This document shows, in pieces, positions 1 to 64,000 of a DNA stretch of 64,000 bases. The DNA lies in contig NZ_AP025516.1 of NCBI RefSeq assembly GCF_023169885.1, positions 3,017,501 through 3,081,500 on the forward strand, given 5' to 3'. The notes beneath the pieces were generated by a model that had not been told where the DNA came from, did no database searches, and was given only the letters and a program-made list of their open reading frames with translations. The position numbers and the translations under genes are program-made. The DNA is from Desulfofustis limnaeus. GTDB taxonomy: Bacteria > Desulfobacterota > Desulfobulbia > Desulfobulbales > Desulfocapsaceae. Position 1 is the stretch's first letter; the number at the start of each line of letters is the position of its first letter.

Positions 1-312
1 CACCGCCCAGAGGCCGTACTTCATCTCCTCTCCTTGCAGAAAGACCTTGCCCAGGCCGAAGACCAGCAGCGGTACGAGGATGAAGTTGATCAACTGGGTG
101 GCGATCTGCAGCCGTGCGTCCTGGCCGGAAAACACGCTGCGTACCTGCAACGTGGCCATCATCGGATAGACCATGATGAAGGTGATGGGGATGATCAAGT
201 TCTTCAGGACCGAAGCGTCGAAGAGGAAACCACCGCCGAACAGGCCGAGGATCATGGCAACGGGGATGGCGTAGACCAGGTTTTTCTGCAGGATTCGTAG
301 GGTATTCATCAT
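1..312 (-). CDS. Acr3/BART-family arsenic resistance transporter, 5' part only
   Basis: The gene reads from an ATG pair at 312/309 off the left edge, so only about 104 N-terminal residues are present. A basic N-terminus leads into a hydrophobic helix (about residues 12-33), then VYPMMATLQV, a helix end typical of Acr3-like members of the bile-acid:sodium symporter (BART) superfamily, then further hydrophobic stretches. Family members export arsenite across the inner membrane using membrane potential. An AGGAG lies about 7 bases before the start. It follows the DUF302-like gene by 52 bases on the same strand, so the two probably form one operon controlled from 885-1051. The arsenite substrate is inferred from family resemblance; another BART anion carrier is possible. 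Confidence 0.65.
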   Translation of the reverse strand, partial: MMNTLRILQKNLVYAIPVAMILGLFGGGFLFDASVLKNLIIPITFIMVYPMMATLQVRSVFSGQDARLQIATQLINFILVPLLVFGLGKVFLQGEEMKYGLWAV

Positions 313-364
313 CACAGGCTCCTTGGCGCAGATGGCTGATAGGCGGAGAAGCGGGCAGCCATGC

Positions 365-781
365 TCAACAGGCTGCCGCTTCGTCGATCATGGCTATGAT
401 TGTCTGATAGGTTTTAGCCAGTGATTCCGGGAAAGCCGCGTCGTCGACCATGGCACAGATGGACTCCCGGCAATAGTGATGAAAGCGGATCTGGGTCCGC
501 TGGTCCCGACTGAAGGCCATAACAAATTTGGGCATCAAAATGGCCCGCTCAGGATTCGTCTGCAGGCTGTCGGCCGCCTTGTCCGGCTTGCACAACTGTA
601 TCATGTGCAGATCGAATTCATCGGCCACGTCGGCACCGTGCGAACGAAACGTATCGGCCATATCCATATGCGCCCGGTTGGCCGCCACAAAACCCTTCTT
701 GCCGGCTATCTCCAACAGATGGGCGGCGAATTGGGCCGGGCTCTTGAGGGTGTGGGTAGCGTAGAGATGATCGGTTGTCAT
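365..781 (-). CDS. DUF302-like protein, first gene of the acr3 operon
   Basis: A 138-residue soluble protein without signal peptide or membrane helix. The stretch IQLCKPDKAADSLQTNPE followed by AILMPKFV resembles the DUF302 core, where a Cys-containing helix is followed by a Leu/Met-Pro strand. The function of DUF302 is not established; members often sit beside metal, sulfur or redox genes. Five cysteine/histidine-rich spots (including FHHYC) could bind metal, which is speculation. The start at 781 has GGAGG nine bases upstream. It lies upstream of the acr3-like gene and downstream of a sigma-54-type promoter (885-900). I am confident it is a gene and moderately confident of the family. Confidence 0.6.
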   Translation of the reverse strand: MTTDHLYATHTLKSPAQFAAHLLEIAGKKGFVAANRAHMDMADTFRSHGADVADEFDLHMIQLCKPDKAADSLQTNPERAILMPKFVMAFSRDQRTQIRFHHYCRESICAMVDDAAFPESLAKTYQTIIAMIDEAAAC

Positions 782-884
782 GGATTGATTCCTCCGACGA
801 AAAAGTCTTTAACCGCTGCTCACCATGCAGGACCGGCACGCCCAGCAGCAGCGTCAGCAAAAGTGCACCGGCATTCTCTCGTAC

Positions 885-900
885 TCAAGAATCGTGCCGG
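885..900 (-). promoter_or_regulatory. candidate sigma-54 promoter for the DUF302-acr3 operon
   Basis: On the minus strand the sequence reads CCGGCACGATTCTTGA. It matches the -24 element (GGCACG) and TTG of the -12 element with correct 12-base GG-to-G spacing, but the final GC is GA. The predicted transcript would begin about 90 bases before the DUF302 start. A second, less well-spaced candidate (GGTGCAC..TTTTGC) lies at 857-870. The imperfect -12 keeps confidence modest. Confidence 0.4.
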
Positions 901-1016
901 CCCGCCACTCCTCCGGTCGCCAACCAGGAAAAAGACGTAACCATTCGATTACGAAAGAATTATTTACTACCGACAGAGAAGGTGGAAAAACCACGGCGAA
1001 GGCCGCACAGGCGAAA

Positions 1017-1051
1017 GTAACGTTACCAGTAACGAATGTAACGTTACCGTT
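1017..1051. promoter_or_regulatory. GTAAC/GTTAC half-site cluster, probable enhancer or operator
   Basis: The perfect 10-bp palindrome GTAACGTTAC occurs at 1017-1026 and again at 1038-1047, exactly 21 bp apart (two helical turns). Extra single half-sites lie between them (GTAAC at 1030-1034) and after them (GTTAC at 1049-1053). It sits 30-70 bp past the 3' end of a sigma-54 activator gene and about 140-170 bp upstream of the predicted sigma-54 transcription start, the usual place for bacterial enhancer-binding protein sites. Which protein binds is inferred from adjacency. Confidence 0.6.
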
Positions 1052-1086
1052 ACCAAGGGAAGGAGCTGCTGGCGCAAACAGAACCG

Positions 1087-2496
1087 CTACTGTGGCTTGA
1101 GAGGAATAGTATATTTTTTCATGTACTTCCAGATTGCCGTCCGGCTCACCCCAAGCTGCCTGGCAACTTCGGCCTTGTTCCAGGCACAGGCGGCCAGCAG
1201 GTGCAGCAAGTGCTCCCGATCCGGTCTGCCGGCACGATGTCGCGAAGGTGTCGAGGAGGCCTCCCGGTAGCCGCCGGCCCCGGACACCGGCGTCTGGCGG
1301 ATCTCCAACGGCAGGTCGTCGACCTCGATACGATCACCGCGACAGAGGACAAAGGCATGCTCAACGGCATGCTCGAGCTGACGGACATTGCCCGGCCAGT
1401 CATAGTCGAGAAACAACCGCATGACCGCCGGCGCCACATCGACGATCTGTTTGCCCGTTTTCTCGTTGAAACGGTTGATGAAGTGACTGGTCAGCAGGGG
1501 GATATCCTCCCGGCGTTGGCGAAGGGCGGGCAAAGCGATGGAGAAGACATGGAGCCGGTAGAACAGATCCTGACGAAAAACCCCCGAACGAACCCGCTCG
1601 GCCAGGTCGTGATGGGTGGCGGTGATCACCCGGATGTCCAGGGGCCGACGACGAGACTCACCGACTCGCTCTATTTCCCGCTCCTGCAGCACTCGCAGCA
1701 GCTTGACCTGAATCAGCGGCGTCAAGTCACCGATCTCATCGAGGAAGATGGTGCCGCCGGCCGCCTCCTCGAAGCGACCGGCCCGGTCCCGCACCGCTCC
1801 GGTATACGCACCACGGACATGACCAAACAACTCGCTCTCCAGCAGCGTTTCACTCAGAGCGCTGCAGTTGACCGTTACCAGCGGTTGGGCTTTCCGACCG
1901 CTGTGATAATGGATGGCCCCGGCCACCAATTCCTTACCGGTGCCGCTCTCTCCCTCAATGATCACGGTCACGTCGCTGGCCGCCGCCGCTTCGATGGCGC
2001 CGAACACTGCCCGCATCGGCTCGCTCTTGCCGATAATGTTATCGAGCCGGTGCAGTTCTCCGAGCCGCAAAGTCGCTTCCTCCGCCCGACGCCGAGCCCG
2101 GTTCAATTCGGTCAGGTCGGTGACCGTCTCGACGATGCCCAGAATCTGGCCTTCGTCGTCGCGGACCACACTGGCATGCTTGATGATCGGCACATCGTGC
2201 CCGAGTTTGTGCCGCAACTGGCACTCCTTGGCCTCACTGCGCTGCTGCTCGAAGATGCGGCAGCGCCGCACATCAGCCGGGCAGTTCTGCCCGAAGCAGC
2301 GGCTGCAGCGCAGCAGCGCACACGTCTGTCCGATCGCCTCGGCGGCGCTGTAGCCGCTGATCCGCTCCATGGAGCGATTCCAGGAACTGATACGGCCCTG
2401 CTCGTCCATGGTGAACACCCCGTCAGCCATCGAATCGATGATGTGTTCGACAAAACGGGGATCCCAGTTCTTGTGTGCTGTCGTCATGAAAGCCAA
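1087..2496 (-). CDS. PAS-domain sigma-54-dependent activator with cysteine cluster
   Basis: A 469-residue bacterial enhancer-binding protein without receiver domain. An N-terminal PAS domain (about 10-130) contains an unusual Cys run (CALLRCSRCFGQNCP then RRC and ECQ). It is followed by an AAA+ domain with Walker A GESGTGKE, the sigma-54 contact loop as GAYTGA (canonical GAFTGA), Walker B-type FLDEIGD, and a C-terminal Fis-type helix-turn-helix (NKAEVARQLGVSRTAIWKYMKK). It would open sigma-54 promoters in response to a signal sensed by the PAS domain, perhaps redox, metal or arsenite through the thiols. The TTG start at 2496 has AAGGAG seven bases upstream; an ATG lies at 2487. It follows the response regulator by 32 bases and faces the half-site cluster at 1017. 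Confidence 0.85.
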   Translation of the reverse strand: MAFMTTAHKNWDPRFVEHIIDSMADGVFTMDEQGRISSWNRSMERISGYSAAEAIGQTCALLRCSRCFGQNCPADVRRCRIFEQQRSEAKECQLRHKLGHDVPIIKHASVVRDDEGQILGIVETVTDLTELNRARRRAEEATLRLGELHRLDNIIGKSEPMRAVFGAIEAAAASDVTVIIEGESGTGKELVAGAIHYHSGRKAQPLVTVNCSALSETLLESELFGHVRGAYTGAVRDRAGRFEEAAGGTIFLDEIGDLTPLIQVKLLRVLQEREIERVGESRRRPLDIRVITATHHDLAERVRSGVFRQDLFYRLHVFSIALPALRQRREDIPLLTSHFINRFNEKTGKQIVDVAPAVMRLFLDYDWPGNVRQLEHAVEHAFVLCRGDRIEVDDLPLEIRQTPVSGAGGYREASSTPSRHRAGRPDREHLLHLLAACAWNKAEVARQLGVSRTAIWKYMKKYTIPLKPQ

Positions 2497-2528
2497 TCAG
2501 TCGCTCCTTCGTGCTTCGAACCGGCAGA

Positions 2529-3920
2529 TCAGCGGTCAGCAGGCCGGGAATGGTCCTTGACCGAGAGGCCAAGCTGCTTGATTTTCTCGTAGAAATTCTT
2601 CTTGTGTATGCCACTCAGCGCCAGTGCCTTTTTCAGGGAACCCTGGGCCAGGTAGAGCGTCTTGAGCAGGTATTCACGGTCGAACTCGTCGATGAGCTGC
2701 TGTTTTGCTTCCCGATAACTGCGATGCCGCATTTCACCGTCACCGAGCACCCGCTGCACATCGGCAAGCGACAGCTTACGGGTAGCGGCAATCTGGCAGA
2801 TCTTATACAGCGTCTGTTTGAGCTGACGGACATTGCCCGGCCAATCCTCCTCGATCAATCGTGAACAGGCCTCGGCGGAGATGTTGTAGGTGATATTCTT
2901 AGCCGTACCGAAGAGGCTGAGAAAATGCCAGATCAGCGGTACGATGTCGGCCTTGCGTTCACGCAAGGGGGCGGTCCGGATGATGGTGCCGGACAAACGA
3001 AAGAAAAGATCCCGGCGAAAGGTCCCGGCCGCCCCCATCTGCTCCAGGTCCCGGTTCGTTGCGGCGACGATGCGGATATCGGCACGTCTGATCCGCGCTT
3101 CGCCCACCTTGCTGTATTCACCGTCATCAAGAAAACGCAGCAGCTTAGCCTGCACGTCCATGGACAGCTCACCGACCTCGTCGAGAAAGAGGGTGCCACC
3201 ATTGGCAGCGCCCACATACCCTTCAGTGCTCTTGCCGGCACCGGTAAAGGCACCGCTGGCGTGACCGAACAATTCAGACTCGGCCAAACTGCCGAGCACG
3301 GCGCAGTTGATCGGCAGAAAAGGGCGTGCGGCCCGCTCGCTGTTGCGATGGAGATCGCGGGCAACGATCTCCTTGCCGGTCCCCGACTCGCCGATGACCA
3401 GTACCGGCAGATCAGTGGTGGCGACGCTGGCGATTTCCTGACGGATGTCCCGTACCGATATGGAGACGCCAATCAGCCCGCTGCCTTCGGCTTTCGGCCC
3501 CGCAGCCAAAGAGGAACGACGCAACCGTTTGAAATGAAGCGCCGCATAGACCGTATAGACCAGTTGTGAATCGTTGAACGGCTTGAACAAAAAATGGGTG
3601 AGCCCCATTTTCAAGCAGGGATCGAGATTGGTTTCGTCCGGCACACCGGTAATGATGATAATTTCGGTCTCCGGATCGTATTCCAGTACCTGACGGGATA
3701 AACGCACCCCATCGACCACCGGCATGTTGATGTCGATCAATGCCAGGTCGAAACTGGTCCGGGTCGCCACTTCCAGGGCAGCCTCCGGGTCAGAGAAAGA
3801 CCTGACCTGATAACCGTGCACCGACAGGATCTCACTGACGAAATCGGCAATGGCCGGTTCGTCATCGACCACCAGGACCCTGATCTGCCGGTCAGCCTTG
3901 ACGGCCTGATTGGACACCAC
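2529..3920 (-). CDS. sigma-54-dependent response regulator (NtrC type)
   Basis: About 463 residues from the GTG at 3920, which has GGAGGAGG upstream; an open frame extends to 4037 but lacks a good ribosome site. The receiver domain (15-130) has acidic pair DD (19-20), phospho-acceptor Asp63 in LALIDINMP and the FKPF lysine. The AAA+ domain carries GESGTGKEI, an exact GAFTGA loop and FLDEVGE. The C-terminal Fis-like helix-turn-helix ends LKKALALSGIHKKNFYEKIKQ. It overlaps the preceding kinase gene by 29 bases, so kinase and regulator are translationally coupled and probably cognate. Targets are unknown; the sigma-54-type promoters at 10929 and 13267 are candidates. Confidence 0.88.
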   Translation of the reverse strand: MVSNQAVKADRQIRVLVVDDEPAIADFVSEILSVHGYQVRSFSDPEAALEVATRTSFDLALIDINMPVVDGVRLSRQVLEYDPETEIIIITGVPDETNLDPCLKMGLTHFLFKPFNDSQLVYTVYAALHFKRLRRSSLAAGPKAEGSGLIGVSISVRDIRQEIASVATTDLPVLVIGESGTGKEIVARDLHRNSERAARPFLPINCAVLGSLAESELFGHASGAFTGAGKSTEGYVGAANGGTLFLDEVGELSMDVQAKLLRFLDDGEYSKVGEARIRRADIRIVAATNRDLEQMGAAGTFRRDLFFRLSGTIIRTAPLRERKADIVPLIWHFLSLFGTAKNITYNISAEACSRLIEEDWPGNVRQLKQTLYKICQIAATRKLSLADVQRVLGDGEMRHRSYREAKQQLIDEFDREYLLKTLYLAQGSLKKALALSGIHKKNFYEKIKQLGLSVKDHSRPADR

Positions 3921-5076
3921 GCAGTGCCTCCTCCAACTGGTTGATGGTGAACGGCTTCTTGACAAAACCGGCGGTCGCCCAGCGCCGCCCGTCACCCATC
4001 TCATCCCCGGACATAAATAGCAGCGCCGGCCGCCCACCCTCAGTCAACAGCTGCTCAGCGCAGGCATAGCCGTCACCGTCGCCCAAGCCGATGTCCACGA
4101 GCAGCACCGTCACCGCCGTGTGGACCTGACGATAGGCGTCCATCGCCTCGGCACAGGTCTCGGCACAGAAGACCACGTGTCCCCGCTTCTGCAGGCCGGT
4201 AACGAGCAGATCGCGCATGGCTTCATCATCCTCGACGATGAAGAAAACCTGGCGACCGATCGACGCTCGGCCGACCTCGTCGTTTGCCCGACTCGGGTGT
4301 GCGGTCACCGCCGCACCGGCCATCGTTTGCCCCTCATTCGCCTCACAACAGGGCAGCATGACCCGAAACCGGGCCCCGGTGACGGTCTCATCAAGCATGA
4401 GAGCGCCGCCGTAACGTTGCAGCAACAGACGTGATGCGTACAGCCCCAGTCCGGCCGGCGGGGCCGGCCCTTTGGTGGAGACGTAAGGCGCGAACAACCG
4501 CGACCGGACATGGTCCGGCACCCCCGGCCCGGTGTCCTGCACGGTCACCGTGGCCATCCGCCGGCCATCCGCGGCCGCCGCCACGCCGACGGATACGCTC
4601 ACCGTACCGCCGGCTGACATGGCCTCGAGAGCGTTCTCACCGAGATAAAACAGGGCCAGGACCACCTCCTTGGATCGGCAGCGCACCTGCATCCCCGCCG
4701 CTTGTTTCTCGATGGCAAAACGATGCGCCCGGGAGCAGGCCTGCAATGCGGCTACGGTTTGATCGATGATCCGGTCCAACGAATGAACGGCCGGCAGGGA
4801 AGGTTCCTCGTAGCGGGCAAAGTCGAACAAAACCGTCGTGCATCCTCGCCCACGGTCAAGCAAATCGGCGAGTAACCGCAGCCGGCGGCCATCGGCCCCG
4901 GTCACCTCATGTCGCTGTCCAAGCAACGTGAGCTGACCGGCCAGGCCGGTGAAGATATTGTTGTAATCGTGGGTAACCCCTCTGGTCACCCGTCGCAGGG
5001 AGCGCAGATATTTGTAGTGCAGCAGATCTTCGGAGACCGTCGGGGACAGGTGTGAAGCAGGTATTGATTCCGACAC
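3892..5076 (-). CDS. histidine kinase with C-terminal receiver domain
   Basis: About 394 residues from GTG 5076 (a GTGA overlap start at 5085 is an alternative; GGGGAGG at 5088-5094 serves either). There is no membrane segment or recognisable sensor domain. The dimerisation/phospho-acceptor helix contains RGVTHDYNNIFTG, followed by an ATPase domain with N-box GENALEAM, G1 DTGPGV and G2 GLGLYASR. The receiver domain near the C-terminus has EDDE, VDIGLGDGDG and KKPF. A soluble hybrid kinase like this depends on other sensors; here it lies between a PocR-PAS hybrid kinase upstream and an NtrC-type regulator downstream, overlapping both, so it may relay phosphate between them. Confidence 0.82.
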   Translation of the reverse strand: MSESIPASHLSPTVSEDLLHYKYLRSLRRVTRGVTHDYNNIFTGLAGQLTLLGQRHEVTGADGRRLRLLADLLDRGRGCTTVLFDFARYEEPSLPAVHSLDRIIDQTVAALQACSRAHRFAIEKQAAGMQVRCRSKEVVLALFYLGENALEAMSAGGTVSVSVGVAAAADGRRMATVTVQDTGPGVPDHVRSRLFAPYVSTKGPAPPAGLGLYASRLLLQRYGGALMLDETVTGARFRVMLPCCEANEGQTMAGAAVTAHPSRANDEVGRASIGRQVFFIVEDDEAMRDLLVTGLQKRGHVVFCAETCAEAMDAYRQVHTAVTVLLVDIGLGDGDGYACAEQLLTEGGRPALLFMSGDEMGDGRRWATAGFVKKPFTINQLEEALRGVQSGRQG

Positions 5077-5081
5077 TCCTA

Positions 5082-7208
5082 TCACGCCTCCCCGGGAACC
5101 GTCGTACGGATGGTGCGACCCTGCAACACCCTGCGAATCGTACCGGCCAGATCCTTCCGCAACAACGGTTTGTAGAGCAGGCCCTTGAGTCCCGCTTGCA
5201 CGACCTTCTCTTCCGAGATCCCGGCACTGTAGCCGGTGCACAACAGAACCGGCAGGTCCGGGCGGAGGGCCAGCAACCGCGCGGCCAGATCCATGCCGGT
5301 CAGGCCGGGCATGGTCTGATCGGTGATGACCAGATCGTACCGCTGCGGCTCGGCCCGGAACAGCTCCAGGGCCTGCCGGCCGTCACCAACGCGAGTGACC
5401 GTATACCCGAGTCGTTGCAGTACCTTACCGGTCATTTCCAGGAGCAACGCTTCATCATCCACCAGCATGATATGTTCGTCACCGCCCGACAAAGACGCTG
5501 TTTCCGGCTCCGCCTCCTGAGCCGGTCGCCGCGTAAACGGCAGAAAGACACGGAAAACTGAGCCGCTCCCTTCCTCACTCTCCACCGTCACCGCACCCCC
5601 ATATTCACTGACAATCCCGAAAACAATGGACAACCCCATGCCGGTGCCTTTGTTCTCTTCCTTGGTGGTGAAAAACGGATCGAAGATCTTGTCCACAAGC
5701 GCTTTGTTGATACCGTGACCGGTGTCGCTCACCAGCAGCTCCAGGTACTGCTCGCCGGATCGCTCGGCCTGACGCCGCAGCCGCTCCGGCACGTTCGCCG
5801 CCGGGCGCAACACGATACCCAGGGTGCCGCCCCGCTCTTCCATGGCATGAAAGGCGTTGGTGCAGAGGTTCATCAACACCTGGTAGAATTGACTGGGGTC
5901 GATATCGACGAGATCACACGCGGGGTCGATCGACTGTTTTATGGTAATGGTCGCTGGCAGGGTCGAACGCAGCAACTTGACCACCTCCTTGACAATGGTC
6001 TGCGGCTGCAAGGCCACCCGCTCTGGTTTGGCTTGACGACTAAAGGCAAGGATCTGGCCGATCAGGTCCCGAGCCCGATGGCCGGCCTGCAACACCTTCT
6101 GCAGGTTGCGCCCCTGCGCAGAGTCGGCCGGGAGGTCTTCGGCAACCAAGTCGGTGAAACCGATCATCGCTCCAAGGATATTATTGAAATCATGAGCAAT
6201 TCCTCCGGCCAAGGTGCCGATGGCTTCCAGCTTTTGGGCCTGACGGAGCTGCTGTTGCAAGATGGCAGCCTGTTCTTCGGCGGTTTTGCGTTCGGAGATG
6301 TCGGCGATGGTCCCGACCATGCGGCTGGCCCGCCCGTCACTCGTTCTCTCGATGATCCGGCCCCGCCCATGGACCCAGACAAAATTTCCGTCGGCAGCCC
6401 GCAAACGAAACTCGTGGGAAAAGGTGTCACCATGGCGCAGCGTTTCTTTTTGCTTTGCAATAAGCACCTCTCGATCGTCGGGATGTATCAGGTCCCGCCA
6501 CTCTTCGATATGTTCCGGAAACGTATCAGGCTGATAGCCGAGCATCCGGTAGCACTGGGAGCTCCACACAACGGTGTCATCCGGGATCCGCCAGTCCCAG
6601 AAACCGTCCTCGAACGCCTCCAGGACCAGATGCAGCAGTTTTTCGTTGTGTTGGATCTGCTCACCGCGACGCTGCTCACTGATCCTGGCCACCCCCAACC
6701 GGCCGAGTTGAGCGGCCAGAGCGGTGAGTAGAGCGACAACCCGGGCATGAACTTCCGGCGTAACCACTGGGACCCTATCGAGAGCGGTCAGGTAGGCGTC
6801 TTCGGCAAAACCGTAGCGACGTGCCTGCTCTCGGAACCAGCGATGGGTTTCCGAGCCGGGAACCTCATAGAAGAACTGGCCGGCCCATACCTGGGCCACC
6901 ACGGTCCCCTCCATTTCAATGGGGCAGCAGGATTCTATCAATCCATGCGGGCAGACGGGCCCTGCCGCGCCATCAGTGCAGCTGACCACATCTCTTGCCG
7001 GCAGGGCTCGGCGAACACAGTGGCGCCCTGCTTCAGGGTGGGGCTGATGGAAAGTCTCGCAGATCTCTTGCCGACCGGCCTGGGCCAATACACGACCGTC
7101 GGCATCGGTCAGTGCCACGGCTACGTTCGTCAAGGCCGAAAGATTATCGAGAATCCCCTGCAGGGATTCGACCTCAACCACATCGACAAAACGATAGTCC
7201 TGACTCAC
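5082..7208 (-). CDS. PocR-PAS hybrid sensor histidine kinase
   Basis: 708 residues, cytosolic. The N-terminal 170 residues resemble a PocR ligand-sensing domain (LQGILDNLSALTNVAVALTDADG, then a Cys/His-rich part with CETFHQPHP, HCVRRAL and CPHGLIESCCPIE), known in regulators that sense small hydrocarbon-derived metabolites. A PAS domain (about 190-310) follows, then the phospho-acceptor helix LAGGIAHDFNNILG (His near 339), ATPase domain (NAFHAME, DTGHGI, GTGMGLS) and a receiver (LVITDQTMPG, YKPL). The GTG start is preceded by GGGGGG. This is the first gene of the minus-strand signalling chain; its 3' end overlaps the next kinase. The ligand is unknown. Confidence 0.85.
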   Translation of the reverse strand: MSQDYRFVDVVEVESLQGILDNLSALTNVAVALTDADGRVLAQAGRQEICETFHQPHPEAGRHCVRRALPARDVVSCTDGAAGPVCPHGLIESCCPIEMEGTVVAQVWAGQFFYEVPGSETHRWFREQARRYGFAEDAYLTALDRVPVVTPEVHARVVALLTALAAQLGRLGVARISEQRRGEQIQHNEKLLHLVLEAFEDGFWDWRIPDDTVVWSSQCYRMLGYQPDTFPEHIEEWRDLIHPDDREVLIAKQKETLRHGDTFSHEFRLRAADGNFVWVHGRGRIIERTSDGRASRMVGTIADISERKTAEEQAAILQQQLRQAQKLEAIGTLAGGIAHDFNNILGAMIGFTDLVAEDLPADSAQGRNLQKVLQAGHRARDLIGQILAFSRQAKPERVALQPQTIVKEVVKLLRSTLPATITIKQSIDPACDLVDIDPSQFYQVLMNLCTNAFHAMEERGGTLGIVLRPAANVPERLRRQAERSGEQYLELLVSDTGHGINKALVDKIFDPFFTTKEENKGTGMGLSIVFGIVSEYGGAVTVESEEGSGSVFRVFLPFTRRPAQEAEPETASLSGGDEHIMLVDDEALLLEMTGKVLQRLGYTVTRVGDGRQALELFRAEPQRYDLVITDQTMPGLTGMDLAARLLALRPDLPVLLCTGYSAGISEEKVVQAGLKGLLYKPLLRKDLAGTIRRVLQGRTIRTTVPGEA

Positions 7209-7527
7209 TTCGCCCCCCTGTTTCCTGTCACCGCCCCCCGACCTGACAACGGCACTATCCTAGCATACGGTGCTGTGGTGCGCAAACGCATTCCGGCAAC
7301 GAATCCCGTCATTTGCAACTGGCGGGGAGACCACCGCTTGGACTTTGTCCAGCATGGCGGCGCTCGCCCGCAGTGCTGCCCGGAGTCGCTCCACTAGAAA
7401 AGAACCAGATCACCGATGTAAGCGACCGAAGGATTCTTCTGGGGCGGCGCCATTCTCATCGTGAAAACCGACCTGAAATAGGCTAGCTTCTGCGATCAAC
7501 CATCAACAACCATCCGGACAAGCCACC
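7209..7527. other. divergent intergenic region, 319 bp
   Basis: Separates two divergently read hybrid kinases. The only pattern I see is CGGCACTATCCTAGCA at 7250-7265 on the plus strand, which has sigma-54-like -24 (GGCAC) and GC at correct spacing but a poor -12 and lies 260 bases from the next start. No convincing ribosome site precedes the kinase at 7528. Confidence 0.3.
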
Positions 7528-10500
7528 ATGCACAACACCGTCTTTTTGGCATTGATCAACAATGCAGCCTTGTTGGTATCGTTGGGCTTGCTTTATGAGA
7601 TTACCGGCTTCCGGCTCAAGGACGCCGATTCGATCCCCAAGCAACTGCTCACCGGCTGCGTCCTCGGCGGCATCGGGATCGCCATCATGCTCAATCCCTG
7701 GAGCTTCGGCCAGGGAATCCAATTCGACACCCGCTCGGTACTCCTCTGCATCACCGGACTCTTTTTCGGCACCATCCCCGTTCTGTTGGCCATGCTGATC
7801 ATCGGCACCTTCAGGGCGTTCCTGGACGGCAGCGGGCTTGCCACCGGTATCGCCGTCATCATCACCTCCGGCTTTATCGGCCTGGCCTGGCGGCATCTCC
7901 GCTGGCGCAAGGGAACAACACCATCGTTTGGCGAACTCTACCTGCTCGGCCTTATCGTCCATCTGACCATGCTGGCCTGCATGGTCTTGTTACCCAGAAA
8001 GACCGTCATCGACGTCCTGCACCATATCACGGTGCCGGTCCTGCTTATCCATCCGCTGGCCACGGCACTCCTGGGCGGACTGATGAATCGGCGACGCGCC
8101 GACCGTCTCGCCGAACTGGCCCTGCAGCGCAGCGAGGAAAAATTCAGAAACATCTTCCAGCATCACGCCGCCGCCAAACTGCTCATCGACCCCGAGACCG
8201 GCCAGATCGTCGAGGCCAACGCGGCTGCCGAGCGGCTCTACGGCTGGCCGGTGGCCACCCTCAAGACCATGAACATCAAGGATATCAACATCCTCTCTGC
8301 CGACCAGGTGGCCGATGAGATGACCAAGGCGAAAGAGGGCTCCCGCATCTATTTCGAATTTCGGCATCGCACCGCCCCCGGTCCCTGCAAGGACGTGGAG
8401 GTCTACAGCAGCACGGTGACCATCGACGGGCGCACCTATCTACATTCGATCATCCACGACATCACCATACGCAAAAATCAAGAAAAACAGATCGCCGCTC
8501 TCGGCGAGATGCTCGACGCCGCACCGGTCGCCGTATTGCTTCATGATCAAGCCGGCAGGCTGCTGTTCGCCAATATGGCGGCATCTGCGATGCATGGCTA
8601 CGACAGCAGGGACGCATTCATGCAGAAAAACCTCAGGGATTTTATGGTTCCCGAAATGCGGGACATGTTTTCCCAACGCATCGCCCGCATCACGGAAACC
8701 AGAGAGCTGCGATTCGACACAACCCATGTCCGGCGGGACGGCGGCCGTATCCCGATCGATGCCATAGTCAGGCTCATCGACTGGGAGGGGCAACCGGCCT
8801 TTCTGGCGATCACCATCGATGTCTCCGAACGTCAGCGGGCGCAAGAGGCCATCGCCTCCAGTAATGAGCTGCTCCGTTACATCGTCGAACATGCCAATAG
8901 CGCCATCGCGGTCCATGACCGCGAACTTCGCTATGTCTACGTCAGCAAAAACTATTTGCAGCAGTATCACGTCACCGAGAGCGAAGTGATCGGCAGACAC
9001 CACTACGACGTGTTTCCCGACCTGCCGCAAAAATGGCGCGACGTCCATCAGCGAGCCCTCCGCGGCGAAGTGTCAGGATCAGAGCGCGACGCCTATCCTC
9101 GCGCCGACGGCAGCGTTGAATGGACCAGGTGGAGTTGCCGCCCATGGTATGGGGCGGATGGCGCCATCGGCGGCCTTATCGTCTACACCGAGGTGATCAC
9201 CGACCGGGTCCGCGCCGAAGAAGCCTTGCGCCAACACGAAGAATACCTGCGGGCGATGATTTCCGCGGCGCCGATGGCCATCGTCAGCACCGACGCACAA
9301 GGCAACGTGCAGAGTTGGAACACCGCCGCCGAGCGCATCTTCGGCTGGCACGAAGAGGACATGCTCGGCCAGCCGCTCCCCTTTTTCACCGCTGAACAAC
9401 AGGAGGAATTCCTTCGGTTGCGCGAGCGCGTGCTGGCCGGTGAGACGCTTGCAAAGCTCGATTTGACCAGGATCCGCAAAGACGGCTCACCGGTGGAGAT
9501 CAGCCTCTCGGTCGCCCCCATGTACGATGGCGGAGGTACGGTCAATGGCCTGCTGGCCATGATCGAGGACATCACCAGCCATAAACGGACCGAACAGGAG
9601 CGAGACAGCCTGCAAGTCCAACTCATCCAGGCCCAGAAAATGGAATCCATCGGCCGGCTCGCCGGTGGCGTGGCCCACGACTACAACAATATGCTCGGCG
9701 TCATCCTCGGCTATACCGAAATGGCCCTGGAAAAGCTCTACGAAGATGATCCGCTGCACAAAGATCTCGCGGAGATCCAAAAAGCCGCGGAACGATCCGC
9801 CGACATTACCCGACAACTGCTCGCCTTTTCGCGGCAGCAGACCATCGCTCCCACGGTGCTGGACCTGAACCAGGCGATAACCAACCTCAGGGGGATGATC
9901 CGCCGGCTCATCGGCGAGAATATCGAACTCATCTGGCAGCTCGGCGATGAGTTGTGGCCGGTTTTTATGGACCCAACCCAAATCGATCAGATCCTGATCA
10001 ACCTGCTGGTCAACGCCCGCGATGCCATAACCGACGTGGGAACGATCTCCATCGAGACCCACATTACCACCATCGACGATGAATACTGCCAGACCCACTA
10101 TGGCTTCGCGCCTGGCGATTTTGTCACCTTATCCATTACCGACAACGGCTGCGGCATGGATCGGGCCACCCGCGAAAAGCTGTTCGAGCCATTTTTCACC
10201 ACCAAAATGCGCGGCAAAGGGACCGGCCTCGGGCTGGCCACGGTATATGGCATCCTCCAGCAGAACAACTGTTTCATCAACGTCTACAGTGAACCCGGCC
10301 AAGGCTCCATGTTCACCATTTATCTCCCGCGATACCGGCAAGACAATGACGCCACAGAGTTACAACCGATCCTGCCGCACAGCAGGCGGCGCGGAAGAGA
10401 AACCATTCTGCTGCTCGAGGACGAAGAGGCGATCCTGACCATGACCGCTCTGATGCTCAAAGGTCTCGGCTATACCGTGGTGTCCTGCAACACTCCGAAC

Positions 10501-10755
10501 GAGGCCCTCGACAGAGCCGCCCACCAGCACATCGACCTGCTGATCACCGATGTGGTCATGCCCGAGATGAACGGCCGCCAAGTCGCGGAACGTTTGCAGC
10601 ACCAGCACCCGCACCTGAAGACCTTGTTCATGTCGGGCTATACCGCCAACGTCATTGCCCACCGGGGCGTGCTCGACAAGGGAGTAAGCTTCATCCAGAA
10701 ACCGTTCTCGACAAACAAGCTCGCCACCATGATTCGGGAAGTTCTCAACGCCTGA
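7528..10755 (+). CDS. LytS-type membrane hybrid histidine kinase with four PAS domains
   Basis: 1075 residues. The first 190 form five to six hydrophobic helices of the 5TMR_LYT type ([20 protein letters not shown] near the N-terminus, [32 protein letters not shown]). Four PAS domains follow at about 206-320, 325-440, 447-560 and 570-690, then the phospho-acceptor helix [14 protein letters not shown] (His near 717), ATPase domain ([28 protein letters not shown]) and a receiver with [10 protein letters not shown] (Asp near 1008) and QKPFS. It would sense a membrane or soluble cue and phosphorylate its own receiver. No DNA-binding partner lies next to it. The start is by frame only, as no good ribosome site is visible. 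Confidence 0.85.
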
Positions 10756-10810
10756 CCGTGATCACTGTGATCGAGACACCGCGGTTTTATCCGGGAGGGT
10801 GTACCGCACA

Positions 10811-10841
10811 CACCGGGGAGGTATTTCGACCTCCTGCGGTG
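10811..10841 (+). terminator. strong hairpin after the LytS-type kinase
   Basis: CACCG-GGGAGGT, loop ATTTCG, ACCTCC-(TG)-CGGTG forms about 11 base pairs with one bulge, 55 bases after the kinase stop codon. There is no T-run behind it, so it may act as a Rho-assisted terminator or 3' stabilising structure rather than a classical intrinsic terminator. Confidence 0.45.
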
Positions 10842-10928
10842 CTGGACCGAACCGTCGGATCGTCGATCGCACCCCGCAACCAAGGAGATAAACACGCAAT
10901 ATCGATTCGTTAAAAGACTGCCATCAAA

Positions 10929-10944
10929 TGGCACGCCATCTGCA
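10929..10944 (+). promoter_or_regulatory. sigma-54 promoter of the interrupted DUF3365 sensor gene
   Basis: TGGCACGCCATCTGCA matches the -24/-12 consensus (TGGCACG, four bases, TTGCA) at all but one base and with exact spacing. It lies about 155 bases upstream of the chosen ATG at 11100, in a 344-bp gap between genes that otherwise shows only the hairpin at 10811. Confidence 0.65.
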
Positions 10945-11519
10945 CAAGTGTTACTCAACAGCTTTTATTCCATCTTTTCTCGATAAACCACTTCGTAAAA
11001 GGCCACACCATTGCAGATAAGCACTAATCACACCGGGACGCACCCGAATTGCCAATCAATACCTATAACTTTGCACGTGCTGGGAAACAAGCTGAGGAAA
11101 TGAAGCACAAGAAACGTCTAACCAGTCGCCTGCTGCTGCTCTTTGTCCTGGTCACCGGGATCAGCGGTAGTATCGCCACCCTGTTTGTCAACGAGCACTT
11201 GAAAAGGCACGCGCAGAAGGAAGCCCGCGAAAAGGCTATGCTCATCCTGGAGCGCAACCTGGCCATTCACGGTTACTTCAGTCAACAACTCAAACCGAAA
11301 CTCTTTGAAATTCTGACGCGTGCCGGGTTTACGGACGCTTTCGAACCGGCCCTGATGTCTTCCTCCTATGGTGTTCGGGAGATCGATGAACGGTATCGAG
11401 AGATTGCCGCCAGCAGGTCCTATGCGTACAAGGAGTGCGCCATAAACGCCCGTAACCCGGCCAATGAAGCTGACCCCTTTGAAAGCGATTTCATAAGACG
11501 ACTCAATGAGGACCAGGAT

Positions 11520-12198
11520 GTAAACATCCGCACCCGTAGGGTGCGGCTTTAAATATCCCCCCATAGGGGGGACAAGGCCCGGCCCCCAGAGGGGGCGGGC
11601 CGGGAGTCATGCCGCGTTATGTCTTCTATTCAAACAACCGTAACTGTTCCAGCTGCTTCTCTTTCTTCTCCTGATAGCGGACATACTTGCGTATCATGTC
11701 CGCATCAAGACCTACCGTATCGACACAATAACCTTTCGCCCAAAAGTGGTTGCCCCAGTATGGCTTCTTCTTCAGATAGCGGAACTGGTGGAAAAACCGC
11801 ATCGATGTTTGACCCTTTACCCGACCCATCAATTGCGAAATCGACACCTTCGGCGGAACCATCAGCACCAGATGGACATGGTCTGGTTGCACATTCATTT
11901 CAACAACTTCACAACCGACAAATCCGCATATCGCGTGAATCGCCGTTTCGCATGCTTCTTTTACCGCTCCGGTTAAAATACGGAACCGGTACTTCGGCAC
12001 CCATACGATATGATACTGACAGTGCCATATCGAATGTGATAACTTACGGAATCTGCTCACTGCTCCCTCCTTACATTCTGATGTTGCGGCAACAACTCGA
12101 TGTAAGGATAGCAGTGGGCGGCCTTCCTGGCCATACCCATACGGGACTGGCCTAGCCAATCCCTATTACCCTACCCGTAGGGTAGGGGTTTCCACTTC
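11520..12198 (-). mobile_element. IS200/IS605-family insertion sequence, 679 bp
   Basis: The ends are deduced by restoring the disrupted sensor frame. The element carries one gene, tnpA, on the minus strand. Each end has a matching subterminal hairpin with the same GTA loop: CCGCACCC-GTA-GGGTGCGG at 11528-11546 and CCCTACCC-GTA-GGGTAGGG at 12169-12187, as expected for Y1 transposases that recognise hairpins on one strand. Read on the transposase strand, the flanking target ends in GTAC and the right end of the element ends in TTAC, with no target duplication, as known for this family. GC-rich hairpins at 11559-11602 lie downstream of tnpA. No tnpB accompanies it. Confidence 0.85.
11626..12060 (-). 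CDS. tnpA: IS200-type Y1 transposase TnpA
   Basis: About 144 residues from GTG 12060, which has AAGGAGG five bases upstream (the open frame runs further to 12159). The HUH metal motif appears in QPDHVHLVLMVPP and the catalytic tyrosine lies in the C-terminal helix RKYVRYQEKK. The core SIWHCQYHIVWVPKYRFRIL and HFWAKGYCVDTVG are typical of the family. It cuts and joins single-stranded DNA at hairpin ends. Length is normal, so the element may still be active. Confidence 0.92.
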   Translation of the reverse strand: MSRFRKLSHSIWHCQYHIVWVPKYRFRILTGAVKEACETAIHAICGFVGCEVVEMNVQPDHVHLVLMVPPKVSISQLMGRVKGQTSMRFFHQFRYLKKKPYWGNHFWAKGYCVDTVGLDADMIRKYVRYQEKKEKQLEQLRLFE

Positions 12199-12981
12199 GT
12201 ACTAAAAGAGTTCACCGGGATTCGGCAATTCGAAGGCAAACCCTACTATGTCGTCTTACGGCGGGGCGAGGTCATGGAGCCGGATTGTCTTCGCTGCCAC
12301 AGCACACCGGAGCAGGCCCCGGCACGCTTGGTTGAAACCTACGGATCGGAGCGTAGCTACAACCGCTCTCCCGGCGAAGTGGTGTCTGCCGTATCCCTGC
12401 GCATCCCGCTAGAGGCCGCCTATGCCGAGGTACGCCTGCACACGATGGGGCTCTCCGCCCTGTTGACCGTCATGCTGCTCACCTCGCTCGGCATCGTCTC
12501 TTACTGGGGTAAGCGCTGGATATTCGAGCCCCTTTACCACATCCGAGCCAAGGCGTTACAGATAGCCGGAAATACCAGCCATCTCGGTGAGCAAATCGAA
12601 GAACCGGAGGGACGGGAACTGGCGGAATTAACCAGGACCTTCAACACCATGTCCGACCAGCTTCGCCGCGAGCATGACCTTCTGGAGGAACGGGTGGCGA
12701 AACGAACCGAGCAGTTGAGCCGGGTCAATCGGCAGCTCCGCCGAGAGATTATAGAACGGCAGGAAGTCATCGCCCGACTCAATGTTTCGCTCCAGGAAAT
12801 CAAGACCCTCCAGGGCATTTTGCCGATCTGTTCCTATTGCAAGAATATCCGGGACGACAAAGGCAGCTGGAAAAGGCTGGAGGCCTATATCGAAGAACAC
12901 TCCGACGCTGCGTTCAGCCACGGCATCTGCCAGGAATGCGCCCACAAGCACTTCCCCGACATGGATATCGATAGCGACTGA

Positions 12982-13363
12982 CACAACCACCAACAACCAC
13001 ATGGGGGTGGTATCATCACCACCCTCCTGCAACACCATTCCCCTTCTCTTCGATTTCTCTGCCAACCAGCTGTTTAGACGTGAGGAATCGGACACCACCA
13101 AACGTTCACCTGCTCCGGTTGCCATCGGCCGTACTCGACAAACTGGGTGTTGGTAGGAGGTAAAACTACCGCCTTCTACGCGGCATCATCCTGAAGCGAT
13201 CCGAAGAAAGGGTACCTCTCTCCCAAAAAAAACTACCGTATCGTGCTCTTACAAAAAACAGCGGCATTGGCACGAGATGTGCTAGTGCATTTCTGACTCA
13301 AAAGAGAGCGGGCCCGGCCTGTTCGGCAACGCCATCATGAATCCCACCAATGGAGCTGGCAAC
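12982..13363 (+). other. intergenic region before the chemoreceptor operon
   Basis: 382 bases. It holds a hairpin GGGTGGT-ATCATC-ACCACCC at 13005-13024 just after the sensor stop codon (possible terminator without T-run) and the sigma-54 promoter at 13267-13283. No further coding signal is seen between them. Confidence 0.4.
13267..13283 (+). promoter_or_regulatory. sigma-54 promoter of the chemosensory operon
   Basis: TTGGCACGAGATGTGCT fits the -24 (TGGCACG) and -12 (GTGC) elements with exact spacing. The predicted start of transcription is near 13295, about 70 bases before the receptor ATG. This puts receptor, CheA-like protein, CheW and receiver under sigma-54 control. Confidence 0.7.
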
Positions 13364-15355
13364 ATGTTCAAGAAAATGAATCTAGCAATGAAGATCGGCT
13401 GCGGTTTCGGAGCCATTATCCTGTTGTTGATCATCGTTTCGGTAGTCAGCTGGCGTGGCCTCGGCGGCGTAGCCGACGGATTTGGCGAATACCGGCGTCT
13501 GGCCCGCAACAACAATCTCTCCGCCCGCCTGCAGGCCCAAACGCTGATGATGCAGATGAACATCAAGGATTACATCATCACCAACAGTGATAAAGACGTC
13601 GAAGAATACCGTAGCTTTCATACTAAAATGGAAGAGTTCCTGGCGCAGGCCAAGGAGCAGATTAAAAACCCGGAGCGGGCGGCCCTCATTGCTCAACAAG
13701 AAGCTGATGCAAAAACCTATGACGAGGCGTTCAAACAGGTCGTTGAACTGGTCAAAGAGCGCCACCGGCTGGCCAATGAGGAACTCATCGTCATCGGACC
13801 CGACATGGAGAAAAAATTGACCGAGGTCATGCAGTCGGCCCGCGACGAAGGCGATGTCGAAGCCGCCTACCGGGCCGGTGTCATCCTGCGCCATATGCTG
13901 CTCGGCCGCCTCTTTGTTGAAAAGTTTCTCAACACCAACGACAAGGAAGACGAAGAGCGGGCAAGAGACGAGTTGACCGAGACGGTCAACCAGGCAGCCG
14001 ATCTACAGCGGTCGTTGCTCCACCCGGAGCGTAAGCGATTGTCTGGCGAGGTAGCGGAACTGGCCGGACAATACAGCGAGACCTTTGACAAAATCGCACG
14101 GGGCATCTCTACCCGCAACGATCTGATCATCAATACCCTGGACGTCGTCGGCCCGAAGATGGCTGAAGATGTGGAGACGATCAAGCTTTCCTACCTCAGG
14201 GACCAGGATGCTCTGGGCCCGGTGGTCCAAGCCCTGAGCGAGAACTCGGTGCGCATCGTCTTGATCGTCGCCGCCGTGGCGCTGCTCATCGGCATCGCCG
14301 CCGCCTTCATCATCACCCGCTCGATCACCACCCCGGTGGCCCGGATGATGAAATTCGTCGAGACCCTGGCCGGTGGTGATTTTACCTCCAAACTGACCAT
14401 CGAGCAGGAGGACGAGATCGGCAAGATGTCCCGGGCACTGGGCGCCACCGCCCAGGAACTGGGCGCCATGATCAAGCAGATCGTCGCCAGCGTCAATACC
14501 CTGTCGGCCTCATCAACCGAGCTGTCCGCCGTCTCCGCCCAGCTTTCGTCCAACGCCGAGAACGCCTCGACCCGCTCCACCGGTGTCGCTTCGGCGGCCG
14601 AGGAGATGAGCACCAACATGAGTTCGGTGTCGGCGGCCATGGAGCAATCGGCCAGCAACGTCGGCATGGTGGCTACCGCCACCGAGGAAATGACCTCCAC
14701 CGTTCACGAAATCGCCCAGAACGCCGCCAAGGCCAAGGACATCTCGGAGCAGGCCGTCGACCAGTCGCAAAAGACCTCGGCCAAGATGAACGAACTTGGC
14801 CAGGCCGCCGACAAGATCGGTAAGGTCACCGAGGCGATCACCGAAATCTCCGAGCAGACCAACCTGCTGGCGCTCAACGCCACCATCGAGGCGGCCCGGG
14901 CCGGCGAGGCAGGTAAGGGGTTTGCCGTCGTCGCCAACGAGATCAAGGAACTGGCCAAACAGACCGCTGACGCCACCGTCGACATCAAGAACCAGATCGA
15001 AGAGATGCAGCGCACCACCAGCGGCACCGTCACCGATATCAAGACCATCACCGAGGTGATCAACGAGATCAACGAGATCATCACCACCATCGCCACCGCC
15101 GTCGAGCAGCAGTCGGCGGCCACTTCGGAGATATCGGAGAACATCGCCCAGGCCTCGGCCGGCATCGCCGAGGTCAACGAGAACGTGGCCCAGTCCTCGG
15201 TGGCCATCGGCGACATAACCAAAGACATCGGCGAGATCAGCTCGACCTCCGAGGAGGTCAGTCAGGGCAGCCATAACGTCCGGGAGAGCGCCGGCGAACT
15301 ATCGCGGCTCGCCGAGCAGCTCGACGAGCTGGTTCGCCGCTTCAAGGTGGCCTAA
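13364..15355 (+). CDS. methyl-accepting chemotaxis protein with long helical sensor domain
   Basis: About 663 residues from the ATG at 13364 (GGAG eight bases upstream; the ATG at 13337 is in frame but lacks a ribosome site). A first membrane helix (near 12-30) is followed by a roughly 270-residue all-helical periplasmic region, long enough for an HBM-type double four-helix bundle, a second helix ([19 protein letters not shown]), HAMP and a full signalling domain with hairpin tip [20 protein letters not shown]. No C-terminal CheR-docking pentapeptide is present, and no cheR or cheB lies nearby. The ligand is unknown. It heads an operon with CheA-like, CheW and receiver genes. Confidence 0.9.
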
Positions 15356-15376
15356 GGCAAACCGCTATCGGCAACC

Positions 15377-15406
15377 CGAGGGTGGGGAGATACGGCCCCA
15401 CCCTCG
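15377..15406 (+). terminator. perfect 11-bp hairpin between receptor and cheA-like gene
   Basis: CGAGGGTGGGG, an eight-base loop, CCCCACCCTCG begins 22 bases after the receptor stop. There is no T-run. It more likely attenuates or stabilises mRNA segments within the operon than stops transcription fully, giving more receptor than downstream proteins. Confidence 0.5.
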
Positions 15407-15482
15407 TCGACCATACAAAACAACGGCAGAAAGACGGGGAGGAGGCGCGTGCCCGCCAAACCGTCTCCAGCAGAGAGAGGCC

Positions 15483-17411
15483 ATGCAAAACGATTATCAA
15501 GGCCAGGCGCTCCCCCCGACCTCCGGCCCCGCCGCCACGGTCACGCCCTTACCCGCAAGCCCTCAAAACGAATTGGCGGAGCGCACCGGCGAATGGTCCG
15601 GATCCAGGGGTGAGGCTGCCGCTGCGCAGACTTCGATCCGGGTCCAGGTCAGCCTGCTCGACTCCCTGATGACCCTGGCCGGCGAGTTGGTCCTGAGCCG
15701 CAATCAACTGTTGCAGACAATCAGCACCAATCACCTGAAATGTGCGGAAAGCGTGGGCCAGCGGATCGATCTGATCACCTCGGAGCTGCAGGAGGCGATC
15801 ATGCTCACCCGCATGCAGCCGATCGGCAATGTCTTCGCCCGCTTCCCCGGTATGGTCCGGGACCTGGCAGGCACGCTCGACAAACAGGTGGATCTGGCCA
15901 TCTATGGCCAGGAAGTGGAATTGGACAAGACCATCATTGAATCCATCGGCGAGCCCCTCGCCCACCTGGTCGGCACTGCCGTCGAACAAAGCATCGAAAC
16001 ACCGGAACGGCGTCGGCAACAAGGCAAGACGGAGAGCGGCGCCATCGTGCTTCGAGCTTTTCACGAAGCGGGGCAGGTGGTCATCGAGATCGAGGATGAC
16101 GGTGCCGGCGTGGACGGTGAACAACTAACCGCGCACGCCGTCCGCAAAGGACTGATGACCGCCGAGCAGGCCCACGTACTGTCGGATAATGAAAAGCAGC
16201 AGCTGGTTTTCCTCCCCGGCCTTACCCCTGCCGAGGGCGGCACCGGCATGGACGAGATACGATCGGCCTTCGACAAGCTGGGCGGCCAGATCGACCTGAG
16301 CGGAGAGCCCGGCCAGGGCACCACCATCTCCATCAAGCTGCCGCTGACCTTGGCCATCATTCCCTGCCAGGTGGTCATGACCGAAGGGGAGCGCTATGCC
16401 ATCCCGCAGGTCAACCTGGAGGAGTTGTTGCGCATTCCGGCCAACCAGGTGAAGGAGCGCATCGAAGTGGTCGGCAGCGCCGAGGTGGTGCGGCTGCGCG
16501 GCAAACTCCTGCCGCTGGTCCGGCTGGCCGATGTACTCGGGGTCCAACGGACCTTTGTCGACTCAGAAGACGGGACGATCCATGCCGACCGTCGACAGCG
16601 GATCGCCGACCGGCGCAGCCGACACTCCGATCAGGAAGGGTCGACAAAGCCGCCTACCGACGAGCCGGTGGCAAACCGCCAGAGTCGACGCGAAGAAACG
16701 GACCGCCGTTCGGCGCCGGAAAGCGCCCTCAATATCGTCGTGGTATCGGCCGGTTCCCTCACTTACGGCCTGATCGTCGATCGACTGCAGGATTCCGAGG
16801 AGATCGTCATCAAACCGCTCGGCCGGCACCTGCAGCACTGTCAAGGATACGCCGGCGCGACCATCATGGGTGACGGTCGTATCGCCCTGATCCTGGACGT
16901 GGCCAACCTGGCTCAGCTGGCCCAGCTGAACTCGGTGGACGGCAGCGACCGGGCCAGCCAGCTCCAGAAGGAAACGGAGGTCGCTGACGCCGCCGGCCAA
17001 AGCCGGTCGGTGCTGATTTTCCACAGCTCGGTTCAGGAACAGTTCGGTATCCAGCTCGATCGGGTGGAACGGATCGAAAAAATCAAACGCAGCGACATCG
17101 AGAACCTCGGCGCCAAGCGCGTCATGCAGTATCGGGGCGGCAGCCTGCATCTGCTCTGCGTCGACGATGTGGCCCAGGTACAGCCGCTGGCCGACCGGGA
17201 CGATCTGCTGGTTATCGTCTTCTCCTTCGGCACACACAGCATCGGTCTGCTCGCCTGCGGTCCGATAGACACCCGGCAGATCGTCGGCCAGACCGATCAG
17301 TCGACCCTGCGTCAGGCAGGTATCGCCGGCTCGACCATCATCGCCGGGCAGACCACGCTGCTCGTCGACATCGATGAAATGGTCCGGCATCTCTACCCGG
17401 AATGGTTTTAA
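15483..17411 (+). CDS. CheA-like protein lacking HPt domain, degenerate ATPase, two CheW domains
   Basis: 642 residues. A flexible N-terminus (1-50) replaces the P1 phosphotransfer and P2 domains: there is no HPt helix with a phospho-His. The P3 dimerisation helices (LLDSLMTLAGELVLSRNQLL to EAIMLTRMQPI) are intact. In the ATPase domain the N-box reads HLVGTAVEQSIE where CheA has HLVRNAVDHGIE, losing the nucleotide/Mg-binding Asn; the G1 box (DDGAGVD) survives and G2 is EGGTGMDE. A CheW-like P5 domain with a roughly 60-residue Arg/Asp/Ser-rich insertion follows, then a second CheW-like domain (about 495-640). It is probably a receptor-array scaffold or a partner of a separate HPt protein, since it cannot autophosphorylate as seen. 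GAGAGG precedes the ATG. Confidence 0.85.
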   Translation: MQNDYQGQALPPTSGPAATVTPLPASPQNELAERTGEWSGSRGEAAAAQTSIRVQVSLLDSLMTLAGELVLSRNQLLQTISTNHLKCAESVGQRIDLITSELQEAIMLTRMQPIGNVFARFPGMVRDLAGTLDKQVDLAIYGQEVELDKTIIESIGEPLAHLVGTAVEQSIETPERRRQQGKTESGAIVLRAFHEAGQVVIEIEDDGAGVDGEQLTAHAVRKGLMTAEQAHVLSDNEKQQLVFLPGLTPAEGGTGMDEIRSAFDKLGGQIDLSGEPGQGTTISIKLPLTLAIIPCQVVMTEGERYAIPQVNLEELLRIPANQVKERIEVVGSAEVVRLRGKLLPLVRLADVLGVQRTFVDSEDGTIHADRRQRIADRRSRHSDQEGSTKPPTDEPVANRQSRREETDRRSAPESALNIVVVSAGSLTYGLIVDRLQDSEEIVIKPLGRHLQHCQGYAGATIMGDGRIALILDVANLAQLAQLNSVDGSDRASQLQKETEVADAAGQSRSVLIFHSSVQEQFGIQLDRVERIEKIKRSDIENLGAKRVMQYRGGSLHLLCVDDVAQVQPLADRDDLLVIVFSFGTHSIGLLACGPIDTRQIVGQTDQSTLRQAGIAGSTIIAGQTTLLVDIDEMVRHLYPEWF

Positions 17412-17456
17412 GCCCTGACCCACCGCCACGGTAACTACCACGCACGGAGAAACCCC

Positions 17457-17912
17457 ATGACAACCCCACGCCCCGCCAGCCTCCCAAAGACCCTCGAACT
17501 GGCGACCTTCACCGTCGGCGAAGCCCTGTGCGGCATGGACATCCTGCAGATCCAGGAAATCAACAAGATCATGCAGCGCACGCCGGTGCCGCAAGCACCT
17601 GACTACGTTCTCGGGGTCCTCAATCTGCGCGGCAAGATCGTTACCATCATCGACCTGGCCAAGAAGCTCGGGCTGGGCGACACCTCGGCCAGCGAAGAGG
17701 CACGCAACATTATCGTCAACTCCCATGACGGCAGCGCCGGACTGCTGGTCAGCCGCATCGGTGACGTGATCGAGGTTCAGAGCGACAAAAAGGAGAAGGC
17801 GCCGGCCAACATGCGCGGCATCGAAGGCAAATACTTTGCCGGGGTCTTCAAGACCGACACCCAGCTGATCGGTCTGCTCAACATCGACAAGGTCCTGCAT
17901 CCGGACGAATGA
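17457..17912 (+). CDS. cheW: CheW adaptor protein
   Basis: 151 residues forming a single CheW domain: ELATFTVGEALCGMDILQIQEI at the start, the conserved GVLNLRGKIVTIIDLAKKLGL, and a closing IGLLNIDKVL. CheW bridges chemoreceptors and CheA in cytoplasmic arrays. GGAG lies eight bases before the ATG. It follows the CheA-like gene by 45 bases and its stop overlaps the next start (ATGA), which places all in one operon. Confidence 0.93.
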   Translation: MTTPRPASLPKTLELATFTVGEALCGMDILQIQEINKIMQRTPVPQAPDYVLGVLNLRGKIVTIIDLAKKLGLGDTSASEEARNIIVNSHDGSAGLLVSRIGDVIEVQSDKKEKAPANMRGIEGKYFAGVFKTDTQLIGLLNIDKVLHPDE

Positions 17913-18313
17913 CCATGGCCACCAGACAAGCGATCGACAGCAGCCACAAACGGGCTTTGATCATGGACGACGAACTGAGCATCCGGCAGGTGCTCGGCGA
18001 AATGCTGCGGCTCAGCGGCTACCACTGCAGTGAAGCAATCGAAGGAGCAGAAGCCGTGGCGCTGTTTCGCAAAGCGGTCGCCGAGGGGCGACCGTTCGAC
18101 GTGGTGATCATGGACCTGGGCGTCCCTGAAGGCCTGGGCGGCGCCGAGGCCGTTCAGCAGCTGCTGGCCATCGACCCAGCGGCTCGGGTCATCGTCACCA
18201 GCGGCTCGGCAACCGACCCGGTGGTGGAGGAGTATCATCGCTACGGTTTTTCCGGTGCCTTACGCAAACCGTTTCGGTTCACGGAGTTGCAGCAGCTGAT
18301 CGGGGTCAACTGA
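17909..18313 (+). CDS. CheY-like single-domain response regulator
   Basis: 134 residues forming one receiver domain: acidic MDDE near the N-terminus, phospho-acceptor in VVIMDLGVPEG, conserved TSG and RKPF near the end. No output domain follows. It starts within an ATGA overlap with cheW, so the two are coupled. In a normal array CheA would phosphorylate it, but the CheA-like protein here appears unable to do so, so its phosphate may come from another kinase in the region (for example those at 7528 or 21480). Confidence 0.9.
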   Translation: MTMATRQAIDSSHKRALIMDDELSIRQVLGEMLRLSGYHCSEAIEGAEAVALFRKAVAEGRPFDVVIMDLGVPEGLGGAEAVQQLLAIDPAARVIVTSGSATDPVVEEYHRYGFSGALRKPFRFTELQQLIGVN

Positions 18314-18484
18314 GAGACCACAGGGGGTCCGGCGCTGGCTCAAAGCACATCTTCCGGCCCGACGACCACGAAATTCTTTGCATCCTGGCCTGGCACCATG
18401 GTTATCTGGTAGCATTGAGGTCGTATCCGTTACCTCGCTAACCCCTCGACGCCAACGGTAACCATACCAGCCGGAACCACCCAG

Positions 18485-19168
18485 GTGAGCACCAACAAAC
18501 CACGCCTGCAGGCCGATGCGGACATCTCCCGCAACCGTCTGCTGATCACCATCGCCGGGGCCGTCGACAAGGCCGAACTGGATCGGCTCTACACCGATGT
18601 GCGTTTCTGCGTCGCCGACCTGAAGCCGGGCTTCGACGTGATCACCGATCTCACCCAGGCCACGCTCGGCCATCTGAGCGCCTTGCCGACCTTTCGTAAG
18701 ATCATGGCCTATCTGGCCAGTAACGGGGTGAGGGATGTGGTGCGGGTGATGAATCCGGACAATCTGATTCACCGCCAGATCCTCAACCACGCCGCCCGGG
18801 TCCCCGGCTACAAAGCCATGTATGCGGCCAGCCGGGCGGAAGCCGAAAACCTGCTGAGGCAGTCCTCCGAGCGAACCTGCCTGCGTTTCTCGATCCCGGA
18901 CCTGACCGTAACCCTTCTTTTCGACGGCGAAAAAAAATCAGGACGCCTGGTAGATATCTCCGTCGGCGGCTGCGCCATCGATCTTCCCGAACCTCCCCCG
19001 ACGGGAAGCGAGGTCACCATCACCTTCACCCTGGCCGCCCGTGATTTTTCCCTGCTCTCCCGCATCCTGCGGTCGGACGCTAATGAATGTGCCGCAGCCT
19101 TTACCGCCCTCGACGATGAGGAGCGGGAAGCCCTGACCACGTCTCTGATAGCAGCCACACGGCAATAA
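18485..19168 (+). CDS. STAS-like plus PilZ domain protein
   Basis: 227 residues from a GTG with a weak ribosome site. The N-terminal half (NRLLITIAGAVDKAELDRL, FDVITDLTQATLGHLSALP) resembles SpoIIAA/STAS-like domains. The C-terminal half has the two PilZ signatures, RTCLR (RxxxR) and DISVGG (DxSxxG), which bind cyclic di-GMP. It probably acts in the cytoplasm as a c-di-GMP-responsive adaptor controlling motility or polysaccharide. It lies 171 bases after the receiver gene, perhaps with its own promoter. I see no diguanylate cyclase in the window. Confidence 0.75.
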   Translation: MSTNKPRLQADADISRNRLLITIAGAVDKAELDRLYTDVRFCVADLKPGFDVITDLTQATLGHLSALPTFRKIMAYLASNGVRDVVRVMNPDNLIHRQILNHAARVPGYKAMYAASRAEAENLLRQSSERTCLRFSIPDLTVTLLFDGEKKSGRLVDISVGGCAIDLPEPPPTGSEVTITFTLAARDFSLLSRILRSDANECAAAFTALDDEEREALTTSLIAATRQ

Positions 19169-19196
19169 GGTGAACGCTCCGGTGACGTGCTTTCGA

Positions 19197-21236
19197 TCAG
19201 CCCTCGAAGCCGGCGAGCGGCAGGTAGAGGGTAAAGGCCGAACCGCCGCCCGGTTCGCTCACGACCTTGATCATCCCCTCGTATTGGCGGACAATACCGA
19301 GCGTGAGCGGCAGCCCCATGCCGCGTCCGATGAATTTCTTCGTATAAAAGGGGTCGAAGATGTGTTCCAGTTCCTCCTGGTCCATGCCGCACCCGGAATC
19401 GCCGACCGTTAAACAGACGTAGTTTCGGGCTGGCGGCTGCCAGTCGATCGGAATCTGATAACCGTCCTCCATGGCGGCAGGATCGGCCCGTTCCACGCTC
19501 ACCTCGATGCGGCCTTCGGTCTCATTCAAAGATTCGAGGGCATTGGTAACGAGACGGTCAAGGGCCCGGCGGATGTGGTCCGGCTCGACGGCTACCGGCA
19601 GCGGTTCGGCAGGGACCCGCACCTCAAGCACAACCCGTGCCGACAGCTTGGGTCGGCATTCGCCTGCATAGCGGCTCACCAGCGCCGCCAGATCAATGGT
19701 CGGGCAGGGACGAAAGGAATGGGGCTGGCCGAGATAGGCCAACATGTCCCGACCCAATTCGCTCAACTGTACGGAGGCGGCCTGGGCATCCTCGAGACTG
19801 CTGCGTACCAGGGATTCTCCCGCCGGCAGTTCGGCAAGCGCCATTTCCAGGTTGCCGAGGATTACCATCAACTTGTTGTTGTAGTTATGGGCGACAGCAC
19901 CGGCCATCCGGGCCAGACTCTCCTGTTTGTGGAGCTGTCGGTTAACCACTTCCAACTCCTCCTGCAACTCCTGCTGGCGAATACGGTCAAGATGGGCTCG
20001 CAGGATGGGGGCGACCTGCTCGGCGATGTTTTCCAGCAGAGCCAGATCGTCCGGTGAGTATCCTCCCTCCTTATTGGCGAGAATAAACTGACCGATGACC
20101 TGTTCCCGCTGTACGATCGGTACCGCCATCACGCAGTGCAGCGGCACATGTCCAGGCGGTACCTGCATTCCTCCCTCGGCGATGACGGACTGCCCCTCGA
20201 GCAGCGTCCGCCCCCAGATTCCTCTCCAGCATTCCCGGGGGAAAACGATACTCTTGTCGGGTATCTGGCACTTATCCCAGACCTCTCGGGTCATGGTCGG
20301 GCAGATCAGATCACCGCCTTCGTCGAGATAGCCGATCAGACCGATCGGACTGACGAAGGTGTGCAACAGTAGCGCAAGAACGTCATGGAACAGCTGATCA
20401 TCCGGGGCGGTGAGAAAAATAGTGGCTACCCGATGATTGATGGCCAGCACCTGCCGGGACCGAAGCACCTCTTCCCGAATCCGCTTGCGCTCGTCGATAT
20501 CCTCGATGAACCCCAGATAACGGTCATCCGTCACTCGTACCGCCGATACTGAAAACCATCTGGCTTCACCGTCTTTTCGTACCAGACGGACCTCGCCGCG
20601 AACCAGCCCGGCCTGCTGAACCTGCTGAAAATGGCCCCGGCCGATGTCTCTCGACTCGGGAGCGAGGATATCGCCGAGGCGCATCGTGAGCAATTCGCTC
20701 TCACGATACCCGGTGAGGCGACAGGCCTCCTGATTGACTTGCCGATACCTTCCGGTCGCATCGGAAATGAAAAGACCGTAGGGAGTGTGCTCCACATAGC
20801 TGCGAAACCGCTTCTCGCTGTCGTGCAATGCCTGCTCCGCCTTTTTCCGGTTGGTGATAGACCGAAAAAAGACCGCCAACCCCTCATCAGACGGGATCGC
20901 ATTAACCTCATACCACTCGGCATGAGGGGCGAAATAGGACTCGATTCGGCGCTCTTGCTGTTGTGCCAGGGCTTCCTGGTAGATTTTTTCAAAAACCGAC
21001 CCGCGCCCTTCCGGGAACACTTCGAACAACCTCCGTCCGAGGACCGTCTGCTCCTCTTTTCCCAGGATACGTTGCGCTGCGGTGTTGAAATAATGGATCC
21101 GCAACTCGTTGTCGAGCAGTAGAAATCCATCCGACATGCCGGAAAGAATAGTGTTAAGGTGCCGCTGCCACGGTCCGTCGTCGGACCAAGTCCTGGCACC
21201 GGCACCTTGATCAGGGGGCTGTTGTGTGGGGTTCAT
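19197..21236 (-). CDS. PAS-PAS-GAF sensor histidine kinase
   Basis: 679 residues, no membrane helices. Two PAS domains (about 25-140 and 145-265; the second ends in a PAC-like FIEDIDERKRI), a GAF domain of the second GAF type (about 275-430, with VMAVPIVQREQVIGQFILAN), a phospho-acceptor helix MAGAVAHNYNNKL (His near 449) and an ATPase domain (TNALESLNE, DSGCGMD, GRGMGLPLTLGI). It has no receiver domain, so its partner is elsewhere. It faces the PilZ gene tail to tail across 28 bases and diverges from the kinase at 21480. It is one of several kinases here with the AHxxNN-type H-box. Confidence 0.87.
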   Translation of the reverse strand: MNPTQQPPDQGAGARTWSDDGPWQRHLNTILSGMSDGFLLLDNELRIHYFNTAAQRILGKEEQTVLGRRLFEVFPEGRGSVFEKIYQEALAQQQERRIESYFAPHAEWYEVNAIPSDEGLAVFFRSITNRKKAEQALHDSEKRFRSYVEHTPYGLFISDATGRYRQVNQEACRLTGYRESELLTMRLGDILAPESRDIGRGHFQQVQQAGLVRGEVRLVRKDGEARWFSVSAVRVTDDRYLGFIEDIDERKRIREEVLRSRQVLAINHRVATIFLTAPDDQLFHDVLALLLHTFVSPIGLIGYLDEGGDLICPTMTREVWDKCQIPDKSIVFPRECWRGIWGRTLLEGQSVIAEGGMQVPPGHVPLHCVMAVPIVQREQVIGQFILANKEGGYSPDDLALLENIAEQVAPILRAHLDRIRQQELQEELEVVNRQLHKQESLARMAGAVAHNYNNKLMVILGNLEMALAELPAGESLVRSSLEDAQAASVQLSELGRDMLAYLGQPHSFRPCPTIDLAALVSRYAGECRPKLSARVVLEVRVPAEPLPVAVEPDHIRRALDRLVTNALESLNETEGRIEVSVERADPAAMEDGYQIPIDWQPPARNYVCLTVGDSGCGMDQEELEHIFDPFYTKKFIGRGMGLPLTLGIVRQYEGMIKVVSEPGGGSAFTLYLPLAGFEG

Positions 21237-21479
21237 GATGTGTCACCGGCTCACGCATTGTCGTATGGTACCTACGTAAGATAAAAAACCGTTTGCCAGC
21301 GCAAGTAAACAAATATCATTCTCACATTTCATGTTTTTACACTCATTTTTACCGGTGAGAAAATTGTGCAGACACACAACCAACCTTTGCAATCCCGCCA
21401 TAGATCTGCCACACTATCACCATATACCTCTCATCGTTCTCAAGGAGGCCACCGATAGTTTCAGGGATCGACTCACCAC

Positions 21480-24269
21480 GTGAAGGAAACCACATCGCCA
21501 TCGTCCGAGCATCTCGCCATGCTCGAGGAAAAGAGCCGCCAGCTCGAAGCACTCCTGCAGGCGACACCCAACGGTATCGTCTCCACCGACTTGGACGGTC
21601 GGATTACCCTGTGCAACAAACGGGCCGGAGACATGTTCGGCATCGATCCCGACACGGCCATCGGCAGCCGCCTCGACGACCTTTTTCCCGACGACTGCCG
21701 CCAGCACCTGGAACGGAGCCTGGCCACCGTGCTCGCCAGCGTCTCTTCCCAGGTGGTTGAAGCGGAACCGGCATTGCCGGACGGAAGGCGTCTCCCCCTG
21801 GAAATACACATCGGGCTCCAAGAGGAGGAACCGGGCTGCCCCCTCGGCTATTGCCTGGTCATGCGTGACATCAGCAAGCAGCGACACGTCGAGCGGGGCC
21901 TGCGACAAAGCGAGGAGCAGCTGCGGCGGATCATCGATGTCCTGCCGCAGTGCGTCTGTTATGTCAACGCCGATCTGACCTACCGGTACGCCAACCCCTC
22001 CGCGAAGACCCTGTTCGGCCTGACACCGGAAGAACTGGTCGGGCGCACCACGACCGAGGTCATCGGCGCAGCGGCACACGACCAGATCCGCCCCTACCTG
22101 GAGCTCGTCTTATCCGGCAAAGCCGCCCATTATCAGCGAGATCTTCTCTATCCCGACGGCAAAGTCCACTGCATCGACGGCTGGCTCATCCCCAACCGTG
22201 ACGAAGAAGGAACGGTAAGCGGCTATTTCGCCGTTCTCTATGACATCACCCACATCAAAAAGACGCATGAGGAACTGCGGGAAAAGGATGAGAAGATCCG
22301 CAGCATCTTCCGGGTCGCACCGATCGGCATCGGCGTGACGGCACAGCGGATGCTGCTCGATGTGAACGACCGCCTGTGCAAGATGCTCGGCTATGGCCGG
22401 GACGAGCTGATCGGTCGCAGTTCACGTCTGCTCTACCCCAGCGACGAGGAACACCAGACCATCGGCAACAAGCGCCGCGAACAGATTGCCCTTTTCGGCA
22501 GCAGTTCCCTGGAAGCACGCATGCGTCGCGGGGACGGGAGCATCATTACCGTGCTGACCAACGCCACGCCGATCGACCCGGCCGACCTGGAAGCGGGTAT
22601 CATCTTTACCGTGCTCGACATCAGCGAAAGCAAGCAAACGGAACAGATGATCCGCAGTCATTCGGCAACCCTTGATGCCATTTTCAACAGCACTCCGAGC
22701 ATTCTCATCCTGGTTGACGAGGACGGCCGGGTGGAAAAAATCAACAATCGCGGCATCGAATTTTTCGGCACCGACCGGGAACAGGCGACACATCTGCTCT
22801 GCGGGCTGCTTTTTCGCTGCATCAATGCCTCAGACACCCAGACCTGCGGCCATTCTCCCGAGTGCCCGTCATGCCCGGTGCGCAGCAGGCTCGCGGCAGC
22901 CTTCCGCAGCCGTCGGCCGGCCAGAGAGGAAGAGGGGCAGATGACCTTCCTGCGAGACGGGCGATATGTTCTCCATCACCTGCTCATCTCAACCGAGATC
23001 ATCACCATCGAAGGAATCGACCGGGTTTTGGTCGCTCTTACTGATATTTCCGACATCAGGAAAAAAGACGAGGAACTGCTCCACCAGCGTCTGGCCCATG
23101 AACAGTTGGAACAGCAGTACCGGCAGGCCCAGAAGATGGAGCCGGTGGGCCGTCTGGCCGGCGGCATCGCCCACGATCTGAACAACCTGCTGGCGCCGAT
23201 CCTCGGTTACAGCGAACTCCTCACCCAGGATCTGGTGGAAAACGATCCCCGCCGAGCGGCCTTGGAACAGATTCTCTACGCCGGGCAGCGGGCCCGTGAT
23301 CTCATTCGCCAACTACTCGCCTTCAGCCGCAAACAGACCCTGACCGTCAGCACCATCAATCTCAACGATCTGCTGCATCAGTTCCACAACCTGCTGCGCC
23401 GCGCCATCCGTGAGGACATCGAGATCTGCCTGCGCCTGGCCGATGGTTTACCGGCAATTCAGGGCGATAGCGGCCAACTGGAGCAAGTGATCCTGAACCT
23501 CGCCGTCAACGCGCAAGACGCCATGCCGACAGGAGGCGTCCTGACTCTTGCCACAACCGAACAACTGGTCAACGGGCACGCCTTGACCGAACTGGATCTG
23601 GCCGACGCCGCTCCCTATGTCTTGCTCACCGTCGCGGACACCGGCATCGGCATGGATCCCACCGTGCGTTCGCAGATCTTCGAACCGTTTTTCACCACCA
23701 AGGACCAGCACAGCGGTACTGGTCTGGGTCTGTCGACGGTGTACGGCATCGTCAAACAGCACCGGGGCGCCATCACCGTAGCCAGTGAACCGGGGCACGG
23801 TACGTCTTTTTCCATTTATCTCCCGATCAGTGAATCAAATACGGTTGTGCCGGCCGCAACGGTGGAAAGCGCCGACGCGGTACTGATGGGGAGTGAAACC
23901 ATCCTTTTGGCGGAAGACGATCCGCACCTGCGCCACCTGGCAGAGGCGATCTTACGCAAAAATGGCTACACGGTTCTCTCAGCCAGTAACGGCAAGGAGG
24001 CGATGGTCCTGGCAGAGATCCACCAGGGCCCGATAGATCTGCTCCTGGCCGATGTCGTCATGCCGGAAATGAACGGCCGCGAACTCTGTGAACAACTCAG
24101 CCGGAGCCGCACCATTGCCCGGGTGTTGTTCATGTCCGGCTATACCGACGATGTCCTTTCTCTCGATTACCTGAAGAAAAACGGGTTCGAATTTATTCAC
24201 AAACCGTTTACCGTCAAAGACCTCCTGACCAGAATACGAACCATTCTTCATACCCCGCAGGTCAATTGA
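21480..24269 (+). CDS. four-PAS hybrid histidine kinase
   Basis: 929 residues, cytosolic. PAS domains lie at about 20-145, 150-265, 270-385 and 395-530. The fourth carries cysteines in the pattern LLCGLLFRC, TCGHSPECPSCPVR, a variant common in anaerobes that may hold metal or sense redox. Then come the phospho-acceptor helix LAGGIAHDLNNLLA (His near 565), ATPase domain (NLAVNAQDAM, DTGIGMD, GTGLGLSTVYGI) and a receiver with [11 protein letters not shown] and HKPF. The GTG start at 21480 is the only good candidate after an in-frame stop at 21456, although the nearest AAGGAGG is 30 bases upstream. No partner gene is adjacent. Confidence 0.85.
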   Translation: MKETTSPSSEHLAMLEEKSRQLEALLQATPNGIVSTDLDGRITLCNKRAGDMFGIDPDTAIGSRLDDLFPDDCRQHLERSLATVLASVSSQVVEAEPALPDGRRLPLEIHIGLQEEEPGCPLGYCLVMRDISKQRHVERGLRQSEEQLRRIIDVLPQCVCYVNADLTYRYANPSAKTLFGLTPEELVGRTTTEVIGAAAHDQIRPYLELVLSGKAAHYQRDLLYPDGKVHCIDGWLIPNRDEEGTVSGYFAVLYDITHIKKTHEELREKDEKIRSIFRVAPIGIGVTAQRMLLDVNDRLCKMLGYGRDELIGRSSRLLYPSDEEHQTIGNKRREQIALFGSSSLEARMRRGDGSIITVLTNATPIDPADLEAGIIFTVLDISESKQTEQMIRSHSATLDAIFNSTPSILILVDEDGRVEKINNRGIEFFGTDREQATHLLCGLLFRCINASDTQTCGHSPECPSCPVRSRLAAAFRSRRPAREEEGQMTFLRDGRYVLHHLLISTEIITIEGIDRVLVALTDISDIRKKDEELLHQRLAHEQLEQQYRQAQKMEPVGRLAGGIAHDLNNLLAPILGYSELLTQDLVENDPRRAALEQILYAGQRARDLIRQLLAFSRKQTLTVSTINLNDLLHQFHNLLRRAIREDIEICLRLADGLPAIQGDSGQLEQVILNLAVNAQDAMPTGGVLTLATTEQLVNGHALTELDLADAAPYVLLTVADTGIGMDPTVRSQIFEPFFTTKDQHSGTGLGLSTVYGIVKQHRGAITVASEPGHGTSFSIYLPISESNTVVPAATVESADAVLMGSETILLAEDDPHLRHLAEAILRKNGYTVLSASNGKEAMVLAEIHQGPIDLLLADVVMPEMNGRELCEQLSRSRTIARVLFMSGYTDDVLSLDYLKKNGFEFIHKPFTVKDLLTRIRTILHTPQVN

Positions 24270-24285
24270 GTCCCGCTGCCGCCGA

Positions 24286-25452
24286 TCATTTCGGGAAGCG
24301 CAAGGTCAATCGTGCGTTGAGCCACACCCAGCCGCTCAGGGTAATCGCCGCCGATACCAGGCCAAGCCAGCCGAGCATGCTGACCTTATCCGGCCAACCC
24401 AGCGAAATGAACCACATGGAGCAGGCGCCGGTCATAAAGTAGACGAAGACCATGAATGACGAAGCTGTACCCACGTCGTGCTGCACCTGCTCGAGGATCA
24501 GGTTGTTGCTCGGCGGCCGACCGAAGGCAAAGAAAAAGCTGAGCAGCCACATGAACAGGGTCAGCCGGTACGGCTGGGCAACAGGGACCACCAGGAGCGC
24601 CAGGGAACTGACCAGGACTCCGCCATAGCTCAACGGCAGCAACCGTTGCAGGGATCGACGCCGGACCAGGCGGGAAAAAATCAGCGGCGCGAGCATGAAG
24701 GCCGAGGCGTTGGCGGCGAAAAAATACCCGTACTGCCGCTCGGAATAACCGAGAACAGTGATATAGATATCTGACGAGACGGCGATGTATGCGAACACGG
24801 GGGTCCCCAGGCAGGCACAGGCCAGGGTCAGCAGAAAAAACTGACGGTTGGCAGCCAGCCGCCGATAACTAGCGAACACCACCCGCAACGAATCGCGGCT
24901 CTTTTTCTGCAGCGATTCTTCCATGCCGTAGACGCCGATGGCAGCGACCAGACCAAGCCCGACCTGGACCACAAATACCAGACGCCAGGAGGACAACTCG
25001 ATGATCCACCCGCCGACGATGGGGGCGAGCATCGGGGCCATGGCGACAATGATTCCAAGGTTGATGAAGACCCGCTGCCGCATCCGACCCTCGAAACGGT
25101 CCTTGCAGATGGCAAAACAGATCGAAGAAGCAGCAGCGGCGCCGGCCCCCTGCAGGATTCGGGTGACGATCATCATCTCGATGGAGGTTGCCAGGGCACA
25201 CAGCAGGCTGGCACCGCTGTAGATCGCCAGGCCGGCAAGCAGCGGCGGTCGGCGGCCGTAACGATCGGACAATGGCCCGTAGATCAGCAGACAAAAACAA
25301 TAGGTGGCGAAGAACCCGACCAGCGTCAGGTTGACGGTGGCCAGCGGTTGCTGCCAGGAGGTGACCAGCAGCGGCAGCGCCGCCAGATACATATCGGTGG
25401 AAAGCGGTGGAAAAGCGGCAAGCAGGGCCAACAGCCCGATCAGTTTTTTCAT
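24286..25452 (-). CDS. Bcr/CflA-type multidrug efflux MFS transporter
   Basis: 388 residues from ATG 25452; the open frame extends to 25635 but the added residues look non-coding. Twelve hydrophobic helices are expected. The N-terminus KKLIGLLALLAAFPPLSTDMYLAALP contains the STDMYLPALP-like signature of the Bcr/CflA drug-resistance branch, and GPLSDRYGRRPPLL is the MFS loop 2-3 motif. RILQGAGAAAASSICFAI is the motif C/antiporter region. It exports drugs or metabolites by proton antiport at the inner membrane. Tail-to-tail with the hybrid kinase; overlapping no other gene. The substrate cannot be told. Confidence 0.85.
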   Translation of the reverse strand: MKKLIGLLALLAAFPPLSTDMYLAALPLLVTSWQQPLATVNLTLVGFFATYCFCLLIYGPLSDRYGRRPPLLAGLAIYSGASLLCALATSIEMMIVTRILQGAGAAAASSICFAICKDRFEGRMRQRVFINLGIIVAMAPMLAPIVGGWIIELSSWRLVFVVQVGLGLVAAIGVYGMEESLQKKSRDSLRVVFASYRRLAANRQFFLLTLACACLGTPVFAYIAVSSDIYITVLGYSERQYGYFFAANASAFMLAPLIFSRLVRRRSLQRLLPLSYGGVLVSSLALLVVPVAQPYRLTLFMWLLSFFFAFGRPPSNNLILEQVQHDVGTASSFMVFVYFMTGACSMWFISLGWPDKVSMLGWLGLVSAAITLSGWVWLNARLTLRFPK

Positions 25453-25535
25453 CGTTGTTGCGTAGTCGGTTACCGGCGATTGCCCGGTCTCCGTTGTTGC
25501 TCCTGGGAAGTAGTCGTCAAGAGGAAGTGGTCGGC

Positions 25536-28112
25536 CTAGCGAATTTCCTCGACCCGCTGCAACAGCGTGCGGGCCGTGGCCAGGGATTGAGCCGCGTGGG
25601 GGTGGTCCGGATCGAGGCGCAAGGTCGTTTCCCATTCACCGACGGCTCCCGTGAGGTTTTCCTCGACAAACAACCTGACTCCTTCCTTGAAGTGCTCTTC
25701 AGCTTGCACCTTGAGTGTGCTTCTCAGCGTATCGATGAGTTGTTGCGCTCGGTCGTCGACGGGATCGATCTTCTGCAGGGTTTCCAGGGCCTCCAGATGC
25801 CTGCCTTGGCCGGCAAGCTGTTCACCGCGGCGCAGCAGTTCGCCATTGGTCCGTATCTGGTCATGTTCTTGTTTGACAGACCGTTGCGCACCGATCTCGG
25901 CGAGCAGCGGCTTGAGGTTTTTAAAGTTCGGATCCACCAGAGAAAGCGTGGCCAATGCCTCATCGAACCGTTCTTCCGCTCGCTGTTGCTCGGCCAGCGC
26001 CAGCAGGGATCGGTTGCGGATATAGGACGCCTCCTCGTCGTTCGGGTTGTCGCGCAGGATCGTTTTGACCACCGGCACCACCTCCTCGAACCGTTGCTCG
26101 GCAAACAACTGCCGGGCCAGGCCGATCTGCCTGCCGTAGTCGATCAGCACCGGGGAATAAAGAGAATCGAGGTCGGCGACGGCCACTTCCTGCCCGGCCG
26201 TCAACGCCGGGTTATCCCCGCCGGGGGAAAGCCGGCGGACGGCAAACTCATAGCGCCTCGAACCATACACCTTCTCGGCAATAGTTGCCGACGTATCACC
26301 TTCTTCGACGGTGTAGGTATGGAATCGTTCGGGACGATACCGGTGCAGCAGATAGTCGAGGGCAAGCGGGTTGTCCGGATCGTAGGTCAGGGCCTCGAGA
26401 AAGGCCTGACGGGCCTTCTCTCCCTCTTTCTTTTCGAAGAGCTTGGCCCCTCGTTCGGCATGGTATCCGGCCAACTGCCGGAGCTTTTCGCTCAGCAACG
26501 CAATCTTTTCCCGGACGACTGTCTCGGCCTGCCGCCAATAGGTCACAGCCTGGTCGTAACGGCCTTCCTCCTCAGCCTGCAGTGCATCCGATTGAGCGAT
26601 GTCGGGCAGCAGCACCCGGCTCTCGGAGGAGACCGCCGGCCCGATTGGCTCCCGTTCGGCATGACGATCGTCCAGGCCGGCACAGCCGAACAGGATCGGC
26701 AGCAACGGCACCAGACAACACATGGTCCTCACCACCCGGAAGACCTGGACGAGCTGCTCCCGATTCTTGATCTTCTGCGGTTCCAGTGCTTCCACCTCGG
26801 CGATCTCGGTGAAGCTCGAAGCACCGTCACCGCCGAGGATAATCTCGCCGGGACCGGCCAGATTGTTCAACGAAGCGGCGACATTGACGCAATCACCGAT
26901 GACGGTGTACTCCATCTTCACCGAGGAGCCGATATTGCCGGCCACCACCACGCCCGAAGCGATGCCGATGCCCACCGAGGCCAGCAGCGGATTGCCGTTC
27001 CCCGCTGCCGCCGCAAGCTGCTGTTGCATATCCTTCGCCGCCCGGATCGACCGCGCCAGATGATCCTGGTGGGAAACGGGAATGCCAAAGACGGCCAGCA
27101 CCGAATCGCCGATGAACTTGTCGATGGACCCACCATGACGAAAAATCACCTCGGTGGCGATGGCAAAAAACTCGTTGAGGCGTTCCACCACTTCCTCCGG
27201 ATCGCGCCCTTCGGCATAGGCGGTGAAACCGCGGATATCGGCGAACAGGATCGAGGCCTCGCCCCGCTGCCCCTTCACCCATAGTTCCCCCGGACTCCTG
27301 GTGATCTGATCCAGCACTTCCGAGCCCACATATTTGCCGAACGATTCCCGGATCAACGCCTGTCGGGCCAACTCCTCACCCATCCGGTTGAAGGCCTCGC
27401 CGAGCCTGCCCAGCTCGTCGTTGCGGTCGCTTCTCACTTTGAAGTTGTAGTTGCCCCGAGCTATCTGCGTTGTGGCCTGGACCAGGACCGACAGGGGTCG
27501 GGTGAACCGTAGACTGTAAATGACCGCGGCAACGACCCCGAGCACGATGATGACCACCGTCGCCCAGACGAGAAAGGCCCGCTCGTCGATAAACAGCTGG
27601 CGGATGAAATCGACCGAGAGCCCCACATGCACCTCCCCCAACTGCTTCTCCTGGAAGATGATCGGCATGCTCAGGTTGATCACCTCGGAGCCATTCGGCA
27701 GTCGCTGGGTGAAATAGGTGGCATGGCCAAGTTGCACCGTCTCTCCCTCGTGAACGACTGGCGAGAAGGGCTTCTCCAGCAGGTCCTGATCGGTATGCGC
27801 CCTGATGATGCCGTCGCTGTCGACGATAAACGCATAATAATGGCCGTCGACCGACACCACATTGTTGATCAGGGTGCTGAGCGCCAACAGGTCTCCGGTC
27901 AACAGCGGCACCTTGGCGTTATCAACCACATGCCGGAGACTGACCGAACCGAGTTTGACCGTGTGATCGAAAAGATTAGTCCGCTGGCGCTCCATGATCA
28001 CATAACTGAGCACGCTGATGGAGACCGCCAGCACCGCCATGGTCGCCAGCGACAACTGGAGCCAGATGGGAATTCGCGGAGACGGGACGTTATCGATATC
28101 GCTCGTGGGCAT
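25536..28112 (-). CDS. membrane adenylate cyclase fused to a LysM/TPR lipoprotein-like region
   Basis: 858 residues in one frame. Helix 1 (17-39), periplasmic sensor, helix 2 (VWATVVIIVLGVVAAVIYSL), HAMP, then a class III cyclase domain (about 290-455) with both metal sites (FADIRGFT, GDSVLAVFG) and adenylate-type substrate residues KMEYTVIGD. At residue 464 comes MCCLVPLLPILFGCAG, a complete lipoprotein signal peptide with lipobox LFGC, followed by TPR-like repeats and a LysM domain (TYTVEEGDTSATIAEKVYG). TGAGGA stands four bases before this internal ATG (26723), so a separate 395-residue lipoprotein may also be made. Whether the fusion is real, or a shifted stop has joined two genes, cannot be decided here. 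Confidence 0.8.
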   Translation of the reverse strand: MPTSDIDNVPSPRIPIWLQLSLATMAVLAVSISVLSYVIMERQRTNLFDHTVKLGSVSLRHVVDNAKVPLLTGDLLALSTLINNVVSVDGHYYAFIVDSDGIIRAHTDQDLLEKPFSPVVHEGETVQLGHATYFTQRLPNGSEVINLSMPIIFQEKQLGEVHVGLSVDFIRQLFIDERAFLVWATVVIIVLGVVAAVIYSLRFTRPLSVLVQATTQIARGNYNFKVRSDRNDELGRLGEAFNRMGEELARQALIRESFGKYVGSEVLDQITRSPGELWVKGQRGEASILFADIRGFTAYAEGRDPEEVVERLNEFFAIATEVIFRHGGSIDKFIGDSVLAVFGIPVSHQDHLARSIRAAKDMQQQLAAAAGNGNPLLASVGIGIASGVVVAGNIGSSVKMEYTVIGDCVNVAASLNNLAGPGEIILGGDGASSFTEIAEVEALEPQKIKNREQLVQVFRVVRTMCCLVPLLPILFGCAGLDDRHAEREPIGPAVSSESRVLLPDIAQSDALQAEEEGRYDQAVTYWRQAETVVREKIALLSEKLRQLAGYHAERGAKLFEKKEGEKARQAFLEALTYDPDNPLALDYLLHRYRPERFHTYTVEEGDTSATIAEKVYGSRRYEFAVRRLSPGGDNPALTAGQEVAVADLDSLYSPVLIDYGRQIGLARQLFAEQRFEEVVPVVKTILRDNPNDEEASYIRNRSLLALAEQQRAEERFDEALATLSLVDPNFKNLKPLLAEIGAQRSVKQEHDQIRTNGELLRRGEQLAGQGRHLEALETLQKIDPVDDRAQQLIDTLRSTLKVQAEEHFKEGVRLFVEENLTGAVGEWETTLRLDPDHPHAAQSLATARTLLQRVEEIR

Positions 28113-28152
28113 CGGTCAGGTCGGGGTCAGCCGGTTCACACCCGGTCGTTTA

Positions 28153-29112
28153 TCACGCATGATTACGCAGTTTCAGCTCAATCGGATGCGGATTCAGGTA
28201 CACTTGACGCTGCAGGTACGGTTCCCGGTATTTGCGTATGTAATGGTTGAAAAGCGTCAACGGCACGATGAGCGGCACATGAAAACTGCGGAACCGGTCA
28301 ATGACCTCGAGCAGCTCCTGTTTTTCATCGCCGCTCAGCACTTTCTTGAAATAGCCCATCATGTGCAGCAGCACGTTGCAATGCTTTTTCACCGTCGGCT
28401 TGAGTTTCAAAGCGGCCAGCAACGCTTCCTGATAGGATGTGAACAACTCGGTCGGTTCGCTGTTTCCGGCCTGGGCCGCCAATCGCCCCAACTCACGATA
28501 GTGCTGCTCGCTATGCGAACGCAACAACAATTTATGGCCGGTGTGGAACGCGACCAGGGCAGCCGGTGTGGCCTCGGCGCGTGCTGTTCGCCAGCGCCGG
28601 AAGACAAAGACCGACTCGATGAAGTTCTCCCGCAGGAGCAGGTCGTTCAACCGGCCTTCTTCCTCCACCGGCAGCAGCGGAAGTCGTTCCATGAATGTCC
28701 GGGCAAACAGCCCTACACCGGTCGAACGCGGCACGCCGTTCCGGTCATAGACCTTAACCCGCTCCATGCCGGACGAAGGGGACTTGCTCTTGAAGATGAA
28801 ACCGCACAGATCCTCTTTTTCCAGCTCCGCCACCCGGTTTTCCGCCCAACTGTTCATCTGGTCGGTGAGATCGACCCCGGACCTGACGGTAACCAGCCGC
28901 GGGGCAGCGGGATCCCCGACCAGGCGCATCGCCTCGCGCGGGATCGACAGACCGCACTCCACCTCCGGACAGACCGGCACGAAGGTGAAATAGCGGCCGA
29001 GGATGTCGGTGATGTACCGATCATGCTTATGGCCTCCGTCGTAACGGACCGGTTGGCCCAACAGACAAGCGCTGACTCCGATCTTAATGGTTTCGTCAAC
29101 CCCGTGCTCCAT
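28153..29112 (-). CDS. DUF523/DUF1722 (YbgA-type) protein
   Basis: 319 residues from ATG 29112 with GGAGG six bases upstream. The N-terminal DUF523 domain shows IGVSACLLGQPVRYDGGHK and CPEVECGLSIPREAMRL, with conserved cysteines that could bind a metal or cluster; SKSPSSGM follows. The C-terminal DUF1722 domain (about 205-319) resembles YbgA, including the closing YREPYLQRQVYLNPHP. The biochemical role is unproven. In many bacteria, including E. coli (ybgA-phr), it sits beside photolyase; here the two diverge across 153 bases, which supports a shared role in light or DNA damage. Confidence 0.88.
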   Translation of the reverse strand: MEHGVDETIKIGVSACLLGQPVRYDGGHKHDRYITDILGRYFTFVPVCPEVECGLSIPREAMRLVGDPAAPRLVTVRSGVDLTDQMNSWAENRVAELEKEDLCGFIFKSKSPSSGMERVKVYDRNGVPRSTGVGLFARTFMERLPLLPVEEEGRLNDLLLRENFIESVFVFRRWRTARAEATPAALVAFHTGHKLLLRSHSEQHYRELGRLAAQAGNSEPTELFTSYQEALLAALKLKPTVKKHCNVLLHMMGYFKKVLSGDEKQELLEVIDRFRSFHVPLIVPLTLFNHYIRKYREPYLQRQVYLNPHPIELKLRNHA

Positions 29113-30377
29113 GTTCCACCCTCCATATTTCATTGCCTTGCGTGACCTTCGCCGAGTATCATAGCACTGAATGCTAAGAAAGTCGCGAACCGTGCATTCA
29201 CCGCTTGCGATACACCGCTCTATCACACCCGTACCTCCTGCAACCTGCTCCACCCGGGAGAACCGATGGACCGCAAGGACCCTGCTCTTGTTCGACGTAG
29301 GCGCGTTGTCGCCATCGGCCGCCCCGGTAAAGGGCCAGTGGTGTACTGGATGTCGCGGGACCAGCGAGTCCGGGATAATTGGGCGCTGCTCTTCGCCCAG
29401 CAGGAAGCCCTGGCCCGCGACACGGGCCTCGTTGTCGTATTCTGCCTGGTCACCGACTACCCCGGGGCAGAACAGCGCAGTTACCATTTCCTGCTGACCG
29501 GCCTGGCGGAGGTGCAACGGTACCTGGCCGAGCTCAATATCGGCCTGGTGCTGCTGACCGGAGAACCGGGAGAGACCCTGCCGCCGTGGCTCGAATCGAT
29601 CGATGCCCACTTGCTGGTAAGTGATTTCGATCCGTTGCGGGTAAAACGGCAGTGGCAACAACAGGTGATGAACGCCATCACCATGGGGTATAGTGAAGTC
29701 GACACCCACAATGTGATTCCGGCCTGGACCGTCTCTCCCAAGAAAGAATATTCCGCCGCCACCTTCCGGCCCACATACCGCCGTCTCCTCGGCGATTACC
29801 TGGGAGACATCCCGGCGCCGCTCGTCCATCCCCAGGCCCCGCCGGCCGTTGCACCGATCGATGTGGCCCGGCTGCTGGCCAGGATCGGCAACCGCCGGGC
29901 GCAGCCGGTCAGCTGGCTCCAACCCGGCGAGACGGCCGCCCACAGGGCCATGGCCGCGGCACTGCAGGACCGGCTACCGTTCTATGCCGCGCGGCGTAAT
30001 AACCCGCTCGTCTCTGGACAATCCGGCTTATCGCCATACCTGCACTTTGGCCACCTCTCCGCCCAGCGGCTCGCCTGGGAGGTCACCAGGGCCCCGCTCC
30101 CCGAGCAAGACCGATCGGCGTTTCTCGAAGAGGTGCTGATTCGTCGCGAACTGTCCGACAATTTCTGCCTCTACGAACCGAATTATGACCATTTTTCCGG
30201 TTTCCCCCCTTGGGCCCGCCGGACGCTCGACGAACACCGGACCGATCACCGGCAGCATCTCTACTCCCTGGCGGACCTGGAAGACGGGCGGACCCATGAA
30301 CGGTTATGGAATGCCTGCCAGCGGGATCTGGTCGACAACGGTAAACTGCACGGTTACCTGCGCATGTACTGGGCGAA

Positions 30378-32263
<1,886 letters not shown>

Positions 32264-32552
32264 AAAAATCCTTGAATGGTCCGCAACTCCGGAGGAGGCT
32301 CTGCAGACCGCCATCCTGCTCAACGACCGCTACTCACTGGACGGCCGGGACCCGAACGGTTATACCGGCATCGCCTGGTCCATCGGCGGTATCCACGACC
32401 GCGCCTGGCCAGAGCGTCCAATCTTCGGCACGATCAGATATATGAACGAAGCCGGTTGTCGCCGTAAATTCTCCGTCGACGAGTACACCCGGCGATTCAT
32501 CGCAAACGGGTTCTGATCGCCGCTTATCCACACACTTGGTGCCCAGACCATA

Positions 32553-32574
32553 AATGATAGGTAATACTATCATT
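32553..32574. promoter_or_regulatory. 8-bp inverted repeat upstream of the lipid operon
   Basis: AATGATAG-GTAATA-CTATCATT is a perfect dyad with a six-base centre, 104 bases before the first operon ATG, in an AT-rich stretch between the photolyase stop and the DUF3833 gene. The size and spacing suit a dimeric repressor or activator such as a MerR- or TetR-type protein. No such regulator is encoded nearby. Confidence 0.5.
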
Positions 32575-32677
32575 CAACTATCGTTTCGTCACTATTGTGT
32601 CGGTGCCAACCACGATTTACCTGTATCATTACCATGGCAGAAACCCAGACAAACCCAGCACTGGTGGAGCCTTCCAG

Positions 32678-33259
32678 ATGAACAGCAGCCCCCGTCAGCC
32701 CCTTTCACGAATGGTTAGCATTTTTCTGCTGGCCGCCTTGGTCCTTACCGGAGGATGCAGTACAATGAGCGTCGAAGACTATCGCGACCGAACCCCGCAC
32801 TTCGACCTCTTCGACTATTTCAACGGCCAGACGCGCGGCTGGGGTATGGTCCAGGATCGTGCCGGTCGTCTGAAACGGCAGTTCGTGGTGGATATCCTGG
32901 TCCGTCTCGACGAATCCGACAACCTAGTCCTGGAAGAGGATTTTGTCTGGAACGATGGCGAAAAAAGCCGTCGGGTATGGACCATCACCCGAGGCGACGA
33001 CGGCCGACTGAGCGGCACCGCAGCGGACGTGGTCGGCGCGGCGAGCGGGGCCAGCGGCGGCAACGCCTTGAACTGGCGTTATAACCTGGCGCTGCAGGTG
33101 GACGGCTCGACCTGGGTGATCACCTTTGACGACTGGATGTTCCTGCAGCCCGACGACGTTCTGCTCAACCGGGCGGAGATGAGCAAATTCGGTTTTCGCG
33201 TTGGCGATGTCACCATAGCTTTTCAAAAACAATCAGTGTCGGGGAGGAAATCCCTATGA
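32678..33259 (+). CDS. DUF3833 family lipoprotein
   Basis: 193 residues from ATG 32678 (GGAG eight bases upstream). A lipoprotein signal ends in LVLTGGC with Cys27. The mature part matches DUF3833: HFDLFDYFNGQTRGWGMVQDR near its start and YNLALQVDGSTWVITFDDWMFLQ near its end. The function of the family is unknown; it may bind a lipid or hydrophobic ligand as a small beta-barrel at the outer membrane. First gene of an eight-gene operon; its stop overlaps the next start (ATGA). Confidence 0.85.
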   Translation: MNSSPRQPLSRMVSIFLLAALVLTGGCSTMSVEDYRDRTPHFDLFDYFNGQTRGWGMVQDRAGRLKRQFVVDILVRLDESDNLVLEEDFVWNDGEKSRRVWTITRGDDGRLSGTAADVVGAASGASGGNALNWRYNLALQVDGSTWVITFDDWMFLQPDDVLLNRAEMSKFGFRVGDVTIAFQKQSVSGRKSL

Positions 33260-33804
33260 TCCGTTTTGCTATCACCCTCATCTGGACGCTGCTGGTCACC
33301 GCACTGGCCGGCCCTCCTCCGTCGACAGCCACCGAGCTGCAACCGGTCGGTTCAGGAACGGTGCGTTACCTGGGCATGATCAAAGTCTACGATGCGACGC
33401 TCTACGCACCCACCCAAGCTACCGTGGGAGCCATCCTGTCGGCGAGCCAATCATTCTGCCTGCAACTTGATTACGCCGTCGCCGTCCCGGCCGACGCCTT
33501 TGTCGAAGCGGCCGAAACGGTTTTGGCCAGACAACACCAGCCGCAGAGCTTGAACGACCTGCGCGGCTCTATCGACCTGCTGCACCGCAGCTATCGCGAC
33601 GTAGAAGCCGGTGACCGCTATCGCCTCTGCTACGATCATCAACGACAGGCAAGCCAGCTGCTGCTCAACGACGAGACTCTGGTCAGTATCGAATCGGCCG
33701 AGTTCGCTGCCGTCTATTTCGGCATCTGGCTCAATCCGGACCAGCCGCTGGACCGTTCCCTGCGAAACAACCTGGTGGCCGGTCTGCAGGAGGGCCGATT
33801 ATGA
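33256..33804 (+). CDS. chalcone isomerase-like secreted protein
   Basis: 182 residues with an N-terminal signal peptide (about 1-26, ending near TATE). The mature protein carries the bacterial chalcone-isomerase-like pattern: GSGTVRYLGMIKVYDATLYAP and, near the end, YFGIWLNPDQPLDRSLRNNLVAGL. In plants this fold includes fatty-acid-binding proteins as well as true isomerases; the bacterial versions are likely lipid binding. It lies in the periplasm beside a lipid-modifying operon, which fits a carrier role. ATGA overlaps on both sides tie it to its neighbours. Confidence 0.83.
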   Translation: MIRFAITLIWTLLVTALAGPPPSTATELQPVGSGTVRYLGMIKVYDATLYAPTQATVGAILSASQSFCLQLDYAVAVPADAFVEAAETVLARQHQPQSLNDLRGSIDLLHRSYRDVEAGDRYRLCYDHQRQASQLLLNDETLVSIESAEFAAVYFGIWLNPDQPLDRSLRNNLVAGLQEGRL

Positions 33805-34226
33805 GCCGACTCGACGACTTCCTCGCTGTCTACCAGAAACTGGACGCTGACAGCCTCGATCTGCTCGGGCAGGTCTACAGCGACCATATCCGTTTCTGCG
33901 ATCCGGCCCATGAGATCACGGGGCTTGCAGCGCTCACAGACTATTTCGTTGAATTGTATCGGAATGTGGCAGCCATCTCCTTTTCCTTCAACCGGCGCCA
34001 TCTGCTGGATAGCGAGGCGTATGTCGGCTGGACCATGACCGTATCGCACCCGCGCCTCGCCGGCGGTCGGCCGGTAGCGGTGGACGGGATGAGCTACCTG
34101 CAATTCGACGAACAAGGCAAGGTTATCTACCACCACGACTACTTCGACCTGGGCGCCCTGCTCTACGAACAGCTGCCGCTGCTCGGTTCCATCATCAAAA
34201 CCATCAAGCGGAGGTTTGGCGGATGA
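33801..34226 (+). CDS. SnoaL/NTF2-like protein
   Basis: 141 residues, cytosolic. DPAHEITGLAALTDYFVELYRN, VGWTMTVSH and VDGMSYLQFDEQGKVIYHHDYFD are the typical pocket-forming strands of an NTF2/SnoaL cone fold. Members are small isomerases, hydratases or ligand-binding proteins. It is coupled by ATGA overlaps to the chalcone-isomerase-like gene before and the SDR after, a set often found together with CFA-type methyltransferases. It may be an accessory enzyme or chaperone of an unusual fatty acid pathway, which is inferred from context only. Confidence 0.75.
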   Translation: MSRLDDFLAVYQKLDADSLDLLGQVYSDHIRFCDPAHEITGLAALTDYFVELYRNVAAISFSFNRRHLLDSEAYVGWTMTVSHPRLAGGRPVAVDGMSYLQFDEQGKVIYHHDYFDLGALLYEQLPLLGSIIKTIKRRFGG

Positions 34227-34942
34227 AGACCCTGATCACCGGAGCCACCTCGGGCATCGGCCGGCAGTTGGCCATCGATTACCTGGCCGCCGGCCATCAG
34301 GTCTGGGCGGTAGGTCGTAACCAACAGCAGTTGCAGGAGTTGCAGACACGCGGTGCCCAGGTAGGGGCCGTGGACCTGCTCGACCGGCAGGCAACGCTGG
34401 CCTGGTTTGCGACGCTGGAGCGCATCGACCTGGCCATCCTGTCCGCCGGCTCATGCGAGTACGTTGACCTGCCGGCCTTCGACAGCGCCCTGCTGACCCG
34501 GGTCATGCGGATCAATGTGGAGACCATGGCCCATTGCATCGAAGGGGTATTGCCGGCCCTGCGCCGTAGCGACGATCCACACCTGGTGGGCATAGGCTCC
34601 GCCGCCGCCTACCTGCCCCTGCCCCGGGCCGAGGCGTACGGCGCCTCGAAGGCGGCAGTGGCCTATCTGATCGAGACACTGCGCCTTACCCTGTTCGCCG
34701 AAGGGATCGCCGTCAGCCTGGTCTGCCCGGGCTTCGTCAAGACGCCGCTGACCGACCGTAACGATTTTCCCATGCCCTTTCTGGTCTCCGCCGAGCAGGC
34801 CAGCCGGGCCATTCGAGACGGCATCGCGGCCAAGAAAGCGGAAATCCATTTCCCGAAACGGTTCACGCTGCTGATGAAAGCGGCCTCCCTGCTGCCCCGG
34901 TCAATCTGGCTGCGGCTGGCACAACGGATGAGGAAGAGATGA
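34223..34942 (+). CDS. short-chain dehydrogenase/reductase
   Basis: 239 residues. Classical SDR layout: the nucleotide-binding TGATSGIG at 6-13, LSAG in place of NNAG, a catalytic Ser in GIGSAAAYLP, and the catalytic YGASK. The C-terminus after PGFVKTP is amphipathic and rich in hydrophobic residues (FTLLMKAASLLPRSIWLRL), suggesting membrane contact and a lipid substrate. It would reduce or oxidise an acyl-chain carbonyl or hydroxyl. The substrate is inferred from the neighbouring FAD oxidoreductase and CFA-type methyltransferase. Confidence 0.87.
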   Translation: MKTLITGATSGIGRQLAIDYLAAGHQVWAVGRNQQQLQELQTRGAQVGAVDLLDRQATLAWFATLERIDLAILSAGSCEYVDLPAFDSALLTRVMRINVETMAHCIEGVLPALRRSDDPHLVGIGSAAAYLPLPRAEAYGASKAAVAYLIETLRLTLFAEGIAVSLVCPGFVKTPLTDRNDFPMPFLVSAEQASRAIRDGIAAKKAEIHFPKRFTLLMKAASLLPRSIWLRLAQRMRKR

Positions 34943-36174
34943 AATCAATCGCCATTGTCGGTACCGGCATCGCCGGCCTGAGCTGCGCCCATTACCTGGC
35001 CCCGCATTTCCAGCTGACGGTGTACGAGGCCAACGATTACCTGGGGGGCCACACCCACACCGTCGATGTGGATTACCGCGGCGAAAAAAGCGCCATCGAC
35101 ACCGGTTTCATCGTCTTCAACGATCGGACCTATCCACGCTTCATCCGGTTATTAAACGGCCTGGGGGTTCATTTTCAAAAAACGGAGATGAGTTTCTCGG
35201 TGCGCAACGACGCCATCGGCCTGGAATACAACGGGAACAACCTGGCCAGCTTGTTCGCCCAGCGACGCAACCTGGTATCCCCGGGCTTTCTGCGCTTGCT
35301 CGTCGATATCGTCCGTTTCAACCGCAGCGTCCGGCGGGCGGCAGCCGCCGGCGAAGAGCAGACCATCGGCGAATACCTGGACAACCACCGCTCCGGCACC
35401 CTGTTTGCCGACAACTACCTGTTGCCGATGATCGCCGCCATCTGGTCCATGGGGCTCGACGACGTTCGGGCCTTCCCGCTGCGCTTCTTTGCGAAGTTCT
35501 TTGAAAATCACGGACTGCTTAATCTGGTAAACCGGCCCCAGTGGTATACCATCGTCGGCGGTTCGCGCAGCTATGTCGAACCGCTGACCGCTCGGTTTCG
35601 GTCCTCGATCCGTCTCAACAGCCCGGTTCAAAGGGTAGTCCGGTCACCCGACGGAGTCGAGGTGACCAGCAACGGACAGACCAGCCGTTTCGACGAGGTG
35701 ATCTTCGCCTGCCACGCCGACCAGGCACTGGCTCTGCTCGGTGACGCCGACCCCGCCGAGCGGACAGTGCTGGGCAGGATCCGCTTCACCGCCAACAACG
35801 TCATCCTCCACACCGACGAACGGGTGCTGCCGCGGGAGCGGCGCGCCTGGGCCAGCTGGAACTACCGTATCGATCCGAACCGCTCCACCCGGGCGACCCT
35901 CACCTACCAGATGAACATCCTGCAGAGACTGGAGAAGCAGCATTCCTACCTGGTCACGCTGAACGAGGAGATTGATGAATCATTCGTCCTGGCTCGCTTC
36001 CGCTACGACCATCCGGCCTATGACCAGGCGATGATCGAGGCCCAGCAACAGTGGCCGACCATTTCCGGCCGGGATCGGGTCCATTTCTGTGGCGCGTACT
36101 GGTTCAACGGCTTCCACGAGGACGGGGTGCGCAGCGCCTTGCGGGTCTGCGCCAGCCTGGGGGTAACGCCATGA
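34939..36174 (+). CDS. FAD-dependent oxidoreductase (amine oxidase/desaturase-like)
   Basis: 411 residues. The N-terminal dinucleotide fold reads IAIVGTGIAGLSCAHYLA, with an acidic residue after the second strand (VYEANDYLGGHTHTV), and the C-terminus ends in FCGAYWFNGFHEDGVRSAL, where FAD is bound. This is the branch of flavin amine-oxidase-like proteins found with DUF1365 and CFA-type methyltransferases. In Rhodobacter an oxidoreductase of this kind takes part in making unusual (furan) fatty acids, as I recall. A desaturation of a methylated acyl chain is therefore plausible here. Coupled to both neighbours by ATGA. Confidence 0.85.
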   Translation: MKSIAIVGTGIAGLSCAHYLAPHFQLTVYEANDYLGGHTHTVDVDYRGEKSAIDTGFIVFNDRTYPRFIRLLNGLGVHFQKTEMSFSVRNDAIGLEYNGNNLASLFAQRRNLVSPGFLRLLVDIVRFNRSVRRAAAAGEEQTIGEYLDNHRSGTLFADNYLLPMIAAIWSMGLDDVRAFPLRFFAKFFENHGLLNLVNRPQWYTIVGGSRSYVEPLTARFRSSIRLNSPVQRVVRSPDGVEVTSNGQTSRFDEVIFACHADQALALLGDADPAERTVLGRIRFTANNVILHTDERVLPRERRAWASWNYRIDPNRSTRATLTYQMNILQRLEKQHSYLVTLNEEIDESFVLARFRYDHPAYDQAMIEAQQQWPTISGRDRVHFCGAYWFNGFHEDGVRSALRVCASLGVTP

Positions 36175-36908
36175 ACCATGCGCTCTATATTGGCCGGGTC
36201 AGTCATCAACGGTTTCTACCGCGCAGCCATGGGTTCAGCTACCCGTTTTTCATGTGGTACTTCGACCTCGATCGCCTTGCCGACCTGCCCGATCTTCGCC
36301 CCTGGTTCTCGGTCGACGGCTTCGCCCTAAGCCGGCTGCACCGAAACGATTACCTTGGCCCTCCGGATGAGCCGCTCGCAGACAGCGTCCGCAGCAAGAT
36401 GCTCGAACTGACCGGGCAACCGGTCACCGGTCACGTTACCGGATTGATGAACCTGCGTACCCTCGGCCTCTACTTCAGCCCGGTGAACTTTTATTTCGGC
36501 CACGAACCAGGCGGTACCTGCACCCACCTGCTCGCCGAAGTATCAAATACGCCGTGGAACGAACGACATCACTATTCGTTTTTCCTGGAGAAAAACGACC
36601 CACGGCCAACTCATGCGAAGGCCTTCAAGGTATCCCCCTTCAATCCGGTCACCCAGCGTTACCGCTGGCGGATCGAGCCGCCGACAGCCACTGCGGGGAT
36701 TACCATCGAGGTTGACGACGAGCGCGGCCCGATCTTTGCCGCTCGGTTACGCCTGGAGCGGCAGCCGTTGTCCCGTACCCTGGTGCGACGGCTCTTGCTT
36801 CGTCGGCCGGTTATGACCGCCGCCATCCTCGCCGCCATTTACTGGCAGGCGCTGAAACTGTATGTGAAAGGAGTTCCCTACATACCCTACCGCAAGGAGA
36901 CGACATGA
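36171..36908 (+). CDS. DUF1365 family protein
   Basis: 245 residues from the ATGA overlap start at 36171. Family landmarks are YIGRVSHQRFLPRSHGFSYPFFMWYFDLD, the central YFSPVNFYFG, EVSNTPWNERHHY, and HAKAFKVSPFNP. No catalytic function is proven for DUF1365. It nearly always travels with the FAD oxidoreductase upstream and the CFA-type methyltransferase downstream, as here, so it is probably part of the same fatty acid modification. A hydrophobic helix near the C-terminus (AAILAAIYWQALKLYV) may sit on the membrane. Confidence 0.9.
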   Translation: MNHALYIGRVSHQRFLPRSHGFSYPFFMWYFDLDRLADLPDLRPWFSVDGFALSRLHRNDYLGPPDEPLADSVRSKMLELTGQPVTGHVTGLMNLRTLGLYFSPVNFYFGHEPGGTCTHLLAEVSNTPWNERHHYSFFLEKNDPRPTHAKAFKVSPFNPVTQRYRWRIEPPTATAGITIEVDDERGPIFAARLRLERQPLSRTLVRRLLLRRPVMTAAILAAIYWQALKLYVKGVPYIPYRKETT

Positions 36909-38164
36909 CCACCATCGCCCCCTCCCGCCCGTTCACCGACCGCCTGGCCGCCCCATCTTTTCTGCAGGGGCGGGCCCGAGACCTGACCCATCGGCTGCTC
37001 GGCCGCCTGCGCTTCGGCCGGCTCACCCTGATCGATCAGGACGGCCGCACCACCTTCGGCAGCGACGACAGCGTGAGCGCCACCATGATCATCCGCGATC
37101 CGCGCGCCTATCCCCGCATTCTCTCGGGCGGCTCGGTCGGGGCGGCTGAGGCCTATATCGACGGTTGGTGGGAGTCGGAACAGCTGACCGAGGTGATCCG
37201 GATCATTACCCGCAACCAGTCGCTGCTGCAGGACATGGAACAGCAATCGTCGCGACTGATGCGGCTGCTGCGCCGTTTCGGCCACTGGTGGCGACGCAAC
37301 CGTCGTCGTGCCGCCAAGGCCAACATCATCGCCCACTACGATCTGGGCAACCAGCTTTACGCCTCCTTTCTGGACCCGACGATGATGTACTCGGCGGCCA
37401 TCTATCCCCAGCCCGACAGCAGTCTGGAAGAGGCCTCCCGCCACAAACTGGACCATATCTGCCGCCGGCTTCGCCTCGGCCCGCAGGACCGCGTGGTCGA
37501 GATCGGTTCGGGATGGGGCGGGTTCGCCTTGCACGCCGCCGCTCATTATGGCTGCCATGTGACCACCACCACCATCTCCGAGGCCCAGTTCGAAGAGGCC
37601 GCCCGGCGGATCAAGGAAGCCGGTCTGGAAGAGCGGATCACCTTGCTGAAAAAGGATTACCGTGATCTGCAAGGCAGCTATAACAAGCTGGTTAGCATCG
37701 AGATGATCGAGGCCGTCGGCCATGCCTTCCTCCCCGATTTCTTCCGGAAATGCATGTCGCTGCTGAAACCGGACGGCGAGCTGCTGATCCAGGCCATCAC
37801 CATCAGGGACCACAAGTACGAATCCTACCTGGGCGACGTGGACTTCATCCAACAGCATATCTTCCCCGGTGGCTGCCTGACCAGCAACAGCCGGATGCTC
37901 AAGGTCCTCGCCGACCACACCGACCTGGTGGTCAGGACCATCGAGGATTTCGGTCTCGGCTACGCCCGGACCCTCAACCACTGGCGGAGCCGCTTCCTGG
38001 CGGCCTTTCCGGAGCTGAAGGAACATGGCTACGACGAGCGCTTTCGCCGGCTCTGGGACTTTTATCTCTGCTACTGCGAAGGGGGCTTTCTCGAACGGGC
38101 CATCAGTGTCGTGCAGCTGGTGGCAGACCGACCGCAGCACCGGATGGACAGGGTGACATCATGA
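36905..38164 (+). CDS. cfa: cyclopropane-fatty-acyl-phospholipid synthase-type methyltransferase
   Basis: 419 residues. The C-terminal two thirds is a class I methyltransferase with the AdoMet loop VVEIGSGWGGFALHAA, preceded by HYDLGNQLYASFLDPTMMYSAAIY and followed by EMIEAVGHAF and GGCLTSNSRM, all hallmarks of the CFA/mycolic acid methyltransferase family. It transfers a methylene or methyl group from S-adenosylmethionine to the double bond of membrane phospholipid acyl chains. Given the attached SDR and FAD genes, the final product may be something other than a simple cyclopropane. Start overlaps DUF1365 (ATGA). Confidence 0.92.
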   Translation: MTTIAPSRPFTDRLAAPSFLQGRARDLTHRLLGRLRFGRLTLIDQDGRTTFGSDDSVSATMIIRDPRAYPRILSGGSVGAAEAYIDGWWESEQLTEVIRIITRNQSLLQDMEQQSSRLMRLLRRFGHWWRRNRRRAAKANIIAHYDLGNQLYASFLDPTMMYSAAIYPQPDSSLEEASRHKLDHICRRLRLGPQDRVVEIGSGWGGFALHAAAHYGCHVTTTTISEAQFEEAARRIKEAGLEERITLLKKDYRDLQGSYNKLVSIEMIEAVGHAFLPDFFRKCMSLLKPDGELLIQAITIRDHKYESYLGDVDFIQQHIFPGGCLTSNSRMLKVLADHTDLVVRTIEDFGLGYARTLNHWRSRFLAAFPELKEHGYDERFRRLWDFYLCYCEGGFLERAISVVQLVADRPQHRMDRVTS

Positions 38165-38667
38165 ACTGGGTGGTCAATCTGGCCATCTACAATCTGGCCT
38201 GGCTGGCCGGCGTCCTCGGCGGCAACCGCTTCGCCTGGATCGGCCTGCTGCTGGTGGCCGGCCACTTCCTGGTCTCACCCTACCGCCGGCACGATGCTAT
38301 CCTGGCCGCCTTGTTGCTGGGGATCGGCCTGGTCGTTGACGGCGTGCTCAACACCATCGGCTTCTTCACCTTCCACGCCAGCGGCTTTCCAATCCCGCTG
38401 TGGCTGATGACCATCTGGCTGGCCCTGGCCACCTTGCCCAACCACAGCCTGCGCTGGATGAAGGGGCGGCACGGGGTCAACGCCCTGTTTGGCGCCCTGG
38501 GCGGGCCGCTCGCTTACTGGGGCGGCGTCCGGCTCGGCGCCGCCTCGTTCAACTGGCCGCTGCTCCCATCACTGCTGACACTGGCCCTGGTCTGGGCAGT
38601 ACTGTGGATCGTCATCATGACGCTCGCCACCAGGATTGGCAGCGCCAAGGATTCTCGCACCCTTTAG
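38161..38667 (+). CDS. DUF2878 membrane protein
   Basis: 168 residues from the ATGA overlap start at 38161. Five or so hydrophobic helices fill most of the length (NLAWLAGVLGG, GLLLVAGHFLV, ILAALLLGIGLVVDGVLNT, LWLMTIWLALATL, LLTLALVWAVLWIVIMTL), with few charged residues. This matches DUF2878, an inner-membrane family of unknown role that regularly ends CFA/DUF1365 operons. It may help present phospholipids to the modifying enzymes, which is speculation. Last gene of the operon; a large palindromic element begins at its stop codon. Confidence 0.82.
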   Translation: MNWVVNLAIYNLAWLAGVLGGNRFAWIGLLLVAGHFLVSPYRRHDAILAALLLGIGLVVDGVLNTIGFFTFHASGFPIPLWLMTIWLALATLPNHSLRWMKGRHGVNALFGALGGPLAYWGGVRLGAASFNWPLLPSLLTLALVWAVLWIVIMTLATRIGSAKDSRTL

Positions 38668-38810
38668 GGGGCCTTGAAAAATTCGAAATTTCGTTCAAGA
38701 TCGAGGCGCGAAAGAGAATTTTACCGCAGACATATATATGATATTCCGAGGATAAAATTCGATTACGCAACGATGAGCTTGGGCGAAATGGCAATTTTTT
38801 CAAGGTTCCC
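38668..38810. repeat. 143-bp imperfect palindrome, MITE- or REP-like
   Basis: The left end GGGGCCTTGAAAAATT is mirrored by AATTTTTTCAAGGTTCCC at the right end. Inside, TTTCG.TCAAG pairs with CTTG..CGAAAT and GAATTTTA pairs with TAAAATTC around a centre CATATATATG. As RNA it would fold into one long hairpin directly after the lipid operon stop, so it could also terminate transcription. No open frame is present. It resembles a non-autonomous mobile or extragenic palindromic repeat, but only one copy is in the window. Confidence 0.7.
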
Positions 38811-38884
38811 TTTACTCATGAACCGAGCCTGCCACATCTGCCGCAGACCGCCCGGTCAGCACGACGAAAACCTGTGCCGGAATT

Positions 38885-39640
38885 TCACGGAACCGGTAAC
38901 GAGGACGAGCGGCTCCGCACCTCGATGTAATCGATGTAGGAGATCGCCGCTTCGCCGGTGTTGTCGGCGTCGTTCATGATGGCGAGAGAGGCGGTCGCAG
39001 GTGGCGGCTCACCGAACAGGCGCTGATAGTCGGCAAGCACATCGACCGTCTCCTCGACCCAGCGACCGACGTATTCGGGGCCGGATCGCAGCGGGATCAT
39101 GATGGCCCGGTCGGTGAACGGATTGGCGACCGGCTCCCGCTCCTCGCTGCGGTTGGCCCAGATGTAGTTGATACTGCTGTGTGGCGGATAGTCCCCGTAC
39201 CAGGTTCGGGCCAGCTCATAGCTGATGCGAGTGCCGAAGTCGGCGTTTTCCGGGTCATATTCGAAGATCACATAGACCCGCAGCGGGTAGTCGTCGCCAT
39301 CCTTACGCAGGTAATTTCCCTTTTCATAGAGCCGGGTGACCTGCCAGCGCCACTGGAGCACCGGGTACTGGGACACGGAAAAGCGCTGCCGGCTGATCAG
39401 CGCCGAGGCGCTGGCATCGCTGGTCGCCTCGAGAACCGAGTTTTCTCCCCGGTTAACGACCCGGTACCGGGAATGCCGGTCGATGTTACGAAAAGAAAAG
39501 GGTTCCCAACCGCTCAGATCATCAAAGTCGTCCCGGAACAAAACGTCTTCCTGTGCTCGAGCCTGAACGGCCAGCAACAGACCGCACAAGCACAAGCAGA
39601 CCAGCACACATCCCATGCTTTTCGCTGTTTCCGCCACCAT
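38885..39640 (-). CDS. DUF3047 secreted protein
   Basis: 251 residues. A signal peptide (about 1-30, CVLVCLCLCGLLLAVQARAQ) precedes a beta-rich domain with FRDDFDDLSGWEPFSF near the start, LQWRWQV, YPLRVYVIFEYD and a closing AIMNDADNTGEAAISYIDYIEV. This fits DUF3047, a periplasmic or surface family of unknown function with a jelly-roll-like, carbohydrate-binding appearance. GGAGAGAGA precedes the ATG at 39640. It stands alone: convergent with the lipid operon and divergent from the zinc genes across 263 bases. Confidence 0.82.
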   Translation of the reverse strand: MVAETAKSMGCVLVCLCLCGLLLAVQARAQEDVLFRDDFDDLSGWEPFSFRNIDRHSRYRVVNRGENSVLEATSDASASALISRQRFSVSQYPVLQWRWQVTRLYEKGNYLRKDGDDYPLRVYVIFEYDPENADFGTRISYELARTWYGDYPPHSSINYIWANRSEEREPVANPFTDRAIMIPLRSGPEYVGRWVEETVDVLADYQRLFGEPPPATASLAIMNDADNTGEAAISYIDYIEVRSRSSSLPVP

Positions 39641-39853
39641 TCTCTCTCTCCAATGGGTACCGATACGCCATGGGGGGAACCATTACGACACGTCGGTTTC
39701 TTTCTGCAAAGTTATACACCATAAAGATTGGGACAAGAGGATACGATCTTCCGCTTCGACACCTTTTTGAGCATCACCACTCGTTCGGGCAGCAAGAAAT
39801 CGTAGGGTTCCCCTAATGGATTCCCCATAAGCGTGGTTGCATCTATCGAGCTG

Positions 39854-39868
39854 TGCAATATAATTGCA
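39854..39868. promoter_or_regulatory. candidate Zur box upstream of znuA
   Basis: TGCAATATAATTGCA is a near-perfect 15-bp dyad (TGCAAT..ATTGCA) 36 bases before the znuA start. Fur-family regulators bind dyads of this kind, and a Zur-like gene ends the same operon. A further TTGCAT lies at 39837. Assignment to Zur rests on this context. Confidence 0.6.
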
Positions 39869-39903
39869 TCAGCAGATCTCCACCTGACCACCTCTGAGGG
39901 GCC

Positions 39904-40821
39904 ATGATGATTATCCGAACCTGCCTTTTATCTCTTTGCTTTTTCTTGTTTATCGACCATTCACTGGTCTCGGCTGGTGATCGACCCGTGGTGTTTGTCA
40001 GCATCGCACCGCAGAAATTCTTCGTGCAACAGATCAGCGGCGACCTGCTCCAGGTGGAAGTCCTCGTGCCACCGGGAGCAAGCCCGCACACCTACGAGCC
40101 GAAACCGTCGCAGATGAAGGCCCTGTCCACGGCCGCCGCCTATTTCGCCATTGGCGTCGATTTCGAACGAATCTGGCTGGACCGGCTGGCCGGAGTCAAC
40201 CCGCGGATGCGCATCGTTCATACCGATGCCGGCATCGAGAAACGACCGATGGTCGAACATCGTGACGACGAGCTTGATGTGGAGCGCGCCCATCACTCCC
40301 CCTCCGCCCACGATGACAACCATGCCCACGAAGAAGGTCTCGATCCACATATCTGGCTGGCCCCGGAGCTGGTGACACATCAGGCCGCCACCATCGCCGC
40401 CGCCTTGAGTGAATTGTTCCCTGACCAGGCTGGCGCCTTTGCCGCCGGTTTGGCCTCGCTGCAGACCCAGATCGACGCGCTCGACAGGGAGTTGCGCACG
40501 CTGCTGACTGACAAACAGGGGCTTGAGTTCATCGTCTTCCATCCGTCCTGGGGATATTTCGCTCGGTCGTACGGGTTGGTCCAGGTACCCGTCGAGGTCT
40601 CCGGCAAGAACCCCAAACCGACGCAACTCCGCACGCTGATCGAGCATGCGCGCCGACACGGAATCCGCGTGGTCTTTGCCCAACCGCAACTATCGACGAA
40701 AAGTGCCGAGGTGATCACCCGGGAAATCGACGGTACGGTCATTCTGCTCGATCCGCTTGCCGAAAACTGGCTGACAAACATGAAAGCGGTTGCCGAACAG
40801 ATTCACACCGCCCTACGATAA
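39904..40821 (+). CDS. znuA: zinc ABC transporter substrate-binding protein
   Basis: 305 residues. A signal peptide (1-24) leads into a cluster A-I metal-binding protein: VSIAPQKFFVQQISG, SPHTYEPKPSQ (first metal His), the His/Asp-rich loop at about 119-150 (HHSPSAHDDNHAH), DPHIWLAP, and VFHPSWGYFARSYGL. The His-rich loop favours zinc over manganese. It captures zinc in the periplasm and hands it to ZnuB. First gene of znuACB-zur. A candidate Zur box lies 36 bases upstream, suggesting expression when zinc is scarce. Confidence 0.92.
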   Translation: MMIIRTCLLSLCFFLFIDHSLVSAGDRPVVFVSIAPQKFFVQQISGDLLQVEVLVPPGASPHTYEPKPSQMKALSTAAAYFAIGVDFERIWLDRLAGVNPRMRIVHTDAGIEKRPMVEHRDDELDVERAHHSPSAHDDNHAHEEGLDPHIWLAPELVTHQAATIAAALSELFPDQAGAFAAGLASLQTQIDALDRELRTLLTDKQGLEFIVFHPSWGYFARSYGLVQVPVEVSGKNPKPTQLRTLIEHARRHGIRVVFAQPQLSTKSAEVITREIDGTVILLDPLAENWLTNMKAVAEQIHTALR

Positions 40822-40825
40822 TCCC

Positions 40826-41608
40826 ATGAAAAAAACCGATCCCATCGTCGAGATTACCGACCTCTGCTATTCAACCGGCGGCCAGGACATCCTGCACACG
40901 ATCAACCTCAGCATCTACCCCGGTGATTTCGTTTCGATCATCGGTCCCAACGGGGGCGGCAAGACCACCCTGCTGCGCTTGATTCTCGGTCTGCTCAAGC
41001 CGAGCCGGGGCGAGATCAAAATCGCTGGCCGGCCGCCCGGCAAGGCCGTCACCGAGATCGGTTATGTTCCGCAGCATGTCAACCACAACCTGCGCTTCCC
41101 GGCCACCGCTCTGGATGTGGTGCTGATGGGCGCCCATGAGCCGCAGCACCGGTTCCGCCGCCGGGATCCGGAAACGAGAAAGAACGCCATGGACATCCTC
41201 CACCGGCTCGGGGTCGGCACTTGTGCCGAGCGCAAGATCGCTGCCCTGTCGGGCGGACAGCGGCAACGGATCCTGATCGCCCGGGCCCTGGTCTGCAAGC
41301 CGGAACTGCTGGTCCTCGACGAACCGACCGCATCCATCGACACCAAGGGACAGACCGAATTCTACGAACTGCTCAAGGAACTCAACAAGGAGTTGACGAT
41401 CCTGATGGTCAGTCATGACCTACTCATCGTCTCCTCGTACGCCAAATCCATCGCCTGCCTCAATCGCTGCCTCCATTATCACCAGTCGTTCGGCTCCAGC
41501 AGGGACGTGCTCGACGCTTTCTACTCATGCTCCGTTGAAGAAATCTGTCCGGTCGGTGTCGTCGCCCGGCAATCATTTCAGATCAAGGACCTGCGAGGTA
41601 AATCATGA
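40826..41608 (+). CDS. znuC: zinc ABC transporter ATP-binding protein
   Basis: 260 residues from ATG 40826, four bases after the znuA stop. Walker A GPNGGGKTTLL, Q-loop YVPQHVN, signature LSGGQRQRI, Walker B LLVLDEPTASID and switch His in MVSHDL are all intact, so it should hydrolyse ATP. YGVPQ-type and DVVLMGAH sequences match the metal-uptake (MZT/ZnuC) branch. The C-terminal 40 residues are Cys/His-containing (CLNRCLHYHQ, FYSCSVEEICP), possibly a zinc-sensing tail. Its stop overlaps znuB. Confidence 0.93.
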   Translation: MKKTDPIVEITDLCYSTGGQDILHTINLSIYPGDFVSIIGPNGGGKTTLLRLILGLLKPSRGEIKIAGRPPGKAVTEIGYVPQHVNHNLRFPATALDVVLMGAHEPQHRFRRRDPETRKNAMDILHRLGVGTCAERKIAALSGGQRQRILIARALVCKPELLVLDEPTASIDTKGQTEFYELLKELNKELTILMVSHDLLIVSSYAKSIACLNRCLHYHQSFGSSRDVLDAFYSCSVEEICPVGVVARQSFQIKDLRGKS

Positions 41609-42465
41609 TCGAGGCTTTGCAGTTCGAATTTCTTCGTAACGCCCTCTTCGCCGGCCTGCTGGCCAGCCTCATCTGCGGGGTGATCGGCTCACTGATCGTT
41701 GTCAACCGGCTTGTCTTTCTCTCCGGGGGTGTTGCCCACAGCGCTTACGGCGGCATCGGCCTTGCCTTTTTTTTCGGCTGGGCGTATCTCCCCTGTGCCA
41801 CCCTGTTCGCCCTGGCCGCGGCGATGATCATGGCGGCCGTGTCGCTGCACATGAAGCAGCGGGCCGATACCATCATCGGGGTGATGTGGGCGGTCGGCAT
41901 GGCGATCGGCATTCTGTTGATCGATTTTTCCCCCGGCTACAACGTTGATCTGATGAGCTACCTATTCGGCTCCATCCTCTCGGTGCCTCGATCCGAGTTG
42001 ATGACCATGACCCTGCTCGGAGCGGTGATACTCGGTCTGATCGCTCTTTTCTACCGGGATCTGCTGCTCATGTCCTACGACGAGGAGTTCGCCCAGGTAC
42101 GCGGCGTGCCGGTGCGTGCCCTCTATTACCTGCTGATCGGCTGCGTCGCGGTGACCGTGGTGATCGTCGTTCAGGTGGTGGGCCTGATCCTGGTTATCGC
42201 CCTGATGACCATTCCCCCCTCGATCGCCGAAAAATACACCACCTCGCTGCTGCAGATGATGGTTCTCTCCTGCCTGCTCGGCATGCTCTTCATCGTCGGC
42301 GGGCTGTGGGGCGCCTATCAGTACGACCTGACCTCCGGCGCGGCAATCATCATGGTGGCCGCCGCCGGCTTCCTAATGTCCCTGATGGTGGACCGGGGCC
42401 TGGCTGTCAAGCGGCGGCGACGTTGGCTGCAGGCCCATCACCAGAACGCTGCCGACAACACCTGA
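41605..42465 (+). CDS. znuB: zinc ABC transporter permease
   Basis: 286 residues with eight or so hydrophobic helices of the ABC-3 family. Landmarks: LRNALFAGLLASLICGVIGSL at the start, SGGVAHSAYGGIGLAFFFG (the conserved helix carrying the metal path), and YDEEFAQVRGVPVRALYYLL, the cytoplasmic loop that docks to ZnuC. It forms the inner-membrane channel of the zinc importer. Start overlaps the znuC stop (ATGA); the Zur-like gene begins six bases after its stop. Confidence 0.93.
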   Translation: MIEALQFEFLRNALFAGLLASLICGVIGSLIVVNRLVFLSGGVAHSAYGGIGLAFFFGWAYLPCATLFALAAAMIMAAVSLHMKQRADTIIGVMWAVGMAIGILLIDFSPGYNVDLMSYLFGSILSVPRSELMTMTLLGAVILGLIALFYRDLLLMSYDEEFAQVRGVPVRALYYLLIGCVAVTVVIVVQVVGLILVIALMTIPPSIAEKYTTSLLQMMVLSCLLGMLFIVGGLWGAYQYDLTSGAAIIMVAAAGFLMSLMVDRGLAVKRRRRWLQAHHQNAADNT

Positions 42466-42470
42466 CAGTC

Positions 42471-42947
42471 ATGTGCGAATACTGCGATTACCTGGCCCTT
42501 CTGACCGACGCCGGTCTTGACCCGACGGAAAACCGGCAGCGCGTGCTGGAAGTGATCGGTGGCAACAATACCCCACTTACCGCCGCAGAGGTGCATGCGA
42601 CGCTGGCTCGTACCAAGGCTATCAATCGGGTCACCGTATATCGTATTCTGGAGTTGCTGGTTCAGCACCGCTTGCTCGACAAGATCAACGGCGGTCGGGC
42701 GGCCCACTACGGCCTGGCGCCGAACCAGAACCATGCACCGCACCCGCACTTCTGCTGCAGCCAATGCGGCACGATGGTCTGCCTCAATCCGGACAGCCTG
42801 AGCGTCGACGCCGCCAACCTGCAGCGCAGCTATGCCGGTACCATCGAGCGCATCGAAGTACTGGTCGAGGGCGTCTGCAAAACCTGTCTGAAAACCAGGC
42901 ACCACCACGCCCACCAGGGGGCTCCCGGCCGCGCTGCCGGGCCATGA
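42471..42947 (+). CDS. zur: Fur-family regulator, probably Zur
   Basis: 158 residues from ATG 42471. The winged-helix part shows DPTENRQRVLEVIGG, PLTAAEVHATL and INRVTVYRILELLVQHRLL. The dimer part holds a structural zinc site CCSQCG plus CKTC, and a His-rich tail (RHHHAHQG). Another CEYC lies at the extreme N-terminus, which is unusual. Position at the end of znuACB argues for zinc sensing: with zinc it would bind the box at 39854 and shut off the operon including itself. PerR- or Fur-type specificity cannot be excluded from sequence alone. Confidence 0.85.
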   Translation: MCEYCDYLALLTDAGLDPTENRQRVLEVIGGNNTPLTAAEVHATLARTKAINRVTVYRILELLVQHRLLDKINGGRAAHYGLAPNQNHAPHPHFCCSQCGTMVCLNPDSLSVDAANLQRSYAGTIERIEVLVEGVCKTCLKTRHHHAHQGAPGRAAGP

Positions 42948-43067
42948 AGGCACGATTCCGCCACGCTGGGAGCATTCCGCCCCTTGCATCCAAGAGGTCT
43001 TTGCTTACCGTATCGAGAGCCTGTCCAATCAGACATTTTTTGGGTGCGATACCGGGAGGACCCCGCC

Positions 43068-43445
43068 ATGGAAGGAGAAAAAAACGTATTGGGCCAGCCA
43101 CTTCAGGCCTGCGGCGTTGAACCGCTAACCGGTTTTCATCGGGACGGAACCTGCCGTACCGGCCCAGCCGATATCGGGGTGCACGGTGTCTGTACCGTTG
43201 TCACCGAGGCGTTCCTCGCCTTTTCTCGACAACACGGCAACGACCTGTCTACACCGCGGCCGGAGTTTGATTTTCCCGGCCTGATTCCCGGTGACCGCTG
43301 GTGCGTCTGTGCCGCCCGCTGGCAGGAAGCTTTCGAACAGGGCGCCGCCCCGCCGGTGATCCTGGCCGCCACCAGCGCCGCGGTACTGGACACAGTCGCC
43401 GTGGAGGATCTGCTCGCCCATGCCGTCGAGGACGGCCGCAGCTGA
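43068..43445 (+). CDS. DUF2237 family protein
   Basis: 125 residues from ATG 43068 with GGGAGGA seven bases upstream; longer in-frame starts look unlikely. The whole protein fits DUF2237: LQACGVEPLTGFHRDGTCRTGPADIG, VCTVVTEAFLAFSRQHGNDL, TPRPEFDFPGL and GDRWCVCAARW. Conserved cysteines and acids suggest a small metal-binding or enzymatic domain, but no function is known. It follows the zinc operon by 120 bases and may or may not be co-transcribed. Confidence 0.88.
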   Translation: MEGEKNVLGQPLQACGVEPLTGFHRDGTCRTGPADIGVHGVCTVVTEAFLAFSRQHGNDLSTPRPEFDFPGLIPGDRWCVCAARWQEAFEQGAAPPVILAATSAAVLDTVAVEDLLAHAVEDGRS

Positions 43446-43665
43446 CCGCTCAAGGCCAGTCGGCCGATCCGTCGTTCAGCAAATCGGGAGCAGAGCCAAA
43501 GGCCTGCTGAAAATTCATGCCGGACGCGGTCGACCCGCCCCCCGTTTTCCTCCGGCAACGAACTGGTAACCTGTCTCCAGGCCCCTTGACCACGGTCGAA
43601 AAAGGGGGCATTATAGCAGCCGCTGCTGCACCCGCAGGTATCCCGCAAACCACCAAGGAACAACC

Positions 43666-44595
43666 ATGATCTCCATCGTCATCCCGGTGTTCAACGAACA
43701 GGCTTCTTTGGAACCGCTGTACCGGGAGACCTCTACCGTCATGGAGCCGTTGAACGTCGATTGGGAGATCGTCTTTGTGGATGACGGCAGCAGCGACGGC
43801 AGCACCGCGGTCATCAGCGCGCTGGCCGCTGCGGATCCTCGCGTGCATTATGTGATATTGCGCCGTAATTTCGGAAAATCGGCAGCGTTACAGGTGGGCT
43901 TCAAAAAAGCACGCGGTGACGTCATCATCACCATGGACGCCGATCTGCAGGACGACCCGGTGGAAATACCACGCTTTATCAAGAAACTGGAAGGAGGCTG
44001 CGATCTGGTCTCGGGATGGAAGGTCGATCGCCAGGACCCCCGCGAAAAGACCGTATCCTCCCGCATCTTCAACGCCGTAGTCTCGAAGTTGAGCGGATTG
44101 CGCCTCAAGGACTACAACTGCGGCTTCAAGTGTTACCGGCGCCAGGTGATCGACGAAATCCGCCTGTACGGGGAACTGCACCGATTCATTCCTTTTCTCG
44201 CCCATAAGAAGGGTTTTCACATCCGGGAAATCCCGGTCCATCACCGCAAACGGCAGTTCGGCACCTCCAAGTTCGGGCTCGAACGATACGCCCGCGGGTT
44301 CTTCGATCTGTTGACGGTACTCTTCATAACCACCTATCTGAACCGACCGATGCACCTGTTCGGCTGGATCGGGGCGCTGTTCTTCTGTTCCGGCGCCGCG
44401 CTGTTCAGCTACCTGTTTTTCGGGCGTTGGCTGCTCGGCCAATCGATCGGCACCAGCCCGCTGTTCAGCATCTCCATCTTTCTCATCGGCACCGGCATCC
44501 AGACCTTCATTATCGGGACGGTGGCCGAACTGATCGTCTACAACCGGGAGCGCCAGCAGCTCGACAGCTACTCGATCCGGGAAGAAGACCGGTGA
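43666..44595 (+). CDS. family 2 glycosyltransferase, polyprenyl-phosphate type
   Basis: 309 residues. The GT-A domain has ISIVIPVFNEQASL, VDDGSSDGS, and the metal-binding DADLQDDP; two C-terminal helices (HLFGWIGALFFCSGAALFSYLF and LFSISIFLIGTGIQTFIIGTVAEL) anchor it in the membrane. This is the DPM1/GtrB/ArnC architecture, which loads a sugar from a nucleotide onto polyprenyl phosphate. AAGGA precedes the ATG. The following gtrA-like and PMT-like genes overlap or abut it, giving a complete load, flip and transfer set for decorating lipid A, O-antigen or protein. Confidence 0.9.
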   Translation: MISIVIPVFNEQASLEPLYRETSTVMEPLNVDWEIVFVDDGSSDGSTAVISALAAADPRVHYVILRRNFGKSAALQVGFKKARGDVIITMDADLQDDPVEIPRFIKKLEGGCDLVSGWKVDRQDPREKTVSSRIFNAVVSKLSGLRLKDYNCGFKCYRRQVIDEIRLYGELHRFIPFLAHKKGFHIREIPVHHRKRQFGTSKFGLERYARGFFDLLTVLFITTYLNRPMHLFGWIGALFFCSGAALFSYLFFGRWLLGQSIGTSPLFSISIFLIGTGIQTFIIGTVAELIVYNRERQQLDSYSIREEDR

Positions 44596-44990
44596 AGATC
44601 GTCAAATTCTTCGGCTCTTCGGTCGTTGCCACGACCACCGATTTCCTGCTCTACCTGGCCTTGATCAACACCCTGACGCCAGCCGTGTCCCATGCGATCA
44701 GTGCGGGGACCGGCCTGATCATCAACTTTATCCTGCAATATCGATACGTCTTCACCCCTACCAACACCCTGCGCAAAGCGATCCTGCTGACCCTTTGTTT
44801 CTCGGCCGGCGGCGTCTTGCTCGGCACGGTCATCATTTATCTGCTCACCGGCCATACCCCTTTGGCCCAGTTCCCGGTGGCGGCAAAGGTCATAACCGTG
44901 GCCGTGATCTTCTTCTACAACTTCTTCACCCGAAAGGTCGCTTTCGGGGATATCGAATCACGGCATCGCCGGCAGGAGCGACCATGGTAA
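44592..44990 (+). CDS. GtrA-family membrane protein, putative glycolipid flippase
   Basis: 132 residues from a GTG in a GTGA overlap with the glycosyltransferase. Four hydrophobic helices match GtrA: KFFGSSVVATTTDFLLYLAL, SAGTGLIINFILQYRYVF, an internal helix (LLTLCFSAGGVLLGTVIIYL) and AKVITVAVIFFYNFFTRKVAF. GtrA-like proteins are thought to move polyprenyl-phosphate sugars to the periplasmic face. Its stop lies seven bases past the next gene's start, so the three genes are coupled. Confidence 0.87.
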   Translation: MKIVKFFGSSVVATTTDFLLYLALINTLTPAVSHAISAGTGLIINFILQYRYVFTPTNTLRKAILLTLCFSAGGVLLGTVIIYLLTGHTPLAQFPVAAKVITVAVIFFYNFFTRKVAFGDIESRHRRQERPW

Positions 44991-46450
44991 TCAGATTCGG
45001 CCGCTCCCTTCTCGATCATGTGGTGCTGTTTCTCTGCGGCTATTTTTGCCTGCAGGTGCTGGTACGGCTGCTCACCACCCCGGGTCTGGTGATCGACGAG
45101 AGCGAGCAGATGTTGCTGACCCAGTCGTTTGCCCTCGGTTATAACGCTCAGCCGCCCCTCTACACCTGGATGCAGATGCTCTTCTTCCACATCTTCGGAC
45201 CGGGCATCCTGGCCCTGACACTGCTGAAGAATCTGTTATTGGGGCTGGCCTATCTGTTCACTTACCTGGCCGGCTGCCGGCTCACCGATAACCGGCGGAC
45301 CGCCGCGCTTGCCGCCCTTTCCCTGCTGCTGCTGCCGCAGATTGTCGGCGAGGCTCAAGTCGACCAGATCCATTCGGTGCTGGTCACCACCGCAGCCGCC
45401 ACCACCCTCTACCTCCTGATCCGTCTCCTGCAGGGCGGCACCACCGCTCTCTTTCTATGGATCGGTGTGACGGTGGCGGCCGGCATCCTGGCCAAATACA
45501 ACTTTCTGTTGATGGCTGTCGCCCTGCTGCTCAGTTCCTGCCTGATCCCTGAGTATCGCAGAATCCTGCTTCGTCCCCCTCTGGTGCTGACGGTCCTGAC
45601 CGCCGTACTACTGGTGGCGCCGCACGCCTTCTGGGTCTTGTCTCACCCGGACCTGGCATCAGCCGAAACCCTGGAGCGTATGCAGCTGCACCAGAGCAGC
45701 GGTTACCTGGCCAACGTCTGGCGCGGAACAATCGATCTGCTGGTGGCCACGCTGGCCTTTGTCGGCCCGTTCCTTGGCGTCTGCCTGCTCGTGCACCGCT
45801 CCCCGCAGCCCTTCCAGCTCAACCCGCAGGCGAGGCTGCTGGGCGGCTTCATCGCTCTGTCACTGCTCCTCATTTTTCTGGTGATCCTGGCCACCGAGAC
45901 CACTCAGATCAAACAGCGCTGGCTGCAACCGTTCCTCTTTGCCTTCCCACTCCTCTTTTTTCTGGTTCGGCCGGCAGCCGAACCACTGCAGCTGCGGACC
46001 GCCCTGATCCCCACGCTTGCCACAGCCACCGGTCTCATCGTTACCGCCGTGATCCCGCTGCGTATCTATCTGGTGGACACCTTCGACGAGCCGCGCCGCG
46101 ACAACTATCCATTTCGTGCCTTGGCCCAAACGATCAACGCCGACGGCTTCGCTGAAGGCTTGATCATCACCGAAGACAAATTCATCGGCGGCAACATGCG
46201 CCTTTTTTTCCCAGACGCCACCGTCATCACCCCATCTCTGCCGCTGCAACCGTATCAGTTGACGCCGCAACTGCTCGTCGTCTGGCAACACTTCGACCCG
46301 GTTACCATGATCGATCAGGAGAACCTGGACGCCTACCGCTGCCGCTCGTACCGGGTGGAGTTGCCCTTCCGCCATTCCCAGACGTTTTCCTATCAGGTTC
46401 GTTACCGAATCTGTCGGCAGAAAGAGGGTTCGGGAACTGACGGCAACTGA
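44984..46450 (+). CDS. PMT/ArnT-like membrane glycosyltransferase (GT39/GT83)
   Basis: 488 residues from ATG 44984 (AGGAG upstream). The first periplasmic loop contains VIDESEQMLLTQSF, with the catalytic-type acidic residue of the family, then GYNAQPPLYTWMQML. Eleven to thirteen helices follow, then a soluble C-terminal domain. ArnT and related enzymes transfer a sugar from polyprenyl phosphate to lipid A or other acceptors in the periplasm. With the two preceding genes it completes a decoration pathway. Acceptor and sugar are unknown; no sugar-biosynthesis genes (as in arn operons) lie beside it. Confidence 0.85.
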   Translation: MVIRFGRSLLDHVVLFLCGYFCLQVLVRLLTTPGLVIDESEQMLLTQSFALGYNAQPPLYTWMQMLFFHIFGPGILALTLLKNLLLGLAYLFTYLAGCRLTDNRRTAALAALSLLLLPQIVGEAQVDQIHSVLVTTAAATTLYLLIRLLQGGTTALFLWIGVTVAAGILAKYNFLLMAVALLLSSCLIPEYRRILLRPPLVLTVLTAVLLVAPHAFWVLSHPDLASAETLERMQLHQSSGYLANVWRGTIDLLVATLAFVGPFLGVCLLVHRSPQPFQLNPQARLLGGFIALSLLLIFLVILATETTQIKQRWLQPFLFAFPLLFFLVRPAAEPLQLRTALIPTLATATGLIVTAVIPLRIYLVDTFDEPRRDNYPFRALAQTINADGFAEGLIITEDKFIGGNMRLFFPDATVITPSLPLQPYQLTPQLLVVWQHFDPVTMIDQENLDAYRCRSYRVELPFRHSQTFSYQVRYRICRQKEGSGTDGN

Positions 46451-46867
46451 TTATTCCTCTTCCTTTTTCTGCACATAGCGCAGCAGGAAGTAGCCGACAC
46501 AAAGCGCCAGCACCAGGGCGGCGATGCCGAGCATCGTGCCATAATCATCCGGACCGACGTCGAGAATGATCACCTTGCGGCAAATGGCGATGATCGCCAC
46601 GGTCATGACAATTTTGGTATGATCGACCGCCTCGTGGACATAGGTCTTGACGATAGTCTCCAGAAGCTCGATACCGATGACCACCAGCATGAACAACCCG
46701 AAAATCTCGAGAAGCTCGTCTATTTCCAGCAGGAACATGGGTGGTGAGACAATATCCTTGATCAGCACCCACAACAGCTCGAGGGCGGCAAGAAAGAGAA
46801 CGACGGTCATCATTACAACCAGTGAGAGAATGAGAATTCGCTCGAATTTTTTGATCAGCGGGATCAT
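46451..46867 (-). CDS. psiE: PsiE-like phosphate-starvation-inducible membrane protein
   Basis: 138 residues, four hydrophobic helices: ILSLVVMMTVVLFLAALELLWVL, FGLFMLVVIGIELLETIVKTYV, VMTVAIIAICRKVIIL, and LGIAALVLALCVGYFLL. VHEAVDHTKIVM and ELLETI are typical of PsiE. The role is unknown; in E. coli its gene responds to phosphate starvation. The C-terminus is charged (QKKEEE). The stop codon abuts that of the glycosyltransferase (tail to tail), and AGGA precedes the ATG. Confidence 0.85.
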   Translation of the reverse strand: MIPLIKKFERILILSLVVMMTVVLFLAALELLWVLIKDIVSPPMFLLEIDELLEIFGLFMLVVIGIELLETIVKTYVHEAVDHTKIVMTVAIIAICRKVIILDVGPDDYGTMLGIAALVLALCVGYFLLRYVQKKEEE

Positions 46868-47012
46868 GGATTCCTGGGTAGTTTCAGTTGTTCTGGTTCA
46901 ATCGATCGACGTCGCTCAAAACCTTCTGCTGTCAAGGATGATCTCTGCATCACTGCAAAATGGTAGAAAGAAAACCACCAGCTGTGCGGTGTATGGCGCC
47001 GACAGGCCCGGT

Positions 47013-47756
47013 TCATTGCGGACGAATGGCGACAAACAAAGCACCCCCGGTAGATGCGGACGTCTGTACCGGCGTCTCGTGCACCATATCCACCTGGTGA
47101 AAACCCGCTTCGCGCAGCAACCGGCATTGATCCCCGACCGAGATCGCCCCACCGATTCAGTGCGCCCACGATTTCACATCGGCAAACGGGCTGGGCCTCG
47201 CCCCCTGCCGCAGGACAATATCGGCAAACTGCAAGCGGCCGCCCGGTCTGAGCACTCGATAAACCTCGTGAAACAACGAGCGTTTATCCGAGGAAAGGTT
47301 GAAAACGCCGTTGGCGATGACCAGATCGAAAAAACCGTCTTCGTAGGGCAGGAACTCGTCGTCAAGACAGACCACCGCCGCCGTTGTCGTTCCGACCGCC
47401 CCAATATTCCGTCGGGCCTGCGTCAGCATCTCCGGAGAAATATCAACACCTCGCACCCGACCATGCGGGCCGGCCTGACGTGCGGCGACAATCAGATCAA
47501 AGCCGCTACCACAGCCAACGTCGAGCAGCGTCGCTCCAGGAGCTACCGGGCCGACAGAAAACGGGTTGCCAACCCCGCAGAAACTACACAACACCTGCTC
47601 CGGCAGGGAATTCACGACGTAGCTATCGTATCCCAGCAACAGGGCGCCCTGCCTCCCGGTGGGATAACGAAACAAGCCGGCGGCTCCCTGGGCCACTGAT
47701 CGATAACGCTGCCGCACGGCGTCTCGAATCAGGGTCCGTTGTTCCGGGGTCATCAT
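47013..47756 (-). CDS. ArsM-like SAM methyltransferase with probable selenocysteine at an in-frame UGA
   Basis: 247 residues if the TGA at 47157-47159 is read as selenocysteine; otherwise a 199-residue protein. From the ATG pair at 47756: SFCGVGNPFSVGPV is a signature of arsenite-methyltransferase-like proteins, then AdoMet loop LLDVGCGSGFDLIVAA, GVDISPEML and EVYRVLRPGGRLQFADIVL. After the UGA the same frame continues IGGAISVGDQ, CRLLREAGFHQVDMV and TSASTGGALFVAIRPQ to TGA, precisely the expected C-terminal fold; homologues carry Cys-Val/Ile-Gly-Gly-Ala where this has UGA-Ile-Gly-Gly-Ala. A SECIS-like hairpin follows the UGA. Substrate (arsenite or other) is unproven. Start has only a weak ribosome site. 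Confidence 0.75.
47129..47145 (-). promoter_or_regulatory. candidate bacterial SECIS stem-loop
   Basis: On the mRNA, bases 12-28 after the UGA read GAUCUC-GGUCG-GGGAUC: a six-pair stem (one G-U) with loop GGUCG, and an outer, weaker pairing of CGGUG with UGCCG. As I recall it, the E. coli fdhF SECIS has GGUC at the same distance (bases 19-22). SelB should bind such a loop. Confidence 0.6.
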
Positions 47757-48307
47757 CGCACCGGCACCAATCGGTAGAGAATCAGCGGGAGGGCACGGAT
47801 CAACCTGGTCACCGCCAGGCACACGTGTGGACCGTCAACCTCCGGACAATCGAGCTTGGCGATACGGCACTGACCGTCTCCTTCAAGTGGTTGGGCACGA
47901 CCGGGACGAGATCAGTCTCGCCACATCATGGTTAACTGTACCAGGAAACCAGCATAAACGGCAATAACCAGCACCATACCGACACCAAGACGACAGCCTA
48001 CACCGTTCCCCAGATCAAGACCGATCCCTCCTTTACGGTGGTCGGTGAGCCGAAGGCCAAGGCGGAAATCGTCATGGTGTTGCCGCCGGGCGCCGACCAG
48101 TTGACCAAACAACTCATGTTGTCGTGGTGCCTGAAAAGCCTACGTACTCCCTGGTAACGCCATCCAGAACGATCCAAGTCCCCTTTCTAATAAGTTGCGG
48201 CAAATACGGTCTTGAGCTAGAGTGCATCTTCGTTCCTCCAGCGGTCCGCGGCGGTCCTGCTGCGCTAACCGGTAGCTCTATCACCATCGACAGCCAAACG
48301 TATCGCC
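47757..48307. other. 551-bp region with possible decayed coding sequence
   Basis: No intact gene. On the plus strand 47944-48121 one frame reads TDTKTTAYTVPQIKTDPSF, then VVGEPKAKAEIVMVLPPGADQL, with protein-like composition and codon use, but it has an upstream stop (47932), no start or ribosome site, and ends after LRTPW. It may be a remnant of a lost gene. The remainder up to the pldA start shows nothing I can name, and no ribosome site is clear before pldA. Confidence 0.3.
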
Positions 48308-49384
48308 ATGTCTAGCCGGATTTTTTCTTTTCACCTGGTTGCTGTGCTGCTGTGGTGTTCCTCCCCTGTCAATGGCCGCGAAATCGCCCCAATCGAACCG
48401 GACGTGAACCAATGCCATGGTCTGGCCGATCCTGTCGAGCGGCTGGCGTGCTACGATCATATCAGCGGCCGCCAGGAAAAACCCGCCACCGCAGTGGGCA
48501 CGATAGATCGGTTGAACCTTCCGGACGCTGACGAGGCAACCGTCCAGGCCGATCAGGCAGCCGTCGCCCCGGAACACGAGGAGAAAAAAACCGTCTCGCT
48601 CATCGATGGCGTGTGGGCTTTCGACCCCAGCAGCAATCGAGCCATGATCACGACCCACCAGCGTAACTATGCGCTGCTGGCCCGCTATTCCACCGACGTG
48701 AACGAGACCCCCTACTCGGCCTTGTTCGACGCCTACGGTGAGTCCTCCGGCACTGATCCCCTGGAAGCATCTTTTCAGATCAGCTTCAAGACCCGCCTGT
48801 GGGCCACCGAAAGCCGCCGTCTCGGCGTCTGGCTGGCCTATACCCAGGAGAGCCATTGGCAGGTCTACAATGACGACAATTCACGCCCATTTCGAGAGAC
48901 CAACTACCAGCCGGAATTGTTTCTCAGTTACCGTCCCGGGCTGAGTTGGGCCGGTTTTTCCTGGAACCTGCTGAACCTCGGCTACGTGCACCAGTCAAAC
49001 GGACAATCGGAACTCATTTCCCGCAGCTGGGACCGGCTGTTCGCCGAGTTCGGGGTGGAAAAGGACAATTTCGGGCTGTTTCTCAAGCTTTGGACCCATT
49101 TGCCGGAAGTCGACGAGGACGAAAACCCCGACATTACCGACTATTATGGATACGGTGACCTGACCCTGCTGTATCGCTGGGGCGGTCATGGCCTGTCTCT
49201 CAAATTCGGCGGCAATCCGCGGACCGGCAAGGGGTCGGCCGAATTTTCCTGGGTCACCCCGCCGATCATCGGGCCGCTCCGTGGTTATATCCAGCTGTTC
49301 AGCGGCTACGGTGAGTCGATGATCGATTACAACTGGTACCAGAACACCGTCGGTATCGGCGTCGCGCTCAACGACCTCTATTGA
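48308..49384 (+). CDS. pldA: outer-membrane phospholipase A
   Basis: 358 residues. A signal peptide (about 1-23) precedes an N-terminal extension with CHGLADPVERLACYDHISG, resembling small periplasmic modules on secreted lipases, and a charged linker. The OMPLA barrel runs from about residue 100 to the end. The catalytic region reads YVHQSNGQSELISRSWDRLF: His and Ser of the HxSNG motif are present, while the third residue (Asn in E. coli, SWNR) is Asp. It hydrolyses phospholipids that reach the outer leaflet after membrane damage. It stands alone, with a repeat element downstream. Confidence 0.88.
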   Translation: MSSRIFSFHLVAVLLWCSSPVNGREIAPIEPDVNQCHGLADPVERLACYDHISGRQEKPATAVGTIDRLNLPDADEATVQADQAAVAPEHEEKKTVSLIDGVWAFDPSSNRAMITTHQRNYALLARYSTDVNETPYSALFDAYGESSGTDPLEASFQISFKTRLWATESRRLGVWLAYTQESHWQVYNDDNSRPFRETNYQPELFLSYRPGLSWAGFSWNLLNLGYVHQSNGQSELISRSWDRLFAEFGVEKDNFGLFLKLWTHLPEVDEDENPDITDYYGYGDLTLLYRWGGHGLSLKFGGNPRTGKGSAEFSWVTPPIIGPLRGYIQLFSGYGESMIDYNWYQNTVGIGVALNDLY

Positions 49385-49442
49385 GCCCATCCCCGTCTAC
49401 ATTCTTTTTGTTTCATCCGACTCAAGCGTACGTCTCTGCAAC

Positions 49443-49628
49443 CGGGAAGGCGAAGGGCATCGCTTCCAAACGCTGCTCTTCGGCCTGGTCGCCGTCACGC
49501 CACGGCTGACAGACAGGCCATCCGTGGCCTGCTGTCAGTTGCGGACGTCCTGTCCGCAACCCTGCGGGCCTGCTGAGGCGCGCCGGCGGGCCTCAGCGAG
49601 GCGTTTTCCAGCGACTCCCTTCGCCGGG
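49443..49628. repeat. 186-bp nested inverted repeat with three internal hairpins
   Basis: The outer arms GCGAAGGGCATCGCTTCCAAACGC (first 20: GCGAAGGGCATCGCTTCCAA) at 49450-49473 and GCGTTTTCCAGCGACTCCC at 49601-49619 pair with few mismatches. Between them lie three stem-loops in a row: CTGACAG..CTGTCAG (49506-49538, with inner AGGCCA/TGGCCT), the perfect GTTGCGGAC-GTCCT-GTCCGCAAC (49538-49560), and GCCTGCTGAGGC..GCCTCAGCGAGGC (49569-49602). The whole would fold as a multi-arm junction. It lies in a 419-bp gap and contains no convincing open frame. A mobile repeat or structured RNA is possible. Confidence 0.7.
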
Positions 49629-49803
49629 TTCTTCGCCGGTAACCCCAAAGAGTGCGCTCAATCCCGATGAACCTAAAATTCTTTTTCCGCTTCTTTTGCT
49701 TTGGTACTTCCCGGTCGATGCGCTAGAATCAAGGTATGCTTACAAAACCCGACAGACCTGCCGTGGTTTTTTTTAATGACTTCAGAAAAAAGGAGGGTTC
49801 GCG

Positions 49804-50799
49804 ATGAAGAGTGCAAGATGGCTGTTCGTTTTCTGTGCAGCGCTTCTGCTGACGGTGAACACGCTCGGCGTCGAGCGGAGTGCAGCCGCCGAGGACAAGG
49901 TTGCTTTTTATGCCAACATCACCGCCATCGAACCGATCATGGAGGCGTTCACCGCTGCCACCGGAATCAAAGGTGAATACACCAGGATCTCCACGGCCAA
50001 GTTCCTCTCCACGGTCTTTACCGAGTTCGAAGCCGGCAAGCTGATGGCCGACGTTATCCAGGCGCCGCTGCCGGTCCTGGAGATGCTCAAGGAGAAAGGG
50101 GTGATTTCCGACTATGTTTCCCCGGAAGCTGCCGTCTATCCGGACTGGGCCAACAAAAACGGTATCCAGCTGTTTGGTATCGAATACGTGGGTCTGATCT
50201 ACAACAAGGAACTGGTGAAACCCGAGGATGTGCCGAAACGATACCAGGATCTGGCCGATCCGAAATGGAAGGACAGGATCGTCATGGCCAACCCGGCCAG
50301 TCATGCCACCACCATCTGCTGGTTGGTCGGCCTCAAAGAGAACGTCTTCGCTTCGGAAGCGGAATGGCGTGAGTTCCTGGCCGGCGTCGCCGCCAACAAC
50401 CCGATGTTTGTCGCCTCCTTCGGCCCCACCCCGGCCCCGATCGAAAGCGGCGAGAAGTCCATCGGCATCTCGATGCCCAAATACATCGTCACCAAGGCCC
50501 CGGCACCGCTCGACTGGGCCCGGGTCGAAGACCAACCGCTGATGGGAACCCCGCGGGCCATGGGCATCTCCACCAAGGCCCCGCATCCGGAAGCAGCCAA
50601 GAAATTCATGGACTACTGGCTCTCCAAAGAGGCCATGTCGTTGCTGGCCAACAAGGTTGGCGAATACGTGCTGGCTCCGGGCGTCTATCCGCCGATCGAC
50701 GGTATGGATCAGGCCAAGGTCATCCCCATTCGGGAACTCTCCGACCAGGAAATCGCCCAGTGGGGAGAGGAATTCAAAAAGATTTTCGCCGTTCAATAA
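49804..50799 (+). CDS. ABC transporter periplasmic binding protein, Fe(III)-type
   Basis: 331 residues. Signal peptide (1-29, ending ERSAAA) followed by an extracellular solute-binding domain of the type that binds ferric iron, thiamine, polyamine or phosphonates: VAFYANITAIEPIMEAFTAATGI, KLMADVIQAPLPVLEML, LFGIEYVGLIYNKELV, and the late GISTKAPHPEAAKKFMDYWLS. AGGAGGG precedes the ATG. The next two genes are its ATPase and permease. Ferric iron is a common substrate of this layout, but the tyrosine ligands cannot be confirmed without alignment, so the substrate is open. Confidence 0.85.
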   Translation: MKSARWLFVFCAALLLTVNTLGVERSAAAEDKVAFYANITAIEPIMEAFTAATGIKGEYTRISTAKFLSTVFTEFEAGKLMADVIQAPLPVLEMLKEKGVISDYVSPEAAVYPDWANKNGIQLFGIEYVGLIYNKELVKPEDVPKRYQDLADPKWKDRIVMANPASHATTICWLVGLKENVFASEAEWREFLAGVAANNPMFVASFGPTPAPIESGEKSIGISMPKYIVTKAPAPLDWARVEDQPLMGTPRAMGISTKAPHPEAAKKFMDYWLSKEAMSLLANKVGEYVLAPGVYPPIDGMDQAKVIPIRELSDQEIAQWGEEFKKIFAVQ

Positions 50800-50812
50800 G
50801 CGACCGCCGCTC

Positions 50813-51895
50813 ATGGAAATACGGATAACAGGCCTTCGGAAGCACTACGCTTCCGAAGGCAGGGTCATCAAGGCCCTCGATGATGTGGATTTGACCATCC
50901 CGGCAAACCAGATCTTTACCCTGCTCGGCCCGTCGGGGTGCGGCAAGACCACCCTGCTGCGCAGCATTGTCGGGCTGGAGAGCCCGGACGCCGGCGAGAT
51001 CCGGATCGGCGACGAGATCGTTTACTCCTCGGCGCAGCGTATCAACGTCCCCACCGAGAACCGGGGGTTGGGCATGGTCTTCCAGACCTATGCCATCTGG
51101 CCGCACATGAATGTCTTCGACAACGTCGCCTACCCGCTGCAGAACCGCAAGGTCGACAAGGAAGAAATCCGCCGTCGGGTCAGCGAGACGCTGGCCTTCG
51201 TGCAACTCGAAGGCTTCGAGAAGCGGCCCGCCACCAAGCTCTCCGGCGGCCAGCAGCAGCGGGTGGCGCTGGCCCGGGCGCTGGTTGCCCAACCGAAGGT
51301 GATCCTGTTTGATGAGCCGCTCAGCAACTTGGATGCCAAGCTGCGCGAAGAGACCCGCAAGGAGCTGAAGAGATTTCTCTACAACCTGCAGATCACCGCC
51401 GTCTATGTGACTCACGACCGGGTGGAAGCGCTGGCCCTGTCCGATACCATCGCCGTGATGCGGGCCGGCCGGATCATCGAAACCGGATCTCCGAAAAAGA
51501 TCTATTTCGAAGCGGAGAGCGAATTCGTCGCCGATTTCATCGGCCGGGCCAACCTGGTCAAGGCGACCATCAGGGAACAGACGGCGGAGCATACCATCGT
51601 CGATTCGGCCCTCGGTCGACTGACCTGCCGCAAGGCTGACTTGCCGACCGGGACACCGGTTACCCTCTGCCTGCGTCCCGAGTTCATCTCCGTGGGCGCG
51701 GCGGAGCGGCAGGGAGTCAACACCGTCAATGGCACGGTCGCCTCCCTGGTCTTCGTCGGTGATGCCTACGAAGGCGAGATCACGGTTGGCGACCAGCTGC
51801 TGCTGGCGCACATCGACCCGGACAGCACGCTGCAGGAAGGCGACGCCGTCGGCTTCCTGCTGGACCCCGACCATTGTCTTCTGGTCGCCAGATAG
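50813..51895 (+). CDS. ABC transporter ATP-binding protein, Fe(III)/polyamine type
   Basis: 360 residues from ATG 50813. Walker A GPSGCGKTTLL, Q-loop MVFQTYAIWPHM, signature LSGGQQQRVALARAL, Walker B VILFDEPLSNLD and the switch region VTHDRVEAL (Arg in place of the usual Gln after HD). The C-terminal 120 residues form a TOBE domain (LCLRPEFISVG, GTVASLVFVGDAYEGEI), as in FbpC/PotA ATPases. It powers the importer formed with the flanking genes: 13 bases after the binding protein and 9 bases before the permease. Confidence 0.92.
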   Translation: MEIRITGLRKHYASEGRVIKALDDVDLTIPANQIFTLLGPSGCGKTTLLRSIVGLESPDAGEIRIGDEIVYSSAQRINVPTENRGLGMVFQTYAIWPHMNVFDNVAYPLQNRKVDKEEIRRRVSETLAFVQLEGFEKRPATKLSGGQQQRVALARALVAQPKVILFDEPLSNLDAKLREETRKELKRFLYNLQITAVYVTHDRVEALALSDTIAVMRAGRIIETGSPKKIYFEAESEFVADFIGRANLVKATIREQTAEHTIVDSALGRLTCRKADLPTGTPVTLCLRPEFISVGAAERQGVNTVNGTVASLVFVGDAYEGEITVGDQLLLAHIDPDSTLQEGDAVGFLLDPDHCLLVAR

Positions 51896-51904
51896 TGTAA
51901 TCCC

Positions 51905-53584
51905 ATGACCGGTACGCATAGCAAACTGACGCTCCTGCTGATCGCCATCGTCGGCTTCCTCACCGTCTGCCCGGTGGTCATGCTCGTTTTCGGCAGTCTC
52001 TCCGAGGGGCTGACCGCCACCGGCACCTTTACGTTGGCCAAATACATCGACGCCTACTCCGATCCGGAACTGCTTCAGGTCATCTGGAACACGGTTATCT
52101 TCGTGGTCGGCTCGTCCCTCACCGCCACCGTACTGGCGCTGTTTCTCGCCTATCTGAACATCCGCACCAACATCCCCTGCAAATTCATCTTCGGCATTAT
52201 TTCCATCATTCCGATGATGATCCCGCACATTCTTTTTTCGGTCAGCTGGGCGCTGCTGCTCAACCCCTCCAACGGGATCCTCAACCTGATTCTCAAACAG
52301 GTGTTCTTCCTGGATAGTTCGCCGTTCAACATCTACAGCCTGCCGGGCATGATCCTGGTGGAGGGGCTGCTCGATCTGCCCATCGCCTACCTCATCATCG
52401 CGCCGGCCATGGCTGCTTTCGATGCATCGCTGGAGGAATCTTCGCGGGTCTGCGGCGCCTCGACGACCAAGACCATCTTCCGCATCACGCTGCCGGTGTT
52501 GCGCCCGGCCATCCTCGCCGCCTTCATCCTCTGCGTCATCCGCGGTCTGGCATCCTTTGCGGTGCCTTCGGTCATCGGCATGCCTGGCCGCATCTACGTG
52601 CTGGCCACCCATCTCTATGAGATGGTATCCACCGGTTTTGCCGCCGACTACGGCAAGGCCGCGGCCGTCGGCATGAGCGTGCTGGTCTCCTCGGTTATCC
52701 TCATTTACCTGTACCGCCACCTCACTTCGGCCGGAGAGAAGTATGTCACCATAGCCGGACGCGGCTACAAACCGACCATCATCCAACTGCAGCGATCGAA
52801 GATCCCGCTCTTTATCATCCTCGGCGTCCTCTCCTTCGTGCTCATCGTGCTGCCGGTGATCGTTCTCATCTATACCTCGCTGGTTCCCTATTCGATGGTG
52901 CCGAGCGCCCGCGCCTTCTCGATGATGAGCCTGAAACACTGGATCGATGTGATCAACGATCCGATCTCCATCCTGTCCTTGAAAAACAGCCTGCTCCTCG
53001 GCGTTTTCGGAGCCACCATCGGGGTGGTGCTGTCGATTTTTGTCGCCTACGTGATCGTCAAGGTGCGGACCAGAAGTGCCGGCATTCTCGAATCTCTCAG
53101 TTTTCTGTCCTTTTCTTTCCCCGGCATCGTTATCGGCGTCGGCTTCATGTGGTTTTTCGTCCGGACCCCGCTCTATGCGACCATCTGGGCCTTGCTGATC
53201 GGTTATATCGCCACCTACCTGCCGTACGGTATCAGGCCGTTATCCAGCGCCTTCGTGCAGATCCACAACCATCTTGAGGAGTCGTCGCTGGTGGCCGGCG
53301 CTTCCTACCTGACCACCCTGCGCCGCATTGTCATCCCGCTGCTGGTTCCAGGCATCGTCTCCGGGTGGGTGTTGATGGCCACCATGTTCGTCCGGGAGTT
53401 GTCGCTGTCGGTGGTTCTCTCCCGTCCGGGCACCGAGGTCCTGGCCGTGCAGATCCTGCGCTTTTCCGAGGATGGTCTATGGGGCCGGCTGTCGGCGTTG
53501 GGGATCATGATGATCGGGATTTCCACCCTGCTGGTGATCGCCGTCAACCTGATCGGCAACCGCTTCCGTCCTCCCGAAAGCTGA
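51905..53584 (+). CDS. ABC transporter permease, double-length Fe(III)-type
   Basis: 559 residues with about twelve helices, two BPD_transp_1 halves in one chain as in FbpB/AfuB. Each half has an EAA loop for ATPase docking: LEESSRVCGASTTKTIFRITLP (first half) and LEESSLVAGASYLTTLRRIVIP (second half). It forms the inner-membrane path of the importer encoded at 49804-53584. A strong intrinsic terminator follows 47 bases after the stop, closing the three-gene operon. Confidence 0.92.
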   Translation: MTGTHSKLTLLLIAIVGFLTVCPVVMLVFGSLSEGLTATGTFTLAKYIDAYSDPELLQVIWNTVIFVVGSSLTATVLALFLAYLNIRTNIPCKFIFGIISIIPMMIPHILFSVSWALLLNPSNGILNLILKQVFFLDSSPFNIYSLPGMILVEGLLDLPIAYLIIAPAMAAFDASLEESSRVCGASTTKTIFRITLPVLRPAILAAFILCVIRGLASFAVPSVIGMPGRIYVLATHLYEMVSTGFAADYGKAAAVGMSVLVSSVILIYLYRHLTSAGEKYVTIAGRGYKPTIIQLQRSKIPLFIILGVLSFVLIVLPVIVLIYTSLVPYSMVPSARAFSMMSLKHWIDVINDPISILSLKNSLLLGVFGATIGVVLSIFVAYVIVKVRTRSAGILESLSFLSFSFPGIVIGVGFMWFFVRTPLYATIWALLIGYIATYLPYGIRPLSSAFVQIHNHLEESSLVAGASYLTTLRRIVIPLLVPGIVSGWVLMATMFVRELSLSVVLSRPGTEVLAVQILRFSEDGLWGRLSALGIMMIGISTLLVIAVNLIGNRFRPPES

Positions 53585-53631
53585 GCCGAGCGGCCAGGCA
53601 GAGGCTGCCTCGCAGTCATTTCCACGTCATC

Positions 53632-53671
53632 AAGCCGGCTCGACATGACCCGTGCCGGCTTGCGCTTTTTC
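53632..53671 (+). terminator. intrinsic terminator of the Fe(III)-type ABC operon
   Basis: AAGCCGGC, a 14-base loop, GCCGGCTT, then GCGCTTTTTC. The stem is a perfect 8 pairs and the T-run follows four bases later. It starts 47 bases after the permease stop. Confidence 0.75.
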
Positions 53672-53784
53672 CCGCACCCGCTTGACATTCATTCGCCAAA
53701 AAACCTACCATGGAGGTGGTTGTCACGGGCAAGCTTGTCGTTTGCGCAAAGCCGACACAAAGATTGTCACCCTGGGAGAACAGG

Positions 53785-56229
53785 ATGAAACTCAGAGCAA
53801 AACTGTTGCTCATCGCCGCTATCGGCATCATTCTCACCTTCGCCGCCAGTGCCGCGATCACCTGGTATTATTACGAGCAGGAAAAGCAGAAACGAATCAG
53901 GGATGCCGTCGCCGCAGCACAGCACAATTTCACGGTCGCACTGGACGCTAAAAAGGACGTGTGGCAGACCAACGCCCTGCAGATCGCCGGCAATCAGCAG
54001 ATCGTCTCGGCCCTGGCCAGCGGCAACCGGGACGACGCCCAACGACTGTTGAGCGGCCTCGGCGCCGTTTTCAAGGAGCATACCACCTTTCGCAACGTCG
54101 AAGTCCATCTGATCGACAAGGATTTGCGTTCGTTTTTCAAATCCTGGGATCCAGATCGTTTCGGCGAGCAGCTCAGCCATTCCCGGGGCTATCCGCTAGT
54201 CAAAGAGCAAAAGAAATCCCAGGTGGCCATGGAAATGTCGTCCAAGGGACTGCGCCTCAAGGGACTCTTTCCCATATTTGAGCAAGACACCTTTCTCGGT
54301 ATCGCCAATTTCGAGGGAGGCCTCAACTCGTTGAAATTGACCCTCAAGCCCTACGGGGTCGATTTTCTCTATTTCATGGACGCCACGGATGTGGATGTCG
54401 CCCCACACTACCGGGACAGTGAACAGGCGGGCCCCTATATCCTCAACCAGAGCAACGGTGACGAGGAGTTCAGCGCCTTCGTCAAACAACCGGAAATCAT
54501 CGACCAGCTCCTCGTCAAAGAGTATCTGATCACAGACGACTACCTGGCCTTCAAAGGGCACTTTACCGATTTCACTGGGGCTCCGATCGGCCTTTATCTG
54601 CTGGGCATGAAAACCGACCTGGTGATGGAAGATATCTTCGCTTTGCGAGGACTGATGGTGAAGTTGTTTATCGGCTTGTTCGGCTGTTTTCTGCTGTTAT
54701 TGTTCGCCCTCATCTTCTTTACCAGCGCCAGGGTGATCAAACCGCTGACTGCCATCTCCCGCAGCATGGAGGACATCGCCATCGGCGAGGGCGATCTCAC
54801 CAAGCGGATCCCGGTGCAGGGCAAAGACGAAATCGGCATCCTGGCCGGCTGGTTCAACCAGTTTCTGGACAAGCTCAATACCATCGTCATGGACATCAGC
54901 CGTAACTCGGAAACGGTTACCGCCGCCGCTTTCGAACTACTCTCCGTTTCCGGCCAGTTGGCCGACAATTCCGAGGAACTGACCGGGCGGGCCAATACCG
55001 TGGCGGTGGCCTCGGAAGAAATGAGTTCGAACATGAGTTCAGTGGCGGCGGCCAGCGAGCAGATCGCCACCAACGTGAGCATGGTAACCGATTCCGCCTC
55101 GCTGATGCAGCAGAGCCTGGTTGCGGTACGACAAAACTGCGAGCGGGCCGGCACCGTCTCCGACCAGGCGGCAACCCAGATTAACGAGACAACCACCCGG
55201 GTCGATCTGCTCGGTCATGCGGCAACGGAGATTACCAAGATCACCGAAGTCATCACCGAGATCGCCGACCAGACCAATTTGCTCGCCCTCAACGCCACCA
55301 TCGAAGCGGCCCGGGCCGGCGAGGCCGGCAAAGGTTTTGCCGTCGTGGCCGGAGAGATCAAGGAGCTGGCCCGCCAGACCGCCTCGGCAACCAGTGATAT
55401 TCGCAGCAAGATTTCGGAAATTCAAAGCCTGACCAATACCACCGTTGAGGATGTGGACAAGGTCGCCAAGGTCTTCAGCGAGGTCAAACACGTCGTCGAT
55501 CAGATCGTCTCGGCCATCGAGCAGCAGGCGGCCAGCACCGCAGAGGTCGCCGGCAACATCGAGCAGGCTGCCCAAGGTCTGCAGGAAGTGAATGAAAACG
55601 TCTCTCAGAGTTCCCAGGTTTCGACCGAGATAGCCAGGGACATTGGGGAAGTGCAGACCTATGCCGACGACATGCATCGCAAGAGCCGGACCATGCGCAG
55701 CAGCGCCGAGAATCTGACCGATCTATCGGCCAAACTCAAGGAGATGATATCGGTCTTCAAGGTGAAACAGGATGGCGATGGCACCGCTAGGAAGCTGGCG
55801 TCAAACGACGCCATGGTCGAAGACCTGATGCCCTGGGGGCCGAAACTGCAGCTCGGCATCACCGAGATAGACGACCATCACCGGCAACTGGTGTCCCTTA
55901 TCAACCAGCTCTACCGCGCCATGAAACAAAAAAGCGGGAGTACCGTCATCACCTCCATCCTCAACGATTTGGTCGAATACACCCGGTTCCATTTCGCCTT
56001 CGAGGAACGGCAGTTCCGCGCCTTCGACTATCCGGCCCGCACCGATCACGAGCGAATTCACCGGAAACTGGTGGACAAGGTGCAGGACTTCCAGAACCAG
56101 CTGGCCGCCGGTCGGGCCGGAGTAACCATGGACCTGATGACGTTTCTGATGGATTGGTTGCAGGACCACATCCTCAAGGCCGACCAACGCTACGTGGCCC
56201 TGCTGCGGGGCAAGAAGCTGGTGAAATGA
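53785..56229 (+). CDS. chemoreceptor with C-terminal bacteriohemerythrin domain
   Basis: About 814 residues from ATG 53785 (GGGAGA upstream; the frame opens at 53710). Helix 1 (9-28), a periplasmic Cache-like sensor (about 30-305, with [17 protein letters not shown] and [10 protein letters not shown]), helix 2 ([19 protein letters not shown]), HAMP, and a full signalling domain with tip [21 protein letters not shown]. The C-terminal 130 residues are a hemerythrin: [36 protein letters not shown] and [12 protein letters not shown] supply the di-iron His/Glu/Asp set. It is like Desulfovibrio DcrH, which senses oxygen. Stands alone, without che genes beside it. Confidence 0.9.
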
Positions 56230-56346
56230 ACACCGGGGAGGACGCCGAGCGGCACGGCCGGGGCACCGCTTTGCCACGCTCCGCTACAGCCGTTGCAATC
56301 CGGCATGCTGCAGGAAGCAGCAGTACGCCTCCAGCCGCAGGAACCG

Positions 56347-58059
56347 TCACCCGACGAAGAGCGGTACGTGGCAGAAACGGGTAACGTCGAACAGCCCCCG
56401 ATCGGTCAGTTTCAGCTCCGGAATCACCGGCAGCGCCAGAAATGATAGCGCCATGAACGGGTCCTCGGGCACCGCCCCCAGGCCGCGGGCGGCAGCCTTG
56501 AGACGGTCGATCTGCCGCAGGACCGAAGGCAGCGGCTCATCCGACATCAGGCCGGCCAGCGGCAAGGCAAGCACGGTCTCGACCCGCCTCGAATCCACCA
56601 CCACCTGGCCGCCGCCACGCTCAATAACGGTGTCAATGGCCCGAAGCAGCTCCTCGTCGCTGGTCCCGACGGCGATGATATGGTGCGAGTCGTGGGCGAC
56701 GCTCGAGGCCAGCGCCCCCCGGCGCAGACCAAAACCGCGGACAAAGCCGATACCGACGTTACCGGTGGCCCGATGCCGCTCGACCACCACCAGCTTGAGC
56801 AGATCCCGCCCCGGATCGGAAACGGCCAACCCGTTGTGCTGGGCAATGTCGTCGACAACGCGACGCGTAACGATCTGCCCCGGCACCAACTCGATCACCA
56901 GCCCTTGCCGCCCTGTTGCCTTGACCTCGAGATCGAGCGTGTCCCGGCGGACCCGCATGGTTGCTGGACAGGCGGCCGTTTTCGGTACCGCCACGTCCGG
57001 GTGCAGCTGACCATCTTGGGCCACCAGTTGTCCGCCGCTGTACACCGCATCCGGGACAAAGGTTTCAAGATCGGACAGAACCACCAGATCGGCCCGGCGT
57101 CCCGGAGCGACGGCACCCACGTGGGGAAGGCGGAAATAGCGGGACGGATTCAGGGTGGCCAGCCGCACGGCGGTCACCGGATCGACTCCTTTTTTGACGG
57201 CCCTGCGGATCAGAAAATTGATATGGCCTTCACTGCAGATGTCACCGGGATGCCGGTCATCGGTACACCACATGAGGAAGGGCTCGGTACGGGGGGTGAT
57301 GATCGGCAACAGGTCGTCGAGATTTTTGGCACCGGTCCCTTCCCGGATCATGATCGTCATGCCGTTGGCTATCTTTTCCAGGGCCTCGGCGGCTGACACG
57401 CATTCATGATCACTGCCGATACCGGCACTCAGATAAGCCGCCAGGTCCTTGCCGGACAGGCCGGGGCAATGGCCGTCCACCATCTTGTGCCGGGCCCGGG
57501 CCGCTGCAATCTTGGCCAACACCTCCGGATCTCCGGCCAATACTCCGGGGAAATTCATCATCTCGCCCAACCCCAGGATCCGGTCATGGGCGAAGAGTGG
57601 CCCAATCGTCTGGGCATCGAGCACGGCACCGGCAGTTTCCATGGCCGTCGCCGGTACACAGGAAGACACCAGATAATAGATACTCATCGGCTGGCCTTCG
57701 GCCGCCTGGAGCATCAAGGAGATGCCCTCCATACCGAGGACGTTGGCAATTTCATGAGGATCGGCAACCACCGTGGTGGTGCCGAGTGGCATGACAGCCC
57801 GGACGAACTCGGATACCGAGACCATGGAACTCTCAAGATGCACGTGGCTGTCGATGAACCCCGGAGCAATAAACTTGTTTGCCAGGCTGAGCGTACGGTG
57901 CGCCTGATAGTCACCGATGCCGACAATCCGATCACCGGCGATGGCCACCTGGCCGGTATCGATTGCACCGGTAAAGACGTTGATGATGCGGGCATCGGTC
58001 AACAACAGATCGGCCGGGCAATGTCCGCCGGCGACGTCAATCAGATCCTTTTCGGTCAT
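56347..58059 (-). CDS. ade: adenine deaminase
   Basis: 570 residues with AGGAGG before the ATG. An amidohydrolase barrel with GFIDSHVHLESSM (metal His pair), ADPHEIANVLG, DGHCPGLSG, GSDHECVSAAEA and CTDDRHPGD, and the C-terminal adenine-deaminase domain (GFGLRRGALASSVAHDSHHIIAVG). It converts adenine to hypoxanthine and ammonia for purine salvage in the cytoplasm. Length is normal. The metal residues look complete. It lies 45 bases downstream of the M48 protease gene on the same strand, so the two may be co-transcribed, with no obvious functional link. Confidence 0.94.
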   Translation of the reverse strand: MTEKDLIDVAGGHCPADLLLTDARIINVFTGAIDTGQVAIAGDRIVGIGDYQAHRTLSLANKFIAPGFIDSHVHLESSMVSVSEFVRAVMPLGTTTVVADPHEIANVLGMEGISLMLQAAEGQPMSIYYLVSSCVPATAMETAGAVLDAQTIGPLFAHDRILGLGEMMNFPGVLAGDPEVLAKIAAARARHKMVDGHCPGLSGKDLAAYLSAGIGSDHECVSAAEALEKIANGMTIMIREGTGAKNLDDLLPIITPRTEPFLMWCTDDRHPGDICSEGHINFLIRRAVKKGVDPVTAVRLATLNPSRYFRLPHVGAVAPGRRADLVVLSDLETFVPDAVYSGGQLVAQDGQLHPDVAVPKTAACPATMRVRRDTLDLEVKATGRQGLVIELVPGQIVTRRVVDDIAQHNGLAVSDPGRDLLKLVVVERHRATGNVGIGFVRGFGLRRGALASSVAHDSHHIIAVGTSDEELLRAIDTVIERGGGQVVVDSRRVETVLALPLAGLMSDEPLPSVLRQIDRLKAAARGLGAVPEDPFMALSFLALPVIPELKLTDRGLFDVTRFCHVPLFVG

Positions 58060-58104
58060 GCCGCCTCCTGATCCCGGCTAGGCAGATCATTCAACCGCCT
58101 GCGA

Positions 58105-59472
58105 TCAACGAACCACGCCCCACTGCTGCAGACGAGAGTAGGCGAACTGGGCCGCCTGGCCGCGTTGCCCGAGGTTCAGGTAAGCGGCATAGTGCCGTGC
58201 CGCCCGGTGGCGATCTCCCATGCCCTCGGCGGCTACGCCCTTGAGAAAGGTAATACCGGCATCACCCGGCAGGATCCGATCGACGTCGTCAAAGGCCTGA
58301 TAGGCCGCCGCCGGATCGCGTTGACTGAGCGACAAGATGCCGGCCAACTTGTGTCCCTGCGCCTCTTCCGGATAGATGGTTCGCGCCACCTCGGCATAAC
58401 GGATCGCCTGGGGCCCGCGTCCCTGCGCCTGGAGACATTGGGCCATGCGGATATTGGCCGCATAGTCCCGGGGCGTTCCCAACAGGGCGGTACGAAACTG
58501 GTCTTCCGCCTCGGCAAACTGCTTTTTGGCCATGGCCGTCTCGCCGCGCTTGCAGGCATCGATGGTCGGCTTGATCTGGCGCAGGGATGCCGTCTGATCG
58601 AGGAAACGCTCCCGCCCCGGATCGATCGAGGCGCTGGCGGCATAGACGGTGGCGGCCCGTTCCCGGGCGATATCGCGGCGCTCGGCGCTCATCGGGTGTG
58701 AGGAGAACATGGTCTCCAGCAGGCTGGGCTGGCGTTTCTCCTCATCCACCAGGAGTTGATGCAGGGCGGTCATGCCGGTAGCCGGGTAACCGGCCCGTAC
58801 CATGTAGTCCTGGCCCAGGGCGTCAGCCTCGCGCTCGTTGTCCCGGGAATAACTGGCCAGCAGGGCGCTGGCGCCGATCTGGCTGCCGACGCCGAGCAGC
58901 GTGCCCCATTGCGAGTCTTGCGCGGCGATATTGAGCCCGACCACCGCCACCTGCGCCAGTAGCGCCTGCCCCTGGCGCTGCGCCGCGTGCCGGGCGTTCA
59001 CATGGCCGATCTCATGCCCTAAAAGTGCCGCCAACTCGGCCTCGTTTTCCAACTCGGTGGCGATACCGCGGGTCACCCCCATGGCGCCTCCGGGGAAGGT
59101 GTAGGCGTTGACATAGTTGGCGTTGAGCACCCGATAGGAATAAGGCATGTCGGGTCGATGGCTCACCCCGTGCACCCGCCTGCCGACCTCGCTCAGGTAG
59201 CCGTTGAGTTGCCCGTCCTGGACCGCGCCCAGATCCTGAGAGAACTGATGCGGCGAAACCTGGGCATCGATGGAACGCTCCTGAGCTTCGGACATGCCAA
59301 CCAAGATGCTCTCTCCTGTTACCGGTGAAGTGGCGCACCCCTGCAACGACAGAGTCGACGGATAGACAGTGGAAACACCGAGCAGCCAGAGGGCCTGGCG
59401 CCGGGTGAGACGGTTAAGCCGCAGGCTGCGAGCCAGGGCCTCGGAAAATGCTGCCATACGAGATGTGGACAT
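58105..59472 (-). CDS. M48-family metalloprotease lipoprotein with TPR repeats
   Basis: 455 residues. The signal has a twin-arginine-like TRRQALWLLG and a lipobox SLQGC with Cys46, so it may use the Tat route before lipidation. The zinc site is HEIGHVNARH (152-161) with the third ligand in EREADALG. The C-terminal 170 residues are TPR-like (CKRGETAMAKKQFAEAEDQF, YAEVARTIYPEEAQGHK). This is the BepA/LoiP-type arrangement that degrades misassembled outer-membrane proteins. GGGAGG precedes the ATG at 59472. Family and location are firm; the exact substrate is inferred. Confidence 0.88.
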   Translation of the reverse strand: MSTSRMAAFSEALARSLRLNRLTRRQALWLLGVSTVYPSTLSLQGCATSPVTGESILVGMSEAQERSIDAQVSPHQFSQDLGAVQDGQLNGYLSEVGRRVHGVSHRPDMPYSYRVLNANYVNAYTFPGGAMGVTRGIATELENEAELAALLGHEIGHVNARHAAQRQGQALLAQVAVVGLNIAAQDSQWGTLLGVGSQIGASALLASYSRDNEREADALGQDYMVRAGYPATGMTALHQLLVDEEKRQPSLLETMFSSHPMSAERRDIARERAATVYAASASIDPGRERFLDQTASLRQIKPTIDACKRGETAMAKKQFAEAEDQFRTALLGTPRDYAANIRMAQCLQAQGRGPQAIRYAEVARTIYPEEAQGHKLAGILSLSQRDPAAAYQAFDDVDRILPGDAGITFLKGVAAEGMGDRHRAARHYAAYLNLGQRGQAAQFAYSRLQQWGVVR

Positions 59473-59824
59473 GGGACACCCTCCCTGTGGTGGGGCACCG
59501 CCTCAAAAAACAGCTGAAAGCTGGGTAACGGCGGCGGACACTGTTCAAGCTGCCAAGAACCACTATATCTATTTACCAGAACTTCGGCAAGACCAGCTCC
59601 TCAGCCGTTATGCTGATGCCCTGGCACCGAAATTATCCACCAGCAAAGCCGGTGGATAATTACTCGGCCGCTTTTTATACCCCATTGTTTTTTCAAATGA
59701 AACATACCGTTAACATCAGAACAGCCTATTTGACATATTATCAACAACAATAGTATTGATCATCCTGGCTTCTTAGGACTCGGATCGAGCCATCCGTCAA
59801 ACAACTTCGCTGAAGCAGCTCCCG
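59473..59824. other. divergent intergenic region, 352 bp
   Basis: Lies between the M48 gene and the reductase activator. It holds the hairpin at 59631-59661 and, toward the activator, TTGACA at 59730-59735 followed after 15 bases by TAGTAT (59751-59756), a modest sigma-70-type promoter on the plus strand. The 3' half is markedly AT-rich. No clear ribosome site precedes the start at 59825. Confidence 0.4.
59631..59661. promoter_or_regulatory. perfect 11-bp dyad between divergent genes
   Basis: AATTATCCACC, loop AGCAAAGCC, GGTGGATAATT. No T-run follows directly and both flanking genes start away from it, so an operator for a dimeric regulator is more likely than a terminator. It lies about 70 bases upstream of the TTGACA element. 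Confidence 0.5.
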
Positions 59825-60580
59825 ATGAACCGTTTTGCAGGGATAGATATCGGCTCGCGGACCATCGAATTGGTGGTAATCGATGCCGACGGCGTCATCC
59901 AGGAAAGCCTTCAGGCCGACACCGGTTTCGACCCGATGACCGCAGCACGTGCCATGATAGAGAGAGTCGACTTTGACCAGATCATGGCCACCGGTTATGG
60001 CCGCACTCTTTTTGAAATTTCATTCGCAGCTCGTACCGTTACGGAGATCAAAGCGCACGCGAGGGGAGCGCGGGCATCGTTTGCCGAGGCCCAAACTGTT
60101 CTTGATATCGGCGGGCAGGACAGCAAATCAATCGCGCTCATGGATAACGGGAGAGTGAAAAAATTCGAGATGAACGATCGGTGTGCGGCGGGAACCGGAA
60201 AATTCCTTGAAATCATGGCTAAATCGCTGGGTTTCTCCATTGACGATTTTGGCAGGGAGGCGCTCCTGGCCACGTCTGGCCTGACCATTTCCAGCATGTG
60301 TACCGTCTTCGCTGAATCGGAAGTTACCTCCTTGATCGCCAAAGGCGAACATCCGCGGGATATTGCCCTCGGCTTGCATCAAAGCGTCATCCGCAGAGCA
60401 GCGGCAATGGTCAACCGGGTTTCGTCGGATGGAACCATCGTCTTCACCGGTGGCGTCGCCCGGAATCCCTGTATGGTGGAACTGCTCAACAAGCATTTGG
60501 GCCGTACCGTGGTCGTTCCCGGCAACCCGCAGCAGACCGGCGCGTTGGGCGCCGCTTTAATTCTCCTGGAAGAGCACTGA
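59825..60580 (+). CDS. ATP-dependent activator of 2-hydroxyacyl-CoA dehydratase/double-cubane reductase
   Basis: 251 residues of the BcrA/BadF/HgdC ASKHA-type ATPase family: nucleotide motifs GIDIGSRTIELVVID, LDIGGQDSKSIAL and FTGGVARNP. Two cysteines, Cys120 in NDRCAAGTGKFLE and Cys159 in SSMCTVFAESEV, hold one [4Fe-4S] cluster across the homodimer. It uses ATP-driven movement to push single electrons at low potential into a partner enzyme. The partner is the next gene, five bases on. Length is typical. Electron donor (ferredoxin or flavodoxin) is not encoded nearby. Confidence 0.92.
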   Translation: MNRFAGIDIGSRTIELVVIDADGVIQESLQADTGFDPMTAARAMIERVDFDQIMATGYGRTLFEISFAARTVTEIKAHARGARASFAEAQTVLDIGGQDSKSIALMDNGRVKKFEMNDRCAAGTGKFLEIMAKSLGFSIDDFGREALLATSGLTISSMCTVFAESEVTSLIAKGEHPRDIALGLHQSVIRRAAAMVNRVSSDGTIVFTGGVARNPCMVELLNKHLGRTVVVPGNPQQTGALGAALILLEEH

Positions 60581-60584
60581 CACC

Positions 60585-61724
60585 ATGAACGAGAACCTCC
60601 TCATCTCATTGCAACATGCAGCCGAACAGAATATCGAAGATATCGAGCAGGCCAAGGCAGCGGGACGATCAGTGATCGGTTTCTACTGCCTTTACTCCCC
60701 CACTGAACTGGCCATAGCGGCAAACGCAATCCCTCTTTCGCTTTGTGGCACTAAAAATGATCCGATCGGTGCTGCAGAACAATTTCTGCCGCGCAATCTC
60801 TGCCCGCTCATCAAAAGCAGCTTCGGGTTCGCCGTCACCGACACCTGCCCGTTCTTTCGGTTCTCCGATATCATCGTTGGCGACACCACCTGTGATGGGA
60901 AGAAAAAGATGTTCGAACTGCTATCCCGTTACAAACCGGTCCACGTCCTCCAACTGCCACATAACCAGGATCTCGGTCAGGCACTCCCGTTCTGGTTGGA
61001 AGAATTACACCGCTTCAAAGGTATCATCGAGCGACAAACCAGTTGCTTCATTTCCGATGATCGGCTGACCAGTGCAATCCGTCTGATGAACAGGGTAAGG
61101 CTTGCTCGCACCGCCCTCATGGACGTCAATCGGGCCGTTCCCGCTCCCTTGCGGGGGTCACAGCTCCTGGAGATTCTCTTCAAAATAGGCTTTCTGGCAG
61201 ACAAGGAACAGGCCATCGCCCTGATGCAAGACGCGGCGGAGGCGGCAGCCAACGGTGCCTTTCTCCCGGCGGGTGGCAAGCCATCCCGTCGCCGGAGAAT
61301 ATTACTGACAGGGGTTCCGGTCGGGATAGGGAGCGACAAGGTGGTCAGAATCGTTGAGCAATGCGGCGCCGACGTGGTGGCCCTGGAGAACTGCTCCGGT
61401 TACAAAAAGGCCTTCACGGTTGATGAAACCATCGATCCGATGACTGCTCTGGCCAGGCAATACCTGACTACTCCCTGCTCGGTGATGAGCCCGAATCAAG
61501 GACGGATGGAACTCATCCAGCGTATGCTGGACGATTTCTCCATCGACGGTGTCATCGATCTTACCTGGCAGGCCTGCCACACCTATAATATTGAGGCCTT
61601 CCTGATCAACGAGCTGGTGCAGAAAGAACGGGGTATAAGCGCCCTCCATCTGGAAACGGACTACGCCGCAAGCGACACGGAACAGCTCAGGGTCCGTATC
61701 GAAGCTTACCTTGAGATGTTGTGA
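60585..61724 (+). CDS. double-cubane-cluster anaerobic reductase (2-hydroxyacyl-CoA dehydratase family)
   Basis: 379 residues, one chain of the HgdB/FldBC superfamily. Cysteine positions fit the double-cubane-cluster protein group: SLCGTKND, PRNLCPLIKSSFGFA, DTCPFFRFSD, GDTTCDGKKKM, LENCSGYKK, TPCSVMSPN and WQACHTYNIE. Proteins of this group (first studied in Carboxydothermus) carry an [Fe8S9]-type double cubane and reduce small molecules such as acetylene in vitro; the natural substrate is unknown. Homodimeric dehydratase function is less likely because no second subunit gene or CoA-transferase is present. Forms an operon with its activator. Confidence 0.88.
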   Translation: MNENLLISLQHAAEQNIEDIEQAKAAGRSVIGFYCLYSPTELAIAANAIPLSLCGTKNDPIGAAEQFLPRNLCPLIKSSFGFAVTDTCPFFRFSDIIVGDTTCDGKKKMFELLSRYKPVHVLQLPHNQDLGQALPFWLEELHRFKGIIERQTSCFISDDRLTSAIRLMNRVRLARTALMDVNRAVPAPLRGSQLLEILFKIGFLADKEQAIALMQDAAEAAANGAFLPAGGKPSRRRRILLTGVPVGIGSDKVVRIVEQCGADVVALENCSGYKKAFTVDETIDPMTALARQYLTTPCSVMSPNQGRMELIQRMLDDFSIDGVIDLTWQACHTYNIEAFLINELVQKERGISALHLETDYAASDTEQLRVRIEAYLEML

Positions 61725-61995
61725 GATCTCCCACACCGCCGGCTTCACCCGAGCGAACCGTCAGACATCGCGCATACCGCCGAACCCGTGCGGCATGTGT
61801 ATGGCCGATGCGACAGGCTCAAACCATAAGGATTTCCAATTGGTTTTTACCCTTCTTCCATGATAAGTGGATACCACGTCATAACCGCGCTCCGCTAGCC
61901 GTTCGGCAGGTATCGCTTGAGGAATCTGGGCTCTCTCATCATGCCGCACAAGACAATGGAGTAACGCTTCTTCATCTTTGCTGGGAGGTACACCG

Positions 61996-62823
61996 ATGCG
62001 TCCTGTAATCGTCTTAGTAACCGCACTTCTGCTCTCATCATTTTCAGGTCTTGCATGCTTGGCCAGTGACTTGGATGGCTTCACCGGGCAGAAAGGCACC
62101 CTGAAGATCGCCGGAGGAACGGCCCATATCCCGGTCATGAAAGATGCCGCCCAGGCGGTCATGGAAATGAACCCGGAGATCAAGATCACTATTGCCGGCG
62201 GTGGTTCCGGAGTCGGCATCAAACAGGTCGGCGAAGGGATTATCGATATCGGCAACGCCGGCAGGGAAGCGACCACCGCGGAATTGGAGACTTTCGGCCT
62301 GACCATGATCCGCTGGGCCATAGATGGTGTCGCTGTGGCGGTCAACCCGAAGAACCCGGTGCACGCGCTCACCTCCGAGCAGCTGCGAGATATCTTCGCC
62401 GGCCGAGTAACCACCTGGAAAGACGTGGGCGGAGAGGATCGCCAGATCAACCTTTACACCCGAGATGAGGCCAGTGGCACCCGCGAGGTATTCTGGACAA
62501 AGGCGATCAAAAAGGAAGTCATCGACACCAAGGCGAACGTGGTTGTTTCCAATGGCGCCATGAAAACCGCCATCGCCAATGACCCCTACGCCATCGGCTA
62601 TGTTTCGGTGGGACACATCGACGAGACGGTCGCCCCGGTGACTTTGGATGGCATCACCCCGTCTTTAGAAACCGTCAAAAACGGTGACTACAAAGTCGCC
62701 CGCGGCCTGTTCAGCCTGACCAAGGGTGATCCGCAAGGACTTGCCAAGCTCTTTCTTGAATACTTGCTCAGTCCCTCCGGGCAGGACATCGTTGTCGAGA
62801 AGGGATTTATCTCAGTCCAGTGA
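61996..62823 (+). CDS. pstS: phosphate ABC transporter substrate-binding protein
   Basis: 275 residues from ATG 61996 (GGGAGG seven bases upstream). Signal peptide (1-24), then a PstS-like domain: KGTLKIAGGTAHIPVMKDA, TIAGGGSGVGIKQV, IDIGNAGREAT, and RDEASGTREVFW, which supply phosphate contacts. It binds phosphate in the periplasm for PstCA. The 271 bases before it show no clear Pho box or other signal. Its stop overlaps the pstC start (GTGA). No phoB, phoU or pstB is inside the window; pstB may lie past the right edge. Confidence 0.9.
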   Translation: MRPVIVLVTALLLSSFSGLACLASDLDGFTGQKGTLKIAGGTAHIPVMKDAAQAVMEMNPEIKITIAGGGSGVGIKQVGEGIIDIGNAGREATTAELETFGLTMIRWAIDGVAVAVNPKNPVHALTSEQLRDIFAGRVTTWKDVGGEDRQINLYTRDEASGTREVFWTKAIKKEVIDTKANVVVSNGAMKTAIANDPYAIGYVSVGHIDETVAPVTLDGITPSLETVKNGDYKVARGLFSLTKGDPQGLAKLFLEYLLSPSGQDIVVEKGFISVQ

Positions 62824-63671
62824 GGAAAGCGGATTCACGGCAGGAGTCGATCCTCCTGGCTGCCACCATCGGCAGCGGGACGCTGGTGATTGGCGTCTTC
62901 TTCCTCATGCTGCATCTGGGCTGGCCGCTGCTCGTCAGCGGCCAGTTTTTTTCCTTGCTTTTCCAGGAATGGCGGCCGGCTGAAGGGATATACGGCATTT
63001 ACCCGATGCTGGTGGGCAGTATCGCCATTTCCCTGCTGGCCCTTGTCATCTCGCTTCCCATCAGTCTCGGTGCCGCCTTTTCGGCCACTTTGCTGGCCCC
63101 GTTCTGGGCACGCTCATTTTTGCTGCTGCTGGTCAGGTATATGGCCGGCATCCCGACCGTGGTCTACGGCTTCGTCGCCGTTTTTTTCCTGGTCCCGTTC
63201 ATGCGTGAACATGTTACCGGCGGCTCCGGGTTCACCATCCTTGCAGCAGCCATCGTTCTGGCAATCCTTATCAGCCCCACCATGATCATTTTTTTCGTGA
63301 ACGGGTTGAACAGTGTCTCCAGGAGCCACCGTTTGGCCGTCGACGCCCTGGGAGGCAGACCCACGCAGAAATTGCTCTATCTGCTCATTCCCCAGGCTTG
63401 GCCTTCTCTAGCCGCCGGAACGATCATGGGGCTTGGACGAGCCATGGGAGACACCTTGATCAGCCTGATGGTGGCCGGCAACAGCATAGCCGTGCCGGAA
63501 ACCGTCACCGATTCGGCACGAACCTTGACCGCTCATATCGCGCTGGTTATCGCCGCTGATTTTTCCGGCATGGAATTCATGTCAATCTTTTCCTGCGGGA
63601 TTGTCCTGTATATCTTCACCGTACTTTCTGTCGGCGTTATCCGTTTAAGTACCGGTAATAAAATCGAATAA
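62820..63671 (+). CDS. pstC: phosphate ABC transporter permease PstC
   Basis: 283 residues from the GTG at 62820, overlapping pstS. Six helices; VRYMAGIPTVVYGFVAVFFLVPFM and the EAA loop DALGGRPTQKLLYLLIPQAWPSL are typical of PstC, and GLGRAMGDTLISLMVAGN is the conserved late loop. With PstA it forms the phosphate channel in the inner membrane. Three bases separate it from pstA. Confidence 0.92.
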   Translation: MRKADSRQESILLAATIGSGTLVIGVFFLMLHLGWPLLVSGQFFSLLFQEWRPAEGIYGIYPMLVGSIAISLLALVISLPISLGAAFSATLLAPFWARSFLLLLVRYMAGIPTVVYGFVAVFFLVPFMREHVTGGSGFTILAAAIVLAILISPTMIIFFVNGLNSVSRSHRLAVDALGGRPTQKLLYLLIPQAWPSLAAGTIMGLGRAMGDTLISLMVAGNSIAVPETVTDSARTLTAHIALVIAADFSGMEFMSIFSCGIVLYIFTVLSVGVIRLSTGNKIE

Positions 63672-63674
63672 TCC

Positions 63675-64000
63675 ATGCGCTGGCTCGCTGAACGATTCAT
63701 CATCGGACTATCTTTGATCAGTACGGCCCTGCTTTTTCTCTGCGTCGTCGTGGTGACCACCTCTGTTTTCTGGCGTGGGCTGGACGCTTACAACCTCCAG
63801 TTGATTTTCGGCACTGTCAACCCGCTCGATGCGCTGCTCGGCAGAAAACCGGTTTTCAACGGCCTCCTACCGGCCCTGGCCGGCACTGCGCTGCTGGTAT
63901 GCTGTGCGCTCGCCGTCGCCACTCCGGTGGGCCTGGCGACGGGAATTTATCTGGCTGAATATGCGCCGTCCCGATGGCGGGTCGTCCTTTCAGCACTCTT
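63675..64000 (+). CDS. pstA: phosphate ABC transporter permease PstA, 5' part
   Basis: The first 108 residues from ATG 63675 to the right edge. A first helix (LSLISTALLFLCVVVVTTSVF), a periplasmic segment with NPLDALLG and PVFNGLLPALAGTALLVCCALAVATPVG, then GIYLAEYAP, which is diagnostic of PstA. Follows pstC directly; continues beyond the window. Confidence 0.9.
   Translation, partial: MRWLAERFIIGLSLISTALLFLCVVVVTTSVFWRGLDAYNLQLIFGTVNPLDALLGRKPVFNGLLPALAGTALLVCCALAVATPVGLATGIYLAEYAPSRWRVVLSAL

Follow-up and report, generated by a model that had tools for sequence, protein, structure and literature searches.

The minus-strand gene at positions 47013–47870 of the window, a 64,000-nucleotide stretch of the Desulfofustis limnaeus genome, probably encodes, judging from the sequence, a double selenoprotein with selenocysteine (Sec) at codons 12 and 238. 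We consider it likely that this double selenoprotein belongs to an ArsM-like group of SAM methyltransferases in which the substrate site is altered; the selenol of its N-terminal arm would act at this site.

The earlier note, which had proposed a new ArsM-like selenoprotein at 47013–47756, read the frame correctly: the minus-strand frame from 47756 is open through the TGA at 47157–47159 (residue 200 in this shorter reading, Sec238 of the full protein) and continues for 47 codons (IGGAISVGDQ...AIRPQ) until the TGA at 47013–47015, supplying the missing C-terminal part of the ArsM-like domain. The start was placed too far in, however, and an upstream extension to 47870 with a second, N-terminal Sec was missed. 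The gene very probably starts at the GTG at 47870, with the second UGA (47835–47837) inside it. A third Sec at 47013–47015 was rejected, as most of the 30 fetched relatives stop nearby with TAA or TAG and there is no conservation beyond. In the plain listing of open reading frames the gene end is placed at 47157, the truncation by automatic annotation that had been foreseen, and plain ORF calling in fact trims the protein at both ends. The neighbours in the window, a PsiE match (46451–46867, minus strand) and a phospholipase A1 match (48308–49384, plus strand), give no hint of a common pathway.

Table 1. Features of the ArsM-like gene, in window coordinates; residues 60, 62, 150 and 200 are numbered from 47756.
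Feature	Position	Strand	Basis
Whole gene, ArsM-like SAM methyltransferase, 285 residues, Sec12 and Sec238	47013–47870	minus	frame reading, relatives
AAGGAG, resembling a ribosome-binding site, 7 nt 5' of the start codon	47878–47883	minus	read in the sequence
GTG start codon, 11 codons 5' of the arm UGA	47868–47870	minus	ATG at a like place in 47/49 arm genes, median 13 codons
N-terminal arm, 38 residues; residues 1–28 with pLDDT <50	47757–47870	minus	frame and AlphaFold2 model
First in-frame UGA, Sec12, context SGG-U-RSTRVPGGDQ	47835–47837	minus	frame reading, relatives
Arm SECIS hairpin, CCUGG/CCAGG, GGU in the loop	47804–47819	minus	hairpin tests
Cys60 (Cys98 of the full protein), invariant, at the place of CmArsM Tyr70	47577–47579	minus	alignment
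Val62, at the place of CmArsM Cys72	47571–47573	minus	alignment
Gly150, at the place of CmArsM Cys174	47307–47309	minus	alignment
Second in-frame UGA, Sec200 (Sec238 of the full protein), at the place of CmArsM Cys224	47157–47159	minus	frame, relatives, alignment
Core SECIS hairpin, loop GGUCG	47129–47145	minus	hairpin and covariation
UGA taken as the true stop	47013–47015	minus	most of 30 fetched relatives end nearby with TAA/TAG

Pfam assigns the protein to the methyltransferases, with a match to PF13649. The best NCBIfam models are NF041537, NF047649 and NF041536, followed by PRK11873 (ArsM); all score below their cut-offs, the first three by a wide margin, and all 81 aligned proteins match these four models at E ≤ 1e-20. 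The NCBIfam matches of the window protein begin at residues 39–46 of 285 and leave out the arm. An AlphaFold2 model (mean pLDDT 89, falling below 50 in residues 1–28) had its best fold matches among ArsM structures (4fr0, Z 25.1, 1.9 Å over 204 residues; 6cx6 tied at 24.8), the best row other than ArsM reaching 21.3. The fold is thus like that of CmArsM, for which the available text of PMC3877260 describes Cys72, Cys174 and Cys224 as binding arsenic and all three as needed for activity on arsenite, the C174A and C224A variants being inactive. In the window protein, Cys72 is replaced by Val62, Cys174 by Gly150 and Cys224 by Sec200, while Tyr70, which precedes Gly-Cys72, is replaced by Cys60. 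According to the available text of PMC3790734, main-chain atoms of CmArsM Tyr70 and Cys174 contact the methyl group of SAM. Across the 81-protein alignment Cys60, Val62, Gly150 and Sec200 never vary, though hits were selected for the first two by the search pattern FCGVGNP; among the fetched relatives from the same order, L061 has Ala in place of Gly150. The protein is therefore related to ArsM but lacks its defining site, the set of three arsenic-binding cysteines having been replaced. The relationship to ArsM drawn in the earlier note holds for fold and domain, and its placement of Sec at a conserved Cys (the ArsM Cys224 equivalent) agrees with the alignment to CmArsM and to the genome's own Cys-containing ArsM; the loss of two of the three arsenic-binding cysteines had escaped it.

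That the enzyme might nevertheless be a canonical arsenite methyltransferase, with Sec merely in place of Cys224, is possible but rather unlikely. The nearest folds are ArsM structures, the available part of a 2026 review counts an arsenite methyltransferase with a UxxG motif among the selenoproteins and one relative comes from Anaerobacillus arseniciselenatis, all of which would suit this reading; against them stand the occurrence of Val and Gly at the Cys72 and Cys174 places in 80/80 named loci (the best 80 of 106, Val being partly selected by the pattern, with the Ala of L061 in the order set) and a score of 166.5 bits where the PRK11873 cut-off is 263. The inactivity of CmArsM C174A also argues against it, and so does the presence in the genome of a separate ArsM (G000:C1:4017998-4018672; L027 1408–2199, minus strand) with all three Cys motifs, LGCGNP, SNCVINL and CGCVTGA. 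The Sec form is accordingly not the sole ArsM-type enzyme of this genome. With two of the three arsenic-binding cysteines missing, the sequence argues against plain arsenite methylation: the altered site does not offer the canonical three-thiolate mechanism and canonical arsenite methylation is doubtful, with arsenite itself kept as one substrate candidate.

No conserved operon that would name the substrate was found in 80 loci (the best 80 of 106, with flanks of at most 4 kb, many of them cut by contig ends), the commonest neighbour cluster occurring in 7 of them, and PADLOC returned general methyltransferase matches only. Within the same best 80 of 106, a membrane protein gene lies directly downstream in 7 loci, the scanned example (L120, 4735–5418) being a VTT domain protein, and a P-type ATPase gene lies divergently upstream in 5, all of the arm form; the scanned ATPase (L080, 1395–3671, minus strand) carries a heavy-metal-associated domain. 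Bearers with strain names include Desulfopila aestuarii, Desulforhopalus singaporensis and Desulfosediminicola flagellatus.

The upstream frame runs through the second UGA in all 28 fetched order relatives with upstream sequence, as judged by eye; L043, cut by a contig end, is not among the 28. In relatives the arm usually has the context GG-U-x-P-x4-GG or close to it, with the start codon typically 13 codons 5' of the UGA. A count of upstream UGAs within 70 codons gave 62, the window included, of which 9 were dropped by a motif rule and 4 by hand (L091, L145, L153 and L154), leaving 49 arm genes; 47 of the 49 start with ATG before the arm UGA, and 37 have a Shine–Dalgarno-like sequence by a loose four-letter rule. 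In the window, AAGGAG is followed after 7 nt by the GTG at 47870 and then by SGG-UGA-RSTRVPGGDQ, which has neither the Cys nor the UxP motif that are usual in arms and shares its U-x6-GG spacing with many relatives. The window's own arm may be degenerate.

The arm UGA is followed by a hairpin, often with the loop GGUC. In 25 sequences, picked by eye from the 49 because they share one register (the other 24 are uncounted here), 87.3% of the cells are paired and 26 double-change cells are seen vs 10.8 in shuffles, a value reached in 0/500. Compared singly with synonymous recodings, all 49 gave a mean z of 1.25, with p < 0.1 in 47% of them. For the window sequence alone the arm hairpin is not significant (p 0.255), RNAalifold found no common structure in all 49 arm sequences, and a minimum-energy test on the 62 sequences before the cull was weak and unspecific, with a mean z of –0.45 after the UGA vs –0.57 in the next stretch. 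In our reading, the occurrence of the hairpin in two registers explains the absence of a consensus structure. The conserved GG-x-Q past the arm Sec overlaps the hairpin and probably acts as a signal in the RNA, not in the protein.

These data bear on the reading that only Sec238 is used, translation beginning at an internal start (GTG 47822 or ATG 47756, for instance) and the arm's UGA and hairpin being chance or a leftover in this species. This seems improbable to us: AAGGAG lies 7 nt before GTG 47870, itself 11 codons before the UGA, and the U-x6-GG spacing is common to many relatives; moreover, the arm is kept in 28/28 order relatives with upstream sequence and its hairpin covaries, even though the window's arm has neither the Cys nor the UxP of the common motif, its own hairpin and the arm energy test are as unconvincing as given above, and 19/80 named loci (best 80 of 106) have no arm.

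The named loci (best 80 of 106, a set overlapping the 28 order relatives) comprise 48 with the arm, 19 without, 5 with a short Sec tail at the C terminus (four of these being U-x-P-K), 5 with an AhpD-type C-terminal part and 3 that are cut; the C-terminal Sec part of L136, L138, L144, L146 and L147 is read as the AhpD form. In a tree, the 49 arm rows fall within a single 51-row branch (94/76, unstarred, the bootstrap not having settled), of which the other two are one cut by a contig edge and one without an arm (L130), and the C-tail and AhpD forms lie together in another branch (100/97). A single origin of the arm was rejected, as at least two to three changes are needed on the tree. The C-terminal Sec tails of L135, L143, L150 and L152, and less so of L145 (GGAUAPK and the like), resemble the N-terminal arm peptides (GGUPPK), as though, going by the peptide sequences, a single Sec peptide had been joined now to the N terminus, now to the C terminus of the protein.

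The core UGA is more uniformly conserved. In a search of the order that covered 257 genomes, that of the window among them, each of the 39 matches with E ≤ 1e-50 contains exactly one in-frame TGA, which aligns within W-x-x-U-[IV]-[GA]-G in all 30 fetched order matches; weaker matches mostly lack an internal stop and are other methyltransferases or canonical ArsM. Residue 200 is likewise TGA in 80/80 named loci; a pattern search of named genomes had given 106 relatives, of which these are the best 80, and they overlap the order set of 39. One of the two patterns used in that search spells residue 200 as Cys and the other does not contain this residue, and they should not be biased toward TGA. 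The UGA is conserved across several phyla among the close relatives examined. The stem-loop described in the earlier note, 12–28 bases past the UGA with the loop GGUCG, is present as GAUCUC-GGUCG-GGGAUC. Over 81 sequences, 88.5% of the stem cells are paired, with 29 double-change cells vs 8.0 in shuffles (0/500 as high), and of five stretches compared with synonymous recodings only the one just past the core UGA folds better (mean z –1.36, others –0.19 to +0.15). Because the hairpin of the window sequence alone is not significant (p about 0.27), the evidence for the core SECIS is at the level of the family. The gene thus combines a UGA conserved in homologues, where CmArsM and the genome's own ArsM have Cys, with a SECIS element just past it, as expected of a bacterial selenoprotein. 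Homologues ending at this UGA would have spoken against the earlier note's claim, and the close relatives examined do not end there: conserved residues run on past it to the C terminus. A pseudogene, a sequencing error or an ordinary gene end at 47157, where the plain ORF listing stops, is hardly credible given these downstream residues, the UGA kept across several phyla in the close relatives examined and the covarying SECIS.

A check of the genome for the Sec machinery, which the earlier note had advised, was positive for selB, selC and selD: tRNA-Sec (selC) is present (72.5 bits), selB scores over its cut-off (364.7 bits), and two selD genes over the cut-off (G000:C1:281600-282523 and 929270-930196) each have a UGA at the usual active-site place (CGUAAK, AGUASK). 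selA was not found in the genome, and the stretch in which it is expected reads N; its usual neighbour gene is present (48% identity), the sequence beyond it being N, and neither selA nor its neighbours were found within 14 kb of either contig end. As the expected stretch reads N, we reject the missing selA as an argument against Sec use. A weak PF03841 match (19.4 bits) was rejected as SelA; its open reading frame presumably encodes a cystathionine gamma-synthase-like enzyme. A search of 58 genomes of relatives, including the window's own, gave a selA match in 51, over the cut-off in 49, a genome of the same genus among them, and none in G127, which carries the protein and selB. Of the other genomes with the protein, 34/38 have selB over the cut-off; one of the 4 misses is 95% complete. 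In six selA regions of relatives (L071–L076), 16S rRNA begins about 600 bases from selA in L075, selA is preceded by 23S and 5S rRNA and an N block in L072, and in the other four selA lies no more than about 0.5 kb from a contig end. A 16S search of the genome found nothing, the same search being positive in only 9/14 control genomes. Should selA commonly sit next to an rRNA operon in this family, it may drop out of draft assemblies, and its absence there could mislead surveys of Sec use.

Selenium in ArsM-like enzymes is already known. The available part of the 2026 review lists a Sec-arsenite methyltransferase (UxxG) and three fused ArsM-like selenoprotein families, and the 2008 GOS survey, as far as its available text goes, lists Sec-ArsM. 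The earlier note's 'new selenoprotein' thus stands as a selenoprotein, on the conserved UGA, the covarying SECIS and selB, selC and selD, but not as new, since Sec-ArsM, NF041536, NF041537 and NF047649 had been catalogued. As far as their available descriptions go, NF041537 (ArsM/AhpD selenoprotein) and NF041536 (ArsM/DUF2284 selenoprotein) share the ArsM-like domain and carry a second Sec in an added module, which is a C-terminal domain there and a short N-terminal arm in the window protein. The window protein scores 266.8 bits against NF041537 (ArsM_AhpD_UU; cut-off 510), ending after the methyltransferase domain without a C-terminal AhpD, and 239.6 bits against NF041536 (ArsM_DUF2284_UU; cut-off 575), where the profile is matched up to 250 of 459. 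NF047649 (methyltransferase/UXPK-star double selenoprotein) likewise combines this domain with two Sec and has a short Sec peptide resembling the arm (CAPGGAUAPK in L135 vs arms of the CFLGAGGUPPK type), but at the C terminus, and in the tree the two forms are placed apart; against this model (MTase_UXPK_star) the window protein scores 242 bits (cut-off 460) and ends in AIRPQ with no C-terminal U-x-P-K-stop. The Sec-arsenite methyltransferase of PRK11873/NF008823 (WP_011987699.1), in its available description, is likewise a SAM methyltransferase with Sec at the UxxG place, but is filed under canonical ArsM, below whose cut-off the window protein falls. CmArsM (4fr0 and other structures) shares the fold and the SAM motif with the window protein, but CmArsM and the genome's own ArsM have three arsenic-binding cysteines and no Sec. 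MduS, as described in the review table, has a methyltransferase domain (PF13649, matched by the window protein too) and two Sec, with the motif CxxU rather than UxxG. The literature searched, which did not extend to Haft and Tolstoy 2025 (MduS), contains no description of an N-terminal Sec arm; the arm form could still prove identical to MduS. Within that literature, the N-terminal Sec arm, which lies outside every NCBIfam match of the window protein, looks new, as does the absence of two of the three cysteines that bind arsenic in ArsM, combined with an invariant Cys beside the methyl donor.

For the double selenoprotein we propose the following mechanism. SelB would insert Sec at codons 12 and 238; a conserved, covarying RNA signal, taken as a dedicated SECIS hairpin, follows each of the two UGAs. 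The globular part, with its CmArsM-like fold and motifs, is predicted to bind SAM. At the substrate site, the three cysteines would give way to an invariant Cys next to the methyl group of SAM and to a selenolate where CmArsM has Cys224, and Cys60 and Sec200 may hold a selenolate-loving substrate next to SAM. The flexible arm, with its low pLDDT, could bring a second selenol to the site, as the missing third ligand or as a resetting reductant. Most likely the enzyme methylates a selenolate-binding species of a soft metal(loid) or chalcogen.

The second Sec module recurs in three positions, which supports a shared task for it. We find the case evenly balanced for a widespread class in which the three-Cys arsenic site is swapped for a Cys/Sec pair and a portable second selenol, carried on an N-terminal arm, on a UxPK tail at the C terminus or on a fused domain of the AhpD type; this would be one movable function with at least three attachments, the arm selenol completing or resetting the metal(loid) site, and the substrate would probably not be plain arsenite. 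The family unites a selenol in a methyltransferase active site with a short disordered peptide whose clearest feature is its Sec. Should the arm selenol work at the active site, the family would offer a testable model of how a second selenol aids the methylation of metal(loid)s or chalcogens.
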